From Argonema antarcticum A004/B2 (GTDB lineage: Bacteria; Cyanobacteriota; Cyanobacteriia; Cyanobacteriales; Aerosakkonemataceae): a stretch of DNA of 64,000 nt. Under the pieces are notes generated by a model, which saw only the letters and a list, made by a program, of their open reading frames with translations, was not told where the DNA came from and searched no databases. The number at the start of each line of letters is the position of its first letter. Position 1 is the stretch's first letter. The stretch spans positions 62,001 to 126,000 of the forward strand of contig NZ_JAIQZN010000009.1 in NCBI RefSeq assembly GCF_023333585.1, read 5' to 3'. Shown in pieces: positions 1-64,000 of the stretch. The position numbers and the translations under genes were made by a program.

Positions 1-2
1 TG

Positions 3-374
3 AAAGAAGCAAAAGTGCTGCTGGATAACGGACATTACGACGGAGCATACTATCTTTGCGGGTATGCAATAGAATGCGCCTTAAAAGCTTGCATTGCTAA
101 AAAAACGAATAAGTATGACTTCCCAGACAAGAAGACTGTTCTGGACAGCTATACCCACGATTTTAAGAAGCTTGCTCAAGTGGCTGAAATTTCGTCATTT
201 ATAGCACAGGAAAGTAACAGCGATCCACTTTTTGCGGCTAATTGGGCAATTGTTGTACAATGGTCAGAAGAAAGTCGTTACCAAAGATGGACTGAAGCGG
301 AAGCTCGGAGTATCTACAACGCAGTTGCTAAAAGAAATCATGGAGTTTTGCAATGGATAAAGCAATTTTGGTAG
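3..374 (+). CDS. HEPN-domain protein, 5' end cut by window edge
   Basis: The reading frame is open to the first bases of the window, so the gene starts upstream. The GTG at 15 is only an internal codon, because KEAK in frame before it continues the domain. The visible 123 residues contain the helical block GHYDGAYYLCGYAIECALKA typical of HEPN (PF05168) domains. HEPN proteins are small helical bundles, often halves of toxin-antitoxin or abortive-infection pairs. The canonical RNase motif R-x4-6-H is not obvious here (only KRNH near the C-terminus), so ribonuclease activity is uncertain. The stop lies 22 bases inside the next gene, indicating translational coupling. The family call is firm; the function is inferred only. 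Confidence 0.75.
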   Translation, partial: KEAKVLLDNGHYDGAYYLCGYAIECALKACIAKKTNKYDFPDKKTVLDSYTHDFKKLAQVAEISSFIAQESNSDPLFAANWAIVVQWSEESRYQRWTEAEARSIYNAVAKRNHGVLQWIKQFW

Positions 375-745
375 AAAAAGATATAGAAGAAGGACGAAAA
401 GTGATAGAAGCTCTCAAAGAAAATGGCTTCCCAGTAAATTCGGCCTTCTGGCTTTACAAATCTGAACCAGATGAATGGCGGCTGACATTCGCATCACCAT
501 TATACGACGAGCAAGGGCCATTTAAAGCTTACAGCTTTGTTCAAAAAGTATTGTCAAAGTTTTCACCTCCATTGGGAATAGCTGTCGCGGAAACTACAGT
601 CCTCAGCGATAAGGATGAATTGGTGGAAGGATTGCGGCGTATGGACAAACAAACTCCCGGCATATTACCGAATATGAGAATGAGGAGAAGCTCGATCAAT
701 AAGAGATACGTGGATGATATTTATATCTACTATGCTACGCCATAG
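353..745 (+). CDS. Unknown protein, overlapping partner of HEPN gene
   Basis: A 130-residue protein that I do not recognise. It starts with ATG inside the end of the HEPN gene (22-base overlap in another frame), which suggests coupled expression and a physical or regulatory partnership. The sequence is mixed alpha/beta, with an early helix (DIEEGRKVIEALKENGF) and a strand-rich middle. It lacks the GSxxxG and DxD signature of MNT nucleotidyltransferases, the usual HEPN partners, so it is not the classical HEPN/MNT antitoxin. It could be an unclassified antitoxin or effector partner. The C-terminus is basic (MRMRRSSINKR). Only the coding status and coupling are well supported. Confidence 0.7.
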   Translation: MDKAILVEKDIEEGRKVIEALKENGFPVNSAFWLYKSEPDEWRLTFASPLYDEQGPFKAYSFVQKVLSKFSPPLGIAVAETTVLSDKDELVEGLRRMDKQTPGILPNMRMRRSSINKRYVDDIYIYYATP

Positions 746-806
746 GTAATGGTGCGATCGCTCCTCTATAATTGCACCTGTTGCATAACCAGTTCCCCGG
801 TGCGAG

Positions 807-1997
807 ATGATGCTTAGCCTTTGTGCGATCGTTAAAAATGAGGAAAAATCCCTATCTAGCTGCCTCAGCAGCGTCAAGGGTGTCGTAGATGAGATAGTAG
901 TGGTGGATACCGGCTCGACTGACAGGACGCCTGAAATTGCCAGGGAGTTTGGCGCGAGGGTTTATCATTTTGAATGGTGTAATGATTTCGCAGCTGCTAG
1001 AAATGAGTCGCTGAAATACGTGCGGGGGGATTGGGTGCTGGTTTTGGATGCGGATGAGGTGCTGACGCCGGAAATTGTGCCGCTGCTGAAACAAGCTATT
1101 CTCCAGGCAGACAATCTGGTTGTAAACTTAGTACGGGAAGAGGTAGGCGCGACAGGATCGCCGTATTCTCTGGTTTCGCGGTTGTTTCGCAATCACCCGG
1201 CAGTTCGCTTTTCTCGCCCTTATCATGAGATGGTGGATGATAGCGTTGTGGAACTTTTGCAGCGCGAATCTCAGTGGCAGGTGGGTTATTTGTCGGATGT
1301 GGCGATTTTACACTACGGTTATCAACCAGAAGCGATCGCATCCAAACACAAATTCCAAAAAGCACAGGCTGCAATGGAAGGTTATCTGGCAAACCACCCA
1401 AATGACGTATATGTATGCAGTAAGCTCGGAGCATTATACATCCAATCGGGTGACATTGCACGCGGTGTCCAACTCCTGAAACGCAGTTTAGACTCAGGAT
1501 CGGTCGATGATTTGGTGCTGTACGAACTTCACTACCACTTGGGGATTGCTTACGAGCATTTGCAACAGCTAAGCTTGGCTAAATACCATTATCAAGCTGC
1601 TACCCAGTTGCCTATTTTACCTAAGCTAAAGTTAGCTGCTTATAATAATTTGGGTAATGTGCTGAAGGATAATTCTAAACTTCAAGCAGCTAAAACGGTA
1701 TATGAAACTGCTTTGCAGATTGAGCCAAGTTTTGCCGTGGGTTACTACAATTTGGGGATGACGTTGAAGGTGTTGGGGCGTTTGGAGGATGCGATCGCAT
1801 CTTACCAAAAAGCAATTGATTTGAACCCCGATTATGCCGACGCTTACCAAAACTTGGGCGTTGCGCTGCTGAAAGTAGGCAGTGTCTCCGAAAGTTTGTC
1901 AGCGTTTAAAAGAGCGATCGCACTTCACGAACAGCGCAACTCATCAGAAGCACAACGACTCCGCCAAGGTTTAAGGGAAATGGGTTTCAATGTTTGA
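807..1997 (+). CDS. Family 2 glycosyltransferase with C-terminal TPR repeats
   Basis: This 396-residue protein combines a GT-A glycosyltransferase with tetratricopeptide repeats. The N-terminus (about 1-95) has the GT2 hallmarks: LCAIVKNEE, the nucleotide-binding VVVDTGSTDRT, and the metal/sugar-nucleotide motif LVLDADEVL. From about residue 190 to the end come TPR units such as YYNLGMTLKVLGRLEDAIAS followed by IDLNPDYADAYQNLG. Such fusions are common in cyanobacteria and are thought to glycosylate proteins or surface polymers; the acceptor is unknown. Two adjacent ATGs (807 and 810) are possible starts. The next gene is convergent, so this appears monocistronic. Confidence 0.88.
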   Translation: MMLSLCAIVKNEEKSLSSCLSSVKGVVDEIVVVDTGSTDRTPEIAREFGARVYHFEWCNDFAAARNESLKYVRGDWVLVLDADEVLTPEIVPLLKQAILQADNLVVNLVREEVGATGSPYSLVSRLFRNHPAVRFSRPYHEMVDDSVVELLQRESQWQVGYLSDVAILHYGYQPEAIASKHKFQKAQAAMEGYLANHPNDVYVCSKLGALYIQSGDIARGVQLLKRSLDSGSVDDLVLYELHYHLGIAYEHLQQLSLAKYHYQAATQLPILPKLKLAAYNNLGNVLKDNSKLQAAKTVYETALQIEPSFAVGYYNLGMTLKVLGRLEDAIASYQKAIDLNPDYADAYQNLGVALLKVGSVSESLSAFKRAIALHEQRNSSEAQRLRQGLREMGFNV

Positions 1998-2032
1998 TTT
2001 ATACTGACTACAGATTCCGTATGATTTATCAA

Positions 2033-2776
2033 TTAACTAATCATACTTACTATTCCTGTATCCAGATCGTAACGAGCGCCCACAATTTTTAGTTTGCCTT
2101 CCTTAATCATTTTAGACAGTACGAGCGAGTTTTCTTGCAATAATTCAACTTGAAGTTGAACATTGGCAGTGACTGCATTATCAATTAAGTCGCCCGGTTT
2201 GTTTCGTACTCTTTCCACCGCTGGCTTGATGTCTTCAACAAAGCTGCTAATTCTACCAGGAAGTAGTTCGTCTTTTACCGCCGCCGATACTGCGCCGCAT
2301 CTTTTATGACCCATTACCACGATTAGCTGAGTTCCTAATATCAATGTAGCGTATTCAAGGCTGCCCATAACCTCGGAATTGACGACATTCCCAGCGACGC
2401 GAACTACAAACAAGTCCCCAAGCCCTTGGTCGAAGACAATTTCCCCAGGTACCCGCGAATCAGCACAGCCCAGCAAAGTTGCAAACGGATGTTGAGCTGC
2501 GGCGGTTTGGTGAAGGCGTGAGGTTGATTGGTCGGGAAATTGACGCTTTTGGTCTACAAACCGTTTATTACCATCCAGCAATCTTTTTAAAGCTTCATCA
2601 GATCTGACTGGGTTAGGGTTTTCTGAAGGTTGATCGGCTGTAGCTATTTGTGGCCCAACAGCTTGCTGTGCGCTCCAGAGTGCCCCAGTGGTAGCAGTCA
2701 CTGCTAAACTAACCCCGCCAATGCCTGCCAGCTTCAAAAGATTCCGACGGCCAAGATATCCATTTATTCGAGTCAT
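2033..2776 (-). CDS. Beta-class carbonic anhydrase with Tat signal
   Basis: This 247-residue protein interconverts CO2 and bicarbonate. Zinc ligands are visible: Cys104 in LLGCADSRVPGE (with the Asp106-Arg108 dyad), His157 and Cys160 in VMGHKRCGAV. The N-terminus GRRNLLKLAGIGGVSLAVTA is a twin-arginine-type signal, so it is probably exported to the periplasm or thylakoid lumen like EcaB-type enzymes. It would contribute to external CO2/HCO3- balance alongside the carbon-concentrating mechanism; a CcmK gene lies 17 kb away. Catalytic residues are intact and the length is normal for a beta-CA plus leader. Transcription is convergent with the glycosyltransferase. Confidence 0.9.
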   Translation of the reverse strand: MTRINGYLGRRNLLKLAGIGGVSLAVTATTGALWSAQQAVGPQIATADQPSENPNPVRSDEALKRLLDGNKRFVDQKRQFPDQSTSRLHQTAAAQHPFATLLGCADSRVPGEIVFDQGLGDLFVVRVAGNVVNSEVMGSLEYATLILGTQLIVVMGHKRCGAVSAAVKDELLPGRISSFVEDIKPAVERVRNKPGDLIDNAVTANVQLQVELLQENSLVLSKMIKEGKLKIVGARYDLDTGIVSMIS

Positions 2777-3053
2777 AAGTATGTTTTGATTTTGACGGCA
2801 ATTGTAAAATTAAAGATAAAGCATTATAAGTATATATAAGTGTTGTATGTCAATAGTCTATAATATAAAGTGAGTGTGTAATTAATCACAGGTTTAAGTT
2901 TTTTAGATCGGTACAAAACTTACTTCTGAGGACTAAAGTCCTCAAGATGAACTCTGCGATCGCGATCGGGTAGGATTAAGATAACCAAAATAGGATATAT
3001 TAAAATATTTGATGCGATCGGCATATCGCTCCCCTATCGTCAGAACTATCCAG

Positions 3054-3827
3054 ATGCCATATATTGCAAGCATTTTCATTTACCCGATTAAGTCCCTGGA
3101 TGCAGTAGCAGTGACTCAGGCAACCGTTCTAGCTAGTGGCGCTCTAGAGGGCGATCGCGAATTTGCTATAGTTGACGCACAAGGTCGATTTGTCAATGGC
3201 AAGCGCAACGCCAAAGTTCATTTATTGCGATCGACATGGGATGCAACAGCGAAAGCCGTCTCCCTCCAAATCCAAGGCACAGAAGAAAAACAAACATTTC
3301 ATTTAGAAGAAGAACTTACCGAACTAGAAGCTTGGTTAAGCGAGTATTTCGGCTTGACCGTCCAACTGGCCAGGAACTCGCTCTTGGGTTTTCCAGACGA
3401 TCCCATTGCGTCGGGGCCAACCGTCATCAGCACCGCCACCCTGGAAACAATCGCATCCTGGTTTCCTGGAATCAGCGTCGATGAGATGCGGCTACGTCTA
3501 CGAGCTAACATCGAGATTGGCGGCGTCCCACCATTTTGGGAAGATCGACTATTTGCGAATGCCGAAGAGGTGGTTCGGTTTCAAGTCGGAGAAGTAATGC
3601 TTGAGGGGATTAATCCATGCCAACGCTGTGTTGTTCCCACACGGAACCCCCTCAGTGGAGAAACTTATCCCAACTTCCAAAAAGTGTTTTCCGAAAAGCG
3701 GCGAGAAACTTTGCCATCCTGGGTAAATTTATCGCGCTTCAATCATTTTTATCGGCTGAGTGTTAATACGAAAGTATCTCCATCTTCAGCGGGAAAAGTT
3801 TTACATATTCAAGATGAAGTGGGGTAA
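3054..3827 (+). CDS. MOSC domain protein (YcbX-like)
   Basis: The start is set at the ATG before PYIASIFIYPIKS, because this motif begins the MOSC N-terminal beta-barrel domain; longer in-frame starts at 3009 or 3012 add an unconserved stretch. Product of 257 residues. The N-terminal domain (about 1-100) includes GALEGDREFAIVD, and the MOSC core follows with INPCQRCVVPTRN, where the conserved Cys near the C-terminus is present. MOSC proteins carry sulfur or bind the molybdenum cofactor; YcbX-type members act in N-hydroxylated compound reduction. The exact substrate is unknown. It stands alone between the divergent carbonic anhydrase and a long spacer. Confidence 0.85.
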   Translation: MPYIASIFIYPIKSLDAVAVTQATVLASGALEGDREFAIVDAQGRFVNGKRNAKVHLLRSTWDATAKAVSLQIQGTEEKQTFHLEEELTELEAWLSEYFGLTVQLARNSLLGFPDDPIASGPTVISTATLETIASWFPGISVDEMRLRLRANIEIGGVPPFWEDRLFANAEEVVRFQVGEVMLEGINPCQRCVVPTRNPLSGETYPNFQKVFSEKRRETLPSWVNLSRFNHFYRLSVNTKVSPSSAGKVLHIQDEVG

Positions 3828-4198
3828 ATTTCAGATTTATAGCGGCTTGCAGTTGGATGAAGTTGTCACTTGAAAAAGAAATTGGCCAGGTTTAGAAGAA
3901 GAAATGGTCATTACCCTTTTCATAATTGCTCTTAATTTCTATAAATTACCGACTTATTTTAATATTTTAGCACACTAAGTACGGAAAAACCGAGAATTAC
4001 CGTTAACGATCGCTCTGTGCAGATGATAATCATTCTCATCTGCGTTCAGCTAGTGGTAGCTCAAAAATTAAGGCTGGTAAAGCTTTGGAGTTTTGCACCA
4101 GAATCTAGTCTAAACTCCAGTATATAGCAAAACATTGATTACTGTTCGGTAATACAGGTAAAATACGGCTGTTTCCAAAACTCTGCTCTGCAAAAAAA
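3828..4198. other. Intergenic spacer with Fur-like box
   Basis: 371 bases without a plausible gene. Apart from the iron-box-like palindrome at 4020-4042, I see an AT-rich stretch (3915-3975) and no tandem repeat. Confidence 0.5.
4020..4042. promoter_or_regulatory. Candidate Fur box upstream of DUF1400 hydrolase
   Basis: The near-palindrome cagatgataatcattctcat continues with ctg to close the dyad. Aligned by eye to the 19-bp Fur consensus GATAATGATAATCATTATC it matches 15 of 19 positions. It lies about 157 bases before the ATG at 4199. Iron regulation of the hydrolase is inferred only from this match; the distance is long unless the promoter is far upstream. Confidence 0.4.
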
Positions 4199-5959
4199 AT
4201 GGCAAGAACTATAAGTAATCTGATTGGGAATCGTCTTTTTCTAGATGTTTCCAATATTGCTAAACATAATAATTGGATCGGAATTGCCCTTGGTTCATTG
4301 GGATTTTGGTTATTTCCCACAGTCTTAACCGGAATTCCTGCCTTTAGTGCCGAGCAAGTGGCTGTTTTTTACGGCCCTTTGGAGTTTTCCCTTTCTGTTG
4401 AGGCTTTGGAAGCGTTCGCCAAGGAAGGTAAAATTACCGAGGAACTTGCTCCCTATGCTGGAACTATTCCGCCAAAAGCTCAGGCGCAACTGCGTGAACT
4501 CTTACAACAACGCTTTGAAGCAAGTCCTACCCTGATCTCTCAGTTTACCGGCGCTGCGGTGGGAGGAACTGTGTTGGCGCGGATGGGGAAAATACTTCAA
4601 ACTGAAACTGGCGAAAATGGCTCCACTGCTTTGCGTACCGCTTTAATTTCAGCTGCTGGCGATCCGCAAGGTTTGACTCTCCTAAATATACTACGCAAAT
4701 TCCCCAACCGGGTTATCCGAGTTAACTTAAGCTTGGGACTGCAAATTACGGAACAGTTTGAAGAATTGACCAGAAATAAAGATGCGATCGTCAAACTAAT
4801 TGAACAGCAAGCAGCAACTGAGGCTGCAAGTGCTAATAAAGTCAACTTTTCCCAACAGTCAGATTTACGGCAACCTGGATCTTTTAAATGGACGCAACAA
4901 ACGATAACGCTGACTGACACTTTGCGCGATCGCCCTTTACCCTTCGATCTTTATCTACCTCAAACAGCAGATGGGGGAACTACTCAGCAGCCATCTCCCG
5001 TAATTGTAATCTCTCACGGTGCAGCTGGAAACCGCACAAGTTTTGCTTACTTAGCGCAACATTTAGCATCTTATGGTTTTGCAGTAGTTGTCCTCGAACA
5101 CCCTGGCGATAACACTAAACTTTTCGAGCAATTCTTTAGTGGATTAAGCGCTTCGCCACAACCAATAGAATTGGTAAACCGACCTTTAGAAGTGAAATTA
5201 GTCTTAGACGAACTTCAGCGTCGCGAACAATCGGAACCGGCACTTCAAGGTAAATTAAATCTACAACAAGTGGGGGTAATCGGTCAATCTGTTGGTGGCT
5301 ACACTGCTTTAGCTTTAGCAGGGGCAAAGATTAATTTTGCACAACTGCAAAAAGATTGTAACAGCGACCAATTATTGAATTTGTCCCTGTTAGTTCAGTG
5401 CGAAGCTGCTAGGTTACCTATATCCAATTATTCTTTACAAGATGAACGGATTAAAGCAGTTTTGGCTATTAATCCTTTCACTAGCTCTATTTTCGGACAA
5501 ACTGGTCTTAGTTCGCTAAAAGTTCCCGTCATGCTAGTTGCAGGTAGCGACGATATTTTCACGCCAGCAGTACCGGAGCAAATCCAACCTTTTACTTGGT
5601 TAAGTACTCCAGAAAAGTATTTAGTTTTGATCGAAAAAGCAACTCATTTTACAACTATTGGAGGCAGTAGTTCGGAGAGGAGCGTACTGCCTATTCCTGC
5701 CGAGGTGCTAGGCCCAAATCCTTCTCTCGCTCGTCCTTATATCAATGCTTTGAGTACGGCTTTTTTTCAAAATTATCTGGCTAATAAATCAGAATATAGT
5801 TCTTATTTGAGTGCTGCTTACACTCAATCAATTAGTCAAGAACCGTTTAAACTGAGTCTTGTGCGATCGCTAACCGCAATTCAGATAAATCAGGCAATTG
5901 ATAGCGTCACCCCAAAATCACCTTCCCAACCGCAACAAGCGCCTAATTCTCAACCTTGA
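4199..5959 (+). CDS. DUF1400 alpha/beta hydrolase, exported
   Basis: A 586-residue protein with a hydrophobic leader (about 28-50) ending near AFSAEQ, then a DUF1400 domain (about 50-180; VAVFYGPLEFSLSVEALEAF), an architecture typical of cyanobacteria. The alpha/beta hydrolase follows: oxyanion-region VIVISHGAAGNRTSF, nucleophile elbow GVIGQSVGGY, the acid Asp probably in VAGSDDIFTP, and a late His in KATHFTTI. Similar proteins are annotated as lipase or platelet-activating-factor acetylhydrolase-like. The substrate is unknown. The tail is rich in Pro and Gln. It appears monocistronic with a candidate Fur box upstream. Confidence 0.85.
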   Translation: MARTISNLIGNRLFLDVSNIAKHNNWIGIALGSLGFWLFPTVLTGIPAFSAEQVAVFYGPLEFSLSVEALEAFAKEGKITEELAPYAGTIPPKAQAQLRELLQQRFEASPTLISQFTGAAVGGTVLARMGKILQTETGENGSTALRTALISAAGDPQGLTLLNILRKFPNRVIRVNLSLGLQITEQFEELTRNKDAIVKLIEQQAATEAASANKVNFSQQSDLRQPGSFKWTQQTITLTDTLRDRPLPFDLYLPQTADGGTTQQPSPVIVISHGAAGNRTSFAYLAQHLASYGFAVVVLEHPGDNTKLFEQFFSGLSASPQPIELVNRPLEVKLVLDELQRREQSEPALQGKLNLQQVGVIGQSVGGYTALALAGAKINFAQLQKDCNSDQLLNLSLLVQCEAARLPISNYSLQDERIKAVLAINPFTSSIFGQTGLSSLKVPVMLVAGSDDIFTPAVPEQIQPFTWLSTPEKYLVLIEKATHFTTIGGSSSERSVLPIPAEVLGPNPSLARPYINALSTAFFQNYLANKSEYSSYLSAAYTQSISQEPFKLSLVRSLTAIQINQAIDSVTPKSPSQPQQAPNSQP

Positions 5960-6000
5960 TTACTGAGAATATCGCCCTTTTCAGGTGAATGAGATACAGA

Positions 6001-6032
6001 GAAACCCGGTTTCTTGAAGAAACCGGGTTTCT
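6001..6032. repeat. aaacccggttt hairpin repeat
   Basis: gaaacccggtttct followed by its reverse complement. The same hairpin recurs at 39605-39637, 41039-41069 and 44168-44204, and in half form near 19661, 41736 and 57636. It lies just after the hydrolase stop and could act as a transcription end, but has no clear T-tract. Confidence 0.75.
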
Positions 6033-6051
6033 GGGCTACAATACATAATTC

Positions 6052-6117
6052 TGTAGAGACACGGCACCATCACATAATATCGATCGTCCAAAAATTTTAT
6101 TATGCCGTGTCCCTACA
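6052..6117. repeat. Inverted repeat with tgtagrgacacggca arms
   Basis: Arms tgtagagacacggca and tgccgtgtccctaca flank an AT-rich loop of about 36 bases. One mismatch between the arms. It has the form of a dispersed cyanobacterial palindrome. Confidence 0.7.
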
Positions 6118-6199
6118 AAAATGTTAACCTTGGAACATCAGCATAATAATTCCAAAAGACTCAGTTATCGTAAAATTATTAAAGTTGGATAAATCTGCT

Positions 6200-6916
6200 A
6201 TGTTAAAGTACAAACCGTTAGACTGTTTACCCCCTGCGGAAGCTCTACCCAACTCAGACGATACTCCTGTGGATAACGAACTGCAAGATTTAATTCCCCA
6301 CCTGCTGAAATCGATATTAGCAATGGTGTGGGCAAACCGCTGGGATTGGTTCTTTGGTGTTGATATGGGTATTTATTATGACCCCAAAGAACCTGCCATA
6401 GTACCGGATGGGTTTCTTAGCTTTGGTGTTGAGCGGTTTTTTGATGAAGGACTGCGCTCTTCTTATGTACTTTGGGAAGAAAATTATATAGTGCCGATTT
6501 TAGTGCTAGAAGTCGTATCCCATAAACCAGGAGGGGAATATAAGCGGAAAAAAGGAATGTATGCCGAAATGGGAGTTTTGTACTATGCAATTTACAATCC
6601 CCTGCGTCGCCAAAAACCCCGTTTGGAAGTGCATCATTTAGTAAATGGTTCATATAACTTGCTGTCGGGAAATCCCATTTGGCTACCTGAAATTGGTTTG
6701 GGAATTGACAAAGAAAGGGGAACATTTCAGGGAATCACGCGAGAGTGGTTGTATTGGTACAACGAACAAGGACAAAGATTGCTGACACCGGAAGAACAAC
6801 TAACCGAAGTACAACAGGTAGCTCAATTTGAGCTTCAACGCCGTCAAGAAGCGGAACGACGCGCCCAGAGGTTGGCAGAACAATTGCGAAATGCTGGAAT
6901 AGAACCGGATTTCTAG
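6200..6916 (+). CDS. Uma2 family endonuclease (DUF820), copy 1 of tandem pair
   Basis: The ATG at 6200 is chosen because the tandem paralogue starts with the same MLKYK; the TTG at 6185 is an upstream alternative. Product of 238 residues. The PD-(D/E)xK-like restriction-endonuclease fold of Uma2 is visible as YDPKEPAIVPDGF, then LVLEVVS, then KRKKGMYAEMGVLYYAIYN. The C-terminus is a charged coiled coil (QRRQEAERRAQRLAEQLR). Uma2 proteins are expanded hugely in cyanobacteria and their role is unresolved (possibly mobile-element remnants or nucleases). The next gene is a close duplicate 113 bases downstream. Confidence 0.88.
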   Translation: MLKYKPLDCLPPAEALPNSDDTPVDNELQDLIPHLLKSILAMVWANRWDWFFGVDMGIYYDPKEPAIVPDGFLSFGVERFFDEGLRSSYVLWEENYIVPILVLEVVSHKPGGEYKRKKGMYAEMGVLYYAIYNPLRRQKPRLEVHHLVNGSYNLLSGNPIWLPEIGLGIDKERGTFQGITREWLYWYNEQGQRLLTPEEQLTEVQQVAQFELQRRQEAERRAQRLAEQLRNAGIEPDF

Positions 6917-7029
6917 GAAAGGCAAGTTGCTAGTTATTAATTTTCAGCCTGTAGGGTGCGTCAGAGGGCAGAATTTTGGTTCTTTTTCTGCTCGCTATCA
7001 TAAAGCTATTAGTTTTGAGGAAATCCATC

Positions 7030-7704
7030 ATGTTAAAGTACAAATCGTGGGAATACTTGCCCCCAGCCGAGGAGCTAGCCTACTCTGACGATACACCTGT
7101 CAATAACGAACTGCAAGATTTAATTCCCCACCTGCTAAAAACGATACTAGCTTTGGCGTGGGCAAACCGCTGGGATTGGTTCTTTGGAGTGGGTATGGGG
7201 ATTTATTATGACCCGGAAGAATCTGCCATAGTGCCTGATGGTTTTCTCAGCTTAGGAGTAGAGCGGTTTATTGATGAAGGACTCCGCTCTTCGTATGTAC
7301 TTTGGGAAGAAAATGATATAGTCCCTATTTTAGTGCTAGAAGTCGTATCTCAGGTATCAGGCGAGGAATATATCACGAAGAAGGAAACCTATGTGGAAAT
7401 GGGAGTTTTGTACTATGTAATTTACAATCTCCTGAGTCGCAGAAGACCACCCCTGGAAGTATATTGTTTAGTGAATGGTTCATATCATTTGCAGTCGGGA
7501 AATCCTGTTTGGCTAACAGAAATAGGTTTGGGAATTGGCAAAGAACGGGGAACTTTTCAGGGAATCACGCGAGAGTGGTTGTATTGGTATGACGAACAAG
7601 GACAAAGATTGCTGACACCGGAAGAACGCGCTGTGGAAGCGGAACGACGCGCTCAAAGGTTGGCGGAACAATTGCGATCGCTTGGAATAGAACCGGATTT
7701 GTAA
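7030..7704 (+). CDS. Uma2 family endonuclease (DUF820), copy 2 of tandem pair
   Basis: A 224-residue paralogue of the preceding gene, nearly identical over long runs (NELQDLIPHLLK, ANRWDWFFGV, GTFQGITREWLYWY). The start is at MLKYK by comparison with its twin. It lacks about 14 residues of the C-terminal coiled coil found in copy 1 (the VQQVAQFELQRRQ segment), so the two diverged by a short indel after duplication. Predicted active-site residues are kept (PDGF, LVLEVVS, KKETYVEMG). It ends with the same EPDL-type tail. Confidence 0.87.
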   Translation: MLKYKSWEYLPPAEELAYSDDTPVNNELQDLIPHLLKTILALAWANRWDWFFGVGMGIYYDPEESAIVPDGFLSLGVERFIDEGLRSSYVLWEENDIVPILVLEVVSQVSGEEYITKKETYVEMGVLYYVIYNLLSRRRPPLEVYCLVNGSYHLQSGNPVWLTEIGLGIGKERGTFQGITREWLYWYDEQGQRLLTPEERAVEAERRAQRLAEQLRSLGIEPDL

Positions 7705-7709
7705 TATTG

Positions 7710-7830
7710 GCGATCGCCTAACGCTTGCGAACAGCTTCCTGTAGCGTAGCGATCGCACTGTCTTCTCATCACCTAACAAATTGGCGAAAACACTGTTTAA
7801 TCATCGATCCAAAGGGGTATACTTAAACCA
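7710..7830 (+). repeat. About 121-bp direct repeat, copy 1
   Basis: Starts gcgatcgcctaacgcttgcg and ends acttaaacca. It recurs almost unchanged at 8658-8779. The two copies bracket the small gene pair 8038-8573. It contains an inner gcgatcgc pair flanking gcttgcgaacagcttcctgt. Confidence 0.9.
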
Positions 7831-8037
7831 GCACTTTGAACTAGAGCGATCGATAACTAACCCTAAATCAAGGATAGGTCGCTTAATTTGTTTGCGTTTG
7901 GCCCAAAGCGATTAAATCTCAAAATGAATCTGTCTGCTTCCAGTCCGCCAGTTAAAAATGAAGAAAATCGCAGCTACACTAATACTTGGTTACTCTATTA
8001 TTGATATTATGCTCTAAAGGTTCGATTTTAATTCACA
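7831..8037. other. Spacer before the small gene pair
   Basis: AT-rich leader of the 8.0-13.3 kb cluster. A 26-codon ORF from 7924 is present but has no support. No recognisable promoter motif could be assigned with confidence. Confidence 0.35.
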
Positions 8038-8379
8038 ATGCCTATACCATCCCAAATTTTAGCTCTCATTGACCGACTAAATCAAGAACTAGAGCAAACT
8101 GAACGAGATGCTACAGAGGGACTGAACTTAGTCAGACAAAGATTGTCCCGCTTTCCTGATAACGTTGTGCTTACTCAGTTTTTTGCTGCTCTGAGTAATA
8201 TCCTGCTTTTTGTAGAAATATATAGAGGGAGAATTCAGAGTATTGTCGATCGCATCTCGCCAGAAAATGTCGCTAGTGAAATAATTCAGGAGGCGGGAGA
8301 AGATTTAGGAATAATCCTGGGGCGGGTATTGGAAGTTAAAATAAATGCTAATAGGCTCAAAACTCGTTTGGAGAACTGA
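8038..8379 (+). CDS. Small unknown helical protein, first gene of cluster
   Basis: A 113-residue protein I do not recognise. It is almost wholly helical, with an amphipathic N-terminus (LIDRLNQELEQTERDATEGL) suggesting a coiled coil, and no membrane segment or Cys. It ends two bases before the ATG of the next gene, so the two are surely co-transcribed. Together they lie between two copies of a 121-bp repeat, which suggests the pair moved or duplicated as a cassette into the leader of the TerB-like genes. It has codon use and HIP1 sites like its neighbours. Confidence 0.7.
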   Translation: MPIPSQILALIDRLNQELEQTERDATEGLNLVRQRLSRFPDNVVLTQFFAALSNILLFVEIYRGRIQSIVDRISPENVASEIIQEAGEDLGIILGRVLEVKINANRLKTRLEN

Positions 8380-8381
8380 CA

Positions 8382-8573
8382 ATGACACAACCATCAATGA
8401 GCGAACAGGAACTAGCCGAACTGACAGAACTGCTTGAACTTGCGAAAATAACCGAACAAAAAGCTAAAGAATTGTGCGACCTGACATTGGAAATAGACCA
8501 AAAATATGAAAAACGTTTGGCCGAGTTAAGAGTTGCTGAAAAATTGAAATTGAAAGTTGCGGGAATTTCGTAA
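8382..8573 (+). CDS. Small coiled-coil protein, second gene of cluster
   Basis: 63 residues, dominated by a heptad-like charged helix (ELAELTELLELAKITEQKAK, then EIDQKYEKRLAEL). It follows the previous gene with a 2-base gap and probably forms a complex with it, by inference. No family recognised. The start MTQPSMSEQE resembles the MTQPN start of the 619-residue protein downstream, and the LELAK string is also shared, hinting at a common origin of the leaders, though this may be chance. Confidence 0.65.
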   Translation: MTQPSMSEQELAELTELLELAKITEQKAKELCDLTLEIDQKYEKRLAELRVAEKLKLKVAGIS

Positions 8574-8657
8574 GATGAAGGAATGGTGTAATATCACACT
8601 CCTAACTAATTACTGAGGTCTAACGACTAAGTGAGAAGTCCTGGGAAATTGATGAGT

Positions 8658-8779
8658 GCGATCGCCTAACGCTTGCGAACAGCTTCCTGTAGCGTAGCGA
8701 TCGCACTGTCTTCTCATCACCTAACAAATTGGTGAAAACACTGTTTAATTATTCATCCAAAGGGAGTAGACTTAAACCA
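8658..8779 (+). repeat. About 122-bp direct repeat, copy 2
   Basis: Matches 7710-7830 with few substitutions and a one-base length difference near the end (aaaggggtat versus aaagggagta). It forms most of the leader of the 619-codon gene that starts at 8808. Confidence 0.9.
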
Positions 8780-8807
8780 ATGGTTAAAGTCCTCACCTCT
8801 GCCAATT

Positions 8808-10667
8808 ATGACTCAGCCGAATCTTCTGGAACTTGCCAAGCAGGGCGATGTGAATGCGATCGCAACCCTGATGAACCGCAAGCTACAACCCAAAGGCATC
8901 ACTGCAAAAGCTTCCATGAAAAATGATTGTCTGCAAATCATGTTGGAAGCGGCGCAAGTGCCACCGCAAGAAACTTTGGTTTCCCTGCTGCGTAAGTCGA
9001 TACCGAGTTTAGGGGCTGAGTCGATTAAGCGCGTAAAGGTTTACGGCAAACAGGTAGGGGAAGAATTTCCGGCTTGGAATGAGGAATTTGAGGTAGAAGC
9101 GCAGAAGTTGCCGAATGGGGAAGAGTTGGCTAAACAGGGTGATGTGAATGCGATCGCAACTTTGATTAATCAGTGGTTAAACTCCGAAAGCATTACTGCA
9201 AAAGTGAGTCATAAAGATAGTTGCTTACAGGTAATGCTGATATCAGCCCAAGTTCCAAAACAACAGACAGTTGTTCCGCCGATTCGTGAGGGATTGATAA
9301 GTTTAGGTATTCAATCTGTCAAAAAAGTCAAGATATACGGACGAGAAACGGGTGAGGATTTTCCTGATTGGCAACAATACTTTGAGTTAGAAGAACAGAT
9401 AAATTTACCTTCGTTAACATCTGAAGCAGCAACAAAAGTTGAAAATTTGACTTCTATTATCAAAACAGAAGCAGATAGCCAATCATCTATAGAAAAGAGG
9501 TCTAACCAACCATCTTTTTGGGGTTCAATTACTAAGATGGCTACAAATGCTGGAGGTGCGATCGCAGGCGCTACCATGCAAGCAGGTAAAGCGGCGATGG
9601 GGAAAACGCCAGAAATTGGCGGTGCGATCGCAGGCGCTACCATGCAAGCAGGCAAAGCGGCGATGGGGAAAGCTTCAGAAGTTGGCGGTGCGATCGCAGG
9701 TACTGCCACCCAAGCAGGTAAAGCAGTTGTCAAAACAGCTACATATTATGTAGTTGCGCCCATCGTTGATACTACTGGCAAAACAATTGAAAGAGCCAAA
9801 AAGGTAAGCACTGATTGGCTAATCCGCTTCATAGACAAAGTTGATATAGTTAAAGCCGAAGCGGAAGTAAGACAGCTAGAGCAGCAGTACCCCGACGAAA
9901 AGCCAAGTCAGATTGCCCATCATCTGATGCTAAATAAAGCGCTGCTTGCAGCAGGATCTGGGCTAGCTAGCAACTTGCTGCCGGGAGCAGCGCTGGCAAT
10001 GGCAGGAGTCGATTTGGCAGCTACTACTGCATTGTCAGCAGAATTGGTTTATCAGATTGCCGCTGCTTATGGACAGGATTTACAATCGAGCGATCGCAAG
10101 GGCGAAGTCCTCACAATTTTCGGTCTGTCTCTTGGTGGTAATTTAGCGATCGATGCAGGTTTGGGCTTGTTGCGAAAGGTGCCGATTGCAGGGGCAGTGA
10201 TTAATGCCAGCGCTAGTGCAGCAATGATCTATGCACTGGGATATGGAGCTTGTCGTTTCTACGAAGCCAAAAACGAGCCATTGACTATGGAAGCTATACT
10301 TGAAACTTCTCTGGTAGAAAGTGAAAAGTATTTAGAGGGTGCGATCGAGCAACAAGTAGTCATGGATCAAATTTTGGTTCATGTTGTTTTGGCAGATAAT
10401 CCAGACAAAACTTGGCCGGAGATTTTGCCAGAATTACAAACGTTGAATCTGAGTCCCGCTTCAATGGATGCGATCGCTGCCAATATCAAATCACGACCAC
10501 CTTTAGAAACATTGCTGGAGCAAATCAATAGCGACTTTGCTGTACCGCTTCTGGCTCAATGCGAAAAACTTGCACAGCTAGATGGAGTTATTACTCTTGA
10601 AGAAGCGAAGGTAATTGAGACTATTACCAAAAACTTTGGTATCGAAATTAATTCCATCGTTAAATAA
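8808..10667 (+). CDS. Large cluster protein: twin N-terminal modules, YcjF/DUF697-like core, TerB-like end
   Basis: 619 residues. Two tandem N-terminal modules of about 100 residues each begin LAKQGDVNAIATL (near 6 and 107) and contain ESIKRVKVYGKQVGEEFP or its variant. A 22-residue tandem repeat with GGAIAGATMQAGKAAMGK follows (about 250-310). A hydrophobic helical core (about 380-490; SNLLPGAALAMAGVDLAATT) resembles DUF697/YcjF or EcsC membrane-associated domains. The C-terminus (about 585-619; CEKLAQLDGVITLEEAKVIE) looks like a partial TerB helix pair. Function unknown. The gene stops 22 bases before the next start, so the two are probably one operon. A membrane-surface scaffold or stress-response role is inference. 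Confidence 0.7.
   Translation: MTQPNLLELAKQGDVNAIATLMNRKLQPKGITAKASMKNDCLQIMLEAAQVPPQETLVSLLRKSIPSLGAESIKRVKVYGKQVGEEFPAWNEEFEVEAQKLPNGEELAKQGDVNAIATLINQWLNSESITAKVSHKDSCLQVMLISAQVPKQQTVVPPIREGLISLGIQSVKKVKIYGRETGEDFPDWQQYFELEEQINLPSLTSEAATKVENLTSIIKTEADSQSSIEKRSNQPSFWGSITKMATNAGGAIAGATMQAGKAAMGKTPEIGGAIAGATMQAGKAAMGKASEVGGAIAGTATQAGKAVVKTATYYVVAPIVDTTGKTIERAKKVSTDWLIRFIDKVDIVKAEAEVRQLEQQYPDEKPSQIAHHLMLNKALLAAGSGLASNLLPGAALAMAGVDLAATTALSAELVYQIAAAYGQDLQSSDRKGEVLTIFGLSLGGNLAIDAGLGLLRKVPIAGAVINASASAAMIYALGYGACRFYEAKNEPLTMEAILETSLVESEKYLEGAIEQQVVMDQILVHVVLADNPDKTWPEILPELQTLNLSPASMDAIAANIKSRPPLETLLEQINSDFAVPLLAQCEKLAQLDGVITLEEAKVIETITKNFGIEINSIVK
9556..9735 (+). repeat. 66-bp in-frame tandem repeat inside 619-residue gene
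   Basis: Two nearly identical 66-base units and a diverged partial third encode the 22-residue unit GGAIAGATMQAGKAAMGK plus four residues. Each unit starts with a gcgatcgc HIP1 site. The unit keeps the frame, so copy number could vary without loss of the protein. Confidence 0.85.
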
Positions 10668-10689
10668 AAGTGGGAAATCTAGATTAATT

Positions 10690-11757
10690 ATGGCACAATC
10701 TAATTTTTGGGAATCAATCACAGAAACAGCCGCCAATGCCGGAAAAGCTATTGGTAATGCGGCATCACAAGCTACTAAAGCCGCAGCAGAAACAGCCGCC
10801 AATGCTGGTACATCTGTTAGCACCGCTGCATTTCAGGCAACTCTAGCAGCCACAGATATGCTAAAAAAAGGTGAAAACTCAAACCCACAGCAACCCTTAG
10901 ATTTGGCCCAAGTACCGGAGAGCGATCGCATTTCTTTCTACGGTGCTTTATTTGCCATTGCGACAGCCGATGGTTCCCTCGACAAAGACGAAATCGATCT
11001 AATTTTTGGCATCATGGATTTAGATGGAATGTCTGAATCTGCCAAACGCCAAGTGCAATCATATATTATTGAGCCTCCATCATTACAACATTGCTTAAAA
11101 GCGTTGTCAAATGCAGACGAAAAACTGCGTTTTGGATTGATGTTAAACCTTATAGACACTGCATGGGCAAACGATGAACTCGACCCGAATGAAGAAAAAG
11201 CAATTAAGTTGGCACAGCAAGAATTAGGCGTCACGGATAAACAGGTAGAAGCCATTGAAAAATTTGTCCAAGAAATAAAGAAAATTCGCGATCGCGGTTT
11301 AGATGACAACCAAGCTGCTGACGCGATTAAAACTGCTGCTTCTGGGCTTTCTGCCGTTGGCGTTCCCATTGCTGCCGTTTATTTTTCTGGTTCCGTGATA
11401 GGATTGAGCGCAGCCGGAATTACATCAGGATTAGCAGCACTTGGTTTAGGTTTTGGGATGGTTCCCGGTATTGGCGTTGCCGTTCTTTTAGGTGCAGGTA
11501 TTTTTTGGGGAGTATCCCAACTTTTGGATACGGGAGGTACACGCGCCAAAGAAGAAGAAATGCTCAAAAGAGAAAGGAAAGCACAACTTGTAATTCAAAA
11601 TCTGCAAGGCGCACTCAATCAATTAATCGAAAGAATAGATAATTTACAAAAAGCTGCTGCTGATGCCGAAACTAATCGAGAAGCGATTCAGATTTTAACT
11701 GAAAAAATGCGATATCTCCAGCAATTACTTGCCAAACGGAAACCAGCACAAATTTAA
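10690..11757 (+). CDS. TerB-like domain protein with hydrophobic hairpin
   Basis: The start is taken at the ATG before AQSNFWESITETAANAG, 22 bases after the previous stop; an upstream frame extension from 10615 overlaps the previous gene and looks spurious. 355 residues. Residues about 1-60 are Ala-rich helices resembling the SFWGSITKMATNAG part of the preceding protein. A TerB-like domain follows (about 80-190) with two acidic helix-loop motifs, TADGSLDKDEIDL and ANDELDPNEEKAI, typical of tellurite-resistance/metal-sensing TerB folds. Then come Gly/Ala-rich hydrophobic helices (about 230-290) and a C-terminal coiled coil. Probable membrane-associated partner of its neighbours; substrate unknown. 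Confidence 0.8.
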   Translation: MAQSNFWESITETAANAGKAIGNAASQATKAAAETAANAGTSVSTAAFQATLAATDMLKKGENSNPQQPLDLAQVPESDRISFYGALFAIATADGSLDKDEIDLIFGIMDLDGMSESAKRQVQSYIIEPPSLQHCLKALSNADEKLRFGLMLNLIDTAWANDELDPNEEKAIKLAQQELGVTDKQVEAIEKFVQEIKKIRDRGLDDNQAADAIKTAASGLSAVGVPIAAVYFSGSVIGLSAAGITSGLAALGLGFGMVPGIGVAVLLGAGIFWGVSQLLDTGGTRAKEEEMLKRERKAQLVIQNLQGALNQLIERIDNLQKAAADAETNREAIQILTEKMRYLQQLLAKRKPAQI

Positions 11758-11772
11758 GTATTAGGTACGTTA

Positions 11773-11796
11773 TTGCGCTTTAGCGCTAAAGCGCAA
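11773..11796. repeat. gcgctttagcgc palindrome, copy 1
   Basis: A perfect 24-bp palindrome centred on gcgctttagcgctaaagcgc, between the TerB-like gene and the next gene of the cluster. Related copies lie at 33909-33944, 35040-35106, 54536-54590 (half) and 61331-61361. It may terminate or attenuate transcription inside the cluster. Confidence 0.85.
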
Positions 11797-11819
11797 CAAC
11801 ATACTCAGAGGAGTTTAAA

Positions 11820-13265
11820 ATGATTTGCGATCGCTTTGTTGCCGAGTTAAGATCTGTACTGCAAACACAGCATCATATCCTGCGCCAGCTTGATGTTGCA
11901 GTCACAGATATAGAAGTAAAACTAGCAGATGTTTCCCAGCAATCTCAAGATATTCAAGAACTTGAGAAAATGATAGCAGAATTAGAAGCATCTGTCGATT
12001 TTCTTGATGCAGATGACTTCAGTGATTTTGATGCAGATGAGATTTTACAATTGTACGATCGTCGTCGCAATGCTGTCAATCGAGAGTTAGTAAAAATTGG
12101 TTTCAAAGATTGGGATAGTTTTGTCAGACAGTGCCAAATTTACGCACTTCAGCAACAACTCGATCCGCTTGCACCTTACGAAGCTTTTTTAACAGATGCA
12201 GACTTGAATAAATTGCAAAATGAATCCTACGATGCACAGTACGCCTGGGATAAATGGGATTATATTTTTGTTGGCGCTAGTGGCGTTTTGGCAGCATTAA
12301 CTGATTTCATGTTAGTCAGAATTCCCGCCACGATGACTAGCGGCGAATATAGCGGACAAATCGGCAGTCCTCTCACCGCATGGCTAAAGCAATACAATAT
12401 TAAAAAAGCCGATGATTGGTTTGCACAATGGGCGAAATATCTAGAAAAAGTCTGCAAAGTTCCTTATGATAATCAGAAACTTATTGGGGGAATGTATCCC
12501 AAATCTCATCGCTTCCAATCATTAGGACACGATCCCGTTTTGGGATTTATTTTTGGTGTCCTTGACATCATGCGAGGAAGCGTTACTGGTTTTTCCTACG
12601 AAACGCTTACTGGGATGCACAATTTAGAGATTAAATTTGTGCCAAATAGCCAACCTGTCGGACTAATTGAAGCTATTTTAAAACATATCGGCCATTTAAT
12701 TTCTGATGTTGCAACGCCGATGGGATTACCCGCGCCATTTATGACTTTAGTGCAAGGAATCAATGCTGGTAGCTTTGGCGAAAATAATCGAACTTTGGGA
12801 GAATTATCGCGATGGATGTATTTGAATGGCTACGATTTTCGGCATTTTCTAGTATCGGGAATTACACCAGCGGTAATAGAAATCGTGCTGAGAGCTTATA
12901 TAATGTTAAGGCACTATTCCGAACATGGGGAAACTAAATTTATTTTAAACGACCATCCCAAATATCGTTCTATGCTGCTGGTAGCGCATAGTATTGCTGC
13001 TTTGGGAAATGCAGGTAAAATTGCACTCATGCAAGGTAATCCGTTAGCTTTCAATTTAGCAGAATGGATGGCTTTGATTCGGTATCTTTTACCCAGCCTT
13101 AAGTATTGGGTGTTTGACGAACATCGCCTGCGCCTGGAACAGATAGAGCGAATTAACGAAGCTGGTTGGAATGAACTATTGCAAAATAGTGAAAAAATTG
13201 TGGAAATTATTGCTAAAACTGAATCTTCCTCGATCGATCTCGTACACTTGCCAGTTTTGTGTTAG
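11820..13265 (+). CDS. Unknown 481-residue protein closing the TerB-like cluster
   Basis: I do not recognise this family. The N-terminal 70 residues form a coiled coil (VAVTDIEVKLADVSQQSQDI) followed by an acidic patch (DADDFSDFDADEI). The remainder is helical, with several moderately hydrophobic stretches (WDYIFVGASGVLAALTDFML near 145; a segment around GFIFGVLDIMRG; LLVAHSIAALGNAGKIALMQ near 390). It may be a peripheral or polytopic membrane protein. A good ribosome-binding site (gaggag) lies just before the ATG at 11820. It is co-directional with the upstream four genes but separated from them by a palindrome. Clear coding pattern; function unknown. Confidence 0.7.
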   Translation: MICDRFVAELRSVLQTQHHILRQLDVAVTDIEVKLADVSQQSQDIQELEKMIAELEASVDFLDADDFSDFDADEILQLYDRRRNAVNRELVKIGFKDWDSFVRQCQIYALQQQLDPLAPYEAFLTDADLNKLQNESYDAQYAWDKWDYIFVGASGVLAALTDFMLVRIPATMTSGEYSGQIGSPLTAWLKQYNIKKADDWFAQWAKYLEKVCKVPYDNQKLIGGMYPKSHRFQSLGHDPVLGFIFGVLDIMRGSVTGFSYETLTGMHNLEIKFVPNSQPVGLIEAILKHIGHLISDVATPMGLPAPFMTLVQGINAGSFGENNRTLGELSRWMYLNGYDFRHFLVSGITPAVIEIVLRAYIMLRHYSEHGETKFILNDHPKYRSMLLVAHSIAALGNAGKIALMQGNPLAFNLAEWMALIRYLLPSLKYWVFDEHRLRLEQIERINEAGWNELLQNSEKIVEIIAKTESSSIDLVHLPVLC

Positions 13266-13317
13266 GGTTAGACTATAGAAAAATGCGATCGCACCCCACC
13301 ATCATCTCAAAAACCCA

Positions 13318-13863
13318 TCATCTAAGTAACTGTGGATTACCCGTAATAATCGTCAAATCTTCACCCTGAAAATCAGCATCGTGCGTCACCAACTTCAGCC
13401 CTTTTGTCCTGCACAATTCAGCTAATATCTGGTCATTAAAATCCTTCTCTCCAGTCGCGTAATCGCTCATTATTGGGATCAAATCTGCTGACTCAAAACC
13501 GCTCTCAGTTCGCTCAGACTTCTCTAGTATTCTCCGAGAGTATTTGGCAATTTGTTCGGCAACAGGTTTGAAATCAGCACTATTCCTGAAAGCCTTAAAA
13601 TTTTCTTGTTTTGTAGTTTCGGACAAATTGTTGTAAACAAATCGAGAGTAGGCATTAATAAATTCAGAAAGCACAAGCACGTCGAGCAATATTCGACCTT
13701 TCGCACTGCGAATCCGCCTAAATGCCCAAGTATATGCTCTCCGGTATTGAGGATATCGATCGCCATGCGGCCCATAAATGTAAAGCCAAACATTTGCATC
13801 AAACAACACAGCATCAGCATTGCCAAATATATATTGATCGATGCTGTAGACTTGGTTACTCAT
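13318..13863 (-). CDS. PIN domain protein, putative ribonuclease toxin
   Basis: The start is set at the ATG before SNQVYSIDQ, which overlaps the upstream gene by 8 bases. 181 residues. PIN-fold acidic residues are visible: Asp22 in LFDANVWLYIY, the Glu in LVLSEFINAYSR, and the Asp pair in KDFNDQILAELC and VTHDADFQG. PIN proteins of this size are usually Mg2+-dependent RNases of VapC-like toxins. It is the second gene of a two-gene operon with the STAS-like protein, which occupies the antitoxin position. Target RNA unknown; the toxin role is inferred from fold and context. Confidence 0.85.
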   Translation of the reverse strand: MSNQVYSIDQYIFGNADAVLFDANVWLYIYGPHGDRYPQYRRAYTWAFRRIRSAKGRILLDVLVLSEFINAYSRFVYNNLSETTKQENFKAFRNSADFKPVAEQIAKYSRRILEKSERTESGFESADLIPIMSDYATGEKDFNDQILAELCRTKGLKLVTHDADFQGEDLTIITGNPQLLR

Positions 13864-14245
13864 AGTAATCACCGAAAGCTTCCCGTGCAGCTGCCTCAAA
13901 TCTCTGCGGGTCTTTTAAATACTGCTTTGTCCAATAAATTGCGTCATCAATCATGTCCGCATCATCAGTATCTATATCAATTACGCTGAGTGATGTTTGA
14001 ATTTGCTCTTCGGGAAACGTGGCGTACAAATGACCGATCGCATCGCTTAAGAAAGCAGGAGTGATATCCTCACCATTTTTAAACGAAAGAATCACATTTT
14101 TACCTTCTTTAAAAGCTGTTGCAATCAGTTCATAAACTTTCTGTCCGTCATCTGAGGCTATACACAAATTGTCTCCGATAACTTCCGTTACCACAATTTT
14201 GACGGTATTCTCGGTTTGGGGATGGGAGTAAATTAAGGAATTCAT
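13856..14245 (-). CDS. STAS-like (DUF4325) protein, putative antitoxin partner
   Basis: 129 residues. The middle matches the DUF4325 STAS-like pattern: DGQKVYELIATAFKEGKNVI, then LSFKNGEDITPAFLSDAIG. STAS-like folds are small alpha/beta proteins used for protein-protein control. The C-terminal 45 residues are acidic (DIDTDDADMIDDAIYW) and could bind a partner, a frequent property of antitoxins. The stop overlaps the PIN start by 8 bases, upstream in the operon as expected for an antitoxin. No DNA-binding domain is visible, so autoregulation would need another mode. Confidence 0.75.
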   Translation of the reverse strand: MNSLIYSHPQTENTVKIVVTEVIGDNLCIASDDGQKVYELIATAFKEGKNVILSFKNGEDITPAFLSDAIGHLYATFPEEQIQTSLSVIDIDTDDADMIDDAIYWTKQYLKDPQRFEAAAREAFGDYYE

Positions 14246-14676
14246 ATTAAACTAGGGTGAATTGATTTTTAAGATAATTTTAGCAGAAAATTAGCGATCG
14301 CACTCACTGAGCCTACACAATAAGGAGAATTTTTATATTTTAGACCGCGTAGGCAGTCTTTGTTTGTGTAGCCGCGACCGCTTTCGTCGGTTAAGCCATA
14401 AATCTGGGGAGGGGGCTAGGGGCTAGGGGCGAAGCATTCGGGTAGTAAATCTTCGGTTTTAACCAATAAATTATATGCCCGAATGCTAATGCCTCCGGCA
14501 CGCACTTGCGTTCGCCCCTACTGCCCTAATCGCCTTGGCGGTTGCTATAGCCGCGACTTTAGTCTACTAAAAAATAGCCAGCATAGAAAACCCCCCTTTC
14601 ATCCCTCCGTCAACGGAGGGAAAGAGGGGGGGTATAGCCGCAGATTTCCATCAGACGGCATTATTAAAATAGCTAA
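14246..14676. other. Repeat-rich spacer between PIN/STAS pair and oligopeptidase
   Basis: No gene supported. It holds ggggctaggggctagggg (about 14411-14428), then a nested inverted structure whose arms are ggggcgaagcattcggg (about 14426) and cccgaatgc (14478) with ttcgcccc (14512). The reverse-oriented cgccttggcggttgctatag (about 14531-14550) shares its end with the tatagc element family. A hairpin follows at 14586-14631. Confidence 0.6.
14586..14631. repeat. G/C-tract hairpin
   Basis: Arms ccccccttt and aaagagggggg enclose the perfect inner dyad ccctccgt/acggaggg. A shorter relative is at 21002-21031 (cccccctct...agagggggg). It lies 46 bases past the prlC stop on its strand and could end its transcript. 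Confidence 0.65.
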
Positions 14677-16779
14677 TTAAGCAGCAACCAAACCGTTATG
14701 CCTCAGCAAAGCTACCACACTCGGTTCCCTTCCTCGGAAAGCTTTAAACACTTCCATCGGGTGCAAACTCCCACCAGAAGCTAACACCGTATCCCGGAAG
14801 CGCAAACCAGTATTAGTTAAAGCTTTCTCATCCTCCAAACCGGCTTCTTCAAAAGCAGCAAAAGCATCTGCACTCAATACTTCTGCCCACTTGTAGCTGT
14901 AATAACCAGCTGCATAACCGCCAGCAAAGATATGCCCAAACGCACATAAGAAAGCGTCTTCTGGCAAAGGTGGCAAAATAGTAGTGGTTTTGGCAAGACG
15001 GTTACGCACATCAGCGGGAGTTTCATCGCCACCAGGTTGATAGCGATGGTGCAATTCTATGTCAAGGCTGCTAAAGTGAATTTGCCGCAACGTTACACTG
15101 CCACTCATGTAATTGCGTGCAGCCAATAGCTTTTGATAATACTCTTCTGGCAGGGTTTCACCAGTTTCGTAATGCTTCGCCATACCGAACAGTGTTTCCT
15201 GGTGATAGCACCAGTTTTCCATAAACTGGCTGGGCAATTCGACGGCATCCCACTCTATATTATTGATGCCTGATGCTCCCGGATAATCCACTTTGGTCAG
15301 CATATGTTGCAAGCCGTGACCGAATTCGTGGAACAATGTTTCCACTTCGCCAAAAGTCATTAGGCTAGGCTTATCATCTATCGGAGGAGTTTGGTTGCAT
15401 ACCAAATATGCTACTGGTAAGCGAGTAGTGGATGTACCATTTTCGATGATTTTGGCGCGGACTATGCACTCATCCATCCAAGCACCGCCGCGTTTTTCGG
15501 CTGGACGACTGAAAGGATCTAAATAGAAGTAAGCTATTGGTGTACCAGTTTCATCAGCAATTTGAAAATAACGCACATCTTCATGCCACACTGGCGCAGT
15601 ACCATCGGCTGCGGTGATAGTGACGCCAAACAACCTTTTTGCTAATGAGAACAACCCATCTAAAACTTGGGGTAAGGGAAAGTAAGGGCGCAATTCTTCT
15701 GCATTGAAGGCAAATTTTTCTTCCCGTTGGCGTTCTGACCAAAAACTAACATCCCAGTGCTTCAAATCGCTACTTTCTTTAACACCTTTAGCAGCAGCAA
15801 AGGCTTTCAATTCTTCCAAATCTTTGGCAGCAGCATCGTAACTAACGCGGCGCAGTTCTTCTAGCAAAGCTTCTACTGCTTCAACAGAAGGAGCCATTTT
15901 GCGGGCTAAGCTTAATTCAGCGTAACTGTTAAAGCCGAGCAGCGCTGCTTTTTCCTTACGTAATTGTAAGATGCGATCGATCGACGGTTTGTTATCCAAT
16001 TCCCCACTAGAAGCGCGGCTGATGAAAGCTTTATACAGCTTTTCGCGCAAATCTCGACGGGTGCTGTGCTGCATGAAAGGGCCATAACTGGGGAAATCTA
16101 AGGTGATCCGCCAAGGGCCATTCTCAGGGGTGGCGTTTTCTTCACCGGCTGCACGCGCCGATTGTGCTGCTAAACTCAGTAAGCTTGGGGGTAATCCGTC
16201 AACTTCCTCAAAGCTTGTCAGGGTAAGGCTAAAGGCTTTGGTGGCGTCGAGTACGTGGTTGGAAAATTTGGTGGAAAGTTCTGCCAGTTCCAGTTGAATG
16301 GCATTGAAACGCTCTTTCTGTTCGCCTGACAAACCGACGCCAGAAAGTTCTGCGTCTTTGATGGCAGTTTCCACAATGCGGTGTTGTGCTGATTCTAGAG
16401 TAGCCCAGCGATCGCTCTCACGCAATGCCTTAAAAGCGTCGTAGATAGGTTTGCTTTGGCTGAGCTTGTTGTAAAACTGCACCAGTTTTGGCTGCACAGT
16501 TTCGTGGGCTAGGCGCAGTTCGGGGCTATTCTTGACGCCCATCAAATGGCTCACCGCGCCCCAACTCCAGTTTAGGGGATCTTTCAGGCGATCTAGTGGC
16601 TCTACCAAACCGCTCCAAGTCGGCTCTAACTGAGCTGACAAGCTGGCAAGATCGGCGTCTAGTTTAGCCAGCAGCTGTTCAAAAGCAGGCACCACATACT
16701 CTGGCTTAATGGCTTCAAACGGGGGCAATCCTTTGCCAATTAGCAAAGGGTTCTCAGTAATAGTAGCGTTGTCACTCAT
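14677..16779 (-). CDS. prlC: M3 family oligopeptidase A
   Basis: 700 residues, the usual length of oligopeptidase A/PrlC. It hydrolyses short cytosolic peptides, including signal-peptide fragments. The zinc motif HEFGHGLQH is intact with His484, Glu485 and His488; the third ligand region ELPSQFMENWCY follows. The N-terminus NPLLIGKGLPPFEAIKPEYV is the usual opening of the family. The start ATG at 16779 fits this conserved opening. Monocistronic. No irregularities. Confidence 0.95.
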   Translation of the reverse strand: MSDNATITENPLLIGKGLPPFEAIKPEYVVPAFEQLLAKLDADLASLSAQLEPTWSGLVEPLDRLKDPLNWSWGAVSHLMGVKNSPELRLAHETVQPKLVQFYNKLSQSKPIYDAFKALRESDRWATLESAQHRIVETAIKDAELSGVGLSGEQKERFNAIQLELAELSTKFSNHVLDATKAFSLTLTSFEEVDGLPPSLLSLAAQSARAAGEENATPENGPWRITLDFPSYGPFMQHSTRRDLREKLYKAFISRASSGELDNKPSIDRILQLRKEKAALLGFNSYAELSLARKMAPSVEAVEALLEELRRVSYDAAAKDLEELKAFAAAKGVKESSDLKHWDVSFWSERQREEKFAFNAEELRPYFPLPQVLDGLFSLAKRLFGVTITAADGTAPVWHEDVRYFQIADETGTPIAYFYLDPFSRPAEKRGGAWMDECIVRAKIIENGTSTTRLPVAYLVCNQTPPIDDKPSLMTFGEVETLFHEFGHGLQHMLTKVDYPGASGINNIEWDAVELPSQFMENWCYHQETLFGMAKHYETGETLPEEYYQKLLAARNYMSGSVTLRQIHFSSLDIELHHRYQPGGDETPADVRNRLAKTTTILPPLPEDAFLCAFGHIFAGGYAAGYYSYKWAEVLSADAFAAFEEAGLEDEKALTNTGLRFRDTVLASGGSLHPMEVFKAFRGREPSVVALLRHNGLVAA

Positions 16780-17064
16780 TTGTAGTTTTTCGGCTCGTAT
16801 TGAAACAAGTTACTTAAAGTATTAGCAAGTCTTGGCAAATTTTAACATATATGTTACGATTTGGCTCCAAACAACCTTTCAACTGCTGACAAGATTGATT
16901 ATAGCCAATTTCTAAATTATAAAACGCATTTGCTTTTATAATTACTAGGACGCTGTGGAAATTCCATCGCCAGCAAAAAGCGATCTTGGCTGTAGCCCAG
17001 ATCTGATTTTATCCGATCTGAGCGATATTTTTAAGTTGCCAAGGCGCTGCATTATAATACAATT

Positions 17065-19359
17065 TTATTTTTTTGCTGGCGTTGCGGTGTTCTGATTTTG
17101 CTGTCGAATTGGAATCTTAATCACGAACTCCGTCCCCTGTTTTTCTTCGGAATTACACTCCAATTTACCGCCGTGTCTTTCCACAATAATTTGATAACTA
17201 ATTGACAAACCCAGTCCTGTACCTTTACCCACTTGTTTTGTTGTAAAGAATGGGTCAAATATTCTTTGCTTCACTTCAGATCTTATACCAGGTCCGTTGT
17301 CAGAAATCTTGATGACCGCGTAATCCCTATCTATTACTTCGGTGTGAATGCTAATCTTACTAACATTCTTTTGCATCTCTTGGGATGAACACTCTTTGTG
17401 GTAATCATCCATAGCATCGATCGCATTGCTGAGAATATTCATGAATACTTGGTTCATCGGGCCTGGATAACACTCCACTTGAGGAAGATCGCCGTATTTT
17501 TTGACAACTTCAATATTAGGCTCTCCCGCCTTAAATTTGAGGCGATTTTGCAAAATCAGCAGCGTGCTATCAATACCTTCGTGGATGTTAACAGGTTTCA
17601 TCTCTGCTTCGTCAAGGCGCGAGAAGTTCCGTAGCGACAGGACAATCTGACAAATGCGCTCAACACCCAGTTTCATTGAAGACAGTATTTTGGGTAAATC
17701 CTCAACCAGAAAATCGAGTTCAATGGCGTCCATTTTCTCTTGAATCTGCGCTCCTGGGTTAGGATAGTGTTGGTGGAATAGTTGTAGCAATTCTAACAAT
17801 TCTTGAGTGTATTGATTGACATAATTGAGATTCCCGCTGATAAAGTTTACCGGGTTATTAATTTCGTGAGCCACCCCTGCTACCAGTAATCCCAAACTGG
17901 ACATTTTTTCACTATGGACGAGTTGAGTGTGGGTGCGTTGCAATTCGTTTAAAGTTTCTTCCAGCCTAGTTGCTTGCTCTCTAGATCGAGTTTCCGATCG
18001 CCGCAATGCTTCCTCCGCCTGCTTGCGTTCGGTAATGTTCTGAGTCATGACCATGCCAGCAAAAATTTCGTCGCGATCGTTTCTCAGCGGCAAAACGTGA
18101 GTATCGTAGATATAGTCGCCCCAAGGCAATTCGCAGACAGTTGTTGTTCCAGCTAATGCTCCCCGATATATTGGCTCTATTATTTCACAGAACTCAGGGG
18201 ATAAACTCTCCCAAATTATCTTCCCTTCCAATAACTCTTTAGAAATTTCTCCTGCTCCTAAATCTGTACCTTCAACAAGGGTGTAGCGTAAGTCTCGATC
18301 GAACAGAAACACCGCCCCATTGGGTAAATTACGAGCCAGAGTGCGATATAATTCTTCGCTGTTTCGCAGTGCTTCTTCCACCTGTTTGCGTTCGGTGATG
18401 TCGGTTTGCACTCCGATGAAATGAGTCAATTTACCAGTGCTAGAGCGCACGGGAGAAATTGCCAAATCGTTCCAAAAAACGCTGCCATCTTTACGGTAAT
18501 TCTTAATCACAACCCGACATTCGCTTTGAGTACTCAAAGCTTGACGAATTTTCTCCACCGCAGCTTCTTCCGTATCATCACCCTGCAAAAATCGACAGTT
18601 ACGCCCAAGCACTTCATCCCGCGAATAGCCTGTCATCGTTTCAAAGGCAGGATTGCAATGCACAATCGGATTGTCCGGTTTGGTTGCATCAATAATCAGG
18701 ATGCCGGAACCAGCCGCTTCCATAGCTCGACTGTACAGCCTCAGCATCTCTTCTGTCTTTCTGCGATCGGTAATGTCGCGCAGGGTAACCAGATAGGCTA
18801 CTTCCCCTTCCCATTCTGTTTCCACCACCCGCATTTCTGCCACAAGTTTTTCTTGGTCTTTGCGGATAACTTCTACTTGTGTTTGGACTACATATATTCC
18901 TGCTGTATCTGTTTCTCCAACTCCAGGAATAATTTCAGTGTCCATCTCGCAAACTATCCCTTCAACTACAAGGCATCCGAAAAATTCTTTACCTAAAATT
19001 TCCGACTCGTCGCAATTGAAAAGAGATTGAGCGCATGGGTTTACAAAACAGACAATGCCTTTTTGGTTGACTATCACTATGCCATCCGCACTCTTAGCGA
19101 TCGCATTATGAAAGCGGGCTTCGCTGGCTTGTAACTCTCGCTCTAGCCTCTCCAGTTCTATTTGCATATCGTGCCGACTCCTTTCCTTAGAGCAAGAATA
19201 ATCAATCTGTCCCAAAGTAGAACCCTCTCTATCTTTATAAGTCCTATATACTCGCAAGTAACTTTCTATGGATTTTTTATATAAATAACCTTGCGATTGT
19301 TGACTTTTTGTTTTGCTTGCCATTTTTTTGTTTTGGTTGCTATGGTTTTCAGGAATCAT
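17065..19359 (-). CDS. Multi-PAS sensor histidine kinase with LOV signature
   Basis: 764 residues, no membrane segment. Domains: PAS1 (about 80-200), PAS2 (about 215-330), PAS3 (about 340-455), HisKA-type dimerisation helix with His498 in VAGVAHEINNPVNF, and an HATPase (NQVFMNILSNAIDAMDD; DNGPGI; GTGLGLSIS). PAS2 carries the flavin-binding LOV motif GRNCRFLQG with the photoactive Cys255, plus NYRKDGSVFWN and FIGVQTDIT, which hold the other FMN-contacting Asn and Gln positions. It is therefore a probable blue-light kinase. No receiver gene is adjacent, so the partner is unknown. A nearby ATG (codon 13) is an alternative start. Confidence 0.88.
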   Translation of the reverse strand: MIPENHSNQNKKMASKTKSQQSQGYLYKKSIESYLRVYRTYKDREGSTLGQIDYSCSKERSRHDMQIELERLERELQASEARFHNAIAKSADGIVIVNQKGIVCFVNPCAQSLFNCDESEILGKEFFGCLVVEGIVCEMDTEIIPGVGETDTAGIYVVQTQVEVIRKDQEKLVAEMRVVETEWEGEVAYLVTLRDITDRRKTEEMLRLYSRAMEAAGSGILIIDATKPDNPIVHCNPAFETMTGYSRDEVLGRNCRFLQGDDTEEAAVEKIRQALSTQSECRVVIKNYRKDGSVFWNDLAISPVRSSTGKLTHFIGVQTDITERKQVEEALRNSEELYRTLARNLPNGAVFLFDRDLRYTLVEGTDLGAGEISKELLEGKIIWESLSPEFCEIIEPIYRGALAGTTTVCELPWGDYIYDTHVLPLRNDRDEIFAGMVMTQNITERKQAEEALRRSETRSREQATRLEETLNELQRTHTQLVHSEKMSSLGLLVAGVAHEINNPVNFISGNLNYVNQYTQELLELLQLFHQHYPNPGAQIQEKMDAIELDFLVEDLPKILSSMKLGVERICQIVLSLRNFSRLDEAEMKPVNIHEGIDSTLLILQNRLKFKAGEPNIEVVKKYGDLPQVECYPGPMNQVFMNILSNAIDAMDDYHKECSSQEMQKNVSKISIHTEVIDRDYAVIKISDNGPGIRSEVKQRIFDPFFTTKQVGKGTGLGLSISYQIIVERHGGKLECNSEEKQGTEFVIKIPIRQQNQNTATPAKK

Positions 19360-19834
19360 TTTTTTATTCTCGGATATAAATATGCTTTATTAGCTTTAAT
19401 AAAGAATGTCTTAACGATTGGGGCAAAAAAATTAGTCTATATTTATGTATTGTAAAAATTTAATAAAATCAACATTCTAGGGGATTTAGATAAATTTGGC
19501 TCAAAAAAGTTCCATCTCCCAAAACTAAGCCCTATTACTATCTTAACTAAGGAAATGTGAAAAACTGGTGAAATTAAGCTACACAAGGCAATCCAGCCAG
19601 CCTAGAGAGTGGCTTAGGCTTAAGCGCGGGGCAAGAAAAGCGTCTGGTGCAGCCAAATAAACCCGGTTTCTCACTCCACTGCCAACTTTTCAAACACCCT
19701 TTATGCTTCCTTAAAAAACAATATTTAAATTTTACGCAAAAAGTATCATATTATACCTACATCTGGTACACCTTTTGATATACCAGATGAGGAGCAGTTA
19801 CTCTCAGAGCTTTCGACTAGCTCAGTTATCTCGA
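19360..19834. other. AT-rich spacer between CcmK and the LOV kinase
   Basis: 475 bases without a credible gene. It contains a half copy of the aaacccggtttct repeat near 19661 and a hairpin at 19760-19789. The part adjoining 19360 should hold the kinase promoter. No tRNA-like fold recognised. Confidence 0.45.
19760..19789 (-). terminator. Candidate hairpin terminator after ccmK-like gene
   Basis: Perfect 9-bp arms catctggta and taccagatg around a 12-base loop, 46 bases past the ccmK-like stop on the minus strand. No uninterrupted T-run follows, so termination is only probable. Confidence 0.35.
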
Positions 19835-20149
19835 TTACACACGAAACTGTTCTACTGCTGCTCTAAAATGGATCGGCAAAACAGTATCGATATTTTCATG
19901 GGGGCGAGCAATAACATGGTAAGAGAGCAATAGTTTCTCTTCTGTAGTGACTCGCCCTACGGACTCTACCCCAGCCGCAACAGAAGCTTGCACGTCCGAA
20001 ACATTCCCTCGCACGATGACTGTGTAGCGAGCGCTACTAACCTTCTCTATATAGACCAGTGTCACGCTGGCGGCTTTAACCATCGCATCTGCCACCGCTA
20101 GAGCGGGAGGAAGACCCTTCACTTCAACCATACCGACCGCTACGCCCAT
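19835..20149 (-). CDS. ccmK: CcmK-family carboxysome shell protein (BMC-H)
   Basis: 104 residues, one Pfam BMC domain, forming hexagonal shell tiles of the carboxysome. [20 protein letters not shown] aligns with the CcmK start, and [19 protein letters not shown] plus [14 protein letters not shown] are typical. The pore loop at residues 36-39 reads KVSS instead of the KIGS of CcmK1/K2, which should narrow or change the central pore. It stands alone, away from any ccmKLMN operon, as many extra ccmK copies do. A strong ribosome-binding site (aggagat) precedes the ATG. The exact paralogue number is not assigned. Confidence 0.9.
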
Positions 20150-20538
20150 CGTTAATCTCCTAATCTATCAAAGAGGTGACACTAATTGTAAAATCTTAGC
20201 AATGTTTACAATACATTCTTCCAAGCTTCCGATCTAGGAGGCATTTGTAAAGTATTGCAATTTTATCTAAAATCAATGCTCACACAATTTTTGATATAAA
20301 GTACGATCGATCTGTTTCGGTAGTTATAGCAACCGCCAGGGCGATTAAGCCAACTCCAACTGTTACATGAAGTCCATAATCCCTTACGGAGTAACCTCTT
20401 CCCTCTTCCCTAGCCCCTAGCCCCTAGCCCCTAGTCCCTAGCTATAACCTATTTTTGACTTAGTGTTTACCGAAGGGAACGCATCATGGCACTCGAGGAC
20501 ATTTTTAAAGGATTTTAAAGATAGTGGAGTATACCTAT
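20150..20538. other. Spacer holding a tatagc element
   Basis: 389 bases. The left part is the ccmK-like leader. The tatagc-ended repeat occupies 20325-20446. No gene seen. Confidence 0.5.
20325..20446 (+). repeat. tatagc-ended dispersed element, copy A
   Basis: Starts tatagcaaccgccagggcga and ends with cccctag-type heptamers then cctagctata. The outer tatagc and gctata are inverted. Related copies lie at 44304-44395 and 61525-61630. Confidence 0.75.
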
Positions 20539-20976
20539 TCAGAAAGAAACTTTAGCAGAACTCGTCACGCGGAGAACAGACTCTTGGTGAAAATCCTGCT
20601 TATACTTAGCGATAATTTCTTCAATTAACTGATTTTTAACGTCGCTGTTTTGGTACAGCAAAATAACTAACTTAGTTTTCTCTTTATTCAATTGGCCTTT
20701 TTTATTGAGATACTGTCCGTAGGCATCCAGCACAGTTAGCCCTTCCGGAAAGTGAGGTGTGATTACCCGCTGCAAAAACATCTGCCATTCAGCCTCGGAA
20801 ATCTTTGCCCCTCCTGGTTTTGATAAGCCAAAATACAACTCATCGCGAGTAAGGATATTGCCGCCAGAGTCGGCTGTTAGCGTTTTGGGAGATTGAACGC
20901 GAACATTTGGATGAGCGCTGGCAGGAATTAGCAAAAGTAGACCCACCAGCAAAAGACCGTTGAGACTTTTTGGCAT
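20539..20976 (-). CDS. DUF3574 protein with signal peptide
   Basis: The start is placed at the ATG before PKSLNGLLLVGLLLLIP, because a classical signal peptide begins there and the longer frame runs through a G/C-tract hairpin (21002-21031) that is not coding. 145 residues. The mature part has the DUF3574 pattern ELYFGLSKPGGAKISEAEW and VLDAYGQYLNKKG. The function of the family is unknown; it is expected in the periplasm. It lies 92 bases after the DedA gene on the same strand and may be co-transcribed. Confidence 0.8.
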   Translation of the reverse strand: MPKSLNGLLLVGLLLLIPASAHPNVRVQSPKTLTADSGGNILTRDELYFGLSKPGGAKISEAEWQMFLQRVITPHFPEGLTVLDAYGQYLNKKGQLNKEKTKLVILLYQNSDVKNQLIEEIIAKYKQDFHQESVLRVTSSAKVSF

Positions 20977-21068
20977 TTGGGAATTGGTAAAGGCGCAAAA
21001 CACCCCCCTCTCCACAGGCAAAGAGGGGGGTTGGGAGGTTAAACAATGAGGAAGGAATATCATTTTGA

Positions 21069-21716
21069 TTAGTCTGGTTGCTTCAGTTCGTTGGTGTATG
21101 ATTGTTTGACTTGACGGGACTCCAACCAGATGGGTACGAAAATCCAGGCAATTACAAGTAGTAAAGCTACTACGGCAAATTCAGCGACCCAAGCGACTAA
21201 TTTCTCTAGGGGAACGACTTGCCCTGCAAAAAATGATAAAGTTACCATCACTAATGCCCATGCGGTTGCCCCAGCAAAGTTATAAAGCATAAACTTGAGG
21301 AAGGGCATTTCTGCAATTCCGGCTAATGGGCTGGCGAATATCCGCAGCAGGGCAATGAATCGAGCGATAAAGACAGTTTTTCCCGAATTTTCGCTGAATT
21401 GCTGCTTAAGTTCTAAGAGTTTCTCTTCACGCATACGGAAGATTTTTCCTATGCTCAATAGCAACGGCCAGCCGCCATATCGGCCTATCCAATAGCCGCA
21501 GTTACCGCCGAGAAATGCGCCTGCGATCGCACTACCCAATACAATCCAGTAGTTTAGCTGACCGCTGCCTGCCAAAAACCCCCCTGCTAGAGTAATCGTT
21601 TCACCCGGCAAGGGAAGTCCCAGATTTTCTAGCAAAATTCCCAGGAATACCGCCAAGTAGCCGTATTGATGGGCAATTTCCTGGATATTCTCTACGGATA
21701 TAACTTCCAAAGACAT
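21069..21716 (-). CDS. DedA family membrane protein
   Basis: 215 residues with four or five membrane segments. The SNARE-associated/DedA region shows ENLGLPLPGETITLAGG, then GNCGYWIGRYGG and the conserved ARFIALLRIFASPLAG. DedA proteins are proposed lipid flippases (C55-P or phospholipid) that support membrane potential and envelope integrity. No truncation. The ATG at 21716 has MSLEVISVE before the first amphipathic helix. Possibly co-transcribed with the DUF3574 gene. Confidence 0.9.
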   Translation of the reverse strand: MSLEVISVENIQEIAHQYGYLAVFLGILLENLGLPLPGETITLAGGFLAGSGQLNYWIVLGSAIAGAFLGGNCGYWIGRYGGWPLLLSIGKIFRMREEKLLELKQQFSENSGKTVFIARFIALLRIFASPLAGIAEMPFLKFMLYNFAGATAWALVMVTLSFFAGQVVPLEKLVAWVAEFAVVALLLVIAWIFVPIWLESRQVKQSYTNELKQPD

Positions 21717-21788
21717 TTACACCAGCCTTTACAAAGTTTAATACTTGTTCTAATCTTGACGTAATTATGGTAATGTTGTCAACGAAGC

Positions 21789-21912
21789 TAGTCAGTTGTC
21801 AGTGGTCAGTTGTCAGTGGTCAGTTGTCAGTTGTCAGTTGTAAATCTCTTCCCCTCTTCCCCCTATCCCCCTAGCCCCTAGCCCCTAGCCCCTAGCCCCT
21901 AGCCCCTAGCCC
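21789..21912. repeat. Heptamer STRR arrays (agttgtc/agtggtc and ccctagc)
   Basis: About 52 bases of alternating agttgtc and agtggtc heptamers, then from about 21866 ccctagc heptamers to 21912. These are STRR arrays located in the spacer between DedA and the unknown pair. Confidence 0.9.
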
Positions 21913-21924
21913 CTTCTTCCGCTG

Positions 21925-22704
21925 TCAGTTGTCATTAGTGAGATTCCCCGGATTCAAAGGTACGATCGCGAGGTCGAACAGGGGCCGATCGGTCAAGCAG
22001 TGCCAATGGCAGGCGAACAGATCGGGTGATTGGACGCCTAAACTGGCGATCGCAGGTGCGGCTGGAAATGGCCAAAGTCGGTCAAAGCAGATATCTTCGC
22101 CTTGAAAACTAAATTGCACCAAGTAGGTTGCTGGTGGTGCTGCGAGTAATTGCAGTAGTCTGTGAGCTAGTTTGTAGATTCTCTGTCGCTTAGCATCGCA
22201 CAGATGTATCGGTTGAGAGTAACTCAAGCAAAGGGTAGAAGAACTAGAGCGTCTGAACTCATCAGTTGTTTGCTCGCGCAGACCGATCGCTTCACCATAG
22301 AGAGGCCCTTTCCCCGTCAGCACCACTGGTAGCCAAAAGTAACCATCTCCGATTGCGTATCCCAATTGCCTCAAGACCTGTTGCCGCAAACCCACCACAT
22401 CGCGACAAGCTTGATAGATTTCCTGATGTGGAAATGAAAAAGTAGTTGGAAGATTCAGCGTCAAAGGACACAGGAGAATTTCAGTTTCATCCTGGCTTTC
22501 CACCAAATTGCCACCGTAGAGATAGCTTGAGTATAAATTATCCAGATCGCCAGAGCTAACTACTCGCGCTACAGCACTTCTGACCGGATAAGTTGCCATA
22601 GCTTCTTTCAGAGCCCCCACCATAGCAGAGGTAGTAGGAGATGAAACAACCGCTTTGTCGATCGCATTCACCTCCGCCTCAACTACGAGCCAGACTTCAA
22701 GCAT
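21925..22704 (-). CDS. Unknown 259-residue protein, second gene of overlapping pair
   Basis: The start is set at the ATG before LEVWLVVEAEVNAI, which overlaps the upstream stop by 8 bases; the longer frame would run over the neighbour. I do not recognise the family. The N-terminal third is mixed alpha/beta (VEAEVNAIDKAVVSS), and the C-terminal half contains KRQRIYKLAHRLLQLLAAPP and a strand (YLVQFSFQGEDICFDRLWPF) reminiscent of an ATP-grasp-like end, but no catalytic motif is secure. No membrane segment. Tight coupling with the coiled-coil gene suggests a complex. Confidence 0.65.
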   Translation of the reverse strand: MLEVWLVVEAEVNAIDKAVVSSPTTSAMVGALKEAMATYPVRSAVARVVSSGDLDNLYSSYLYGGNLVESQDETEILLCPLTLNLPTTFSFPHQEIYQACRDVVGLRQQVLRQLGYAIGDGYFWLPVVLTGKGPLYGEAIGLREQTTDEFRRSSSSTLCLSYSQPIHLCDAKRQRIYKLAHRLLQLLAAPPATYLVQFSFQGEDICFDRLWPFPAAPAIASLGVQSPDLFACHWHCLTDRPLFDLAIVPLNPGNLTNDN

Positions 22705-23257
22705 TCCCGAAGCTAGGCAGACTAGCCCGACCGGAACCCAGCCTTGGGAAGCTAGGCAGATCGAGTTTGCCATCAGTGTTGCGGTTTTTCACAGCCAGAC
22801 GATAGCTTACACTTTGCAGTTCTGCGTGCAGTTGTCGGTTTTCCCGTTGTAGCTGAGCCAGTTTTTCTTTTACTGGAACTAGGCGTTCGGCAAACTTCTG
22901 GCGATAAATTTGAGGTAGTTCCTGCACCACCTGTTCCAACATCCGACTGCGGTCTGTCAATTCTTGGACAGTTTGGCGCAGGTGATAGATTTCCCCATCG
23001 CGATCGGAAATCTGCTCTTGGTAAAAGGTTACCTGCTGCTCGACTCCTTGCAGTTCTTCCCGCAGGGCAAGCATTTGAGACTGATTGCGATCGGAAACCT
23101 CTGGAGTGGGAAGGAAAGTTGTATTTCCTTTTACCAGGCGGAACAGTTCTTGGGATAACTGTTGAACCAGTTGGTCTCGCAGCTGCAACTCTTCGTGCAG
23201 GTGAGATACCTCTGATTGTAGGGCGGCTTGTTGGGTATAGGTGTCAGTTTGGCTCAC
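22697..23257 (-). CDS. Coiled-coil protein, first gene of overlapping pair
   Basis: 186 residues starting at GTG (23257) with aggag about 10 bases upstream. Residues about 10-150 are a long charged helix (LQSEVSHLHEELQLRDQLVQ; REELQGVEQQVTFYQEQI) predicted as coiled coil; the tail is basic and Gly/Ser-rich. No known family. Its stop lies inside the start of the downstream gene. It might be a structural or scaffold protein; function not assigned. Confidence 0.65.
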   Translation of the reverse strand: MSQTDTYTQQAALQSEVSHLHEELQLRDQLVQQLSQELFRLVKGNTTFLPTPEVSDRNQSQMLALREELQGVEQQVTFYQEQISDRDGEIYHLRQTVQELTDRSRMLEQVVQELPQIYRQKFAERLVPVKEKLAQLQRENRQLHAELQSVSYRLAVKNRNTDGKLDLPSFPRLGSGRASLPSFGNA

Positions 23258-23364
23258 AAAAGCTCACAACTCCTCTGCGACGATCTTGCCGGTGGTGGTG
23301 GCAACACAGGCCAATTGTGTTGCCAAATATGGCTAATTCTACCATGCCCAGAGGGAAGTAGGCA

Positions 23365-23512
23365 TTTGAGATTTTAGATTTTAGATTTCAGATTTCAAAT
23401 AAAATCTTCCCCTCTTCCCCTCTTCCCCTAGCGCCTAGCCCCTAACCCTTCTTTACTTTTGACTTTTGACTTTTGACTTTTGACTTTTGTTGCCCCTAGC
23501 CCCTTCTTCCTA
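23365..23512. repeat. Short tandem repeats before rpsF end
   Basis: gattttagattttagattt, then cccctcttcccctcttccc, then four or five ttttgac heptamers (about 23455-23488). Noncoding STRR block between the coiled-coil gene leader and the rpsF stop. Confidence 0.85.
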
Positions 23513-23836
23513 TTAGGCTTCTACTTCAGCAGGCTCTGGTTTTACTGAGGCTTCTTCCTGCTTGAGAGTCAGGTAGCGAATCACCTCATCGCTCAGACGC
23601 ATAGCCCGTTCAAAGGGAGCTACAAAGATGCCATTACCCTTGTAGTTCATCTGGATGTAGACGCCATCCCGCTGTCTTTTGATTTCGTAAGCCAGACGGT
23701 GCTTGCCACGATTCTGGATTTCAATTTCTTGGGCTCCTTGATCGCGCAGCAGAGTTTGATATTTCTCGATCGCCTGATTAACTTGCTCTTCTCCGAGATC
23801 GGGACGCAAGATAAACATTGTTTCGTAGATATTCAT
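23513..23836 (-). CDS. rpsF: 30S ribosomal protein S6
   Basis: The start is set at the ATG before [13 protein letters not shown], the universal opening of bacterial S6, preceded by aaggaga; a longer frame adds 17 unrelated residues. 107 residues. It binds 16S rRNA with S18 in the small-subunit platform. [18 protein letters not shown] and the terminal [10 protein letters not shown] are typical; the C-terminal acidic tail is usual. It is not followed by rpsR or ssb, consistent with cyanobacterial gene order. Confidence 0.95.
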
Positions 23837-24050
23837 TTCAATGTTCTCCTTATGGACAATAAGGCTACTTTCAGCTCGTTTCGACATGGGGCATCGGCAA
23901 GAATGCAGTCAATGACCGATGACCTGTTGACCAATTTGGTAAACAGTCATGCAAATGAGGCTAAAGTAGCAAGGATTTTCTATTGTATCAGTAATGGGTA
24001 TTTTATAGATGAATGGCACGCTTGTTAAGCAAAACTTGCTGCCCAGATCC

Positions 24051-24071
24051 CCGACTTCTTGAAGAAGTCGG
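24051..24071 (-). terminator. Perfect hairpin after AI-2E permease gene
   Basis: ccgacttctt and its exact complement enclose a minimal loop, 24 bases past the permease stop on the minus strand. The same gacttcttgaagaagtc dyad is a known form of dispersed cyanobacterial palindrome, so it may be a repeat recruited as terminator. Confidence 0.45.
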
Positions 24072-24094
24072 TGAGCTAGATCCAGCTTCTAGCG

Positions 24095-25279
24095 TCAGCG
24101 TGGCGCTGGTGTATCGTTTCTGACGTTGGCATTTTCAGAAAGCTGTGAACCTGTAGAGGCTCTAGCTTGGGGTTCGCCGGAAGCTAGAGCCAAAGGTTCT
24201 CTGTCAAAGGGGTTGTGAAAGAAAGATCCGGTTTGAGGTGGTAGAGTCGGCTCAAACACAATTTCGGCAACGCTTTTCACCACACCGGTCATCGGAATGG
24301 CCAGAATGACCCCCAACAGTCCTCCCACTTTGGCACCTAACAGCAGAGAAACGAATATAATTACAGGCGACAAACCAGTGAGATTGCCCATAAGTCGGGG
24401 AGCTAACAAATTATCTTTCACTTGCTGAATTGCGATCGCCACCACCAACACTTGCAGCGCTTGCCACCAGTTAATAAACGCTACCACAATTACTACCGCC
24501 CCAATTCCTAAACTCGCCCCCACAAAAGGAATCACTTCCATAACGCCGATAAACACGGCAAATACTAGAAAAAAGGAAACCCGCAGCAACCAAAATGCCA
24601 GACTCAGAGTCACCGCCATAAACAAACCCAACAGCAATTGACCGGAAACAAACCGCTGGAGATTGCGTTGCAGGGATTCCGTCAACCCTGCTTGGATTGG
24701 GGCCGAGAAAATACTGGTCAGACTTCGCCAAACTCTCTCGCCATCAATGAGCATATAAAACGAGATCACGACAATTAGAATTAAGTCCAGAAACCAGTTA
24801 AACGTACCTAATACCAAGCCAAAGCCTTTGGCTGCGATCGCTTCTGCTTGAGTTTGTACTCGCGCCAACTGTTGCGAAGCTAAAGTCCGTACATCAAACG
24901 GCAAATTATGATCGAAACTCCAGATTTGAAAATTATCTAATTGCTGCTGAGCCGACTGCACCAGAGACGGTAAATTCGTCAGCAATTGTCGCCCTTGGTT
25001 AAACACTGGCGGCACCAGCGTCAGGGCAATAAATACCACCGCTATGGCTGCTACTAAATATACCAGACCTGCTGCCAAAGTGCGGGGCAAAAAGGGTTTC
25101 AGCACTTTGACAGGATAGTTGAGTAGAAATGCAATCAACCCCGCTGTCAGCAAAATACTGATCTGCTCGCCTATGTAGGCGATCGCGCACCAAGTAGCCC
25201 AACCTGCGCTTAGGATCAGCAGCCAAGTGATCAGGAACTGTTGGAAAGATGTAAATATACTTACAGGTTTCATAGACAA
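24095..25279 (-). CDS. AI-2E family (TqsA/PerM-like) transporter
   Basis: 394 residues with about eight membrane segments. The family is recognised from the N-terminal pair (AGLIAFLLNYPVKVLKPFLP) and the late block VIPFVGASLGIGAVVIVVAF followed by DNLLAPRLMGNLTGLSPVII. Members were named after autoinducer-2 export in E. coli, but in cyanobacteria the substrate is unknown; other members are Na+/H+ antiporters. The C-terminal 50 residues are polar and probably cytosolic. Two starts (MSM) are close together. Confidence 0.88.
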   Translation of the reverse strand: MSMKPVSIFTSFQQFLITWLLILSAGWATWCAIAYIGEQISILLTAGLIAFLLNYPVKVLKPFLPRTLAAGLVYLVAAIAVVFIALTLVPPVFNQGRQLLTNLPSLVQSAQQQLDNFQIWSFDHNLPFDVRTLASQQLARVQTQAEAIAAKGFGLVLGTFNWFLDLILIVVISFYMLIDGERVWRSLTSIFSAPIQAGLTESLQRNLQRFVSGQLLLGLFMAVTLSLAFWLLRVSFFLVFAVFIGVMEVIPFVGASLGIGAVVIVVAFINWWQALQVLVVAIAIQQVKDNLLAPRLMGNLTGLSPVIIFVSLLLGAKVGGLLGVILAIPMTGVVKSVAEIVFEPTLPPQTGSFFHNPFDREPLALASGEPQARASTGSQLSENANVRNDTPAPR

Positions 25280-25454
25280 ATATCACACTTGCCTGGTACA
25301 ACCGTTTTGTAAGGTGTGACCCTTACCGATGGTAAATGCCTTGTGATTGGTAGGAACATTAATTCAGTGGTCGGAAAGTTTTTCTGTTTCATTGCGCGAT
25401 CGCCAGTCTTGGTAAAATCAGAAGTTATGCGAAGAAAGCGTATGGGGCAATAAT

Positions 25455-25790
25455 ATGGCAGTTTATCAAATCAGGCTGGTAAATCCGGCTATTGGACTAG
25501 ACCGCACGATCGCAGTTCCAGACTCGGAGTATATTCTAGATATTGCTGAGGCTGCTGGTATTAGGTTACCATCTGGGTGCAAGCAAGGAGATTGTTCCGC
25601 CTGTGTCGCCAAGCTGGTCAGCGGTGAGGTAGACATGAGCGAGCAAAAGTTTCTGCGCCAGCAAGAGATAGAAGCTGGCTACACTATTACCTGTGTGGCT
25701 TACCCTTTGTCTGATTGCACTCTCCTCACTCATCAAGAACAATTTTTATATCAATCGGCCCTTTATTTTTCGTCCCATCCAGAATCTTAG
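25455..25790 (+). CDS. Plant-type [2Fe-2S] ferredoxin
   Basis: 111 residues. Cluster ligands are Cys42, Cys47, Cys50 (SGCKQGDCSACVAKL) and Cys80 (YTITCVAYP), spaced as in chloroplast-type ferredoxins (C-x4-C-x2-C-x29-C). It transfers single electrons in the cytosol, perhaps from photosystem I or to a dedicated oxygenase or reductase. The loop KQGDCSAC differs from the RAGACSTC of major PetF, so it is a specialised paralogue. The ATG at 25455 gives the normal N-terminus. Confidence 0.9.
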   Translation: MAVYQIRLVNPAIGLDRTIAVPDSEYILDIAEAAGIRLPSGCKQGDCSACVAKLVSGEVDMSEQKFLRQQEIEAGYTITCVAYPLSDCTLLTHQEQFLYQSALYFSSHPES

Positions 25791-25861
25791 AGCAATTTTA
25801 ATTATTTCGCTCATTAGTTAACCCCAAATCCCAAATCTAAAATCCCAAATCCCAAATCGAT

Positions 25862-26302
25862 ATGAGTCGGTTACTCTACGAAAAGTCGGTTGCCTACAAA
25901 GGACATCTTATCATCCCATTTGTTTTTGGGATAGTTGACGGTCAACACATTTACTCTTATCATTTACTATCTGAATTAGGAAATAAAGGTAAGTTTCAAA
26001 AGGCCAAAAATCCATCTGGCATTTATTCTAGTAGCATTAATACCATAATAGATGTCGCGAAAGAACATCTTGATGAGTATTCCGATGTTGTATATCCTCT
26101 AGATATTTTTAAGTCTAGATATACTTATCGCGACAATCTGATTATGATTTACGGAATGTCTACAAGATTTTTTTATGACCATTACCCGCCCGAAGAATTA
26201 AGAAATATTGCCGCCCCTAAATTATTCAAATCGGAAATAGATTGTATGAACTGGGTGAAACAGGGACTCGATCGGGCCGCCAACGGACAAGAAGTTCAGT
26301 AG
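25862..26302 (+). CDS. Unknown 146-residue protein
   Basis: Not recognised. The N-terminus is strand-rich (AYKGHLIIPFVFGIVDGQHI) and the middle is aromatic (YSDVVYPLDIFKSRYTYRDN), with no signal peptide or membrane segment. It starts 71 bases after the ferredoxin stop on the same strand, so co-expression is possible. Its end abuts a long heptamer array. Coding status is supported by length and codon pattern only. Confidence 0.6.
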   Translation: MSRLLYEKSVAYKGHLIIPFVFGIVDGQHIYSYHLLSELGNKGKFQKAKNPSGIYSSSINTIIDVAKEHLDEYSDVVYPLDIFKSRYTYRDNLIMIYGMSTRFFYDHYPPEELRNIAAPKLFKSEIDCMNWVKQGLDRAANGQEVQ

Positions 26303-26305
26303 GGT

Positions 26306-26579
26306 CAATGGTCAGTGGTCAGTGGTCAGTGGTCAGTTGTCAGTGGTCAGTTGTCAGTTGTCAGTGGTCAGTGGTCAGTTGTCAGTGGTCAGTGGTCAAT
26401 GGTCAGTGGTCAGTGGTCAGTGGTCAGTGGTCAGTGGTCAGTGGTCAGTGGTCAAGAAAATTTCGCCTCTGCCCCTCTGCCCCTCTGCCCCTCTGCCCCT
26501 CTGCCCCTCTCCCTCACTCCCCCACTCCCCCACTCCCCCACTCCCTCACTCCCTTCTTGACTTTTGACTTTTGACTTTT
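26306..26579. repeat. Large STRR array: agtggtc heptamers, then gcccctct and ccccact octamers
   Basis: About 21 heptamers (agtggtc with agttgtc variants) fill 26306-26453. gcccctct octamers follow (about 26465-26510), then cactcccc units (about 26515-26555) and ttgactt heptamers up to the ABC gene stop. Long ORFs through this block in three frames are products of the periodicity and not genes. Confidence 0.95.
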
Positions 26580-28127
26580 CTAGTGTCCGGCCATACGTTG
26601 ACCGATGGTAGCGAAATCGGCGTCTTTTATCTCACTTTCATAAACAAATTTACCTTCGCTGATGACAAGGATGCGATCACTCAATTTCAATATTTCATCC
26701 AAATCTTCACTCACTAGCAACACCGCCACGCCTCGATTTCGCGCTGACACAATCTGACCGTGAATAAACTCAACTGCCGCAAAATCCAGACCGAAACAGG
26801 GATTAGCAGCGATCAGCAATTTCACCGTATCCGATGAAAGTTCCCGTGCCAAAACGGTTCGCTGCACATTGCCGCCGGAAAGGTTACCAACTGGTGTGTC
26901 TGCGGAGGGTGTTTTGATGGAAAACTGAGTAATTAAAACCTGGGCTACTTGACGGATGATGTTTTGGAGGAGGAACACGCCGCTTTTGGCTTGCGGTGCG
27001 CGATCGAATGTGCGTAATGCCAGATTTTCTGCCACACTCATATAAGGTACGCAGGCATTTTTGAGCGGTTCCTCCGGCAGCGAGAAAATTTGATGTTTGT
27101 ACATTTCCTTTCGCGTTGCCTTATAAACTTCCCCATTTACCAAAATTTCCCCAGCCGTGGCGGGACGCTGACCTGCTAATACTTCTACCAGTTCCCGCTG
27201 ACCGTTACCAGAGACGCCAGCAATTCCCACAATCTCGCCAGCGTGTACGGTGAGGTTAACACCGCAAACTGCTTCCAGTCCATTATCCTTATTGGCGTGA
27301 AGGTCTTGGGCTTCCAGGACGGCGATGCGATCGCCTGGTGCAGTCTTCTCAACAGGTTTTGCTTCGCGCCTCTCACCCAGCATCATTTGCGCCATGTCGG
27401 CGACGGTGAGATTTTTTACCAAGCCGTTACCGGCAAACTTACCTTTACGCAGTACGGTGACTTCATCCACAAAAGCCATCACTTCGCGGAATTTGTGGCT
27501 GATCATCAATACGCTTAACTTTCCGGCGGTTACTTCTTGGCGCAATAATCCTAGAACTTCATCGGCTTCGAGGGGAGTAAGTACTGAGGTAGGCTCATCC
27601 AAAATTAGAATTCGACTTTTAAGATAAAGCTGTTTGAGAATTTCCAGTTTCTGCTTTTGTCCGGCTGCCAATTGTGCGACGGGAGTATGTAAATCTACCT
27701 GAAAAGGAGCCGATTTCATAAACAGGGTGAGGCGATCGTACTCTTCATCCCACTTAATTATATTGGCACTGTCGAAGCGGGACAGCACCAAATTTTCTGC
27801 TACGGTCATGGCAGGCACTGAGGTGAAGTGCTGATAAACCATGCCAATGCCGTATTTGTGAGCATCGCGGGGACTGCTAATGTCGCGAGATTGCTGGTCA
27901 ATCAAAACTTCCCCGCTGTCAGCAGTATAAAAACCCATCACGCACTTGACAAGGGTACTTTTGCCCGCCCCATTCTCGCCCAGCAGCGCGTGGAATGTCC
28001 CCGGTTTCAGTGTCATTGAGACATTATCCAGCGCTGTCATCGTGCCAAAACGCTTGGTCATGTTCACCACCTCTAGTTCTGGTGGCTTGGTTATCTCTAC
28101 CGTTTTGCTGTTTGTAGTTACAGTCAT
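26580..28127 (-). CDS. BmpA-type (nucleoside) ABC transporter, duplicated ATPase
   Basis: 515 residues with two fused ABC domains, as in sugar/nucleoside importers (YufO/NupO, RbsA-like). Domain 1 is complete: Walker A GENGAGKST, signature LAAGQKQKLEIL, Walker B ILILDEPTS. Domain 2 is degenerate: GVSGNGQRELVEVL lacks GK[S/T], the signature LSGGNVQRTVLAREL is kept, and Walker B is LLIAANPCFGLD, a pattern normal for this subfamily. It would energise uptake of nucleosides or a related purine compound. The permeases and the lipoprotein receptor are not in the window, so it is unlinked from them. Confidence 0.9.
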   Translation of the reverse strand: MTVTTNSKTVEITKPPELEVVNMTKRFGTMTALDNVSMTLKPGTFHALLGENGAGKSTLVKCVMGFYTADSGEVLIDQQSRDISSPRDAHKYGIGMVYQHFTSVPAMTVAENLVLSRFDSANIIKWDEEYDRLTLFMKSAPFQVDLHTPVAQLAAGQKQKLEILKQLYLKSRILILDEPTSVLTPLEADEVLGLLRQEVTAGKLSVLMISHKFREVMAFVDEVTVLRKGKFAGNGLVKNLTVADMAQMMLGERREAKPVEKTAPGDRIAVLEAQDLHANKDNGLEAVCGVNLTVHAGEIVGIAGVSGNGQRELVEVLAGQRPATAGEILVNGEVYKATRKEMYKHQIFSLPEEPLKNACVPYMSVAENLALRTFDRAPQAKSGVFLLQNIIRQVAQVLITQFSIKTPSADTPVGNLSGGNVQRTVLARELSSDTVKLLIAANPCFGLDFAAVEFIHGQIVSARNRGVAVLLVSEDLDEILKLSDRILVISEGKFVYESEIKDADFATIGQRMAGH

Positions 28128-28146
28128 CTAAGACCTCACCTCGATC

Positions 28147-28220
28147 GGGGACACTTTTAGCCAAATATCTCATTATCCGTTAAATTAAAATGTTCGGCTA
28201 GAACGTTTTTAAGTGTCCCC
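28147..28220 (-). promoter_or_regulatory. Leader hairpin upstream of ABC ATPase gene
   Basis: Perfect arms ggggacactt (28147-28156) and aagtgtcccc (28211-28220) enclose a second stem tagcc/ggcta and an AT-rich loop. It lies 20-93 bases upstream of the ABC start, where a 5' UTR element or operator would be. No known riboswitch consensus was recognised. Confidence 0.35.
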
Positions 28221-28472
28221 ATCAGATTCAGTAATCGCTCCGTTAAATTTGGTATCTTTTACTTTTATTAGAAACCAGGTTCTGTTAACCTATTCTGAAC
28301 ATGGCGTAGTTTTAGAAAGTCACAAGTTAACAATACTTAAAAACTTTTAACAACTCTTTATGGTCAGTTGTTTATTTCCTAGTGACTGACCGCTGTAGGC
28401 AAGGGTTTACCCCGCGCCTACGCGACTGCATCAGATGTGACTTTTGGATTGAGGGATGGTGAGGGAATAAAG

Positions 28473-28790
28473 ATGAAGCATTACGCTGAAGAATGGATCT
28501 CGGAATGGTGCCAAGAAAATGGCTGGACTGATTTAGTTGTCGCGGGTTATGACACCTACTGGGCTTTTCCGCCCGGAGCAGTAATGCCGGAGCCAATACC
28601 TAGTAAAGCGCTCAGATTAATTAAAGCACAAAAAGGATTAAGTGCTGAGGAAAGATTGTGGGCGATCGCATCTGTGGTTGGGGCGATGGTAGCCGCAATT
28701 ATAAGTTATGTCATGAAGTGTCCGATGCCAATGGTTGCGGCTTTTGGTTTTTGCGCCGTTACGGTAGGTCAACTTGAGGTAGAAGATTGA
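28473..28790 (+). CDS. Unknown small membrane-associated protein
   Basis: The start is set at the ATG before KHYAEEWISEWCQENGW, preceded by gaataaag; the upstream GTG at 28437 adds an unlikely leader. 105 residues. A soluble N-terminal part with many Trp (EEWISEWCQENGWTDLVVA) is followed by a hydrophobic C-terminal half (IASVVGAMVAAIISYVMKC; VAAFGFCAVTVG) with one or two membrane helices. No family assigned. It is divergent from the ABC gene and 82 bases before the next small membrane protein. Confidence 0.65.
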   Translation: MKHYAEEWISEWCQENGWTDLVVAGYDTYWAFPPGAVMPEPIPSKALRLIKAQKGLSAEERLWAIASVVGAMVAAIISYVMKCPMPMVAAFGFCAVTVGQLEVED

Positions 28791-28872
28791 GGGATTTAAG
28801 ATGGTAAATTTACGTACTTGCCGTTCAAAAAATCAGCGGATAGAATAGCGATATTTATCAGGTGGATAAGCT

Positions 28873-29238
28873 ATGAAACCCAGCCTAATAATAGCTCTAC
28901 TCATGGTAGTGGCTCTAGTCGGTGTGGCGATCTGGCATAATAATTCCAGGAATACCGATGGGATAGATCCAATTTTGCTCCAGGCTGTCAGAGGAGATAA
29001 AGCCTTAGCAAAACGACTGCTGGAACACGCGAAATTTAAGTATCCAGGAAAGTCTGACAGATGGTATCGAGAGAAAATTATTTACGATTTAGAACGTGAT
29101 GGCGCAGGCGGTAGGGGTCGTGCCACAACCTATCGTATGAGTTCCAGAGAAACTTGGCAAAACATTTACCTGATTAGTGCTGTCATCGGGCTGGCCAACT
29201 CAATTGTATACTCGATCACTCGCTTGTTCAAAGGTTAA
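28873..29238 (+). CDS. Unknown 121-residue membrane-anchored protein
   Basis: Signal-anchor at the N-terminus (KPSLIIALLMVVALVGVAIW), then a soluble region with HAKFKYPGKSDRWYREKIIY and a Gly/Arg patch (GAGGRGRATTYR), and a weak second hydrophobic helix near the end (IYLISAVIGLANSIVY). Function unknown. The gene follows the previous small protein on the same strand and could form a two-gene unit. A ribosome-binding site is not obvious. Confidence 0.65.
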   Translation: MKPSLIIALLMVVALVGVAIWHNNSRNTDGIDPILLQAVRGDKALAKRLLEHAKFKYPGKSDRWYREKIIYDLERDGAGGRGRATTYRMSSRETWQNIYLISAVIGLANSIVYSITRLFKG

Positions 29239-29313
29239 TATTTTCCGACTCTAATCATTTTATATGCCAATTCGGAACACAGTGGAGCGTAAACACCTTC
29301 CAGTCACCAGTCC

Positions 29314-30144
29314 CTAAGAACGCGGATCGAGACTATCGCGCAAACCATCACCCAAAAGATTGAAAGCTAAAACAGTCAGGGTAATAAATAAACCGGGGAA
29401 AATTGTTGTCCAAGGTGAAGAAAGAGAATAGCCACTTTTAAAAGCATCAGATAGCATCGTTCCTAACTCTGGTGTAGGAGGTTGTGCGCCTAAACCCAAA
29501 AAACCCAATCCTGCCGCTTCCAGGGTAGCAGTACCTATAGAAAGAGTGGCTTGTACGACTAACGGCGATAGGGTGCTGGGCAAAATGTGGTTGAAAATAA
29601 TGCGCGTTGGAGAAGCACCGAGAGCTTTCGTTGCTATTACAAATTCCTGTTCTCTCAGGGATAGTACCATGCTGCGCGTAAGTCTGATATAAATCGGGAT
29701 TTGTACTACTCCCACGGCGATCATAACGCTTTGCAGACTGGGGCCACTAACGGTGACGATCGCGATCGCTAACAGTATAGAAGGAAAAGCTAACAAAATA
29801 TCAGTTAACCACCCAATTACCGTTTCGATATAACCTCGGAAATAGCCAGCAATCAGTCCCAAAATTAATCCTACAATTAATCCCAATCCTACCGATATCA
29901 GTCCGACAGTCAGAGAGGTTCGCATTCCGTACCACACCAGAACTAAAATATCTCTCCCTAACCCGTCAGTGCCAAACCAATGTTCGGAATTCGGAGGTTT
30001 CAACCGCAACAGATAGTTTCTGTCGGTGGCGGGGTCGTAGGGATGGAGAATTGGCGCTAAAAGGGAAATTAGTAGGATAGCGATTGTTAGGATTAGGCCA
30101 ATTTTCCCAGAAGTGGATTGTAAAAACCGTTTAAGTGGATTCAT
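29314..30144 (-). CDS. dppC: Peptide ABC transporter permease, DppC type
   Basis: 276 residues with about six membrane helices. The N-terminal DppC motif HPYDPATDRN and EHWFGTDGLGRDILVLVWYG are diagnostic, and the permease loop EQEFVIATKALGASPTRIIF (EAA motif) contacts the ATPase. It pairs with the DppB-type permease to import oligopeptides, dipeptides or similar solutes. In its operon it should follow dppB directly, but an S23-type gene and purine-rich repeats are interposed. The ATPases are not in the window. Symbol by family only; the substrate is unproven. Confidence 0.88.
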   Translation of the reverse strand: MNPLKRFLQSTSGKIGLILTIAILLISLLAPILHPYDPATDRNYLLRLKPPNSEHWFGTDGLGRDILVLVWYGMRTSLTVGLISVGLGLIVGLILGLIAGYFRGYIETVIGWLTDILLAFPSILLAIAIVTVSGPSLQSVMIAVGVVQIPIYIRLTRSMVLSLREQEFVIATKALGASPTRIIFNHILPSTLSPLVVQATLSIGTATLEAAGLGFLGLGAQPPTPELGTMLSDAFKSGYSLSSPWTTIFPGLFITLTVLAFNLLGDGLRDSLDPRS

Positions 30145-30149
30145 GGAAA

Positions 30150-30190
30150 GGAGGGAGAGGGACGAGGGAGAGGGACAGGGACGAGGGAAA
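30150..30190. repeat. Purine-rich tract left of S23 gene
   Basis: ggagggagagggacgaggga and similar units fill this stretch. It is the inverted counterpart of the pyrimidine tract at 30640-30665 on the other side of the S23 gene. Confidence 0.8.
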
Positions 30191-30191
30191 G

Positions 30192-30545
30192 TTATTTGTT
30201 GCCCAGAGACTTCATCATTGCTGAGAGCATTTGACGAATTTCAATACACTGTTTGATGACTGGTTGCAAATCCGTGTCAGTCATTTTCATACGCTGAGCT
30301 AGTATTAACTGTGTAATCACTTCGTTTGCCGAACCACGAGCAATTCCTAAAAATTGAATGTATTCACCAGTTGTACGACGACCATAACCTTCTGCAATGT
30401 TCGATGCAACAGATATTGATGAACGCTCTAGCTGCTGGCACAGACTAAACCTATACTGGGTTGGAAATGTTAGTGCCACTCTGTATACTGCCTCTGCCAT
30501 ATCCATCGCTTTCTGCCACACTTGCAACTCTTCAAAACTACTCAT
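30192..30545 (-). CDS. Four-helix bundle protein (S23/IVP family)
   Basis: The start is set at the ATG before SSFEELQVWQKAMDMAEAVY, the standard family opening; the frame continues upstream 28 more codons without conservation. 117 residues. The core SSISVASNIAEGYGRRTTGE is the S23 hallmark. Such proteins are encoded in 23S rRNA intervening sequences and as free genes, and are related to the Avd accessory protein of diversity-generating retroelements; the molecular role is unknown (nucleic-acid binding suspected). No reverse transcriptase is nearby. It sits between dppB and dppC, flanked by inverted purine/pyrimidine tracts, as if inserted. Confidence 0.88.
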   Translation of the reverse strand: MSSFEELQVWQKAMDMAEAVYRVALTFPTQYRFSLCQQLERSSISVASNIAEGYGRRTTGEYIQFLGIARGSANEVITQLILAQRMKMTDTDLQPVIKQCIEIRQMLSAMMKSLGNK

Positions 30546-30639
30546 AGGTAATCTACCCCTTAATTTCACCAAACTAAAAGCTTTTTTCTGACCTTTCGCC
30601 ATTTCTATGCAAATGTTCGTAAAAAACATATTTTTTACC

Positions 30640-30665
30640 CCCTCCCTCTCCCTCTTCCCTCTCCC
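30640..30665. repeat. Pyrimidine-rich tract right of S23 gene
   Basis: cctccctctccctcttccct and more; it mirrors the purine tract at 30150-30190. Ends at the dppB stop. Confidence 0.8.
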
Positions 30666-31676
30666 TCATTTGTATTGAATTCTCGGATCGAACAAAGCAT
30701 AAGATATATCAACTAACAAATTAATTAGCACAAAAGTCACGGACACAAACACCACCCCGCCTTGCACAACAGGGTAATCTCGCGCTAGAATTCCCTCATA
30801 TATCCAAGAACCAATTCCCGGCCAAGAAAAGATTGTTTCAGTGAGAATGGCTCCACCAAGAAGGTTACCGAATTGTAAACCTATAGTGGTACTAATTGGC
30901 AATAAAGCATTTTTCAGCGCGTGTTGGAATATAACTAAGTATCTGGGAACGCCTTTTGCTTTAGCAGTGCGTATATAATCTTGCAATAGCACTTCCAGCA
31001 TGGCACTGCGCGTAATCCGAGCGATAATTGCTAGGGGGATAGTGCCTAATGTTAGTGCTGGTAAAATAAGGTGAACTAGCACATCTTTTAAGTTTGCTAT
31101 ATCAAATCTGAACAAAGAATCCAGCACATAAAAGTTTGTGATTGGTTTGAAATTGAAACCAGTTTCAACACTAATTCGCCCGCTGGGAGGTAGCAGTTGT
31201 AGGTTGACTGCAAATAAGTAAATTAGCAATAATCCTAACCAGTATACTGGTAGAGAAACACCAATCAAAGAGCCACTCATTAAGAGATTATCGAGCCAGC
31301 TATTTTTGCGAACTGCGGCGAAAATTCCGGCTGGTATTCCCAAAGTAATTGCTATTAACATCGCGGCGACGGATAACTCAAATGTAGCAGGCCAGCGATT
31401 TTTTATCTCATCGGCAATCGGAATACCGCTGATAATACTGGTGCCAAAGTCGAAGCGAATTAGCTTTTCTAGAAATGCGAGATATTGTAGGGGTAAAGGC
31501 CGATTTAAACCTAACTGCTGTCTGAGTGCTTCCACTTGTTCTGGTGTGGCTCTTTCTCCTGATAGTACTACGGCTGGATCGCCTGGTATTAGGTGCAACA
31601 ATACGAATACTAAAAGGGTAATTCCTAATAAAACTGGTAGGAGGCTGAGTAGGCGTTTGGCGATGTATTTCCACAT
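30666..31676 (-). CDS. dppB: Peptide ABC transporter permease, DppB type
   Basis: 336 residues with six membrane helices. The N-terminus IAKRLLSLLPVLLGITLLVF and LIPGDPAVVLSGERATPEQV define the DppB group. The EAA loop is DYIRTAKAKGVPRYLVIFQH. It forms the import channel with the DppC-type protein and receives substrate from the lipoprotein encoded upstream on the same strand. Spacing to the binding-protein gene is 296 bases and contains a repeat remnant, so a separate promoter is possible. Confidence 0.9.
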   Translation of the reverse strand: MWKYIAKRLLSLLPVLLGITLLVFVLLHLIPGDPAVVLSGERATPEQVEALRQQLGLNRPLPLQYLAFLEKLIRFDFGTSIISGIPIADEIKNRWPATFELSVAAMLIAITLGIPAGIFAAVRKNSWLDNLLMSGSLIGVSLPVYWLGLLLIYLFAVNLQLLPPSGRISVETGFNFKPITNFYVLDSLFRFDIANLKDVLVHLILPALTLGTIPLAIIARITRSAMLEVLLQDYIRTAKAKGVPRYLVIFQHALKNALLPISTTIGLQFGNLLGGAILTETIFSWPGIGSWIYEGILARDYPVVQGGVVFVSVTFVLINLLVDISYALFDPRIQYK

Positions 31677-31824
31677 AAATTTTTGCGATCGAGTAGGGTG
31701 CGTTAGTAACGCATCATACCAAATCCTGGTTAAATACTCCCTTTATCTTCTTCGTCTTCTCTCTTCGCTCTCTGTGTCTGGAGCGATTATTTAAAAAGGG
31801 GCTAACAAACCCGGATTTGGTATC

Positions 31825-31932
31825 GGATCATGTCCTGTTACATGGGCATTTACTGTGAGCATCATTGGTTAAATTTAACCACAGATGAAGACAGATGAAC
31901 GCAGATGAACGCAGATAAGATCGGATATGATT
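31825..31932 (-). repeat. tatcatgtccgg MITE-like element, copy C (degraded, reversed)
   Basis: Reverse orientation. gatcatgtcctgttacat at the left end and gatcggatatgatt at the right end are its borders. Inside is accacagatgaagacagatg with gaacgcagat units, the reverse complement of the inner part of the copies at 33715 and 61374. Confidence 0.55.
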
Positions 31933-31972
31933 CATTACTGCAAGATCTGAGATTAATATACTGCTAAAATGC

Positions 31973-33604
31973 TCACTTTTTCTCAATTTGCTCAAATGAC
32001 TCGCTACCTAAAGGACTGGGAATCCATCCTTGAATGTTTTTGCGTTTAGCTAAAAGCGGCTGTGAATGTACGATCGGCAAACGTACTGCTTCGTTATGCA
32101 ATATTTCATCGACTTCAGCGTAAATTTTACCTCTAGCTGCTTTATCCCCAGTTGCTCTACCTCGATCTAAAAGTTGGGTAACTTTATCATTTTTCCAATT
32201 ACCTATATCATCGGTGGCACCAGGGCTAAAGTGGGGATAATAGAAGCTGTCGGGGTCGCCGTAGTCGGGTGTCCAGCCTAACATGAAAGCTTGAAAGCCT
32301 GGGGGTTTTCGACGATCGCTCAAGTAAGCTGCCCAATCTTTGGTATTCAGTTTGACGCGAATGCCGATCGCACTCAAGTCGGCAGCAAAAGCTTCAGCAA
32401 TTGGCTTGGGAGTAGGAAAATAAGGTCGCGAAACGGGCATATACCAAAGTTCTAAGTCAAAGCCATTGGAATAGCCTGCTTGAGCTAGTAATTGCTTGGC
32501 TTTTTGCGGGTTATACTTGTATTCCGTAATTTTACTTGATTGGGCCCAATTTAAAGATGGCGGCGTAAAATGGCTGTCGTGTTTGCCTAAATTGCCCCAG
32601 AAGGCTTGTACGATTTGGTCGTTGTTGATGGCAAGGGCGATCGCCTGCCGCACTTTCGCATCCCCAAGTGGCTTGTAGCTGGGATTCAGCGCCAAATAAC
32701 CTACATTAAAGGAAGGACGAGGAATGGCGACTAAATTGGTATCGCTCTCCACTTCTTTGCGCTGATCTGGTGCTAAATCTACCGTAAAATCAATCTGACC
32801 GGCTCTGAGTTGTGCTAATCTAGCTGCTGGATCGGTGATAAAACGGATTACCAATTGGTTGATTTTGGGGTCGCCTTTTTTCCAGTAATTGGGGTTTTTT
32901 TCTAGGAGAATGCGATCGCCTGTACGCCATTCCTTAAAAATAAATGGCCCCGTTCCTACTGCCAACGAACCTGGAGTCCCGTAACTAGCGCCAGCTTTCT
33001 TAATAGCAGCAGGACTGGCAATCCCGAAGTAACCCGAACCAATGGCGACAGGAAAAGCAGCAAACGGCTGTTTGAGCTTAAACTGAATTGTAGAATTATC
33101 CACCACCACAACATCTTGCAACAGTGATTCCGATTTCCCTTTAAAACCGCCGAAAACTTGCTGCCAAATTTCATAAGATTTGCCAGCATTGCGGTAACCG
33201 TTGGGATGTTGGGGGTTCCACCAGCGTTCTACATTAAACTTAACCGCCTCGGCATTAAAATCGCTACCGTCGTGAAATTTAACACCAGGACGAAGTTTAA
33301 ATGTCCAGACCTTACCATCCGCAGAAACAGACCAGGAAGTAGCTAGACTGGGTTGAAACTCGGTAGTACCGGGCTTAAATTCAATCAAGCGATTGTAGAT
33401 TTGTTGCTGCACAATGATTGAATTGCCGTCGGTGATATTCCCCGGTTCCAGGTTTACGGGTTGTCCCCCCGAACCGTAGACTAGCACTCCTTGTTGGGTT
33501 GCTGGTGGAGTAGTGGGGTTTTCAGATTTGCCACAGTTCGAGAGTATGATGGCAAAGGAACAAACTGCCGCCAAAAGAGGGAAGCGCCATCTTTTATGGT
33601 TCAT
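31973..33604 (-). CDS. dppA: Peptide/solute ABC binding lipoprotein (SBP_bac_5)
   Basis: 543 residues. A lipoprotein signal ends at the lipobox LSNC (Cys24), so it is anchored in the plasma membrane facing the periplasm. The SBP_bac_5 fold is seen in EPGNITDGNSIIVQQQIYNR, then WTFKLRPGVKFHDGSDFNAE, and the later LRAGQIDFTVDL. It captures oligopeptides, dipeptides, nickel or a related solute and passes it to the DppB/DppC channel encoded downstream. The start at 33604 is followed by a normal n-region (NHKRWRF). Symbol by family only. Confidence 0.9.
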   Translation of the reverse strand: MNHKRWRFPLLAAVCSFAIILSNCGKSENPTTPPATQQGVLVYGSGGQPVNLEPGNITDGNSIIVQQQIYNRLIEFKPGTTEFQPSLATSWSVSADGKVWTFKLRPGVKFHDGSDFNAEAVKFNVERWWNPQHPNGYRNAGKSYEIWQQVFGGFKGKSESLLQDVVVVDNSTIQFKLKQPFAAFPVAIGSGYFGIASPAAIKKAGASYGTPGSLAVGTGPFIFKEWRTGDRILLEKNPNYWKKGDPKINQLVIRFITDPAARLAQLRAGQIDFTVDLAPDQRKEVESDTNLVAIPRPSFNVGYLALNPSYKPLGDAKVRQAIALAINNDQIVQAFWGNLGKHDSHFTPPSLNWAQSSKITEYKYNPQKAKQLLAQAGYSNGFDLELWYMPVSRPYFPTPKPIAEAFAADLSAIGIRVKLNTKDWAAYLSDRRKPPGFQAFMLGWTPDYGDPDSFYYPHFSPGATDDIGNWKNDKVTQLLDRGRATGDKAARGKIYAEVDEILHNEAVRLPIVHSQPLLAKRKNIQGWIPSPLGSESFEQIEKK

Positions 33605-33714
33605 GAGGCATTTTTGAGTAAAGTTGCGATCGAACGATTAACATTTTCACCTATTAAACACTGTTTAAGGACAATTTAACAGTAAAAGTGCTAAGTAACT
33701 CCAGTTGCTAGTTA

Positions 33715-33869
33715 TATCATCTCCGGTTACCTAAAAAATTCCTGTTCTTATTCTTATCTGTGTTCATCTGTGTTCATCTGTCTTCATCTGTGGTAAAAAC
33801 CTAACCAACGATGAAAACAGACAATTTGACGATATCACTCATGTACTAACGATGTAACCGAACACGATA
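33715..33869 (+). repeat. tatcatgtccgg MITE-like element, copy B
   Basis: Left end tatcatctccggttac and right end gtaaccgaacacgata are inverted repeats. The inside contains repeated tctgtgttcatc units and acgatgaaaacagacaattt. About 155 bp, no ORF. It shares its inner part with 61374-61524. Confidence 0.7.
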
Positions 33870-33908
33870 TTACGTTCCATAGGTTCTTGTTCAGAATGGA
33901 TAATGGCT

Positions 33909-33944
33909 ACGTTGTTGTGCTTTAGCGCTAAAGCGCAACAACGT
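33909..33944. repeat. gcgctttagcgc palindrome, copy 2
   Basis: Near-perfect palindrome extended by acgttgttg and caacaacgt arms. It lies 32 bases past the stop of the lipoprotein gene and may end its transcript. Confidence 0.8.
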
Positions 33945-33975
33945 ACCTGACTGTACAATTGCAACTGCGATTTAG

Positions 33976-34902
33976 CTACTGAACATTTACCCAAAAATCA
34001 GCTGTAACAACTTTTCCATTACGATTGAACTGGCCCCAGAGTTTATATTTTCCCGGTTGAGGGAATTTAGTCATAAAATGAACTTCTCCCCCAGAGTCAT
34101 GTTTCATTGCATGAGCATGAATATAATCTGCTTTCGTCAAGTTCGAGGATTGTTTTACTATGACTAAATGCCCTCGTTCTCCCAAATAAGGCTGCAAGTT
34201 TGTAACTGGTTGATTGTTAGAAGTATTTTTGAGATTAAAGATCGCGTGTACTTCTTCACCAGCTTTGAGTTTGGGTTTGGAAAATGTGATATTCACCTTG
34301 GTATCTCCAAAAGTCTTAGCAGTATTCAGGTCAATTGCTGGGGCAGATGGAGTGGCTCCGGGGACTCCTTTTTTCAATACTGAGACTTGTTCGTTTTGGC
34401 CAGATGGTTTGTAATCGGCGAAAAAAGTATATTGGCCCGATCGCGGAAAATTAGCCGTTACTTCAAAACGTCCATTTTGTTTATAAGTGGGATGAAGGTG
34501 ATCGAAAAACTGAAGATCGTCGCTGACAACAATCAGGTGCATGATTTTTTCCTGAAAGGTATCAAACTTGGTAATTGCCTTCCCCTTGGAGTCTTGAATA
34601 TTAATACCAAGCACAACAGGCTGATTCGGTTGAATATTTTTGCGATCGCTGAATAACGCCTTCGCTTGCGCTGAATTATTCCCATGATCCATATTATTGT
34701 GCATCGAATGTCCGGCATGAGGATCGGATGCAACAACAGGTGTTTCGCCTTTATCCATTAAATGACCTTCATGCTGCTTTATGGCAACAGAGTCAGATGT
34801 TTCTCCAGATTTAACTGCTTCTCCAGATTTAACCGTTGACGAACAACCTTGTGCAAGCAGGAGGGTTGAAATTATACCAAATGTTGTGACTAAGTGTTTC
34901 AT
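33976..34902 (-). CDS. His/Met-rich lipoprotein with duplicated domain
   Basis: 308 residues with a lipobox LLLAQGC (Cys20). A linker repeats VKSGEAVKSGET, followed by a His/Met cluster (DPHAGHSMHNNMDHGNN) that suggests copper or another soft-metal site. Two similar beta domains follow: the first has IMHLIVVSDDLQFFDHLHPT and SGQYTFFADYKPSG, the second GHLVIVKQSS, ADYIHAHAM and PGKYKLWGQFNRNG. This points to an internal duplication of a YtkA-like or cupredoxin-like fold. A periplasmic metal-binding role is inferred. Stands alone. Confidence 0.75.
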   Translation of the reverse strand: MKHLVTTFGIISTLLLAQGCSSTVKSGEAVKSGETSDSVAIKQHEGHLMDKGETPVVASDPHAGHSMHNNMDHGNNSAQAKALFSDRKNIQPNQPVVLGINIQDSKGKAITKFDTFQEKIMHLIVVSDDLQFFDHLHPTYKQNGRFEVTANFPRSGQYTFFADYKPSGQNEQVSVLKKGVPGATPSAPAIDLNTAKTFGDTKVNITFSKPKLKAGEEVHAIFNLKNTSNNQPVTNLQPYLGERGHLVIVKQSSNLTKADYIHAHAMKHDSGGEVHFMTKFPQPGKYKLWGQFNRNGKVVTADFWVNVQ

Positions 34903-35399
34903 AAAGTTTCCCCAATCTCCAAAAATTACCGATTAAAGCTAAAGCGACCGTTCACCTTTGCACCATTAATATCAGAAAGTATAACAACTTTGTAGTCTCT
35001 AGGTGCTTTTTCAGGTAAGGCATTTAGTAGTTAGTAGGTACGTTGTTGCGCTTTAGCGCTCTTATTCCCCCTGGGATAAGAGCGCTAAAGCCCCCAACAA
35101 CATACCTAGAAAGCAAGTAATTAGTAATTTGAGTTAGTACTAATTTTAGTTTAAACTAAAATTGCGATAAATAAATTACAATTGGTTTAGACTTTTGTGT
35201 TAGGCTTAAAAAAGTTGATGAAAAGCAGTAAGAAATAAATGGTAAAAGTAGCGATCGCACCAGCAAATCGCTATCTAATGACATGGAATTAATAATTTAT
35301 GTCAACCATTATGACAAAGTGCTGTAGTCACTACGATTCACCTTTGCTGTATTATTACAGAAATTTACTTAAATTTAAAAAAATTGAGGAAAAGAAATA
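34903..35399. other. Spacer upstream of the signalling operon
   Basis: 497 bases. The palindrome at 35040-35106 and the dyad tagtttaaacta (about 35148) are the only clear features. The AT-rich right part should hold the promoter of the receiver gene. Confidence 0.5.
35040..35106. repeat. gcgctttagcgc hairpin, copy 3 (extended)
   Basis: Arms gttgttgcgctttagcgctc and gagcgctaaagcccccaaca enclose cttattccccctgggataag. The tail acatacctagaaagcaag is shared with the copy at 54536-54590. Confidence 0.8.
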
Positions 35400-35792
35400 G
35401 TGGCATTGATTTTAATCGTAGAAGATGCAGCTTTGATCCGGAAGATGCTCCAGAAAATCCTAAAAGCAGAAGGACATACCATCCTGGAAGCGCCGAACGG
35501 ACTACAAGGTCTACAGATGATTCGCACCCACAACCCAGAGTGTATAGTGTTAGACCTCTTAATGCCGGAAATGGGCGGGCGGCAAGTGCTTCTGGCGCTG
35601 CGGGAAGAAGGTTTGCAGATTCCGACAATTGTAGTGACGGCAGATGTTCAGCAAACCACTCGCGCTGAATGCTTAGAACTGGGAGCCTTAACAGTTCTCA
35701 ACAAGATCCCCAAACCAGACGAACTGCGCCATTGGGTCAAAAAAGCGATCGGGGTTGTCACCCAGGAAGAGATATATGAACCTAACAGTTGA
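35400..35792 (+). CDS. Single-domain response regulator (receiver)
   Basis: 130 residues starting at GTG (35400). A CheY-like receiver: acidic pair in LIVEDAA, phosphoacceptor Asp in CIVLDLLMPEMGG, Thr in IVVTADV and Lys in LNKIPKP. No output domain, so it acts by protein contact. Its end overlaps the CheC-type gene by 17 bases, so the two are translated together. A kinase partner is not encoded nearby; the PAS-rich kinases elsewhere in the window are possible but unproven partners. Confidence 0.88.
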   Translation: MALILIVEDAALIRKMLQKILKAEGHTILEAPNGLQGLQMIRTHNPECIVLDLLMPEMGGRQVLLALREEGLQIPTIVVTADVQQTTRAECLELGALTVLNKIPKPDELRHWVKKAIGVVTQEEIYEPNS

Positions 35793-36426
35793 CCAGGTAG
35801 ATGTTTTGCAGGAGTTGGTGAATATTGGCGTGGGTAGAGCCGCTGGCGTCCTCAATGAAATGATCGGCTCCCCGATTTGCCTGCGTATCCCTTATATAAA
35901 GGTGCTTTCCCCACAAGAGTTGCAACCAGACCTCGAAATACGATTCAATGGAGATCTACTTTCCACAGTAGGCTTGAACTTCTCTGGCTCGTTTGCTGGC
36001 ACTGCCGAGTTAATTTTCCCAACCGAAAGTGCATCTACCCTCGTGGAAGTTCTCACAGGTGAAACTGCGGGCACTCCTGACCTTGATTCTGTGAAAATAG
36101 GAACCTTGCTTGAAGTAGGCAATATTGTTCTCAACGGCATTATGGGTTCCCTGAGTAACGTCTTAGTACAACACTTGGAATACTCACTGCCCACTTATCT
36201 AGAAGGGAGGATTGACAAGTTGTTCAATTCAAAGCATCTTGATGCCAAGGCCAGCGTTTTCTTGGCACATACCCGTTTCATCATCGAGCAACTGCAAATT
36301 GCTGGAGATATTATTGTAATTTTTAAAGTGGGTTCCTTCGACGCTATGCTAAAGGCCATTGACCTAGCTTTTGAGGGTGATAATGAACGAGATCCAGGCA
36401 GCCCAGAAAGAGTTTGGCATTCTTGA
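35776..36426 (+). CDS. CheC-type phosphatase
   Basis: The start is set at the ATG before NLTVDQVDVLQELVNIG, with aggaag upstream; an earlier in-frame codon at 35755 lies deep in the receiver gene. 216 residues. Both CheC/CheX catalytic E-x2-N pairs are visible: LQELVNIGVGRAAGVL and LLEVGNIVLNGIMG. Members dephosphorylate CheY-type receivers, here most likely the coupled receiver. The gene overlaps the receiver (17 bases) and the next gene (44 bases), giving a translationally coupled operon. Confidence 0.85.
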   Translation: MNLTVDQVDVLQELVNIGVGRAAGVLNEMIGSPICLRIPYIKVLSPQELQPDLEIRFNGDLLSTVGLNFSGSFAGTAELIFPTESASTLVEVLTGETAGTPDLDSVKIGTLLEVGNIVLNGIMGSLSNVLVQHLEYSLPTYLEGRIDKLFNSKHLDAKASVFLAHTRFIIEQLQIAGDIIVIFKVGSFDAMLKAIDLAFEGDNERDPGSPERVWHS

Positions 36427-38458
36427 TCGGGTTCCCGAAGGAGTTTGCGTTCTCCGAGAAGATTCTAGCGTTCTTTTTTGGAACCGATGTCTGGAAGACT
36501 GGACGGGAATTTCTAGAAGCGAAATTCTATTAAAGGATATCGGCGTCTATTTTCCTCATCTGCATCAGCCTAAGTACGCCCATAGACTGAAGCAGATTTT
36601 TGAAGGAGGACCCCCAACTATTTTTTCTTCTCAGCTTCACAAGTCGATTATTCCCGCTCAGATGGCGGATGGACGGTGGCGCATCCAGCACACAACTGTC
36701 ACGGCTGTACCTGCACCCGATTTTAGATTTAGCTCGTTGCTAAGCAGAGCCTGCGAATGCGATTTTCGATTGGGCAATGCAGCTTGTGAGTCAGATATTG
36801 TCGAATCCCACCAACAGCTTAATAATCCAAAATCGTTCTATGCCCTTTTCGTAATCGAGGATGTTACGGATCTGACTTATCGTATCCAAGATTACCGCGC
36901 CATGCGAGATCGGGCTTTGGAAGAGATTAAGGAACGCACAAAGGTAGAGGAGGCGCTCCGAGAAAGCCAGCATTTTATTCAAAAAATTGCCGATGCCACG
37001 CCTTGTCTTATATACATCTATGACTTAATAGAAGGGCGGAATATCTATATCAATCGCCAAGTGGATTTATTGCTGGGTTATACAGCTGAAGAGATTCAAC
37101 AAATGGGGTCGCAGTTATTTCCTAACTTGATGTATCCAGAAGATTTATGGCAAGTCTCTGCACACCAGGAAAAGTTCACCACTGCACAAGATGGTGATAT
37201 TTTTGAGAGGGAGTATCGGATCGAGCATCGATCGGGTGAATGGTGCTGGTTTCACAGCCGGGAAATCGTTTTCGCTAGAACGGCTGAGGGTTTGCCCAAA
37301 CAAATTCTGGGAACAGCTCAAGATATCACAAAACGCAAGTGGACGGAAGAAGCAATGCGGCTGCAAACCGAACGGGAGCGGCTGATGGGGGTAATTACTC
37401 AGCACATTCGCCAGTCCCTGGATCTCAGTGAAGTTCTCAACACTGCGGTGACGCAAGTGCGACAGTTTCTAGGGACCGATCGCGCGATCATTTTCCGCTT
37501 CATACCCAATACGCACAAAGACAGCAATATCGTCAAGATAGGCAATGTGACCGTAGAATCTCTAGCCTCTAACTGCACATCTATACTGGGAGCGAACATC
37601 CCAGACTGTTGCCTCAGAGATGGTAATTTTTCTTATTATCAGCAGGGTAACATTCGAGCTATAGAAGATGTTTCAACTGCCGCCAATTTTCCCAATTGCC
37701 ACATCGAATTATTAAGAAAGTGGGGCGTAAAAGCCAACTTGGAGGTTCCTATTCTGCAAGGAGAACAGTTGTGGGGACTGTTGATGGTTCAGCAGTGTGG
37801 GACAGTCAGGGCATGGCAGCCTTTGGAGATTGAGTTAATGAAACATCTGGCGAATCAGTTAGCGATCGCCATTCAACAAGCGGAACTTTATCAACAGTTG
37901 CAAGCCGCAAACGAACAGTTGCAGCGCCTAGCCAGTTCCGATGGTTTAACTCATATAGCTAATAGGCGCAAGTTTGATGAATATTTGCTACAGCAATTGC
38001 TGATTTTAGCTCGCGACAAACAACCGCTGTCTCTAATTTTGTGCGATATCGATTTTTTCAAATCCTATAACGATACCTACGGTCATCAAGCAGGGGATGA
38101 ATGTTTGCGGCTGGTTGCTAAAGCTATCCAGCGGGCAGTGAAGCGCCCTGCCGATTTAGTTGCCCGTTATGGAGGAGAAGAATTTGCGGTGATTTTGCCC
38201 AACACCGATCTCAAAGGGGCATTGCGAGTGGCAAAGGAAATCCAAATCAGAGTCAAAGATTTGCAGATTCCTCATTTCGCTTCAGAAGTCAGCGATTGTA
38301 TTACCCTCAGCGCTGGGGTAGCTTGTCTGATTCCGACTGCTGACATTTCCCCAAAGGAATTGATTGCTGGGGCCGATAGGGCACTTTATCAGGCTAAAAA
38401 CTTGGGACGCGATCGCATTGTAATGTGCAGCGAATCGTCGTGCCTCAGTCAAGTTTAG
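36383..38458 (+). CDS. Diguanylate cyclase with PAS domains and cyanobacteriochrome-like GAF
   Basis: The start is the ATG before NEIQAAQKEFG, 44 bases inside the CheC-type gene. 691 residues, cytosolic. Domains: PAS (about 12-175), PAS (about 200-325), GAF (about 340-515) and GGDEF (about 525-685). The cyclase is intact: ARYGGEEFAVIL with GGEEF at 597-601 and an I-site RPAD at 588-591, so product inhibition is likely. The GAF has Cys439-His440 in PNCHIELL followed by VKANLEVPIL, plus DCCL at 408-411 in the place of the DxCF motif. These fit a bilin-binding cyanobacteriochrome. The output is c-di-GMP under probable light control. Confidence 0.85.
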   Translation: MNEIQAAQKEFGILDRVPEGVCVLREDSSVLFWNRCLEDWTGISRSEILLKDIGVYFPHLHQPKYAHRLKQIFEGGPPTIFSSQLHKSIIPAQMADGRWRIQHTTVTAVPAPDFRFSSLLSRACECDFRLGNAACESDIVESHQQLNNPKSFYALFVIEDVTDLTYRIQDYRAMRDRALEEIKERTKVEEALRESQHFIQKIADATPCLIYIYDLIEGRNIYINRQVDLLLGYTAEEIQQMGSQLFPNLMYPEDLWQVSAHQEKFTTAQDGDIFEREYRIEHRSGEWCWFHSREIVFARTAEGLPKQILGTAQDITKRKWTEEAMRLQTERERLMGVITQHIRQSLDLSEVLNTAVTQVRQFLGTDRAIIFRFIPNTHKDSNIVKIGNVTVESLASNCTSILGANIPDCCLRDGNFSYYQQGNIRAIEDVSTAANFPNCHIELLRKWGVKANLEVPILQGEQLWGLLMVQQCGTVRAWQPLEIELMKHLANQLAIAIQQAELYQQLQAANEQLQRLASSDGLTHIANRRKFDEYLLQQLLILARDKQPLSLILCDIDFFKSYNDTYGHQAGDECLRLVAKAIQRAVKRPADLVARYGGEEFAVILPNTDLKGALRVAKEIQIRVKDLQIPHFASEVSDCITLSAGVACLIPTADISPKELIAGADRALYQAKNLGRDRIVMCSESSCLSQV

Positions 38459-38790
38459 AAGGGGCTAGGGGTTAGGGGCTAGGGGCTAGGGGAAGAGAGG
38501 AAGAAGGAGAATATTTTAGATCGCAAAATTCAGTTAGATGAGAAAATTCTGCTCTTTCGGAGTCAGCCCGCCAGCGATTCAAATCGCTGGCTAATAGCTT
38601 AAGTCCACTCAAGTGGACTGAATACTAATCTTCCAGTCCATTAAAATGGACTTTCGCTATTAGCTGGGGACTTGAGTCCCCAGCGGGTGAGCGGCTCATC
38701 ACCGACTGATTCGCCAACAGCATCATCAATTCCCTTAGAGGTGAGAATGTTAGTGCAATATCCGAGATTCATCGCACAGAGGATCAAATT
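38459..38790. other. Repeat spacer between diguanylate cyclase and rnc
   Basis: Begins with a ggggcta heptamer block (38460-38493), followed by the four-hairpin element (38567-38687). The rest is plain sequence up to the rnc stop. Confidence 0.6.
38567..38687. repeat. Four-hairpin element, copy 1
   Basis: Hairpins in order: ccagcgattcaaatcgctgg (38571-38590), agtccactcaagtggact (38602-38619), agtccattaaaatggact (38635-38652) and ctggggacttgagtccccag (38664-38683). The outer arms cccgcc and ggcggg-like ends can also pair. Other copies at 45217-45344 and 48387-48516. Confidence 0.85.
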
Positions 38791-39576
38791 CTACATCATT
38801 CCTTGTTTTTTCAGCTTGAAAAGCGCATCTTCAGCAGCGCTTTTTTCAGCATCTTTCTTGCTGCGTCCCTTCCCTTCTCCATATTTTTCTTCACCTACAA
38901 ACACTTTGGAAAGAAACTCTGGGGCGTGAGACTCTCCACCTGCTTGAACTGTCACATATTTAGGAAGTTGACTTGTGCCAATATTCGCCATTACCCATTG
39001 CTGAAATTGATTTTTAGCATCTACTTTGGAGCGAGACACTACTATATTTTCAGGCACGGAATTAAACAGCTTTTTCACAAAAGCGCGGACTGGCTCAATG
39101 TTATAATTGTTATCCAGATAGTACGCGCCAATAAAAGCTTCAAAGGTGCTACTGAGCAAATTTGGATTGGTGAAACCTCCCTCTCTAATTGTACCTTTAC
39201 CGAGTCGCATCCTAAAGTCTAAACCCAGATCGGTCGCGAATCTTGCTAACTGCTTTTCATCTACCAGGGCCGATCGCCGACGGGTCATTAGGTCTTCTGA
39301 CATTTCTGGGTAAATACGATAAAGATACTCCCCACTCAAAAAATTTAGCAACGCATCACCCAGAAACTCTAGACGTTCGTTATTTTCTTCCCCTTCTCCG
39401 GGGTTATCGTTGACATAAGAACGGTGTGTAAGCGCTTGGCGCAGTAGCTTTTCATTATTGAATGTGGGAATTTTTCCTTCCAATTGTATCTCTCCTTTTA
39501 GTGGGTAAATTAACTGGCTAGAATCGGTATAAGTATTATCGCTTTCAGAGGGGATCGTTGTTAAGTTGGTAGTCAT
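38791..39576 (-). CDS. rnc: Ribonuclease III
   Basis: 261 residues. The signature NNERLEFLGDALLNFL carries catalytic Glu and Asp, and the second catalytic region is FEAFIGAYYLD. The C-terminal double-stranded RNA-binding domain (about 185-258) ends SKKDAEKSAAEDALFKLKKQ. The first 30 residues are poorly conserved, as in other cyanobacterial copies. It processes rRNA precursors and structured RNAs. The NYN-OST-HTH gene lies 114 bases upstream on the same strand, separated by an aaacccggttt hairpin. Confidence 0.95.
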   Translation of the reverse strand: MTTNLTTIPSESDNTYTDSSQLIYPLKGEIQLEGKIPTFNNEKLLRQALTHRSYVNDNPGEGEENNERLEFLGDALLNFLSGEYLYRIYPEMSEDLMTRRRSALVDEKQLARFATDLGLDFRMRLGKGTIREGGFTNPNLLSSTFEAFIGAYYLDNNYNIEPVRAFVKKLFNSVPENIVVSRSKVDAKNQFQQWVMANIGTSQLPKYVTVQAGGESHAPEFLSKVFVGEEKYGEGKGRSKKDAEKSAAEDALFKLKKQGMM

Positions 39577-39604
39577 GAAAAAACGCCAATAATGAAGGTC
39601 GTGG

Positions 39605-39637
39605 AGAAACCCGGTTTCTCAGAGAAACCGGGTTTCT
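39605..39637. repeat. aaacccggttt hairpin between rnc and NYN gene
   Basis: agaaacccggtttct and its complement with a short loop. Same family as 6001-6032; a possible terminator of the NYN gene or leader hairpin for rnc. Confidence 0.75.
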
Positions 39638-39690
39638 GATAGCTGTAGCAAGCTTAAGCAAAAGGAATTTTAGGCAGCAGTTTTGTATTG

Positions 39691-40437
39691 CTAGATTAAA
39701 AACAATTGTTGTTCGTTAATTCGCACTTTCCCATCCTTTGCCGCCGCTTCAACAAACTTTGTAAACTTTGAAAATGTCTTTCCATCAGGTGTACGAATAG
39801 ATTTTACTCCCTGATACTGGGAACAAACCTTACGCATCAGTTTGCCAATCAGGGAAAATCCTGTACGCTTGCCTTCGCTTATCGCAGTCTTGATAGCTTC
39901 GATAAGATAGTTTATAGCATGATTGTAACTGATATGAGATGGGATGGAACTGATCTGAGGTTGAACATTATCGATATTTAGCTCAGGTAATTGGTCTACA
40001 GAGTAGAATTCAGCCAGTTGAATTAGGTTCCTACTAGCATTAGCAGATTGAGCAAAAATTATTACTTCCTTGCCCTCTTTTTTTAACTGGCGAACTAAGT
40101 CAGCGTAGTCTCCATCTCCAGTCACAAGAATAACTATGTCTAATCCAGATCGATCGCGCTTACAGTCAGCTATCAACTTTTCATCAACACTATTTTTGGT
40201 TATTAGAGGTACATCAATACAGTCATAACCAAGTTCGTGTAAACGCTGTTCAATCGAAATATTTTCCTTTCGCCAAAAAGAGTATACTTTTTGGCAAACT
40301 ATATAACCACGCAACTGGGCAAAAATCAACAAGTATCGACCTAGATACGGATTGATAGGAACGTTCTGAATATCACCATAAATGCCAACTTTCTGCTGGG
40401 TTGTTTGTGCGTCCGAGCCTATATTAATGTCTGACAT
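39691..40437 (-). CDS. NYN (LabA-like) domain protein with OST-HTH/LOTUS domain
   Basis: 248 residues. NYN domain (about 17-155), a PIN-like ribonuclease fold, with acidic motifs VGIYGDIQNVP, LVTGDGDYADLV and VPLITKNSVDEKLIADC. The C-terminal OST-HTH/LOTUS domain (about 175-246; RTGFSLIGKLMRKVCSQYQG) is an RNA-binding winged helix. The architecture resembles MARF1-like RNases, where LOTUS selects the RNA and NYN cuts it. Its target is unknown. A 341-bp fold-back element lies 146 bases upstream and rnc downstream. Confidence 0.88.
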   Translation of the reverse strand: MSDINIGSDAQTTQQKVGIYGDIQNVPINPYLGRYLLIFAQLRGYIVCQKVYSFWRKENISIEQRLHELGYDCIDVPLITKNSVDEKLIADCKRDRSGLDIVILVTGDGDYADLVRQLKKEGKEVIIFAQSANASRNLIQLAEFYSVDQLPELNIDNVQPQISSIPSHISYNHAINYLIEAIKTAISEGKRTGFSLIGKLMRKVCSQYQGVKSIRTPDGKTFSKFTKFVEAAAKDGKVRINEQQLFLI

Positions 40438-41089
40438 CTTAATATCTCCAGTTTGGTATTTTTGGACTGGACAGCATCAAGAAATCGCACATCTAGCTGC
40501 AACAAAGCTTTGCACAAGGAACTTCTAAAAAAGAAGATATTCCCTATGACAAAACTGGCAACCTACACATTCATCTGGTCAAAGTCTCAGCTGTAAGGGT
40601 AATGATATCCGGCCAAGGGTCGGCTTAACCCATTGCATGATTACTGATGTCAAGTTGCGGAAAATTGATTGAGGAAACTTGAAGAGGGATGGTACTATCT
40701 GCGATCGCATCTCTATGGTCAAGCAAATAACAAAGCGCATAAGACACAGGTAGTTTTACCCATGACATACGCGCCATGTTAGATTCTTGACAATACGATG
40801 CAGCCGCAGATAATATCATCCCTCTTCAAGCTTCCTCAATCAATTTTCCGCAACTTGAGATCAATAATCATGCAATGGGTTAAGCCGACCCTGGGTCGGA
40901 TATCATTACCCTTACAGCTGAGACCGCAACCAACATTAAATGCTTTTGCGGCTCTTTCAGCTGTCTTTTCAATTCTTAGCATAATACCACTTGGGTGTCA
41001 AGGGTATAGTCAAATTTATTTTTTCACTAGCTACCCCCAGAAACCCGGTTTCTCCAAGAAACCCGGTTTTTTTCCACCTTCGAGTTAAT
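40438..41089. other. Spacer dominated by a fold-back element
   Basis: 652 bases. The fold-back fills 40583-40923. The ORFs crossing it (40625-40819, 40798-41088) are by-products of the inverted repeat. At 41039-41069 a head-to-tail pair of agaaacccggttt is found before the Uma2 stop. Confidence 0.6.
40583..40923. repeat. Long inverted repeat (fold-back), 128-bp arms
   Basis: Left arm 40583-40710 and right arm 40796-40923 are inverted copies, identical at about 118 of 128 positions with no gap, around an 85-base loop. Arm landmarks: gtctcagctgtaagggtaat, ggcttaacccattgcatgat, gttgcggaaaattgattgag. No coding sequence, and no target duplication evident by eye. It would form a very long RNA hairpin or cruciform. 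Confidence 0.92.
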
Positions 41090-41677
41090 TTAAGCATTCA
41101 ATTTTGGCGGAAATACTCTACTTAAATCCAAAGACAAATCAGGAAAACAAGGCAAAGCTATTACCTGATTTGGCAAAACAATTCGCCTATTTTTATATCC
41201 AAATTTCCCTTTATTATCCTGATAAGGTTCACTGCAAGCTTCCAGTTGATTATTGAATAAATTAAAGATCCAATAGTCAGAGATACCCGCCTCAGCATAG
41301 AGGGGTATTTTAACATTTTTGTCATAATCGATAGAAGAATCTGCTACTTCCATCACCATCAGCACATCACCTGGACTTGGGTGAGCGGATAAATAGTCGT
41401 CAGGACGGTTTTGCACGATCGCAAAATCCGGTTCGGGTTCGCTGTTGTTCGCTAGCACGATCGGAGATTGACAACGGAGGGTTGCTGCATCTCCTAAGAG
41501 TCTGACTAATTCCCGCAGCAATTTAGAAATACAAGTTTCGTGAGCCGTACCTTTTGCTGCCATTTGGATAATTTCTCCTTGAATTAACTCAATTCGATCG
41601 TCTTCATGGAAAAATCCAATTTCTGTGAGTTTGTGGTATTCATCCAGTGTAAAGCGCTTAGCTTGAGCAATAGTCAT
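41090..41677 (-). CDS. Uma2 family endonuclease (DUF820)
   Basis: The start is set at the ATG before TIAQAKRFTLDEYHKL because aaggagaaag lies directly upstream and the tandem copy starts identically; longer frames run upstream. 195 residues. Motifs: GEIIQMAAKGTAHETC, SEPEPDFAIVQ, VLMVMEVADSSIDYD and VKIPLYAEAGISDYWIFN, giving the PD-(D/E)xK-like core. It is a tandem duplicate of the next gene upstream, with long identical runs. Confidence 0.9.
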   Translation of the reverse strand: MTIAQAKRFTLDEYHKLTEIGFFHEDDRIELIQGEIIQMAAKGTAHETCISKLLRELVRLLGDAATLRCQSPIVLANNSEPEPDFAIVQNRPDDYLSAHPSPGDVLMVMEVADSSIDYDKNVKIPLYAEAGISDYWIFNLFNNQLEACSEPYQDNKGKFGYKNRRIVLPNQVIALPCFPDLSLDLSRVFPPKLNA

Positions 41678-41846
41678 TTCTTTCTCCTTACAAACGCGCA
41701 TCCTCACATCTTGCACATGACTCAATAAGGCTGAAGAAACCGGGTTTATCAACCAAAAATCTATGCTTTCAGGTTTAGCTAGTTGCTAGAAACAAAGGCG
41801 ATAGCCCTGGTGCAAGATCTGAGCATCCCTATTAGTGCTAGTTTAA

Positions 41847-42425
41847 CTATTTTGGCGGAAATACTCTACTTAAATCCAAAGACAAATCAGGAAAACAAGG
41901 TAACGCTATTACCTGATTAGGTAAAACAATCCGCCTATTCTGATAACCAAATTTCCCTTTACTATTCTGATAAGATTCGCTGTAAGCTTCCAGTTGATTA
42001 TCGAATAAATTAAAGATCCAATAGTCAGAGATACCCGCCTCAGCATAGAGAGGTATTTTAACATTTTTGTCATAATCGATAGAAGAATCTGCTACTTCCA
42101 TCACCAGCAACACATCACCTGGACTTGGGTGAGCCGATAAATAATTATCCTCTCGGTTTTGCACGATCGCAAAATCCGGTTCTGGTTCGCTGTTAGGCGG
42201 TAAGATAATCGGAGACTGAGATTGGAGAGTTGCTCTGTTTTCTACAAGTTTTGGCAGTTCCTTCCACAAGTTTCTCAGACAAGTTTCATGAGCCGTACCT
42301 TTTGCTGCCATTTCGATAATTTCTCCTTTAATTAACTCAATTCGATCGTCTTCATGGAAAAATCCAATTTCTGTGAGTTTGTGGTATTCTTCCAGCGTAA
42401 AGCGCTTAGCTTGAGCAATAGTCAT
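41847..42425 (-). CDS. Uma2 family endonuclease (DUF820), tandem duplicate
   Basis: 192 residues, start before TIAQAKRFTLEEYHKLTEIG with an aggagaaag ribosome-binding site. It is highly similar to the previous entry (shared SDYWIFNLF, RRIVLPNQVIALPCFPDLSL) and differs mainly around LRNLWKELPKLVENRATLQS. The core acidic and Lys residues are kept, so both copies may be functional. Family function is not established. Confidence 0.9.
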   Translation of the reverse strand: MTIAQAKRFTLEEYHKLTEIGFFHEDDRIELIKGEIIEMAAKGTAHETCLRNLWKELPKLVENRATLQSQSPIILPPNSEPEPDFAIVQNREDNYLSAHPSPGDVLLVMEVADSSIDYDKNVKIPLYAEAGISDYWIFNLFDNQLEAYSESYQNSKGKFGYQNRRIVLPNQVIALPCFPDLSLDLSRVFPPK

Positions 42426-42737
42426 TTCTTTCTCCTGACAAACACGCATCGCCATTATTCTTATTTTACCATTATAATTTAGGAATTTTGCTTTCTATGG
42501 GCAAAGTTGTGGGTTTGCTGGCGTTTGGGATTGCTTGTACTCCAGATTTAGACTAAAATTTCATCCAGTTGGATGAACCAAGAGAAGGAAGTGGGAAGCT
42601 TCTAAGACTATCCAATATAGGAGCGTGCGTAAATCACACATTAATGGCGATCGCAAAAAACTAGGCTATAAGCGATAATATACCTACCACTAACGGCGCT
42701 AACGCCTATTATTCCCTCGTTGATAGTGAAAAAAACG
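42426..42737. other. Spacer, nothing distinctive
   Basis: 312 bases; two HIP1-like cores and the short dyad ggcgctaacgcc (about 42694). No gene or clear repeat seen. Confidence 0.4.
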
Positions 42738-42959
42738 ATGATTACTATGACTCTGACTCACCTATTTATTCCCCCGTTGCTGGCTATAACGACTTTCTGG
42801 ACTTATATGCACACAAACGTAGAGCGACCGACAGGAGAAATTCTGGGTGCATTCACCGTTACGATCGTTGCCATTAGTATCGTTTGGTTTTTCGCCTCCG
42901 CTCCTTGGTTTTTAAATCTGGGTATTGCGATCGTACTTATGCTCAATAATAGGTATTAG
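42738..42959 (+). CDS. Small unknown membrane protein
   Basis: 73 residues from the ATG at 42738; TTG at 42720 is an alternative start. Two hydrophobic helices (about 5-25 LTHLFIPPLLAITTFWTYMH, and about 38-68 GAFTVTIVAISIVWFFASAP), otherwise few charges. No family identified. Its position between divergent or unrelated genes gives no functional hint. The coding potential rests on hydrophobic pattern and length. Confidence 0.5.
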   Translation: MITMTLTHLFIPPLLAITTFWTYMHTNVERPTGEILGAFTVTIVAISIVWFFASAPWFLNLGIAIVLMLNNRY

Positions 42960-43040
42960 CTGTTATTTCTGCCAATACCTATTACCTACATTTATTTAAA
43001 ATAATTAACCAGACTTGATATCCAAAGGCAATAATTCCAG

Positions 43041-43478
43041 CTACGAACTAACTTTTTGATAGGTTTTCGTAGTCGGAACTGGCGAAACTAGATCCGGCGT
43101 TTCCAAATAGCTTTGCTGGATAACTTCTGGCTCAACTACCATGAGATGTCGCTCTAAAAGCTCCAAGTTACGGATATTGGACTTGTAATAGGCATCGAAC
43201 AAGTCACCTACCAGAGGTACTGCACCTACTACAGCTTCTAGACCGATATTTAAGATCATTTTGTACATGACTTGCGGCGGCAAGCCGAAACGAGCAGCCA
43301 AAAAGATAATGTAAGCGGAAAAGGCTGTACTTACAAGATCTCCGGCACCTGGAATTAAACCGATAATGGGGTCTAATCCAAAGCGAAAGCCTATCACTGG
43401 GATGCGGAAAGCGCTATCCATCAGGCGGCTGAATTTACGGATGCGATCGAGAGTAGCAAGGCGTTCAGTGGTGTTCAT
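43041..43478 (-). CDS. DUF4112 membrane protein
   Basis: 145 residues. The DUF4112 core is clear: MDSAFRIPVIGFRFGLDPII, GLIPGAGDLVSTAFSAYIIF and GAVPLVGDLFDAYYKSNIRN. Two re-entrant or transmembrane stretches each end in a PGAGD/PLVGD turn, a symmetrical pattern. Function unknown. The tail (PVPTTKTYQKVSS) is polar. Monocistronic. Confidence 0.88.
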   Translation of the reverse strand: MNTTERLATLDRIRKFSRLMDSAFRIPVIGFRFGLDPIIGLIPGAGDLVSTAFSAYIIFLAARFGLPPQVMYKMILNIGLEAVVGAVPLVGDLFDAYYKSNIRNLELLERHLMVVEPEVIQQSYLETPDLVSPVPTTKTYQKVSS

Positions 43479-43648
43479 GTATTACATAATGGCACAATAA
43501 GCCACTGTTAGTATTGTACCGAAAGAAAGATTTAATTCAGTATTCACAACTTCCTACGTGATAGAAAGAATGCAATTCCTAGAATAATGGGAATTAATTA
43601 TAATAAACTACACAGAAAGCCAACAATAACCAATTAGCAGATGATTTA

Positions 43649-44098
43649 TTAGCTAATATCTGTTGCTGTTAGCGGTTCGCCGACAGAAGATGACTTAGTG
43701 CCTTGGAAGGCTTCTAACATAATTGGAGGAATAGCTTTTGGGCGCATTGTTGCCAAGTTCACCCACACCCACAAAACTTCTGCTTTCACCACTAACTCTT
43801 CTTTTCCTAAAATACGAAGTTCGTAACGACGGATCGCACGGGAACCGCGAAGTTCTTGTAACCAAGTAGTAATTTCTATAATATCGCCTGCCACTGCTGG
43901 ACGCAGATAATCTATTTCCAAACGGCGCATTACGAACACTCCGCCTAATTCATGGTAGCGTTCCACCGTAAAACCTATGTGTTCGGAATGTTCGATTCCC
44001 GCCTGTTCTAAATAATGCTGATAAACGGCGTTGTTAACGTGACCGAGGGCGTCCATTTCGTAATGCCGTACTTTTAATTGTGTGATGAATTTTTCCAT
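43649..44098 (-). CDS. 4HBT hotdog-fold acyl-CoA thioesterase
   Basis: 149 residues. The YbgC/4-hydroxybenzoyl-CoA thioesterase motif is visible as VRHYEMDALGHVNNAVYQHY, with the catalytic Asp in EMDALGHVNN. It hydrolyses acyl- or aroyl-CoA thioesters; in cyanobacteria one such enzyme releases 1,4-dihydroxy-2-naphthoate for phylloquinone synthesis, but this assignment cannot be decided here. The next motif, GVFVMRRLEIDYLRPAVAGD, is also standard. Monocistronic, followed upstream by a hairpin repeat. Confidence 0.85.
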   Translation of the reverse strand: MEKFITQLKVRHYEMDALGHVNNAVYQHYLEQAGIEHSEHIGFTVERYHELGGVFVMRRLEIDYLRPAVAGDIIEITTWLQELRGSRAIRRYELRILGKEELVVKAEVLWVWVNLATMRPKAIPPIMLEAFQGTKSSSVGEPLTATDIS

Positions 44099-44167
44099 GA
44101 TTTTCCTTTAATGCTCTCTGATGTTGGGTTTCGCTGTCCCACGGGCAAAATCTATAATCTTCGCTAC

Positions 44168-44204
44168 CCAGAAACCCGCTTTATTGAAGAAACCGGGTTT
44201 CTGG
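44168..44204. repeat. aaacccggttt hairpin repeat
   Basis: ccagaaacccgctttattga pairs with gaaaccgggtttctgg; one mismatch in the stem. Confidence 0.7.
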
Positions 44205-44303
44205 GGTGTACTTCATGCAACTGAAAACCGCTGTAGTCTAGATTGATTTTTAAATTATTATCCCACGTATCCCAATATTGACATAATCAATTATTATTGA
44301 TTG

Positions 44304-44395
44304 TATAGCAACCGCCAAGGCGGTTACGACGTTCTTAATTTCTGAAGCGCTTGATTCTAGACCCTTCTGACCCTAGCCCCTAGTCCCTAGCTATA
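44304..44395 (+). repeat. tatagc-ended dispersed element, copy B
   Basis: Opens tatagcaaccgccaaggcgg, then a variable middle with ttgattctag, then cccctag-type heptamers and cctagctata. It is 92 bp long. Confidence 0.75.
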
Positions 44396-44414
44396 GTGTT
44401 GCAGTCAATCAATA

Positions 44415-44999
44415 ATGAAAGAATTACTACTGGGAAAATACTTGACTTTTGAGGACTTTTGTACTTGTACCAATACTTATCAGAAGTACGCCGAACAAAT
44501 CAATCCCTTTCCCGAAAACTTAGAAGAAACATTGCCTGCACTCCAAGATTTATACCGATTTATTTTAGAGCCGATCATTGAATTTTTTGGTCGCGATAAG
44601 TTTCGTCTTACTTATGGGTTTTGCTCGAAAGATTTGAAAAGATATCTGGAAAAGAAAGATCCGGTGACGGGACAAAAAAATGGTCGAGTTGCTCCCAATA
44701 TCGATCAGCATATAGCGCATGAGGTGAATAAAAACGGTAAGTATTATTGCCAAAGATTAGGAGCGTCTTGCGATTTTTCGATCGAGGGGGAGATGAGCGA
44801 TCGCATTGTCGATTGGATTTTATCACAAAAGCTACCTTTCGATTCTCTATATTATTACGGTGCGGATAGACCAATTCACATCAGTTATGGCCCACAACAC
44901 AAAAGAGAGATTTGGACGTTCAATTCATCGGGACAACCGACGCGAAAAGGGATTGCACATTGGGTGGAATTAGCCAACCAGTTAAAAATTAAAAAGTAA
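44415..44999 (+). CDS. Peptidase M15-like protein
   Basis: 194 residues. The C-terminal half resembles the M15 (D-Ala-D-Ala carboxypeptidase, Hedgehog-like) fold: RLGASCDFSI in the place of the zinc-binding HxxGxAxD motif and the later RPIHISYGP in the place of wiHvsy. The first zinc His is replaced (QRLG), although DQHIAHEV lies close upstream, so peptidase activity is doubtful. The N-terminus (KYLTFEDFCTCTNTYQKYAE) is not recognised. No signal peptide, which argues against a cell-wall role. Promoter just after a tatagc element. Confidence 0.6.
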   Translation: MKELLLGKYLTFEDFCTCTNTYQKYAEQINPFPENLEETLPALQDLYRFILEPIIEFFGRDKFRLTYGFCSKDLKRYLEKKDPVTGQKNGRVAPNIDQHIAHEVNKNGKYYCQRLGASCDFSIEGEMSDRIVDWILSQKLPFDSLYYYGADRPIHISYGPQHKREIWTFNSSGQPTRKGIAHWVELANQLKIKK

Positions 45000-45395
45000 A
45001 ATAGAAGTAACCTTTCAGGAGTTGAGAATGTCCTAACCGACTCATCGGTTGCTATAACTTAAGAAGGGGCGAGCGTTGAGGGAAGAGTAAGAATTGCTTT
45101 GTTGGGTTTCGTTGCTACAAAGAGATTAGCTGAAATTATATCATGTTTGTTTTGTCGATCGTGCAATATGGGGAAGTTTGGAAGAGATCGATCGCATCCC
45201 CACTCAAGTCCGCCAGCCCGCCTGCGATTCAAATCGCAGGCTAATAGCTAAAGTCCACTCAAGTGGACTGAATACTGAATATTAATCTGACAGTCCATTA
45301 AAATGGACTTGGGCTATTAGCCTGGGATTTGAATCGCAGGCGGGTGAGTACGTAGTGCAAGATCTGAGTTGAGCGCAAATTTAGAAAAGATCGCA
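45000..45395. other. Spacer with four-hairpin element
   Basis: 396 bases between the M15-like gene and tpsA-1. Only the element at 45217-45344 and the flank shared with 48360-48546 stand out. Confidence 0.55.
45217..45344. repeat. Four-hairpin element, copy 2
   Basis: First hairpin cctgcgattcaaatcgcagg, then agtccactcaagtggact, agtccattaaaatggact, and a fourth with cctgggatttgaatcgcagg (one-strand change). The outer arms cccgcctgcg and cgcaggcggg pair perfectly. Flanks match copy 3 well beyond the element. Confidence 0.85.
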
Positions 45396-48236
45396 CTATT
45401 GCACACCACAACCGGGCATACTATTCCCAGAACTACTAACTGTTCCCCGATCGTTCGCCACCAGTTCCACTTCACCATTAGCATTCTTCTGCCATCCCGT
45501 CGCCTCGATAATAGGGGAATGGGGAATGGCGATCGCAAAGATCGAAATTCCTCCACTCCCCCCCTCTCCCACTCCCCCCCTCTCCCACTCTCCCACTCTC
45601 CCCCTCTCCCGCTCCCCGTTAAGAGTTCCTGTGTTATACCAACCGTTGAGAGCTTCGTAAGGGGTGACGGGTAAACCGCCGCGTCCGACGACGGCAAAGC
45701 GATTTCCCCCTGAAGCTGGACAACCTTGGGCAATGCTTCCGCTCAGTTCCTCGAAATTTGCCGACAATTCCACTAAACCAGAACTGGGGTCAACATCCGG
45801 TGTGTTGATTTCTACAGTCCCATTGAACTGAGGGCCAAGTTCAGAAGTAGCGGTGATATCGCTAGAAGGAGTCAGTTCATCCCGGAACTGAGTGCCAAAA
45901 ATACCTTGTGCAGTGATACTCACCCTACCGCCAGAACCTTGTTGTGCGTTGGCAGTAATGTCGCTATTTTCCAGAGCTACTAAGGTATTGGTATTAATAT
46001 TGATGTTACCGCCAGTAGTATTACCCGCATCTGTTGCGATGCGACTATTGCGGCGCAATTGGAGATCCCGTGCTTGGAGGTTAATATTTGCTCCTGTACC
46101 GGATGCAGTTCTGCCATCAATGCTACCTTGGTTATCGAGAACTAGAGCATCACCTACAACATTAATATTACCAGCCCGCCCCGTTCCCAACGCCTGGACA
46201 TTGACCGTCGCTCCATCCCGGACAATTAATCGATTTGCATTCAGATTCACCGAACCCGCATTCGCCGTAGCGCTGGGATTGGAAAAGGTCAACACGCTGC
46301 CAACGGAAGCCTCAATTTTACTAATAAATCGACCGTTATTCCCACTGCCAATGACTTCTACACGACCCGCATCAATCGTGACGTTTCCGGCATCTCCCGC
46401 ACCTAAAGATGCCGCAGTAATTATGCCTCCATCCCGCAGGATCAGCACGGGGGTGTAAATTTGGATATCGCCTGCTCGATTCGAGGTAGTGGTTTGAGTG
46501 GCGAGAAAACTAGGAATCTGACCCATATTCGCCAAAACCCCAGAGATACCAACCACTTCTATCGACTCAGCGGCCCTAATTGTTAAATTCCCCCCAGATC
46601 CCCCAGTCGTAGCAAATAAGCTTTCTCCTATAATGGCACCACTTGATAAAGTAATCCCGGCTCCCTCTGAGGCAATCAACCGCTTCGTGTCGATGGTGAC
46701 ATCTCCCGCCCTGCCATTCAAACCGATCGCGTTCGTACCGATAAAGGTTTGCACCGCAGTTCCAGTAGGACTGCGTAACACTTCTACTGATTCAGACGCT
46801 GTAATATTGATATTCCCCGCTGCTGCATTAGTGCGGGTAATGCTGGCGATTACACCACCATCCCGCACTATCAACCGTTCTCCCTCAAAGGTAATGTTTC
46901 CTCCTGTACCTGTACTCCCCTGCAATGTGCCGTTGTTGATACCAGAACCAGCCAGATCGAAAACTCTGGCACGGATGGTCAGATTTCCCCCATTGCCGGA
47001 ACTTAACGTGGCGCTACCTACTCCCACCCCATTTTCTATCAGCACTCTAGGGGCATCAATCGTAATATTTCCGGCGTTTCCAGAACCAGCAGTGCTACTA
47101 ACGAGAACAATTTGCGGGTCAAAAGGGTCGATAGTTCCCGATACCAGCAACTTAGCGAGAAACTGTTGATAACTCTCAAATCCAATCCCACTGAGTTCAA
47201 CTGAGTCAGTAGCGCGGATATTCACAGCACCCCCCGTACCATTTCCCACTGTCAGGGTGGATATTAGCGCTCCACCCTCTGCCCGCAACTTTTGGGCATT
47301 AATGTCAATATCTCTACCATCAATATTTCCCAGGGTCAGTCCATAAATTCCTGAACTGCTGATGGTGACATTTCCACCCCTGATGTCAATTTTTCCACCT
47401 CCTAATCCGCTGGTATTTATAAATGCACCATTCATTTCAATATTGCCAAAAGTCGGAATATTGCTGTAGTTTAAATTCACACCAAAAGCCGTTGGTTCAA
47501 ATTGCACTAAACCTGGACTTTTGACGCTACCCAGTAATATTTGTCCGGTATAAGCTGTGAGATTTCCTCCTAGCAGTTGGATATCACCACCAATTAAGGC
47601 TAAAGTTTGACCGGGAGCTACTGCTAAACCAAGTTTGTTAGAAACAGGAATTTCTATGGGTAAGGGTGGCAAGGTTGGTGTGGGGCCGATCGCTTGGGAA
47701 GTGTTGACAATTGCACCGGGATTCGCTCCAAATTGTAAACCTATGGGTACATTTATTGTTAGCAAAGATGGTGCTGTTGGATTTGTGGTACTGAATTCGC
47801 TGCCATCTATAAATCTAATACTATTAGCTGTTGAACCTATAAACGAACCGCCGATATTTAATTGGGCATTCTGGCCAAATATAATGCCGTTGGGATTAAT
47901 TAAAAATAAGTTGGCTGTGCCGTTGGCTCTAATCAATCCATCTATATTTGAGATATTCTTACCAGTGACGCGACTGAAAATATTTTGAATATCTAATCCG
48001 TTATTGAAAAATGCTTCTGTACCTGTGGGAACGGAAAATTCTTGAAAACTGTGAAATAAATTGCTACCATTAGTTGTACCGCCTTCGATGCTGATACTAT
48101 TGCCATTTGGAATCGCTACACTATTGCTCGGTAGTGTGGCATCTGGGATGATTTGTGCAATGGTGGGGTGATTGGTAGTTAGGCACAAAAAGGAAAGTGT
48201 GCTGGCAAAACAGAGGGAATAATTGAGTTGCTTCAT
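45396..48236 (-). CDS. Two-partner-secretion exoprotein (haemagglutinin-like), tpsA-1
   Basis: 946 residues. Signal peptide (about 1-28, ending PTIAQ), then a TPS secretion domain (about 29-150; VAIPNGNSISIEG, NIFSRVTGKN, LFLINPNGIIFGQNAQLNIG), then about 700 residues of beta-helix with repeats such as GNITIDAPRV and GGNLTIRAAESIEV. It would be threaded through an outer-membrane TpsB pore, which is not in the window, and act as adhesin or surface fibre. The C-terminus has GERERGRVGEWERGGVGEGG, encoded by a heptamer tract that has invaded the gene. First of three tandem paralogues. Confidence 0.88.
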   Translation of the reverse strand: MKQLNYSLCFASTLSFLCLTTNHPTIAQIIPDATLPSNSVAIPNGNSISIEGGTTNGSNLFHSFQEFSVPTGTEAFFNNGLDIQNIFSRVTGKNISNIDGLIRANGTANLFLINPNGIIFGQNAQLNIGGSFIGSTANSIRFIDGSEFSTTNPTAPSLLTINVPIGLQFGANPGAIVNTSQAIGPTPTLPPLPIEIPVSNKLGLAVAPGQTLALIGGDIQLLGGNLTAYTGQILLGSVKSPGLVQFEPTAFGVNLNYSNIPTFGNIEMNGAFINTSGLGGGKIDIRGGNVTISSSGIYGLTLGNIDGRDIDINAQKLRAEGGALISTLTVGNGTGGAVNIRATDSVELSGIGFESYQQFLAKLLVSGTIDPFDPQIVLVSSTAGSGNAGNITIDAPRVLIENGVGVGSATLSSGNGGNLTIRARVFDLAGSGINNGTLQGSTGTGGNITFEGERLIVRDGGVIASITRTNAAAGNINITASESVEVLRSPTGTAVQTFIGTNAIGLNGRAGDVTIDTKRLIASEGAGITLSSGAIIGESLFATTGGSGGNLTIRAAESIEVVGISGVLANMGQIPSFLATQTTTSNRAGDIQIYTPVLILRDGGIITAASLGAGDAGNVTIDAGRVEVIGSGNNGRFISKIEASVGSVLTFSNPSATANAGSVNLNANRLIVRDGATVNVQALGTGRAGNINVVGDALVLDNQGSIDGRTASGTGANINLQARDLQLRRNSRIATDAGNTTGGNININTNTLVALENSDITANAQQGSGGRVSITAQGIFGTQFRDELTPSSDITATSELGPQFNGTVEINTPDVDPSSGLVELSANFEELSGSIAQGCPASGGNRFAVVGRGGLPVTPYEALNGWYNTGTLNGERERGRVGEWERGGVGEGGSGGISIFAIAIPHSPIIEATGWQKNANGEVELVANDRGTVSSSGNSMPGCGVQ
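45553..45620. repeat. STRR tract inside tpsA-1 coding region
   Basis: ccactccccccctctcccac and similar units, the same kind of array as in the spacer at 26515. Read in frame on the minus strand it gives Gly/Glu/Arg-rich peptide near the C-terminus. The paralogues at 48648 and 51592 lack it. Confidence 0.85.
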
Positions 48237-48647
48237 TATGTTTGAAAGGGCGATCGCACCTAGCTTGAGTCTAAATTCTCGTTTTCTGGCATCTGCACCA
48301 ATGGCTGATTATATCCTGTTTTGCCTTGTCAATCATCCAATCGGAGGAAATTTGGGTGCGATCGCATCCCCACTCAAGTCCGCCAGCCCGCCTGCGATTC
48401 AAATCGCTTTTCTGATAGCTAAAGTCCACAAAGCGTGGACTGAATACTGAATACTAATCTGACAGTCCATTTTAATGGACTTGGGCTATTAGCCTGGGAT
48501 TTGAATCCCAGGCGGGTGAATACGTAGTGCAAGATCTGAGTTGAGCGCTCGCTTCTCGAAGAGCGAATCAGCACCAATGGCTGATTATATCCTGTTTTGC
48601 TTTGTCAATCATCCAATAGGAGGAAATTTGGGTGCGATCGCGATCGC
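48237..48647. other. Spacer between tpsA-1 and tpsA-2
   Basis: 411 bases. Leader module 48250-48368 (cctagcttgagtctaaattc; gcaccaatggctgattatat), four-hairpin element 48387-48516, then a second copy of the module (48568-48647). The same module precedes tpsA-2 at 51469-51591. Confidence 0.75.
48387..48516. repeat. Four-hairpin element, copy 3
   Basis: The second hairpin is agtccacaaagcgtggact, the third agtccattttaatggact, the fourth cctgggatttgaatcccagg. The right half of hairpin 1 is altered (aaatcgcttttctgatagc), so hairpin 1 is weakened here. Confidence 0.85.
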
Positions 48648-51458
48648 TCAAACACCACAACTAGGATTAATATACCAAGGACTACCATCGGCTCCCTTCT
48701 CATTCGCCACCAATTCTACCTGCCCATTTTGATTAATCTTCCATCCCGTCGCTTCGATCGTTGGCGATCGCTGATTCGGAAAAGGGAAATTCTCTGCTTG
48801 TATGCCTTGTAACCCTGAGTCCCTCTGCTGTCCAACACTTCGCAAATCCACCCAAACAGCGCTGCCTGTAAGGGGTTGACTGGGGGGTGTCGGTAAGCCA
48901 CCCCGTCCGGTAACTCTCAAACTATTTCCTTTAGCAGCAGCACAACTTCGGGCAACTAGATTGCTGAAATCGGTGAAATTGACTGACAATTCCACTAAGC
49001 CAGAAGCAGGATCGACATTGGGGGTGTTGATTTGGACAGTCCCGCTAAACTGCGGGCCAAGGTCAGAAGTAGCAGTGATATCACTCTGTGGAGTCAGACT
49101 TTCTCGGAATTGAGTGCCAAAAATACCTTGTGCGGTGATACTTACCCTGCCTCCACTACCTTGTATTGCATTAGCAGTAATATCGCTATTTTCCAGAGCT
49201 ACTAAGGTATTGGTGTTGATATCAATGTTACCGCTAGTAGCATTACCCGCATTAGTCGAGATTCGACTATTGCCGCGCAATTGGATGTTTTGCGCCTGGA
49301 GGTTAATATTTCCCCCGCCGCCGATGTCAGTTGTGCCATTAATGCTGCCTTTGTTATCAAGGGCAATTGAATCAGCTACAACCGTGAGAGTACCAGCATT
49401 TGGCGTACCCTGGGCCCGGACGTTGATCGCTGCCCCATCTCGAACAATCAATCGACCTACATTTAGATTAATTGAACCCGCATTTCCCGTAGCATTGGGA
49501 ATAGGAGTACCGAGGAAATTGCCAGCCGAAACGTCAATTTGACTAATCAATTGACCGTCAAGAGCAGTGCCACTCACTTCTACGCTAGAGGCATCAATCG
49601 TGAGATTGCCTGCATTTCCTGTACCAAAAGCAGACATGAAAATTATTCCCCCATCCCGCACTCTCAGCACGGGCGTGGCAATGTAAATATTGCCTCCCCC
49701 ATTAGAGCTACTGGTTTCACTGGCGAGGAAACTAAAACTGTATCCTCCATTTGCCAAAAGTCCAGAGATACCTGCTAACTCTACCGACTCAGAAGCCCTA
49801 ATTGTCAAATTGCCTCCGGGGCCCCCATTAGAAAAGCTACTGTTGCCAAGAGTCCCACCGCTCGATACAGCAATTCCGGCTCCTTGGGCAACAATTAACT
49901 GCTTGGTGTCGAGAGTGATATCCCCGGCTCTACCTTTCCCATTGGGATCTATAGATATGGCGCTGATCAAAGTTTGGATCGAACTTCCAGGGAGAGTCCT
50001 TAACACTTCTACTGATTCAGCCGCTGTAATGTCGATATTCCCCGCTGCTCCCTCACCGCTGGTGATACTGGTGAGAAGACCACCATCGCGCATGGTTAAT
50101 TTCTGGACAGCAACGGTAATGTTTCCCGCTGTGCCACTACTGCCCAGTAATGAGCCACTGCTGAGCGTAGAACCAGCCTGATCGAAAACGTTGGCACGGA
50201 TGTTGATATTTCCCCCATTTCCCGCACCAGAAGTGGGCGTACCTCCTACTACTCCATCGCGCATCAGCAAGCGTCCAGTATCGATCGCAATGTCTCCAGC
50301 AGTTCCAGTGCCAACAGTGCCAGTGAGCAGAACAAGTTGCGGATCAAAAGGGTCGATTGTTCCCGATCTCCGAAAATTAACTAATAATTTTTGATAACTG
50401 TCAAATCCAATCCCGCTTATTTCTACTGAGTCAGTACCACGGATGTTGATATCGCTTCCATTTCCATCTCCCAGTGTAGGGGTGGAAATTTGCGACCCTT
50501 TATCTACTCGCAAGTTTTGGGCATTGATGTCAATCCCTCTACCATCAATATTTCCCAGTGTCAGTCCCAAAATTCCTGAACTGCTAAGAATAACATTCCC
50601 ACCTCTGACATCAATTTTTCCACCTCCTAATCCGCTGGTATTTATCAACGAACTGTTGATTTCAATATTGCCGAAGTTCTGAATATTGCCATAGTTTAAA
50701 TTCAACCCCAGTGGCGTTGGTACGAAACTCACCAAACCGGGACTTGCGACACTACCTAAAAGAATTTGTCCGGTACTGGCGGTTAAATTGCCAGCATCAA
50801 GTTGGATGTCGCCACCGACTAAGGCTAAAGTTTGACCTGGTTGTACTGCTAATCCAACGTTATTGGCGTTGGGTATTGGTAGGGGAATTGTGGGGATGTT
50901 TGCTGGGAAAGTTGCGATCGATCTATTAATGATACTCCCTGGATTCGCTCCAAATTGTAAACCTATGGGTACATTTATTGTTAGCAAAGATGGCGCTGTT
51001 GGATTTGTGGTACTGAATTCGCTGCCATCTATAAATCTAATGCTATTAGCTGTTGAACCGATAAACGAACCGCCGATATTTAATTGCGCGTTCTGTCCGA
51101 ATATAATGCCGTTGGGATTAATTAAAAATAAGTTAGCTGTGCCGTTTGCTCTAATCAATCCATCTATATTTGAGATATTTTTACCAGTGACGCGACTGAA
51201 AATATTTTGAATATCTAATCCGTTATTGAAAAATGCTTCTGTACCTGTGGGGACGGAAAATTCTTGAAAACTGTGAAATAAATTGCTACCATTATTTGTA
51301 CCGCCTTCGATGCTGATACTATTGCCATTTGGAATCGCTACACTATTGCTCGGTAGTGTGGCATCTGGGACTATTTGTGCAATGGTGGGGTGATTGGTAG
51401 TTAGGCACAAAAAGGAAAGTGTGCTGGCAAGACAGAGGGAGTAATTTAGTTGTTTCAT
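48648..51458 (-). CDS. Two-partner-secretion exoprotein, tpsA-2
   Basis: The start is set at the ATG before KQLNYSLCLASTLSFLC by comparison with tpsA-1; the longer frame from 51647 reads a repeat module. 936 residues. Signal peptide, TPS domain (VTGKNISNIDGLIRANGTAN) and beta-helix as in tpsA-1. The first 170 residues are almost identical to tpsA-1, whereas the last 160 are identical to tpsA-3 (481 bases without a difference). This mosaic indicates gene conversion. C-terminal domain VDLRSVGQQRDSGLQGIQ and the end PSCGV. Outer-surface adhesin role inferred from family. Confidence 0.88.
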   Translation of the reverse strand: MKQLNYSLCLASTLSFLCLTTNHPTIAQIVPDATLPSNSVAIPNGNSISIEGGTNNGSNLFHSFQEFSVPTGTEAFFNNGLDIQNIFSRVTGKNISNIDGLIRANGTANLFLINPNGIIFGQNAQLNIGGSFIGSTANSIRFIDGSEFSTTNPTAPSLLTINVPIGLQFGANPGSIINRSIATFPANIPTIPLPIPNANNVGLAVQPGQTLALVGGDIQLDAGNLTASTGQILLGSVASPGLVSFVPTPLGLNLNYGNIQNFGNIEINSSLINTSGLGGGKIDVRGGNVILSSSGILGLTLGNIDGRGIDINAQNLRVDKGSQISTPTLGDGNGSDINIRGTDSVEISGIGFDSYQKLLVNFRRSGTIDPFDPQLVLLTGTVGTGTAGDIAIDTGRLLMRDGVVGGTPTSGAGNGGNINIRANVFDQAGSTLSSGSLLGSSGTAGNITVAVQKLTMRDGGLLTSITSGEGAAGNIDITAAESVEVLRTLPGSSIQTLISAISIDPNGKGRAGDITLDTKQLIVAQGAGIAVSSGGTLGNSSFSNGGPGGNLTIRASESVELAGISGLLANGGYSFSFLASETSSSNGGGNIYIATPVLRVRDGGIIFMSAFGTGNAGNLTIDASSVEVSGTALDGQLISQIDVSAGNFLGTPIPNATGNAGSINLNVGRLIVRDGAAINVRAQGTPNAGTLTVVADSIALDNKGSINGTTDIGGGGNINLQAQNIQLRGNSRISTNAGNATSGNIDINTNTLVALENSDITANAIQGSGGRVSITAQGIFGTQFRESLTPQSDITATSDLGPQFSGTVQINTPNVDPASGLVELSVNFTDFSNLVARSCAAAKGNSLRVTGRGGLPTPPSQPLTGSAVWVDLRSVGQQRDSGLQGIQAENFPFPNQRSPTIEATGWKINQNGQVELVANEKGADGSPWYINPSCGV
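48671..49151. repeat. 481-bp block identical to 51615-52095
   Basis: Read line by line, no difference was found between the two blocks (offset 2944). It encodes the C-terminal region of tpsA-2 and tpsA-3. Divergence resumes sharply on both sides. Confidence 0.88.
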
Positions 51459-51468
51459 GTGTTGGGGG

Positions 51469-51591
51469 GTGCGATCGCACCTAGCTTGAACGCAAATTCT
51501 TGTTTTCTGGCATCTGCACCAATGGCTGATTATACCCTGTTTTGTTTGTAAATCATCCAAATGGAGGAAATTTGGGTGCGATCGCGATCGC
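51469..51591. repeat. Repeated leader module of tps genes
   Basis: gatcgcacctagcttgaacg, then gcatctgcaccaatggctga and tggaggaaatttgggtgcga. Other copies at 48250-48368 and 48568-48647. It fills the gap between tpsA-3 and tpsA-2 and presumably holds the tpsA-2 promoter. Confidence 0.75.
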
Positions 51592-54393
51592 TCAAACACC
51601 ACAATTAGGTGTACTATACCAAGGACTACCATCGGCTCCCTTCTCATTCGCCACCAATTCTACCTGCCCATTTTGATTAATCTTCCATCCCGTCGCTTCG
51701 ATCGTTGGCGATCGCTGATTCGGAAAAGGGAAATTCTCTGCTTGTATGCCTTGTAACCCTGAGTCCCTCTGCTGTCCAACACTTCGCAAATCCACCCAAA
51801 CAGCGCTGCCTGTAAGGGGTTGACTGGGGGGTGTCGGTAAGCCACCCCGTCCGGTAACTCTCAAACTATTTCCTTTAGCAGCAGCACAACTTCGGGCAAC
51901 TAGATTGCTGAAATCGGTGAAATTGACTGACAATTCCACTAAGCCAGAAGCAGGATCGACATTGGGGGTGTTGATTTGGACAGTCCCGCTAAACTGCGGG
52001 CCAAGGTCAGAAGTAGCAGTGATATCACTCTGTGGAGTCAGACTTTCTCGGAATTGAGTGCCAAAAATACCTTGTGCGGTGATACTTACCCTGCCGCCAG
52101 AACCTTTGACGGCATTAGCAGTAATATCGCTATTTTCTAGAGCCGCTAAAGTATCGGTATTGATATTAATATTACCGCCTGTAGAACTACCCGCATCTGT
52201 TCCAATCCGGCTGTTGTGGCGCAACTGGATCGAACGCGCTTGCAAGTCAATATTTGCGCCTGTACCGGATGCCGTTGTGCCATCAATACTGCTTTTGTTA
52301 TCAAGGGCGATCGAGTCTGCGATCGCATTAATATTACCAGCACGTCCCGTACCCAATGCTTGCAGATTGACTGTTCCCCCATTCCGAAGAATCAATCTAG
52401 AGACATTCAAATTCAACGAACCTGCATTCGCCGTAGCGTTTGGATTGATTACGCGAGACGAAATACCGACGGAAACTTGTATTTGACTGTTAAACGCATC
52501 TCGACCCTCATTACCGATCACCTCTAAAAAATCCCCATCGATCGTAATGTTTCCCGCATCTCCTGCACCTAAAGATGCCGTAGAAATAATTCCGCCATTT
52601 CGTAGAGTCAGTACTGGTGTAAAAATCTGCATACTGCCTCCCCGACTGGGAGTGTTAGCATCGGCGGAAATAAAACTGGGATTCCGACTTCCATTCGCCA
52701 ACACTTCAGAAATACCTTCTACTTCTACCGACTCAGTAGCCCTAATTGTTAAATTGCCTCCCGGTCCCCCAGTTGTATTCAACCGTTGGTCGCCAACAAC
52801 CGATCCGCTAGATAAACTAATTCCAGCTCCTTCAGAGATAATCAACCGCTTTGTATCGATATTAATGTCCCCGGCTTTCCCATTTTGACCGACTGCGGTT
52901 GTGCCGATTAAGGTAGCCACAGGATTTCGAGAGGGGGTACGCAAGATTTCTACTGATTCAGAAGCTTTAATGTTGATATTCCCTGATGGTGCCTCACTGC
53001 GAGTGGAGCTAATCAGACCCGCTCCATCGCGTACTATTAACTGTTCTCCCTCAAAGGTGAAGCTTCCTCCTGTACCTTTACTCCCCGCAAGTGTGCCGGT
53101 GTTGAGTCCCGAACCGGCAAGATCTAAAACCCTGGCATGAATTCTAATATTTCCTGCATTTCCAATACCTAATGTAGCGCTACCCATAAGGGTTCCATTG
53201 TCGATCAGCAGGCGTCCGGTCTCGATCGTGATGTCTCCTGCCGAGCTACTGCCAGCAGTGCTGCTGATCAGAAGAATTTGCGGGCTAAAAGGGTTTATCG
53301 TCCCAGATACAGTATAGTTACTGACAAACTGTTGATACGTCTCAAATCCTATCCCGCTTAGTTCTACTGAGTCAGTAGCACGGATGTTGATATCACCTCC
53401 TACACCATTTCCTAATGCCAAGGTAGAAATTTGCGCTCCTGCTTCAGCCCTAAATTGTTGGGCACCGATATCAATGCCTCTGCCATCAATATTTCCCAAA
53501 TTTAGTGCATAAATCTGCGAACCGCTGAGGGTGACATTTCCACCTCTTATATCTACTTTACCACCACCTAATCCGCTGGTGTTGATCGTCGCTCCATTGA
53601 ATATTTTTATATTTCCAAACTTGGAAATATTATCATAGTTTAAATTCATCCCAAATGAGTTAGGCGCGAAACTCACTAAACTTGGACTGGCGACACTAAC
53701 CAGAATAATTTGTCCGTTACTGGCTGTCAAATTGCCACCATTGAGTTGAATGTTGCCGCCAACTAAGGCTAAAGTTTGACCCGATCCTACAGCTAAACCA
53801 ACATGGTTGGATATGGGAATTGATGCAGGGGTATTTACTTGTCCTGTAACTGTGGATAGATTGACGATACTCCCTGGATTCGACCCAAACTGCAATCCAA
53901 TTGGTACGTTAATTGTCAACAATGATGGTGCAGTTGGATTGGTGGCGCTAAACTCGCTGCCATCTCCAAATCTAATGCTATTTGCAGTTGAACCTATAAA
54001 CGAACCACCGATATTTAATTGAGCGTTCTGTCCAAAGATAATGCCGTTTGGATTAATTAAAAATAAGTTAGCTGTACCGTTGGCTCTAATTAATCCATCT
54101 ATATTAGAGAGATTTTTCCCAGTAATGCGACTGAAGATATTTTGAATATCTAATGTGTTATTGAAAAATGCTTCTGTACCTGTGGGGACGGAAAATTCTT
54201 GAAAACTGTGAAATAAATTGCTACCAGATGTTGTGCCACCTTCAATATGGATGCTGTTGCCATTAGGGATAGCGATACTATTATTCGGTAGAGTGGCATC
54301 TGGAACTATCTGTGCAGTGGTGGTGTTGGGGTAAAAAAGCCACAAACACCAGAGGGTAGTTGCTAAATAGAGCTTGAGATTCAACTGGTTCAT
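51592..54393 (-). CDS. Two-partner-secretion exoprotein, tpsA-3
   Basis: 933 residues. Signal peptide differs from the other two copies (LATTLWCLWLFYPNTTTAQ), followed by the TPS domain (NIFSRITGKNLSNIDGLIRA) and a beta-helix stalk rich in GNINIKASESVEI-type turns. It is the most upstream of the three tandem genes and the most divergent at the N-terminus, but shares its C-terminal 160 residues exactly with tpsA-2. Cys residues near the C-terminus (ARSCAAAKGN; final NCGV) are conserved in the family and may form a disulphide. No TpsB gene adjacent. Confidence 0.88.
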   Translation of the reverse strand: MNQLNLKLYLATTLWCLWLFYPNTTTAQIVPDATLPNNSIAIPNGNSIHIEGGTTSGSNLFHSFQEFSVPTGTEAFFNNTLDIQNIFSRITGKNLSNIDGLIRANGTANLFLINPNGIIFGQNAQLNIGGSFIGSTANSIRFGDGSEFSATNPTAPSLLTINVPIGLQFGSNPGSIVNLSTVTGQVNTPASIPISNHVGLAVGSGQTLALVGGNIQLNGGNLTASNGQIILVSVASPSLVSFAPNSFGMNLNYDNISKFGNIKIFNGATINTSGLGGGKVDIRGGNVTLSGSQIYALNLGNIDGRGIDIGAQQFRAEAGAQISTLALGNGVGGDINIRATDSVELSGIGFETYQQFVSNYTVSGTINPFSPQILLISSTAGSSSAGDITIETGRLLIDNGTLMGSATLGIGNAGNIRIHARVLDLAGSGLNTGTLAGSKGTGGSFTFEGEQLIVRDGAGLISSTRSEAPSGNINIKASESVEILRTPSRNPVATLIGTTAVGQNGKAGDINIDTKRLIISEGAGISLSSGSVVGDQRLNTTGGPGGNLTIRATESVEVEGISEVLANGSRNPSFISADANTPSRGGSMQIFTPVLTLRNGGIISTASLGAGDAGNITIDGDFLEVIGNEGRDAFNSQIQVSVGISSRVINPNATANAGSLNLNVSRLILRNGGTVNLQALGTGRAGNINAIADSIALDNKSSIDGTTASGTGANIDLQARSIQLRHNSRIGTDAGSSTGGNININTDTLAALENSDITANAVKGSGGRVSITAQGIFGTQFRESLTPQSDITATSDLGPQFSGTVQINTPNVDPASGLVELSVNFTDFSNLVARSCAAAKGNSLRVTGRGGLPTPPSQPLTGSAVWVDLRSVGQQRDSGLQGIQAENFPFPNQRSPTIEATGWKINQNGQVELVANEKGADGSPWYSTPNCGV

Positions 54394-54535
54394 CTTTTTT
54401 GAAGTTTAACCTCACCAAAAGCACTGAAATTGAGCGCTAATGCGGTTTCCCGCATTAGCATCCTCAGCATCTATTGTACTCTTTTTGGTTTGTCAATCAC
54501 CCAAAGGGGAATTTTGGACTCTAGGCCAATCTGTA

Positions 54536-54590
54536 TAAGAGCCCTAAAGCGCAACAACATACCTAGAATGCAAGTAACTAGCAACTTGAG
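54536..54590. repeat. gcgctttagcgc family, half copy
   Basis: ataagagccctaaagcgcaa followed by caacatacctagaatgcaag; corresponds to the right arm and tail of the copy at 35040-35106. No left arm. Confidence 0.65.
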
Positions 54591-54601
54591 ATACTAGAGT
54601 T

Positions 54602-55207
54602 TCAGGACGGCATAATGTCGTCGAGTCTCAGTTGTAAATTGGGAAACAGGTAAGAAGAGATAGGATCTCCCAAGCGATATTGTTGTTGCTGGTACGCACC
54701 ATTCACTAACTGATAGATTGTGAAAGTAGGTTGCTTTGGATTGCCGATAAATTGCATACCACCCAAGCCACGAAAGTCCACAATCCAATATTCTAGGATA
54801 TTCAAATAAGCGTATTCTTCCACTTTTCTTGCATAATCATCTTGCCAATTGTTGCTGACTACTTCAGCAACAAGCTTAATGGTACTACCGTTACAAATAA
54901 CTGGTTCTTTTTGCCAAAGTGGTTCTTGATTAAGTTCTGCTTTATCTAAAACAATTACGTCAGGACGCAGCGCTGTGGCTTGAGCGGATAGTGGTTTTAT
55001 CAAACAAGTTTTTGGCACCAACCAGTTGAAATTAGCACGAAAAATTTCGACATAGATTCTACCCGCAATACTCCCAGCAACAGCTTCGTGAGGGCCAGTA
55101 GGTTCCATGTCTCTGAGTTCTCCGTCAATTAGTTCATAGCGTGTATTATCCCCATATTGGGCGATAAACTCCTCAAAGTTAAGTAGTTTGGGTGGGGTGT
55201 AGGTCAT
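54602..55207 (-). CDS. Uma2 family endonuclease (DUF820), divergent type
   Basis: 201 residues. Different subgroup from the other Uma2 genes: LLNFEEFIAQYGDNTRYELI, GELRDMEPTGPHEAVAG, TALRPDVIVLD, IKLVAEVVSNNWQDDYARKV and LNILEYWIVDFRGLGG. The acidic and Lys residues of the PD-(D/E)xK-like core are present. It lies directly upstream of a Dnd-associated methyltransferase-like gene relative to the genome axis, but on the same strand and 145 bases apart, so co-transcription with that gene is possible. Confidence 0.88.
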   Translation of the reverse strand: MTYTPPKLLNFEEFIAQYGDNTRYELIDGELRDMEPTGPHEAVAGSIAGRIYVEIFRANFNWLVPKTCLIKPLSAQATALRPDVIVLDKAELNQEPLWQKEPVICNGSTIKLVAEVVSNNWQDDYARKVEEYAYLNILEYWIVDFRGLGGMQFIGNPKQPTFTIYQLVNGAYQQQQYRLGDPISSYLFPNLQLRLDDIMPS

Positions 55208-55352
55208 ATTTAAATAACGGGAAGTAGCTTACTCCAGAGCATCGGCAAATCCCCAAGTTTTCTGTCTTGACATATTTTATTGGGATCTTTTCTGATTAGA
55301 TTATATATCATTAAATTAAAATTAGCAAATTTAAATTTGCGATCGCCATTCA

Positions 55353-57539
55353 TTATTTCTTTTTCCTTGCTCTGATTGCCGATCGCACTAACTTTACCCG
55401 ATAGGGATCGGCATCTTTTCGCCAGTATAAATGATCATTGCGGATTTCTGCACAATGTTCTTCTAAACAGCGTTGCCAACCTTTGAGAGTTTTGATGGCA
55501 TTCCAATCGTCAAACAGTCCCCTGTTTTCTTCTTGTTGGCTGAGTTTTGCAAACTTATGATAACCTGGATAGTCAGGAGTAATAACCGTTTCTTTGCGAT
55601 GCCAAACTGGGGGATCTTCAAAATCTTCATAATCCCGATAAGTAACGTGCAAATCTCTGAGATCGATGTGCATACTTGTATATAATACAGGATGAGGCTC
55701 CGTATCAAAATATGGATAAAATAAATAAGATATTTTTGGTTTGTTGGTGTGGAATTTGATTAAAGTTGCGCCATCCATACGACCGATCGTTCTGCTGGCG
55801 CAACCTTCATAAATTCTCAATCGGTAATCCAGTTGGGATAAAGCAGAAACGTGGATATATAAAGAGTTTGCTCGTTTGTGACCGATCGCACTTTCTTCGC
55901 AGCATTTGGCAATTATACTCAAGTCGCCTAAGCTAAATAAGATGAGATCGCTAATTTGGCAAGCTAAGTTATAATTACCAAAAAATGCTTTAATATCATG
56001 TTTAACCGCAGGTGCTAGGTCGCGGAACTTGGGCCGATCGCTAATTTTACCCAAAGCTAAGTAAAGCAGTAAATCGGAACGGCGTTTTTCCGTTATTTCA
56101 TCCCATTCTTCTCGATCGGTAGCTTGTAAAATAACCTCAAAAGCGCGACTAATTTTGCCAAATTCAAATTTTATTTCCGCCTCCGATGCTAACTCTCCTG
56201 ATACCGGAAGACGACCCCGTTCGGTGAAGAAAGCCATCAAAGGTGCTAGCAAATCTTTATAATCTTCAAAATGCTTGACTTCGGTGCAGACTCTAGGAGT
56301 AGAAAGACGCGATCGACAGCGAGAAGCACGGAAGTTTTGAGCTTGGTTTTCATCCCGAAAAACAAAGTAAATTCCCAAAGCGATCGGAATAGAATCAACA
56401 CCAATAGTTTGGTCAATATAAATTTTCAGTTCTTCTTGTTCGTAATATTTTTGGAAAGTATTGTGACGAGTGATAACGCCATCACCATAAGCGATTTGAC
56501 CTTGCTTTTCATCATCGATTAAAACTTGTGCGGAAACCAGTAAAACTTGACTGGTAAGTTCCCAAGCTGTTTGTAAAGCTTCTCTCCGTTCATCGATAAA
56601 TTCAATCACATTAATTACATAGCCGATATTGACAATATCAGCTATATTGTGAGAATTATTTGGGAAGTAATAAGGGTCCCATCCACTGCTGGTGTAACCG
56701 CGTTCGGTAAGGCGAGTAACATCACCACCGTGACCGCAACCATAATCAAAAAAAGTTGTGTTATCATTGAATAAGTTTGCTTCCAAAGCGAGACGCACCG
56801 GACGCGAAAAATCGCTACGAACAATTGCGGCTCTGTGGCGTTCTATTTTAGGAATTGGTAATTGGGAATTAGGGTTACTTTCCTGTTCTTGCACTCCTTT
56901 GTTCATGTATCGAACGACACGATGACCTTGGATTTCAACACCTTCATTTTCTAAACATTGCAACCAACCTTTACGAGTTCCAATTACACTGGTGCGATCG
57001 AGAAGACCTAATTTTTCTTCTTGGCGGGTGAGTTGCTCAAATTCTACGTATTGGGGATAGTCGGGAGTGACAAAAGTTTCTTTGCGGTGGAGAATGGGAG
57101 GATTTTCAGCATTAGAATAATCCCGGTAGCTGATGACAGGCGAGACGCCTGTCCCACAAGAGTTTTGCAGGTCAATTTGAACGCTGGCGCGTAAGGTGGG
57201 ATGGGGATTTGTGTCGAAATCGGGATAGAAAAGATAGGATATTTTTGGCTCAGTTGTGTGGAATTTGATTATATTTGCGCCATCCATTCCGGTGGCGATA
57301 ATCTGGGAAAATCTCTCGTAGTGGAGGCGCAGGATGGGGTCGAGTTTTGCGATCGCCCAAATGTGTACGTAGAGAGCATTGGGTAATTTTTTACCTATTA
57401 AACTCTGTTGGCAGATGTTTTCTATAAATCCAGGTTCGTCTATGGGGGATATTTGCTGAGGATTGTTGTCACATTCAGCACTCAATACTTCTAATTCAGC
57501 TTTCGGTAAATCTGGGTTTGGATAACTGCAACTATTCAT
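55353..57539 (-). CDS. DNA phosphorothioation-associated putative methyltransferase, domain-duplicated
   Basis: 728 residues. The centre (about 235-400) is a SAM methyltransferase with motif I FFDYGCGHGGDVTRL (Asp265). It matches the family found beside dnd/DNA phosphorothioation genes. A domain of about 160 residues occurs twice, before (about 49-210) and after (about 553-715) the methyltransferase: KLPNALYVH versus RANSLYIH, PKISYLFYPDFDTNPHP versus PKISYLFYPYFDTEPHP, and HRKETFVTPDYPQY versus HRKETVITPDYPGY. The first copy carries a 7-residue insertion (CGTGVSP) made by a dispersed palindrome. No dndABCDE or dptFGH genes in the window. Methylation target unknown. Confidence 0.82.
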   Translation of the reverse strand: MNSCSYPNPDLPKAELEVLSAECDNNPQQISPIDEPGFIENICQQSLIGKKLPNALYVHIWAIAKLDPILRLHYERFSQIIATGMDGANIIKFHTTEPKISYLFYPDFDTNPHPTLRASVQIDLQNSCGTGVSPVISYRDYSNAENPPILHRKETFVTPDYPQYVEFEQLTRQEEKLGLLDRTSVIGTRKGWLQCLENEGVEIQGHRVVRYMNKGVQEQESNPNSQLPIPKIERHRAAIVRSDFSRPVRLALEANLFNDNTTFFDYGCGHGGDVTRLTERGYTSSGWDPYYFPNNSHNIADIVNIGYVINVIEFIDERREALQTAWELTSQVLLVSAQVLIDDEKQGQIAYGDGVITRHNTFQKYYEQEELKIYIDQTIGVDSIPIALGIYFVFRDENQAQNFRASRCRSRLSTPRVCTEVKHFEDYKDLLAPLMAFFTERGRLPVSGELASEAEIKFEFGKISRAFEVILQATDREEWDEITEKRRSDLLLYLALGKISDRPKFRDLAPAVKHDIKAFFGNYNLACQISDLILFSLGDLSIIAKCCEESAIGHKRANSLYIHVSALSQLDYRLRIYEGCASRTIGRMDGATLIKFHTNKPKISYLFYPYFDTEPHPVLYTSMHIDLRDLHVTYRDYEDFEDPPVWHRKETVITPDYPGYHKFAKLSQQEENRGLFDDWNAIKTLKGWQRCLEEHCAEIRNDHLYWRKDADPYRVKLVRSAIRARKKK
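57135..57153. repeat. Palindromic repeat inserted in the methyltransferase gene
   Basis: gacaggcgagacgcctgtc, read on the minus strand in frame as part of SCGTGVSPV. The paralogous domain in the same protein (YRDY preceded by IDLRDLHVT) has no such segment. Confidence 0.85.
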
Positions 57540-57716
57540 AGCCTCATCCCAAACTGAATCGCCACTCTTAGTTAATTAGATTAACTCTGAGTTAGTTAAT
57601 TTGGCAAATATGTTAAAAAATGTGAATGGGTGCAGAAACCGGGTTTCTGGGAGGGAGTGCGATCGCCTTGGCAACGATGTAAAATATAAGCAGGCAAATT
57701 ACGCAAAGTAACTATT

Positions 57717-58289
57717 ATGACTATTTTGACTCCCAAATGCTTTACCATTGAGGAATATCACCGTTTGGCAAAACTCGGATTCCTCACGGAAGATGACCGG
57801 GTGGAATTAATTCGCGGAGAAATTATTCAAATGGCAGCTAAAGGCACAGCACATATAAACTGTTGCAGAAATTTACTCAAGCAACTACCAATACTGTTAG
57901 TAGGTATAGCCGAATTACAATGCCAAGACCCAATTGTGCTACCATCAAATAGCGAACCAGAACCAGACTTTGCTATTTTGCGAATCCGACATGATAATTA
58001 TAGAGATGCTTTGCCTAATTCATCAGATGTACTATTTGTAATTGAGATTGCAGACTCTACCCTAAAAAAAGACAAAGAAGTTAAAACATCACTTTATGCT
58101 GAAGCGGGTATATCAGATTATTGGATATTCAATTTAGTTGATAATCATTTAGAAGCTTACAGCGAACCTTATCAAAATTTGCTAGGTAGATTTGGATACG
58201 CTTTGAAACGAATTATATTGCCGAATCAAACAGTTGCATTACCTGGGTTTCCCGATTTGTTACTTGATTTATCTAAGGTTTTTCTGTAA
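57717..58289 (+). CDS. Uma2 family endonuclease (DUF820)
   Basis: 190 residues. Close to the 41-42 kb pair: EEYHRLAKLGFLTEDDRVEL, GEIIQMAAKGTAH, SEPEPDFAIL, VLFVIEIADSTL, LYAEAGISDYWIFNL. Core acidic and Lys residues kept. The ATG at 57717 gives MTILTPKCFTIEEYH. It stands alone, in front of a convergent KGK-domain gene. Codons and HIP1 content are normal. Confidence 0.9.
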   Translation: MTILTPKCFTIEEYHRLAKLGFLTEDDRVELIRGEIIQMAAKGTAHINCCRNLLKQLPILLVGIAELQCQDPIVLPSNSEPEPDFAILRIRHDNYRDALPNSSDVLFVIEIADSTLKKDKEVKTSLYAEAGISDYWIFNLVDNHLEAYSEPYQNLLGRFGYALKRIILPNQTVALPGFPDLLLDLSKVFL

Positions 58290-58344
58290 ATTGGGGGTTA
58301 AAGAAGGGGTGCGATCGCTCCTGGCAATTATGCTAAAATGACTA

Positions 58345-58785
58345 TTAATCATTTTGGATCAACTTGCGAAGATCGTCTAGAGGTGATTCTGGTTCAAAAG
58401 GTTCATCAGGACAAAACTCTACAACAAACTCAATTTTAATTCCTGCCTTATTGTCAAAACCTATATCAGCCTGAATTCTCAGTTTTCCTTCTTGCCAACT
58501 TTTAGCACCCATTCTTAGGATTTTACAATTTATTCCTTCACGGTCAGAGATCCAATTAATATTGCCAAATTTAATAAATAGATTGCTGTTTGGGTTATTT
58601 GTCGGAATCCTTAAGCAATATAAAATATCAATAACTCTGGTGCTTGATTGTTGGTTCATTCGATTGCCAAAGTTATCTCTAATATTCTGTTCCACCAACT
58701 CCCTAAATCTAGCCACCGTGTACGCATCTTGATTAAATAACAAAACATCCTCATCGCAGTCCAACGGTTTGAAGTTATCATTCAT
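58345..58785 (-). CDS. KGK domain protein
   Basis: The start is set at the ATG before NDNFKPLDCDEDVLLF, the usual KGK opening. 146 residues. The N-terminal KGK-family block (about 1-60) continues with YTVARFRELVEQNIRDNF, but the K-G-K tripeptide itself is not obvious. The middle (ILRMGAKSWQEGKLRIQADI) is strand-rich. The family is essentially cyanobacterial and of unknown function. Convergent with Uma2; its leader is shared with the divergent tex gene. Confidence 0.8.
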   Translation of the reverse strand: MNDNFKPLDCDEDVLLFNQDAYTVARFRELVEQNIRDNFGNRMNQQSSTRVIDILYCLRIPTNNPNSNLFIKFGNINWISDREGINCKILRMGAKSWQEGKLRIQADIGFDNKAGIKIEFVVEFCPDEPFEPESPLDDLRKLIQND

Positions 58786-58862
58786 AATGTAAAGAGTAAT
58801 ATAAGTATAGTGGGCATTGTCCATCTTACCAATATACTAGCGATCGCTAACATCCAGAACAA

Positions 58863-61025
58863 ATGCTCAATATCCCTCAACTCCTCGCACAAGAACTTTC
58901 CGTCAATACCACGCAAGTCAACAACGCACTCGAACTTTTCGCTGAGGGTGCTACCATTCCCTTTATCGCACGCTACCGCAAAGAGCGTACCGGCGGACTT
59001 GACGAAATCCAACTTCGGAACATTTCTGATAAATATACCTATCTGACCGAACTGGAAGAACGGAAGAAGACGATTTTGGATGCAATATCGTCCCAAGGCA
59101 AACTCACCGACGAACTCAAAGCCAAAATAGAATACTGCTTACAGAAAAATGAAATTGAAGATTTATATCTTCCCTACAGACCGAAACGGCGCACACGCGC
59201 AACCATTGCTAGAGAAAAAGGTTTAGAACCGCTGGCACAATTCATCAAATCCTTGAACGCTCGCAATGGGAAACCTGTATCTTTGGAAGAAGAAGCAGCA
59301 AAATATATCTCCGAAGAAAAAGCTGTCAAAACTGCCGAAGAGGCTCTCAAAGGTGCTGCCGATATTTTAGCAGAAGAAGTATCAGAAAAAGCAGAATTGC
59401 GTATTTATCTGCGCGAATATTTGATGGATGAAGGCGAATTCATCTCGCGGATTAAAGATGAGCATCCCGAAGGAAGCACCAAGTTTGAGATGTATCGGAA
59501 TTACCAGATTCGGGTCAAAAATATTGCGCCGCATAATTTGCTCGCATTACTCCGAGGTGAAAATGAAGGAATACTGAATTTGGATGTCTGTTTCGATGAA
59601 TCATTTGTGTTGTCTTATCTGGAGTCGCAGGAAATTAAGACGAAGGTGCCAGCAGTGCGACAGTTCTACCAAGAAATGCTCAAAGATGGGTTTAACCGTC
59701 TGATCAAAACTTCTCTAATTACAGAAGTGCGTACTGATAGAAACACTTACGCTGATATGGAATCAATCAAGACGTTTGAAACCAATCTGCGCGAGTTGTT
59801 ACTGTCTTCTCCTGCGGGGATGAAGCCGACATTGGCGATCGATCCAGGATTTCGCAGTGGTTGCAAAGTTTCTGTGCTTTCCGAAACCGGGAAATTTTTG
59901 GAATACCACGCTATTTTCCCACATCAAGCCGCCGCACAGCGCACTCAGGCTGCTAACACGGTCAAAAAGCTGATTGAAAAGTACAATATCCAGCTGATCG
60001 CCATTGGGAACGGTACAGCTTCCCGCGAGACAGATGAGTTTGTCTCGGAAGTTTTGACGACGATCGATCGCCAACCGATTAAAGTGATGGTGAACGAGTC
60101 TGGTGCATCGATTTATTCGGCTTCTGATGTTGCGATCGCAGAATTTCCCGATCTCGATATTACCGTGCGCGGCGCTATCAGCATCGGTCGCCGTTTGCAA
60201 GATCCCTTAGCCGAACTGGTGAAGATAGATCCAAAGTCGATCGGCGTCGGACAATATCAGCACGATGTCGATCAAAAGTTGCTCAAGAAAAAGTTGGATG
60301 AAACAGTTGAAAGCTGCGTCAACTATGTCGGCGTGGACTTAAATATGGCATCCAAAGAACTGCTGACTTTCGTTTCTGGGATGACGCCAAGCGTTGCCAA
60401 AAATATCGTTACCTATCGCAACGAAAATGGCGCGTTCAAAAATCGTCGCGAACTGATGAAAGTGCCAAAATTAGGGCCAAAAGCATTTGAACAAGCTGCT
60501 GGTTTTTTGCGGATTCGCGGAGGCGATAACCCCTTGGATAACACCGCCGTCCATCCTGAAAGTTATGGGGTAGTAGAGGCGATCGCATCAGATCTCAATA
60601 TACCCTTGACTCAAATAACACAAATTCCCGAAAAAATCAAGGCAATTGACCTAAAGAAATATGTCACAGATACCGTTGGTATACCAACACTCCGCGATAT
60701 CATCTCAGAACTAGAAAAACCGGGAAGAGATCCGCGTGCTGAATTCAAATATGCTACCTTCAAAGAAGGAATCAAGGAAATAACAGACCTTAAAATTGGC
60801 ATAGAGTTAGAAGGTATTGTCACCAATGTCGCTAACTTTGGTGCGTTTGTCGATATCGGCGTGCATCAAGATGGTTTGGTACATATTTCCCAATTAGCCG
60901 ATCGATTCATTCAAGATCCAAAAGATATTGTCAAAGTGGGACAAGTTGTGAAAGTGCAGGTGCTAGAAATCAATGAAAAATTGAAACGAATCAGCTTATC
61001 GATGAAAGCAGTTAAACAAGGCTAA
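58863..61025 (+). CDS. tex: Tex-family RNA-binding transcription accessory protein
   Basis: 720 residues. Domains in order: Tex N-terminal helical region (about 1-190; FAEGATIPFIARYRKERTGG), YqgF-like RNase H fold (about 325-450; LAIDPGFRSGCKVSVL), helix-hairpin-helix motifs (about 490-560; VSGMTPSVAKNIVTYRNENG) and a C-terminal S1 domain (about 640-715; EGIVTNVANFGAFVDIGVHQ). Tex binds nucleic acids and supports transcription elongation or rRNA/stress functions. Complete and of normal length. Divergent from the KGK gene with a 77-base shared spacer. Confidence 0.95.
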   Translation: MLNIPQLLAQELSVNTTQVNNALELFAEGATIPFIARYRKERTGGLDEIQLRNISDKYTYLTELEERKKTILDAISSQGKLTDELKAKIEYCLQKNEIEDLYLPYRPKRRTRATIAREKGLEPLAQFIKSLNARNGKPVSLEEEAAKYISEEKAVKTAEEALKGAADILAEEVSEKAELRIYLREYLMDEGEFISRIKDEHPEGSTKFEMYRNYQIRVKNIAPHNLLALLRGENEGILNLDVCFDESFVLSYLESQEIKTKVPAVRQFYQEMLKDGFNRLIKTSLITEVRTDRNTYADMESIKTFETNLRELLLSSPAGMKPTLAIDPGFRSGCKVSVLSETGKFLEYHAIFPHQAAAQRTQAANTVKKLIEKYNIQLIAIGNGTASRETDEFVSEVLTTIDRQPIKVMVNESGASIYSASDVAIAEFPDLDITVRGAISIGRRLQDPLAELVKIDPKSIGVGQYQHDVDQKLLKKKLDETVESCVNYVGVDLNMASKELLTFVSGMTPSVAKNIVTYRNENGAFKNRRELMKVPKLGPKAFEQAAGFLRIRGGDNPLDNTAVHPESYGVVEAIASDLNIPLTQITQIPEKIKAIDLKKYVTDTVGIPTLRDIISELEKPGRDPRAEFKYATFKEGIKEITDLKIGIELEGIVTNVANFGAFVDIGVHQDGLVHISQLADRFIQDPKDIVKVGQVVKVQVLEINEKLKRISLSMKAVKQG

Positions 61026-61064
61026 TTTCGCAAATCAGTCGTAATTTTAATACGGGTGTTAACG

Positions 61065-61283
61065 ATGAGAGAAGGGAGTCCGATTAATTTTTCAACCTAC
61101 ACAAACATAGTTGTGCTAACTGGGGCTGGAATTTCCGTAGCATCAGGACTCCCTACCTATCGTGGATCTGGCAGTCTGGAGGAAGATACTGGTGTGAAAA
61201 AATACACCTCCATCAAGGCACTTACAGAAGATCCAGCTCCCACAAGAAGTTCAGAAAAACTGACGGTCATTTTAGATGCGTAG
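61065..61283 (+). pseudogene. Sirtuin (Sir2-type deacetylase) N-terminal remnant
   Basis: 72 residues remain. The NAD-binding motif VLTGAGISVASGLPTYRG is clear, but the catalytic His region and zinc Cys residues of sirtuins (normally 230-250 residues) are absent. The reading frame ends at the border of a repeat stack (61288 onward). The gene was probably cut by arrival of those elements; no distal part was found up to 61805. It sits 39 bases after tex and could still be transcribed from it. Confidence 0.8.
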
Positions 61284-61287
61284 CAGC

Positions 61288-61361
61288 GTACCTCTTAACA
61301 GCGGTTCCCGCTGTTAAGAGGTACGTTGTTGCGCTTTAGCGCTCTTTTAGCGCTAAAGCGC
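61288..61361. repeat. Double hairpin incl. gcgctttagcgc family
   Basis: A perfect 17-bp stem (gtacctcttaacagcgg and its complement) around a 3-base loop, then gcgctttagcgctcttttag and its partner cgctaaagcgc. Tail gaatgcaagtaat as in the other members. Confidence 0.85.
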
Positions 61362-61373
61362 GAATGCAAGTAA

Positions 61374-61524
61374 TATCATGTCCGATAACATCGTTTGCCT
61401 AAAAAATTCGCGTTCTCATATCTGCGTTCATCCTTCTTTATCTGCGGTTAAAAATTAACCTACGATGAAAACAGACAATTGGACGAGATCGCTCTTACAC
61501 TTAAAGATGCAACCGGACATGATA
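61374..61524 (+). repeat. tatcatgtccgg MITE-like element, copy A
   Basis: 151 bp with inverted ends tatcatgtccgataac and gcaaccggacatgata. Inner landmarks: tctgcgttcatcc, tctgcggttaaaaa, gatgaaaacagacaattgga. No ORF. Copies B (33715) and C (31825, reversed) share the body. Confidence 0.8.
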
Positions 61525-61630
61525 TATAGCAACCGCCAAGGCGGTTAGGACATTCTCAATTCCCGAAACCCTTGATTCTAAACACTTCTTCCCCTAGTCC
61601 CTAGCCCCTAGCCCCTAGTCCCTAGCTATA
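61525..61630 (+). repeat. tatagc-ended dispersed element, copy C
   Basis: Opens tatagcaaccgccaaggcgg and closes with cccctag-type heptamers then cctagctata. 106 bp. Length differs among copies mainly through heptamer number and the middle. Confidence 0.8.
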
Positions 61631-61805
61631 ACTAGCAACTTGAGTTTTTAACTTTTCCGCCGTAGCTAAAGGCGGATGGTTCAGCCGTCTCTGCTGTAGG
61701 AGGGGAAGTAAGACCAAAGCTTGGGCGAAAGTCTAAACTGAGGCATTTCCCTATGATTACAGAAGCTCCCGCTATAATCGGTACTCCGATTTAGCGGTGG
61801 GTAGT

Positions 61806-63092
61806 TCACGGATACAAACCCCGATCGCTCAGCGCCTGTGCAACCCGACCCACACCCAAAGTATAAGCCGCTACTCGCAGAGGCACCTGCCGCATCTTCG
61901 ACTGTTTGATCACCTCGTGGTAGGCGTGTACCATCAAGCCTTCCATTTCACGGTTAACCCGTTCTTCATCCCAAAATACGTAGGAAAGACCCTGCACCCA
62001 CTCCAGATAGCTCACCACCACACCGCCAGCATTGGCTAAAATATCTGGCAGCACAGTCACACCTCGCGCCTCCAACGCCAAGTCAGCCGCCAGAGTTACC
62101 GGGCCATTAGCCGCCTCTGCGACAAACTTGGCTTGCACTTCATGCACGTTGTCTTCAGTTATCTGGTTTTCCAAAGCCGCCGGAATTAAGACATCGCACG
62201 GTAGCGCCAATAATTCCGCATTACTAACAGGTACGCTTCCCGGAAAACCGGCAATTCTTCTGTTATTTTCGGCAGCATAAACTTTCAAAGCCTGGATATC
62301 CAGACCTTCGGGATTAAATATCCCGCCTGACACATCCGAAACAGCCATAACCTTGGCCCCGGCTTCATCCAGCAATACAGCCGCTGCGCCTCCCACATTT
62401 CCAAACCCTTGGATTACGATCTTTGCACCCGCCAGGGTTTCACCCCGTTCGGCTAAAGCTTCCCGCACTATAATCATCACGCCGCGTCCGGTTGCCATTT
62501 CCCGTCCCCTGGAACCACCGATCGAAATTGGCTTACCAGTCACCACCCCCGGCACGGCGTGACCGACATTCATCGAATAGGTGTCCATCATCCAAGCCAT
62601 TTCGCGAGCGGAAGTGCCTACGTCTGGCGCTGGAATGTCAACTGAAGGGCCGATATCTTTAATTAATTCGCTGGTGTAGCGGCGGGTAATTCGCTCTAAT
62701 TCGCCGACGCTGTAACGTGCGGGATCGATCGCAATTCCACCCTTAGCACCGCCGTAGGGAATCCCTACCAAGGCGCATTTCCAGGTCATCAGCATTGCCA
62801 GCGCCGATATTTCTCGCAGCGTGACAGCCGGATGGTAACGGGTTCCACCTTTGTATGGCCCAAGAACGTCACAGTGCTGCACCCGATGTCCCGCCAGAAC
62901 CTGCACTTGCCCGTTATCCAGTTTTACGGGAATCGAAACGGTCACAACTTTGCGCGGGTGGCTCATAACCTCCAGCAAACCTTGATCCATTCGTAACTCT
63001 TTCGCTGCTTGTTCTAGGTAACTACAAGCTTGATCGAATGGGCAGATGTGCCCAGGGGAAGCAGTTTCAAGCGACAGCAGTGCTTGGTTCAT
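61806..63092 (-). CDS. gdhA: Glutamate dehydrogenase (Glu/Leu/Phe/Val family)
   Basis: 428 residues. It interconverts glutamate and 2-oxoglutarate plus ammonium in the cytosol, with NAD(P). The catalytic region VGIPYGGAKGGIAIDPARYS holds the active Lys, and the Rossmann fold starts IVIQGFGNVGGAAAVLL. VLPDILANAGGVVVSYLEWV is also conserved. Complete with the normal length of a hexameric enzyme. The ATG at 63092 is followed by NQALLSLETASP. Monocistronic, with a plain AT-rich leader. Confidence 0.93.
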   Translation of the reverse strand: MNQALLSLETASPGHICPFDQACSYLEQAAKELRMDQGLLEVMSHPRKVVTVSIPVKLDNGQVQVLAGHRVQHCDVLGPYKGGTRYHPAVTLREISALAMLMTWKCALVGIPYGGAKGGIAIDPARYSVGELERITRRYTSELIKDIGPSVDIPAPDVGTSAREMAWMMDTYSMNVGHAVPGVVTGKPISIGGSRGREMATGRGVMIIVREALAERGETLAGAKIVIQGFGNVGGAAAVLLDEAGAKVMAVSDVSGGIFNPEGLDIQALKVYAAENNRRIAGFPGSVPVSNAELLALPCDVLIPAALENQITEDNVHEVQAKFVAEAANGPVTLAADLALEARGVTVLPDILANAGGVVVSYLEWVQGLSYVFWDEERVNREMEGLMVHAYHEVIKQSKMRQVPLRVAAYTLGVGRVAQALSDRGLYP

Positions 63093-63552
63093 ATACTTTT
63101 CTCTCGATCGCAGTATCTATGTAAACTAACTATCTATCCGTAGCCTAACCTTGGATTCTTGAAAAAATAGCAATTTTGTCAAATTCGTTACATTTTTATA
63201 TTTAAATAAATGCTACAGAAACTAGGGACTAGGGACTAGGGACTAGGGACTAGGGACTAGGGGCTAGGGGCTAGGGAAGAGGGAAGAGGGAAGAGGGAAG
63301 AGGGAAGAGGGAAGAGGGAAGAGGGAAGAATCGTTCTTTTGACTTTTGACTTTTGACTTTTGACTTTTGACTTTTGACTTTTGACTTTTGACTTTTGACT
63401 TTTGACTTCCCCTAAACCCTTCTAAATGTCAAAATCTTACTACCAGCTTGCAACCGCGCCACCAACTCATTTGACAAAAATGATAAATTGTGGTAATGGG
63501 GTGCCTACCAAGACCTTTTCACTGGCTTTCCCAGAGGACATCTGTCATAGTT
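63093..63552. other. Spacer with three heptamer arrays
   Basis: 460 bases between divergent gdhA and the FAH-family gene. The left part (63093-63215) is AT-rich and should hold the gdhA promoter. The arrays cover 63222-63410. An ORF at 63426-63641 overlaps the real gene in another frame and is rejected. Confidence 0.6.
63222..63410. repeat. Three consecutive heptamer STRR arrays
   Basis: gggacta units (about 63222-63262) passing into ggggcta, then agggaag units (about 63270-63328), then ttttgac units (about 63335-63407, about ten copies). Three different heptamers in series share only their period. Confidence 0.92.
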
Positions 63553-64000
63553 ATGGCAAAACGCTACGTCCGAGTTCAAACTGCAAAGGGACAGATTTAC
63601 TACGGTTTATTAGAATTAAACCGCAGCGTTACCCTGCTTGATGCGCCACCCTGGTTGCAAGGACAACCTACTGACTCAGAGTTAAAACCAGATACTTATC
63701 AAATTTTGGCTCCTTGCGCTCCCTCTAAAGTGGTGGCTGTGGGGAAGAATTATGCAGACCACGCAAATGAAATGGGAACAGATGTCCCCACAGAACCGCT
63801 GTTATTTCTCAAGCCATCTACGGCGGTAATCCCGATCGATGGTCCGATCTGGTATCCCGCTGAGTCGCAGCGGGTAGATTATGAAGGTGAGTTGGCTTTG
63901 GTGATTGGAGAGCGTTGCATTGATTGTACGCCGCAGCAAGCTCAAACAAAAATTTGGGGTTACACGATCGCTAATGATGTTACGGCACGAGATTTACAAA
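63553..64000 (+). CDS. Fumarylacetoacetate hydrolase family protein, 3' end beyond window
   Basis: 149 codons visible from the ATG at 63553 (MAKRYVRVQTAKGQIYYGLL), open to the window end. The FAH core begins with KVVAVGKNYADHANEMG, LLFLKPSTAVI and DYEGELALVIGERC, where the metal-binding Glu of the ExE pair is expected; GYTIANDVTARDLQ is also typical. Members cleave or isomerise beta-diketo or oxaloacetate-type compounds; the substrate cannot be assigned. N-terminal 65 residues form the usual small domain. Confidence 0.88.
   Translation, partial: MAKRYVRVQTAKGQIYYGLLELNRSVTLLDAPPWLQGQPTDSELKPDTYQILAPCAPSKVVAVGKNYADHANEMGTDVPTEPLLFLKPSTAVIPIDGPIWYPAESQRVDYEGELALVIGERCIDCTPQQAQTKIWGYTIANDVTARDLQ

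Follow-up and report, generated by a model that had tools for sequence, protein, structure and literature searches.

Bunzi was described in 2022 as a two-gene anti-phage system composed of BnzA and BnzB. A TerB domain is listed for both Shango and Bunzi (PMC10952713), and a 2026 review lists the mechanism of Bunzi as unknown (PMC12926258). We analyzed a stretch of 64,000 nt from Argonema antarcticum A004/B2 (GCF_023333585.1, contig NZ_JAIQZN010000009.1, positions 62,001–126,000 of the forward strand), referred to as the window, which contains a cluster of five ORFs, all on the plus strand, at window positions 8038–13265. The initial annotation had regarded this five-gene cluster as the best candidate in the window for an undescribed multi-protein system. 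The five ORFs are real, yet they are not a single undescribed five-gene system: ORF4 and ORF5 very probably constitute a cyanobacterial Bunzi locus (BnzA–BnzB), ORF3 is an EcsC-related neighbor or optional accessory and ORF1–ORF2 are a separate cassette. Taken as a whole and including the mechanism proposed below, we consider this explanation rather probable. The features are as follows:

8038–8376, plus strand: ORF1, 113 aa, multicopy family with own-genome matches, outside Bunzi
8382–8570, plus strand: ORF2, 63 aa, partner of ORF1, matched next to an ORF1 homologue at 10 of 12 loci including the window
8808–10664, plus strand: ORF3, 619 aa, EcsC-related, with twin N-terminal module, amphipathic repeats and half a TerB-like end
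9504–9797, plus strand: ORF3 residues 233–330, FW tag and three 22-residue amphipathic repeats (DNA repeat family D1)
9879–10133, plus strand: ORF3 residues 358–442, EcsC match (Pfam, 2.2e-6)
10690–11754, plus strand: ORF4, 355 aa, matching BnzA (PADLOC, 3.5e-43, profile positions 127–442 of 544)
10690–10869, plus strand: N-terminal FW tag and amphipathic repeats of BnzA (moment peak 98.0 degrees, 2 of 500 shuffles; DNA repeat D4)
10873–11259, plus strand: TerB domain of BnzA, approximate limits
11344–11487, plus strand: Gly/Ala-rich hydrophobic hairpin of BnzA, residues 219–266 (hydropathy windows 1.65 and 2.04)
11557–11739, plus strand: C-terminal coiled-coil-like segment of BnzA, approximate (alignment A5; weak profile matches in solved structures)
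11820–13262, plus strand: ORF5, 481 aa, matching BnzB (PADLOC, 4.3e-85, profile positions 13–503 of 504)
11829–11990, plus strand: N-terminal long helix of BnzB, residues 4–57 (AlphaFold2 model, pLDDT about 60–70)
12171–13205, plus strand: core of BnzB, residues 118–462 (37-sequence alignment; model pLDDT 84.8, pTM 0.80)

ORF5, previously taken for a 481-residue unknown, is BnzB by its near full-length PADLOC match. BnzA comes first and BnzB is adjacent on the plus strand; this order is conserved in other genomes. For ORF4 the start at 10690 is more likely because a longer form overlaps ORF3. The BnzA match spans only the middle of the 544-position profile, which we counted against the Bunzi explanation. 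A role in phage response, suggested earlier from the TerB label, is well supported for ORF4–ORF5 at the level of the family by the PADLOC profiles, and anti-phage activity of the copy in the window may be presumed. Likewise, the proposed membrane association of both proteins agrees with their hydrophobic segments.

In 52 of 57 loci BnzB has a hairpin/coiled-coil partner of the BnzA type on its own strand, at most 2.5 kb upstream; counted otherwise, this holds for 46 of 51 distinct cores and for 35 of 38 clusters formed at 90% identity. These 57 loci exclude the window as well as three weak loci without BnzB core (L045–L047, from G076, G093 and G381), and the sequences behind the partner profile are the window's partner together with 24 of the 57-locus partners. 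The pair was found in records named Cyanobacteria, Chloroploca, Viridilinea, Rubrobacter, Planctomycetota, Bacteroidetes and Verrucomicrobiaceae, many of them MAGs, as well as in viral contigs and on two plasmids that were read; BnzB occurs in 496 of 72,556 plasmid records. The pairing of BnzA with BnzB is retained across phyla.

The TerB domain recognized in ORF4 was confirmed: its Pfam match (1e-8) exceeds the curated cut-off, and hhalign gave 96% in a comparison with five other TerB domains from this genome. Seven TerB matches are present in this genome, six of them outside ORF4. Among 25 BnzA-type partners TerB was detected in 13 and not detected in 12; other N-termini are helical, nearly missing or an ADP-ribosylglycohydrolase. 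The hydrophobic hairpin is the conserved part of the family in the alignment, and among the sequences of solved structures BnzA gave weak profile matches, many of them to coiled coils. The N-terminus of BnzA is exchangeable, with hairpin and coiled coil as the fixed part; the comparison suggests that in this wider family the TerB domain listed for Bunzi is optional.

The twin N-terminal modules described for ORF3 are present: 95-nt DNA copies are 72% identical, and in one search both halves match the same stretch in the loci of three relatives (L010–L012). The block SFWGSITK/SNFWESITE is real as well and joins ORF3 and ORF4 (46% identical across 52 residues; E-value 7e-7 when 30 loci were searched); both carry a common perilipin-like amphipathic tag. 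In the hand-chosen stretch of residues 233–330 of ORF3 the hydrophobic moment peaks at 97 degrees, a value reached by 0 of 500 shuffles; shuffling destroys the repeat, and the test indicates amphipathic periodicity, not lipid binding. EcsC (PF12787) is matched by 26 of 26 aligned ORF3-family sequences at E≤0.01, with 28.0 bits for ORF3 and 30.9 for the L049 homologue at a cut-off of 30.4. Of the YcjF/DUF697 likeness only weak traces were left, with DUF697 in 3 of the 26 sequences (best E 0.0048) and, for ORF3 against PF05128, an hhalign probability of 36% over 31 columns; a place in G229 overlapping an ORF3-family match passes the PF05128 cut-off together with its neighbors. Similarly, the TerB-like end shrinks to a weak half-motif of about 36 residues (hhalign 61%; Pfam E 0.016, in one homologue).

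ORF1–ORF2 are a multicopy two-gene cassette. ORF1 has 11 own-genome matches, some of them partial, and a 100% identical copy in G387, where no P0004 match was obtained; the protein contains a hydrophobic stretch (residues 43–61) and gave no Pfam match. For ORF2 only a weak Pfam match to GatB below cut-off was obtained. REase_II, GatB and BLOC1 matches of BnzB and the small ORFs were set aside as weak. A 107-nt direct repeat surrounds the two genes. With only two genome copies at E≤0.001, counted after scoring 40 of 65 first-look candidates, it hardly resembles a dispersed element. We rejected a five-gene operon: ORF1–ORF2 occur in none of the 34 loci searched, of which three (L045–L047) are without BnzB core and several have short flanks, leaving the absence of a distant neighbor unproven there, and they form a multicopy cassette elsewhere. 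Only in close relatives were ORF1–ORF3 found beside BnzB. When four further stretches were compared with the window, the syntenic locus of G387 was the only one with ORF1–ORF2. BnzA is lost there, and the stumps of ORF3 and BnzB flank a HEPN_Swt1 gene, an arrangement that fits the expectation for defence genes that turn over. As a point against our explanation, the surroundings of the cluster did not reveal a defence island: the 35 of 49 other window ORFs of at least 110 aa that were scanned gave the following PADLOC matches at E≤1e-5: PDC-S03 (two proteins, best 3.4e-87), mad3, mad8 and PDC-M28A (one each, the last at window positions 3–371). Two of the nearest downstream genes (14680–19359) gave no match in the PADLOC search.

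Across 37 BnzB cores 23 alignment columns are invariant, including H230, R231, H237, D238, D249, H292 and D296. H342 is not universal, being absent by eye in relatives from an IncHI2A plasmid and a Streptococcus phage, which was counted against our explanation. The invariant His and Asp residues suggest that BnzB is an enzyme. The model of the core is predicted with confidence and is without significant match in PDB or BFVD: against PDB the best Foldseek E-values were 0.092 (whole protein) and 0.10 (core), the best VIA-align Z-scores 6.2 and 6.7, unremarkable by the tool's own note, and for the core against BFVD the best E was 0.16. This does not prove a new fold. A profile search against solved sequences gave weak matches for the N-terminal helical part only, mostly to influenza HA2 chains. 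Neither profile nor structure searches revealed a known hydrolase family or fold, a point against our explanation. The sole hydrolase family tried, the membrane-bound YdjM/DUF457 (PF04307), presumably shares the motifs H..HD and H...D...G.P.P; such a fold was unsupported at hhalign probabilities of 0.6–1.7% from shallow alignments, the default ones covering 20–42 columns around the second half of the motif.

We propose that BnzA would sit on the cytoplasmic membrane via its hairpin, with attachment reinforced here by the N-terminal amphipathic repeat, and would pair with BnzB by the coiled coil. The exchangeable N-terminal domain, TerB in this case, may receive or relay an infection signal. 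BnzB, with its helical core and invariant His, Asp, Arg and Asn residues, would serve as the enzyme-like effector; its activity at the membrane would most likely be that of a metal-dependent hydrolase. This specific division of labor is tentative. Somewhat more doubtful is a broader reading of Bunzi as a modular membrane platform, in which an invariant hairpin/coiled-coil adaptor with exchanged N-termini (TerB, other helical domains, ADP-ribosylglycohydrolase, perilipin-like lipid-surface repeats) would deliver an invariant BnzB whose core would be an enzyme fold without solved relative; if true, the chemistry of BnzB would give phage defence a new effector activity.

The roles could also be reversed, with BnzA as an effector of the alpha-PFT type whose hairpin is inserted on infection to form a pore and BnzB as sensor or regulator. 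We consider this rather unlikely, since it is BnzB that has the invariant polar residues one would expect at an active site. The fixed hairpin and coiled coil would suit a pore former, as would weak NCBIfam matches of partners to MakA (2 of 25, best 7.8e-5) and NheB (1 of 25, 0.0017), but these may stem from the Gly/Ala-rich composition, and ORF4 itself reaches 17.1 bits for MakA at a cut-off of 320. That the locus is not a defence system at all and serves membrane stress or a tellurite/metal response, as its TerB label and the further TerB matches of the genome might imply, is very improbable: the pair matches two separate Bunzi profiles, BnzB relatives occur in phage records, viral contigs and plasmids, and TerB went undetected in nearly half of the partners.

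An extended Bunzi, in which ORF3 and BnzA would act together through a common membrane tag, with ORF3 as a third component specific to the lineage, appears unlikely. In G386 (L139, with the same BnzB sequence as L048) ORF3 is broken into two pieces in different frames, and BnzA–BnzB are still open (91–95%). ORF3, ORF4 and ORF5 do run in the same direction with gaps of 22 and 62 bases, the tag is confined to ORF3 and ORF4 in its own genome at E≤0.001, and in L049 and G402 (L136) it begins both the neighboring EcsC-type protein and BnzA; however, the ORF3 family is widespread without Bunzi, in 29 other ORF3-family loci, covered over at most 1.5 kb, neither BnzB nor any part of BnzA other than the tag was found, and of the 34 loci, several of which have short flanks, just L048 and L049 gave ORF3 matches. 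We retain the two-gene Bunzi with ORF3 as neighbor or optional accessory. Known before was Bunzi as a two-gene system; new are the exchangeable N-terminus of BnzA, the tag common to ORF3 and ORF4, and the core model and invariant residues of BnzB. The 57-locus comparison separates a fixed core, hairpin adaptor plus BnzB, from exchangeable domains, and with specific BnzB residues named as mutation targets, tests of the mechanism become direct.

Among other described systems, no Shango-named PADLOC profile was matched by any of the five proteins at E≤0.1. The ORF4 match to LmuB, which we take to belong to Lamassu, is weak (PADLOC, 0.014) and membership is not credible. LeoBC, presumably part of Eleos, is matched by the TerB-hairpin-coil region of BnzA (PADLOC, 5.3e-6), but the score is far below that for BnzA and no dynamin-like Pfam family was found among the five ORFs. 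PDC-M09A, a PADLOC candidate whose name was not found in the literature searched, is not listed among the ORF4 matches; it is matched by the class-2 partners that precede BnzB in loci from Dolichospermum, Ruminiclostridium, Priestia and Stahlbacteria, where the next gene matches BnzB each time. The 11-mer repeats of perilipin and alpha-synuclein resemble the amphipathic stretches in pattern only, and we claim no homology: in six of seven stretches, chosen by hand, the moment peaks at 97–98.5 degrees, and for exact repeats of 11 or 22 residues only multiples of 360/22 degrees can occur as peaks, 98.2 being one of few such values in the range scanned. The small-residue bias is similar to Plin4, which is said to be almost devoid of W and F, whereas the tag starts with FW. 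From the Bunzi profile the locus differs by its BnzA of 355 aa against 544 positions, by the FW tag and amphipathic repeats preceding TerB and by the EcsC-related gene upstream; it shares with Bunzi both genes, their order and strand, a TerB-type BnzA and a near full-length BnzB.

The locus comprises five ORFs on the forward strand, spanning positions 8038–13265, in a host genome of 7.74 Mb:

8038–8376, + strand, ORF1
8382–8570, + strand, ORF2
8808–10664, + strand, ORF3
10690–11754, + strand, ORF4 (BnzA)
11820–13262, + strand, ORF5 (BnzB)

Compared with the defence-system profiles of PADLOC, ORF4 matched BnzA (3.5e-43) and ORF5 matched almost the entire BnzB profile (4.3e-85). LeoBC (5.3e-6) and LmuB (0.014) were far weaker matches of ORF4. 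The anti-phage system Bunzi, reportedly first described in 2022, consists of these two proteins, BnzA and BnzB. The phage-response-type locus proposed in the initial annotation is real, but it had been taken for an undescribed system and is of an already known kind. The TerB domain expected in ORF4 scored above the Pfam cut-off; for ORF5 the Pfam search gave no credible family. The start of ORF4 was taken as 10690 because a longer form runs into ORF3, leaving gaps of 22 bases between ORF3 and ORF4 and 62 bases between ORF4 and ORF5. The latter gap contains an inverted repeat (11765–11804; arms of 20 nt, 90% complementary).

The border had been drawn too wide at five genes. ORF1 and ORF2 (8038–8570) are a separate two-gene cassette, present in multiple copies in the host and in some of its relatives. 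Of 60 related genomes, 23 hold ORF1 relatives, some of them many times over, and the host genome has 11 matches, partial ones included. ORF1 has an ORF2 match as its neighbour in 10 of the 12 loci examined, counting the window. None of the 12 short ORF1 stretches matched BnzB, and the sole match to the tag-containing BnzA-type query P0004 was the ORF3 tag in the window's own stretch. A 107-nt direct repeat (7710–7816 and 8658–8764, 96% identical) flanks the cassette; a search of the genome at E ≤ 0.001 gave no further copy.

Judged from its sequence, ORF3 is EcsC-related. EcsC was detected at E ≤ 0.01 in 26/26 aligned family members, ORF3 itself scoring slightly under the Pfam cut-off, and the YcjF/DUF697 likeness originally claimed shows as a weak DUF697 signal in 3/26. 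Of 386 genomes from the phylum, 123 match some part of ORF3, many of them by the N-terminal module only. Residues 1–200 (8808–9407) are a tandem module of ~100 residues, without a Pfam match and frequent in cyanobacterial open frames of widely varying length. ORF3 adjoins Bunzi in loci L048 and L049 and in genome G402; none of 29 other ORF3-family loci carried BnzB, or BnzA beyond the tag, within at most 1.5 kb. In genome G386, whose BnzB sequence is that of L048, ORF3 is left as two pieces in different frames and BnzA-BnzB are 91–95% identical to the window's pair, so that ORF3 is not required for the persistence of the pair. The syntenic locus of genome G387 retains ORF1-ORF2 at 100% and ORF3 and BnzB as stumps, and lacks BnzA. 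Between these stumps, in this same-genus genome, lies a further gene:

L138:6622–8526, − strand, HEPN_Swt1 fused to a phosphonate-binding-protein-like domain

ORF3 may be a helper in this lineage.

ORF3 (residues 233–330) and ORF4 (1–60) have in common an FW-containing block with 22-residue repeats behind it, a tag carried by these two alone in the host genome at E ≤ 0.001. Seven stretches of this type were chosen by hand at Bunzi loci: one each in ORF3, ORF4, L056, L057 and L061 and two in L049. Their hydrophobic moment peaked at 97–98.5 degrees in six cases and at 100.5 in the seventh; 98.2 degrees corresponds to an 11-residue, three-turn helix. Shuffles matched the observed moment in 2/500 cases for ORF4 and 0/500 for the other six stretches, a test that depends on repeat length and hence is not independent of it. 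According to PMC8064757, perilipins, alpha-synuclein and apolipoproteins have 3-11 helices of this kind, and Plin4 is biased to small residues. We infer that the tag is a lipid-surface anchor. On the − strand of L105 (genome G411) an FW tag and a region resembling the ORF4 TerB part are joined to a different C-terminus, DUF1232-like by eye.

The closest BnzB relatives are cyanobacterial records (uncultured cyanobacterium, 95%; Microcoleus vaginatus, 73%), and one scan of genome contigs yielded 25 loci with a relative. Of 57 loci that contain a BnzB core, 52 have a BnzA-type partner ≤2.5 kb upstream in the same orientation, as located by a hairpin/coiled-coil profile; since the profile was built partly from counted loci (the window's partner and 24 counted partners), this describes adjacency, not independent discovery. 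By distinct core the count is 46/51, six loci duplicating another's core, and by clusters at 90% identity 35/38. The profile found no partner in L056, L063, L058, L087 and L138. In L056 and the partly masked L063 amphipathic repeats precede BnzB inside one ORF; L087 comes from a Streptococcus phage, and the copy in L138 is broken. Within the cyanobacterial phylum BnzB occurs in 10 of 386 genomes at E ≤ 0.001, strongly in seven. It was found in 496 of 72,556 plasmid records (436 predicted conjugative), 3 of 50,697 phage records and 20 viral-contig loci. The part consulted of a Salmonella study (PMC11305592) describes Bunzi as frequently plasmid-borne, chiefly on IncHI1.

The constant portion of BnzA in the alignment is a Gly/Ala-rich hydrophobic part plus coil. 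TerB was present at E ≤ 0.01 in 13 of 25 aligned partners; the N-termini of the other 12 were classed from alignment and ORF reading. Five have another helical N-terminus (4/4 tested matched the PADLOC candidate PDC-M09A), six, of 165–184 aa from an IncHI2A plasmid and viral contigs, are almost without N-terminal domain, and one carries an ADP-ribosylglycohydrolase domain (1.5e-34), which also occurs as a separate gene:

L130:2295–3671, viral contig, ADP-ribosylglycohydrolase fused to the BnzA hairpin
L064:9247–10305, Ruminiclostridium MAG, separate ADP-ribosylglycohydrolase gene (2.9e-78) directly after BnzB

Tag and TerB seem to be shuffled among cyanobacterial proteins.

Among 37 BnzB cores (residues 118–462) 23 columns are invariant, including H230, R231, H237, D238, D249, H292 and D296. 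These polar residues suggest that BnzB is an enzyme, probably metal-dependent, and its six hydrophobic windows point to a helical core facing or embedded in the membrane. The core model (pLDDT 84.8, pTM 0.80) surpasses that of whole BnzB (75.9, 0.57). No structure in PDB or BFVD matched at E ≤ 0.001, and the best VIA-align Z of 6.7 (93 residues, 4.0 Å rmsd) lies in the ordinary range for helical proteins. A link to YdjM hydrolases was tested and found no support.

Beyond BnzB, the − strand carries a PIN-domain gene and, upstream of it, a STAS-like DUF4325 gene (13321–14245). The two, possibly a toxin-antitoxin-like pair, adjoin the locus in G386 and G387 too. Other window proteins matched PADLOC profiles PDC-S03 (two proteins, best 3.4e-87), mad3 (5.7e-26) and mad8 (4.4e-6), and PDC-M28A was matched by positions 3–371.

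Three results are worth passing on: Bunzi divides into fixed and exchangeable parts, the neighbouring ORF3 has its amphipathic tag in common with BnzA, and the BnzB core, without structural match, offers a short list of residues for testing. The literature passages on Bunzi examined describe no mechanism, and a table in a 2026 review (PMC12926258) places it with systems of unknown mechanism. Among known systems, a table of PMC10952713 gives TerB for both Shango and Bunzi.
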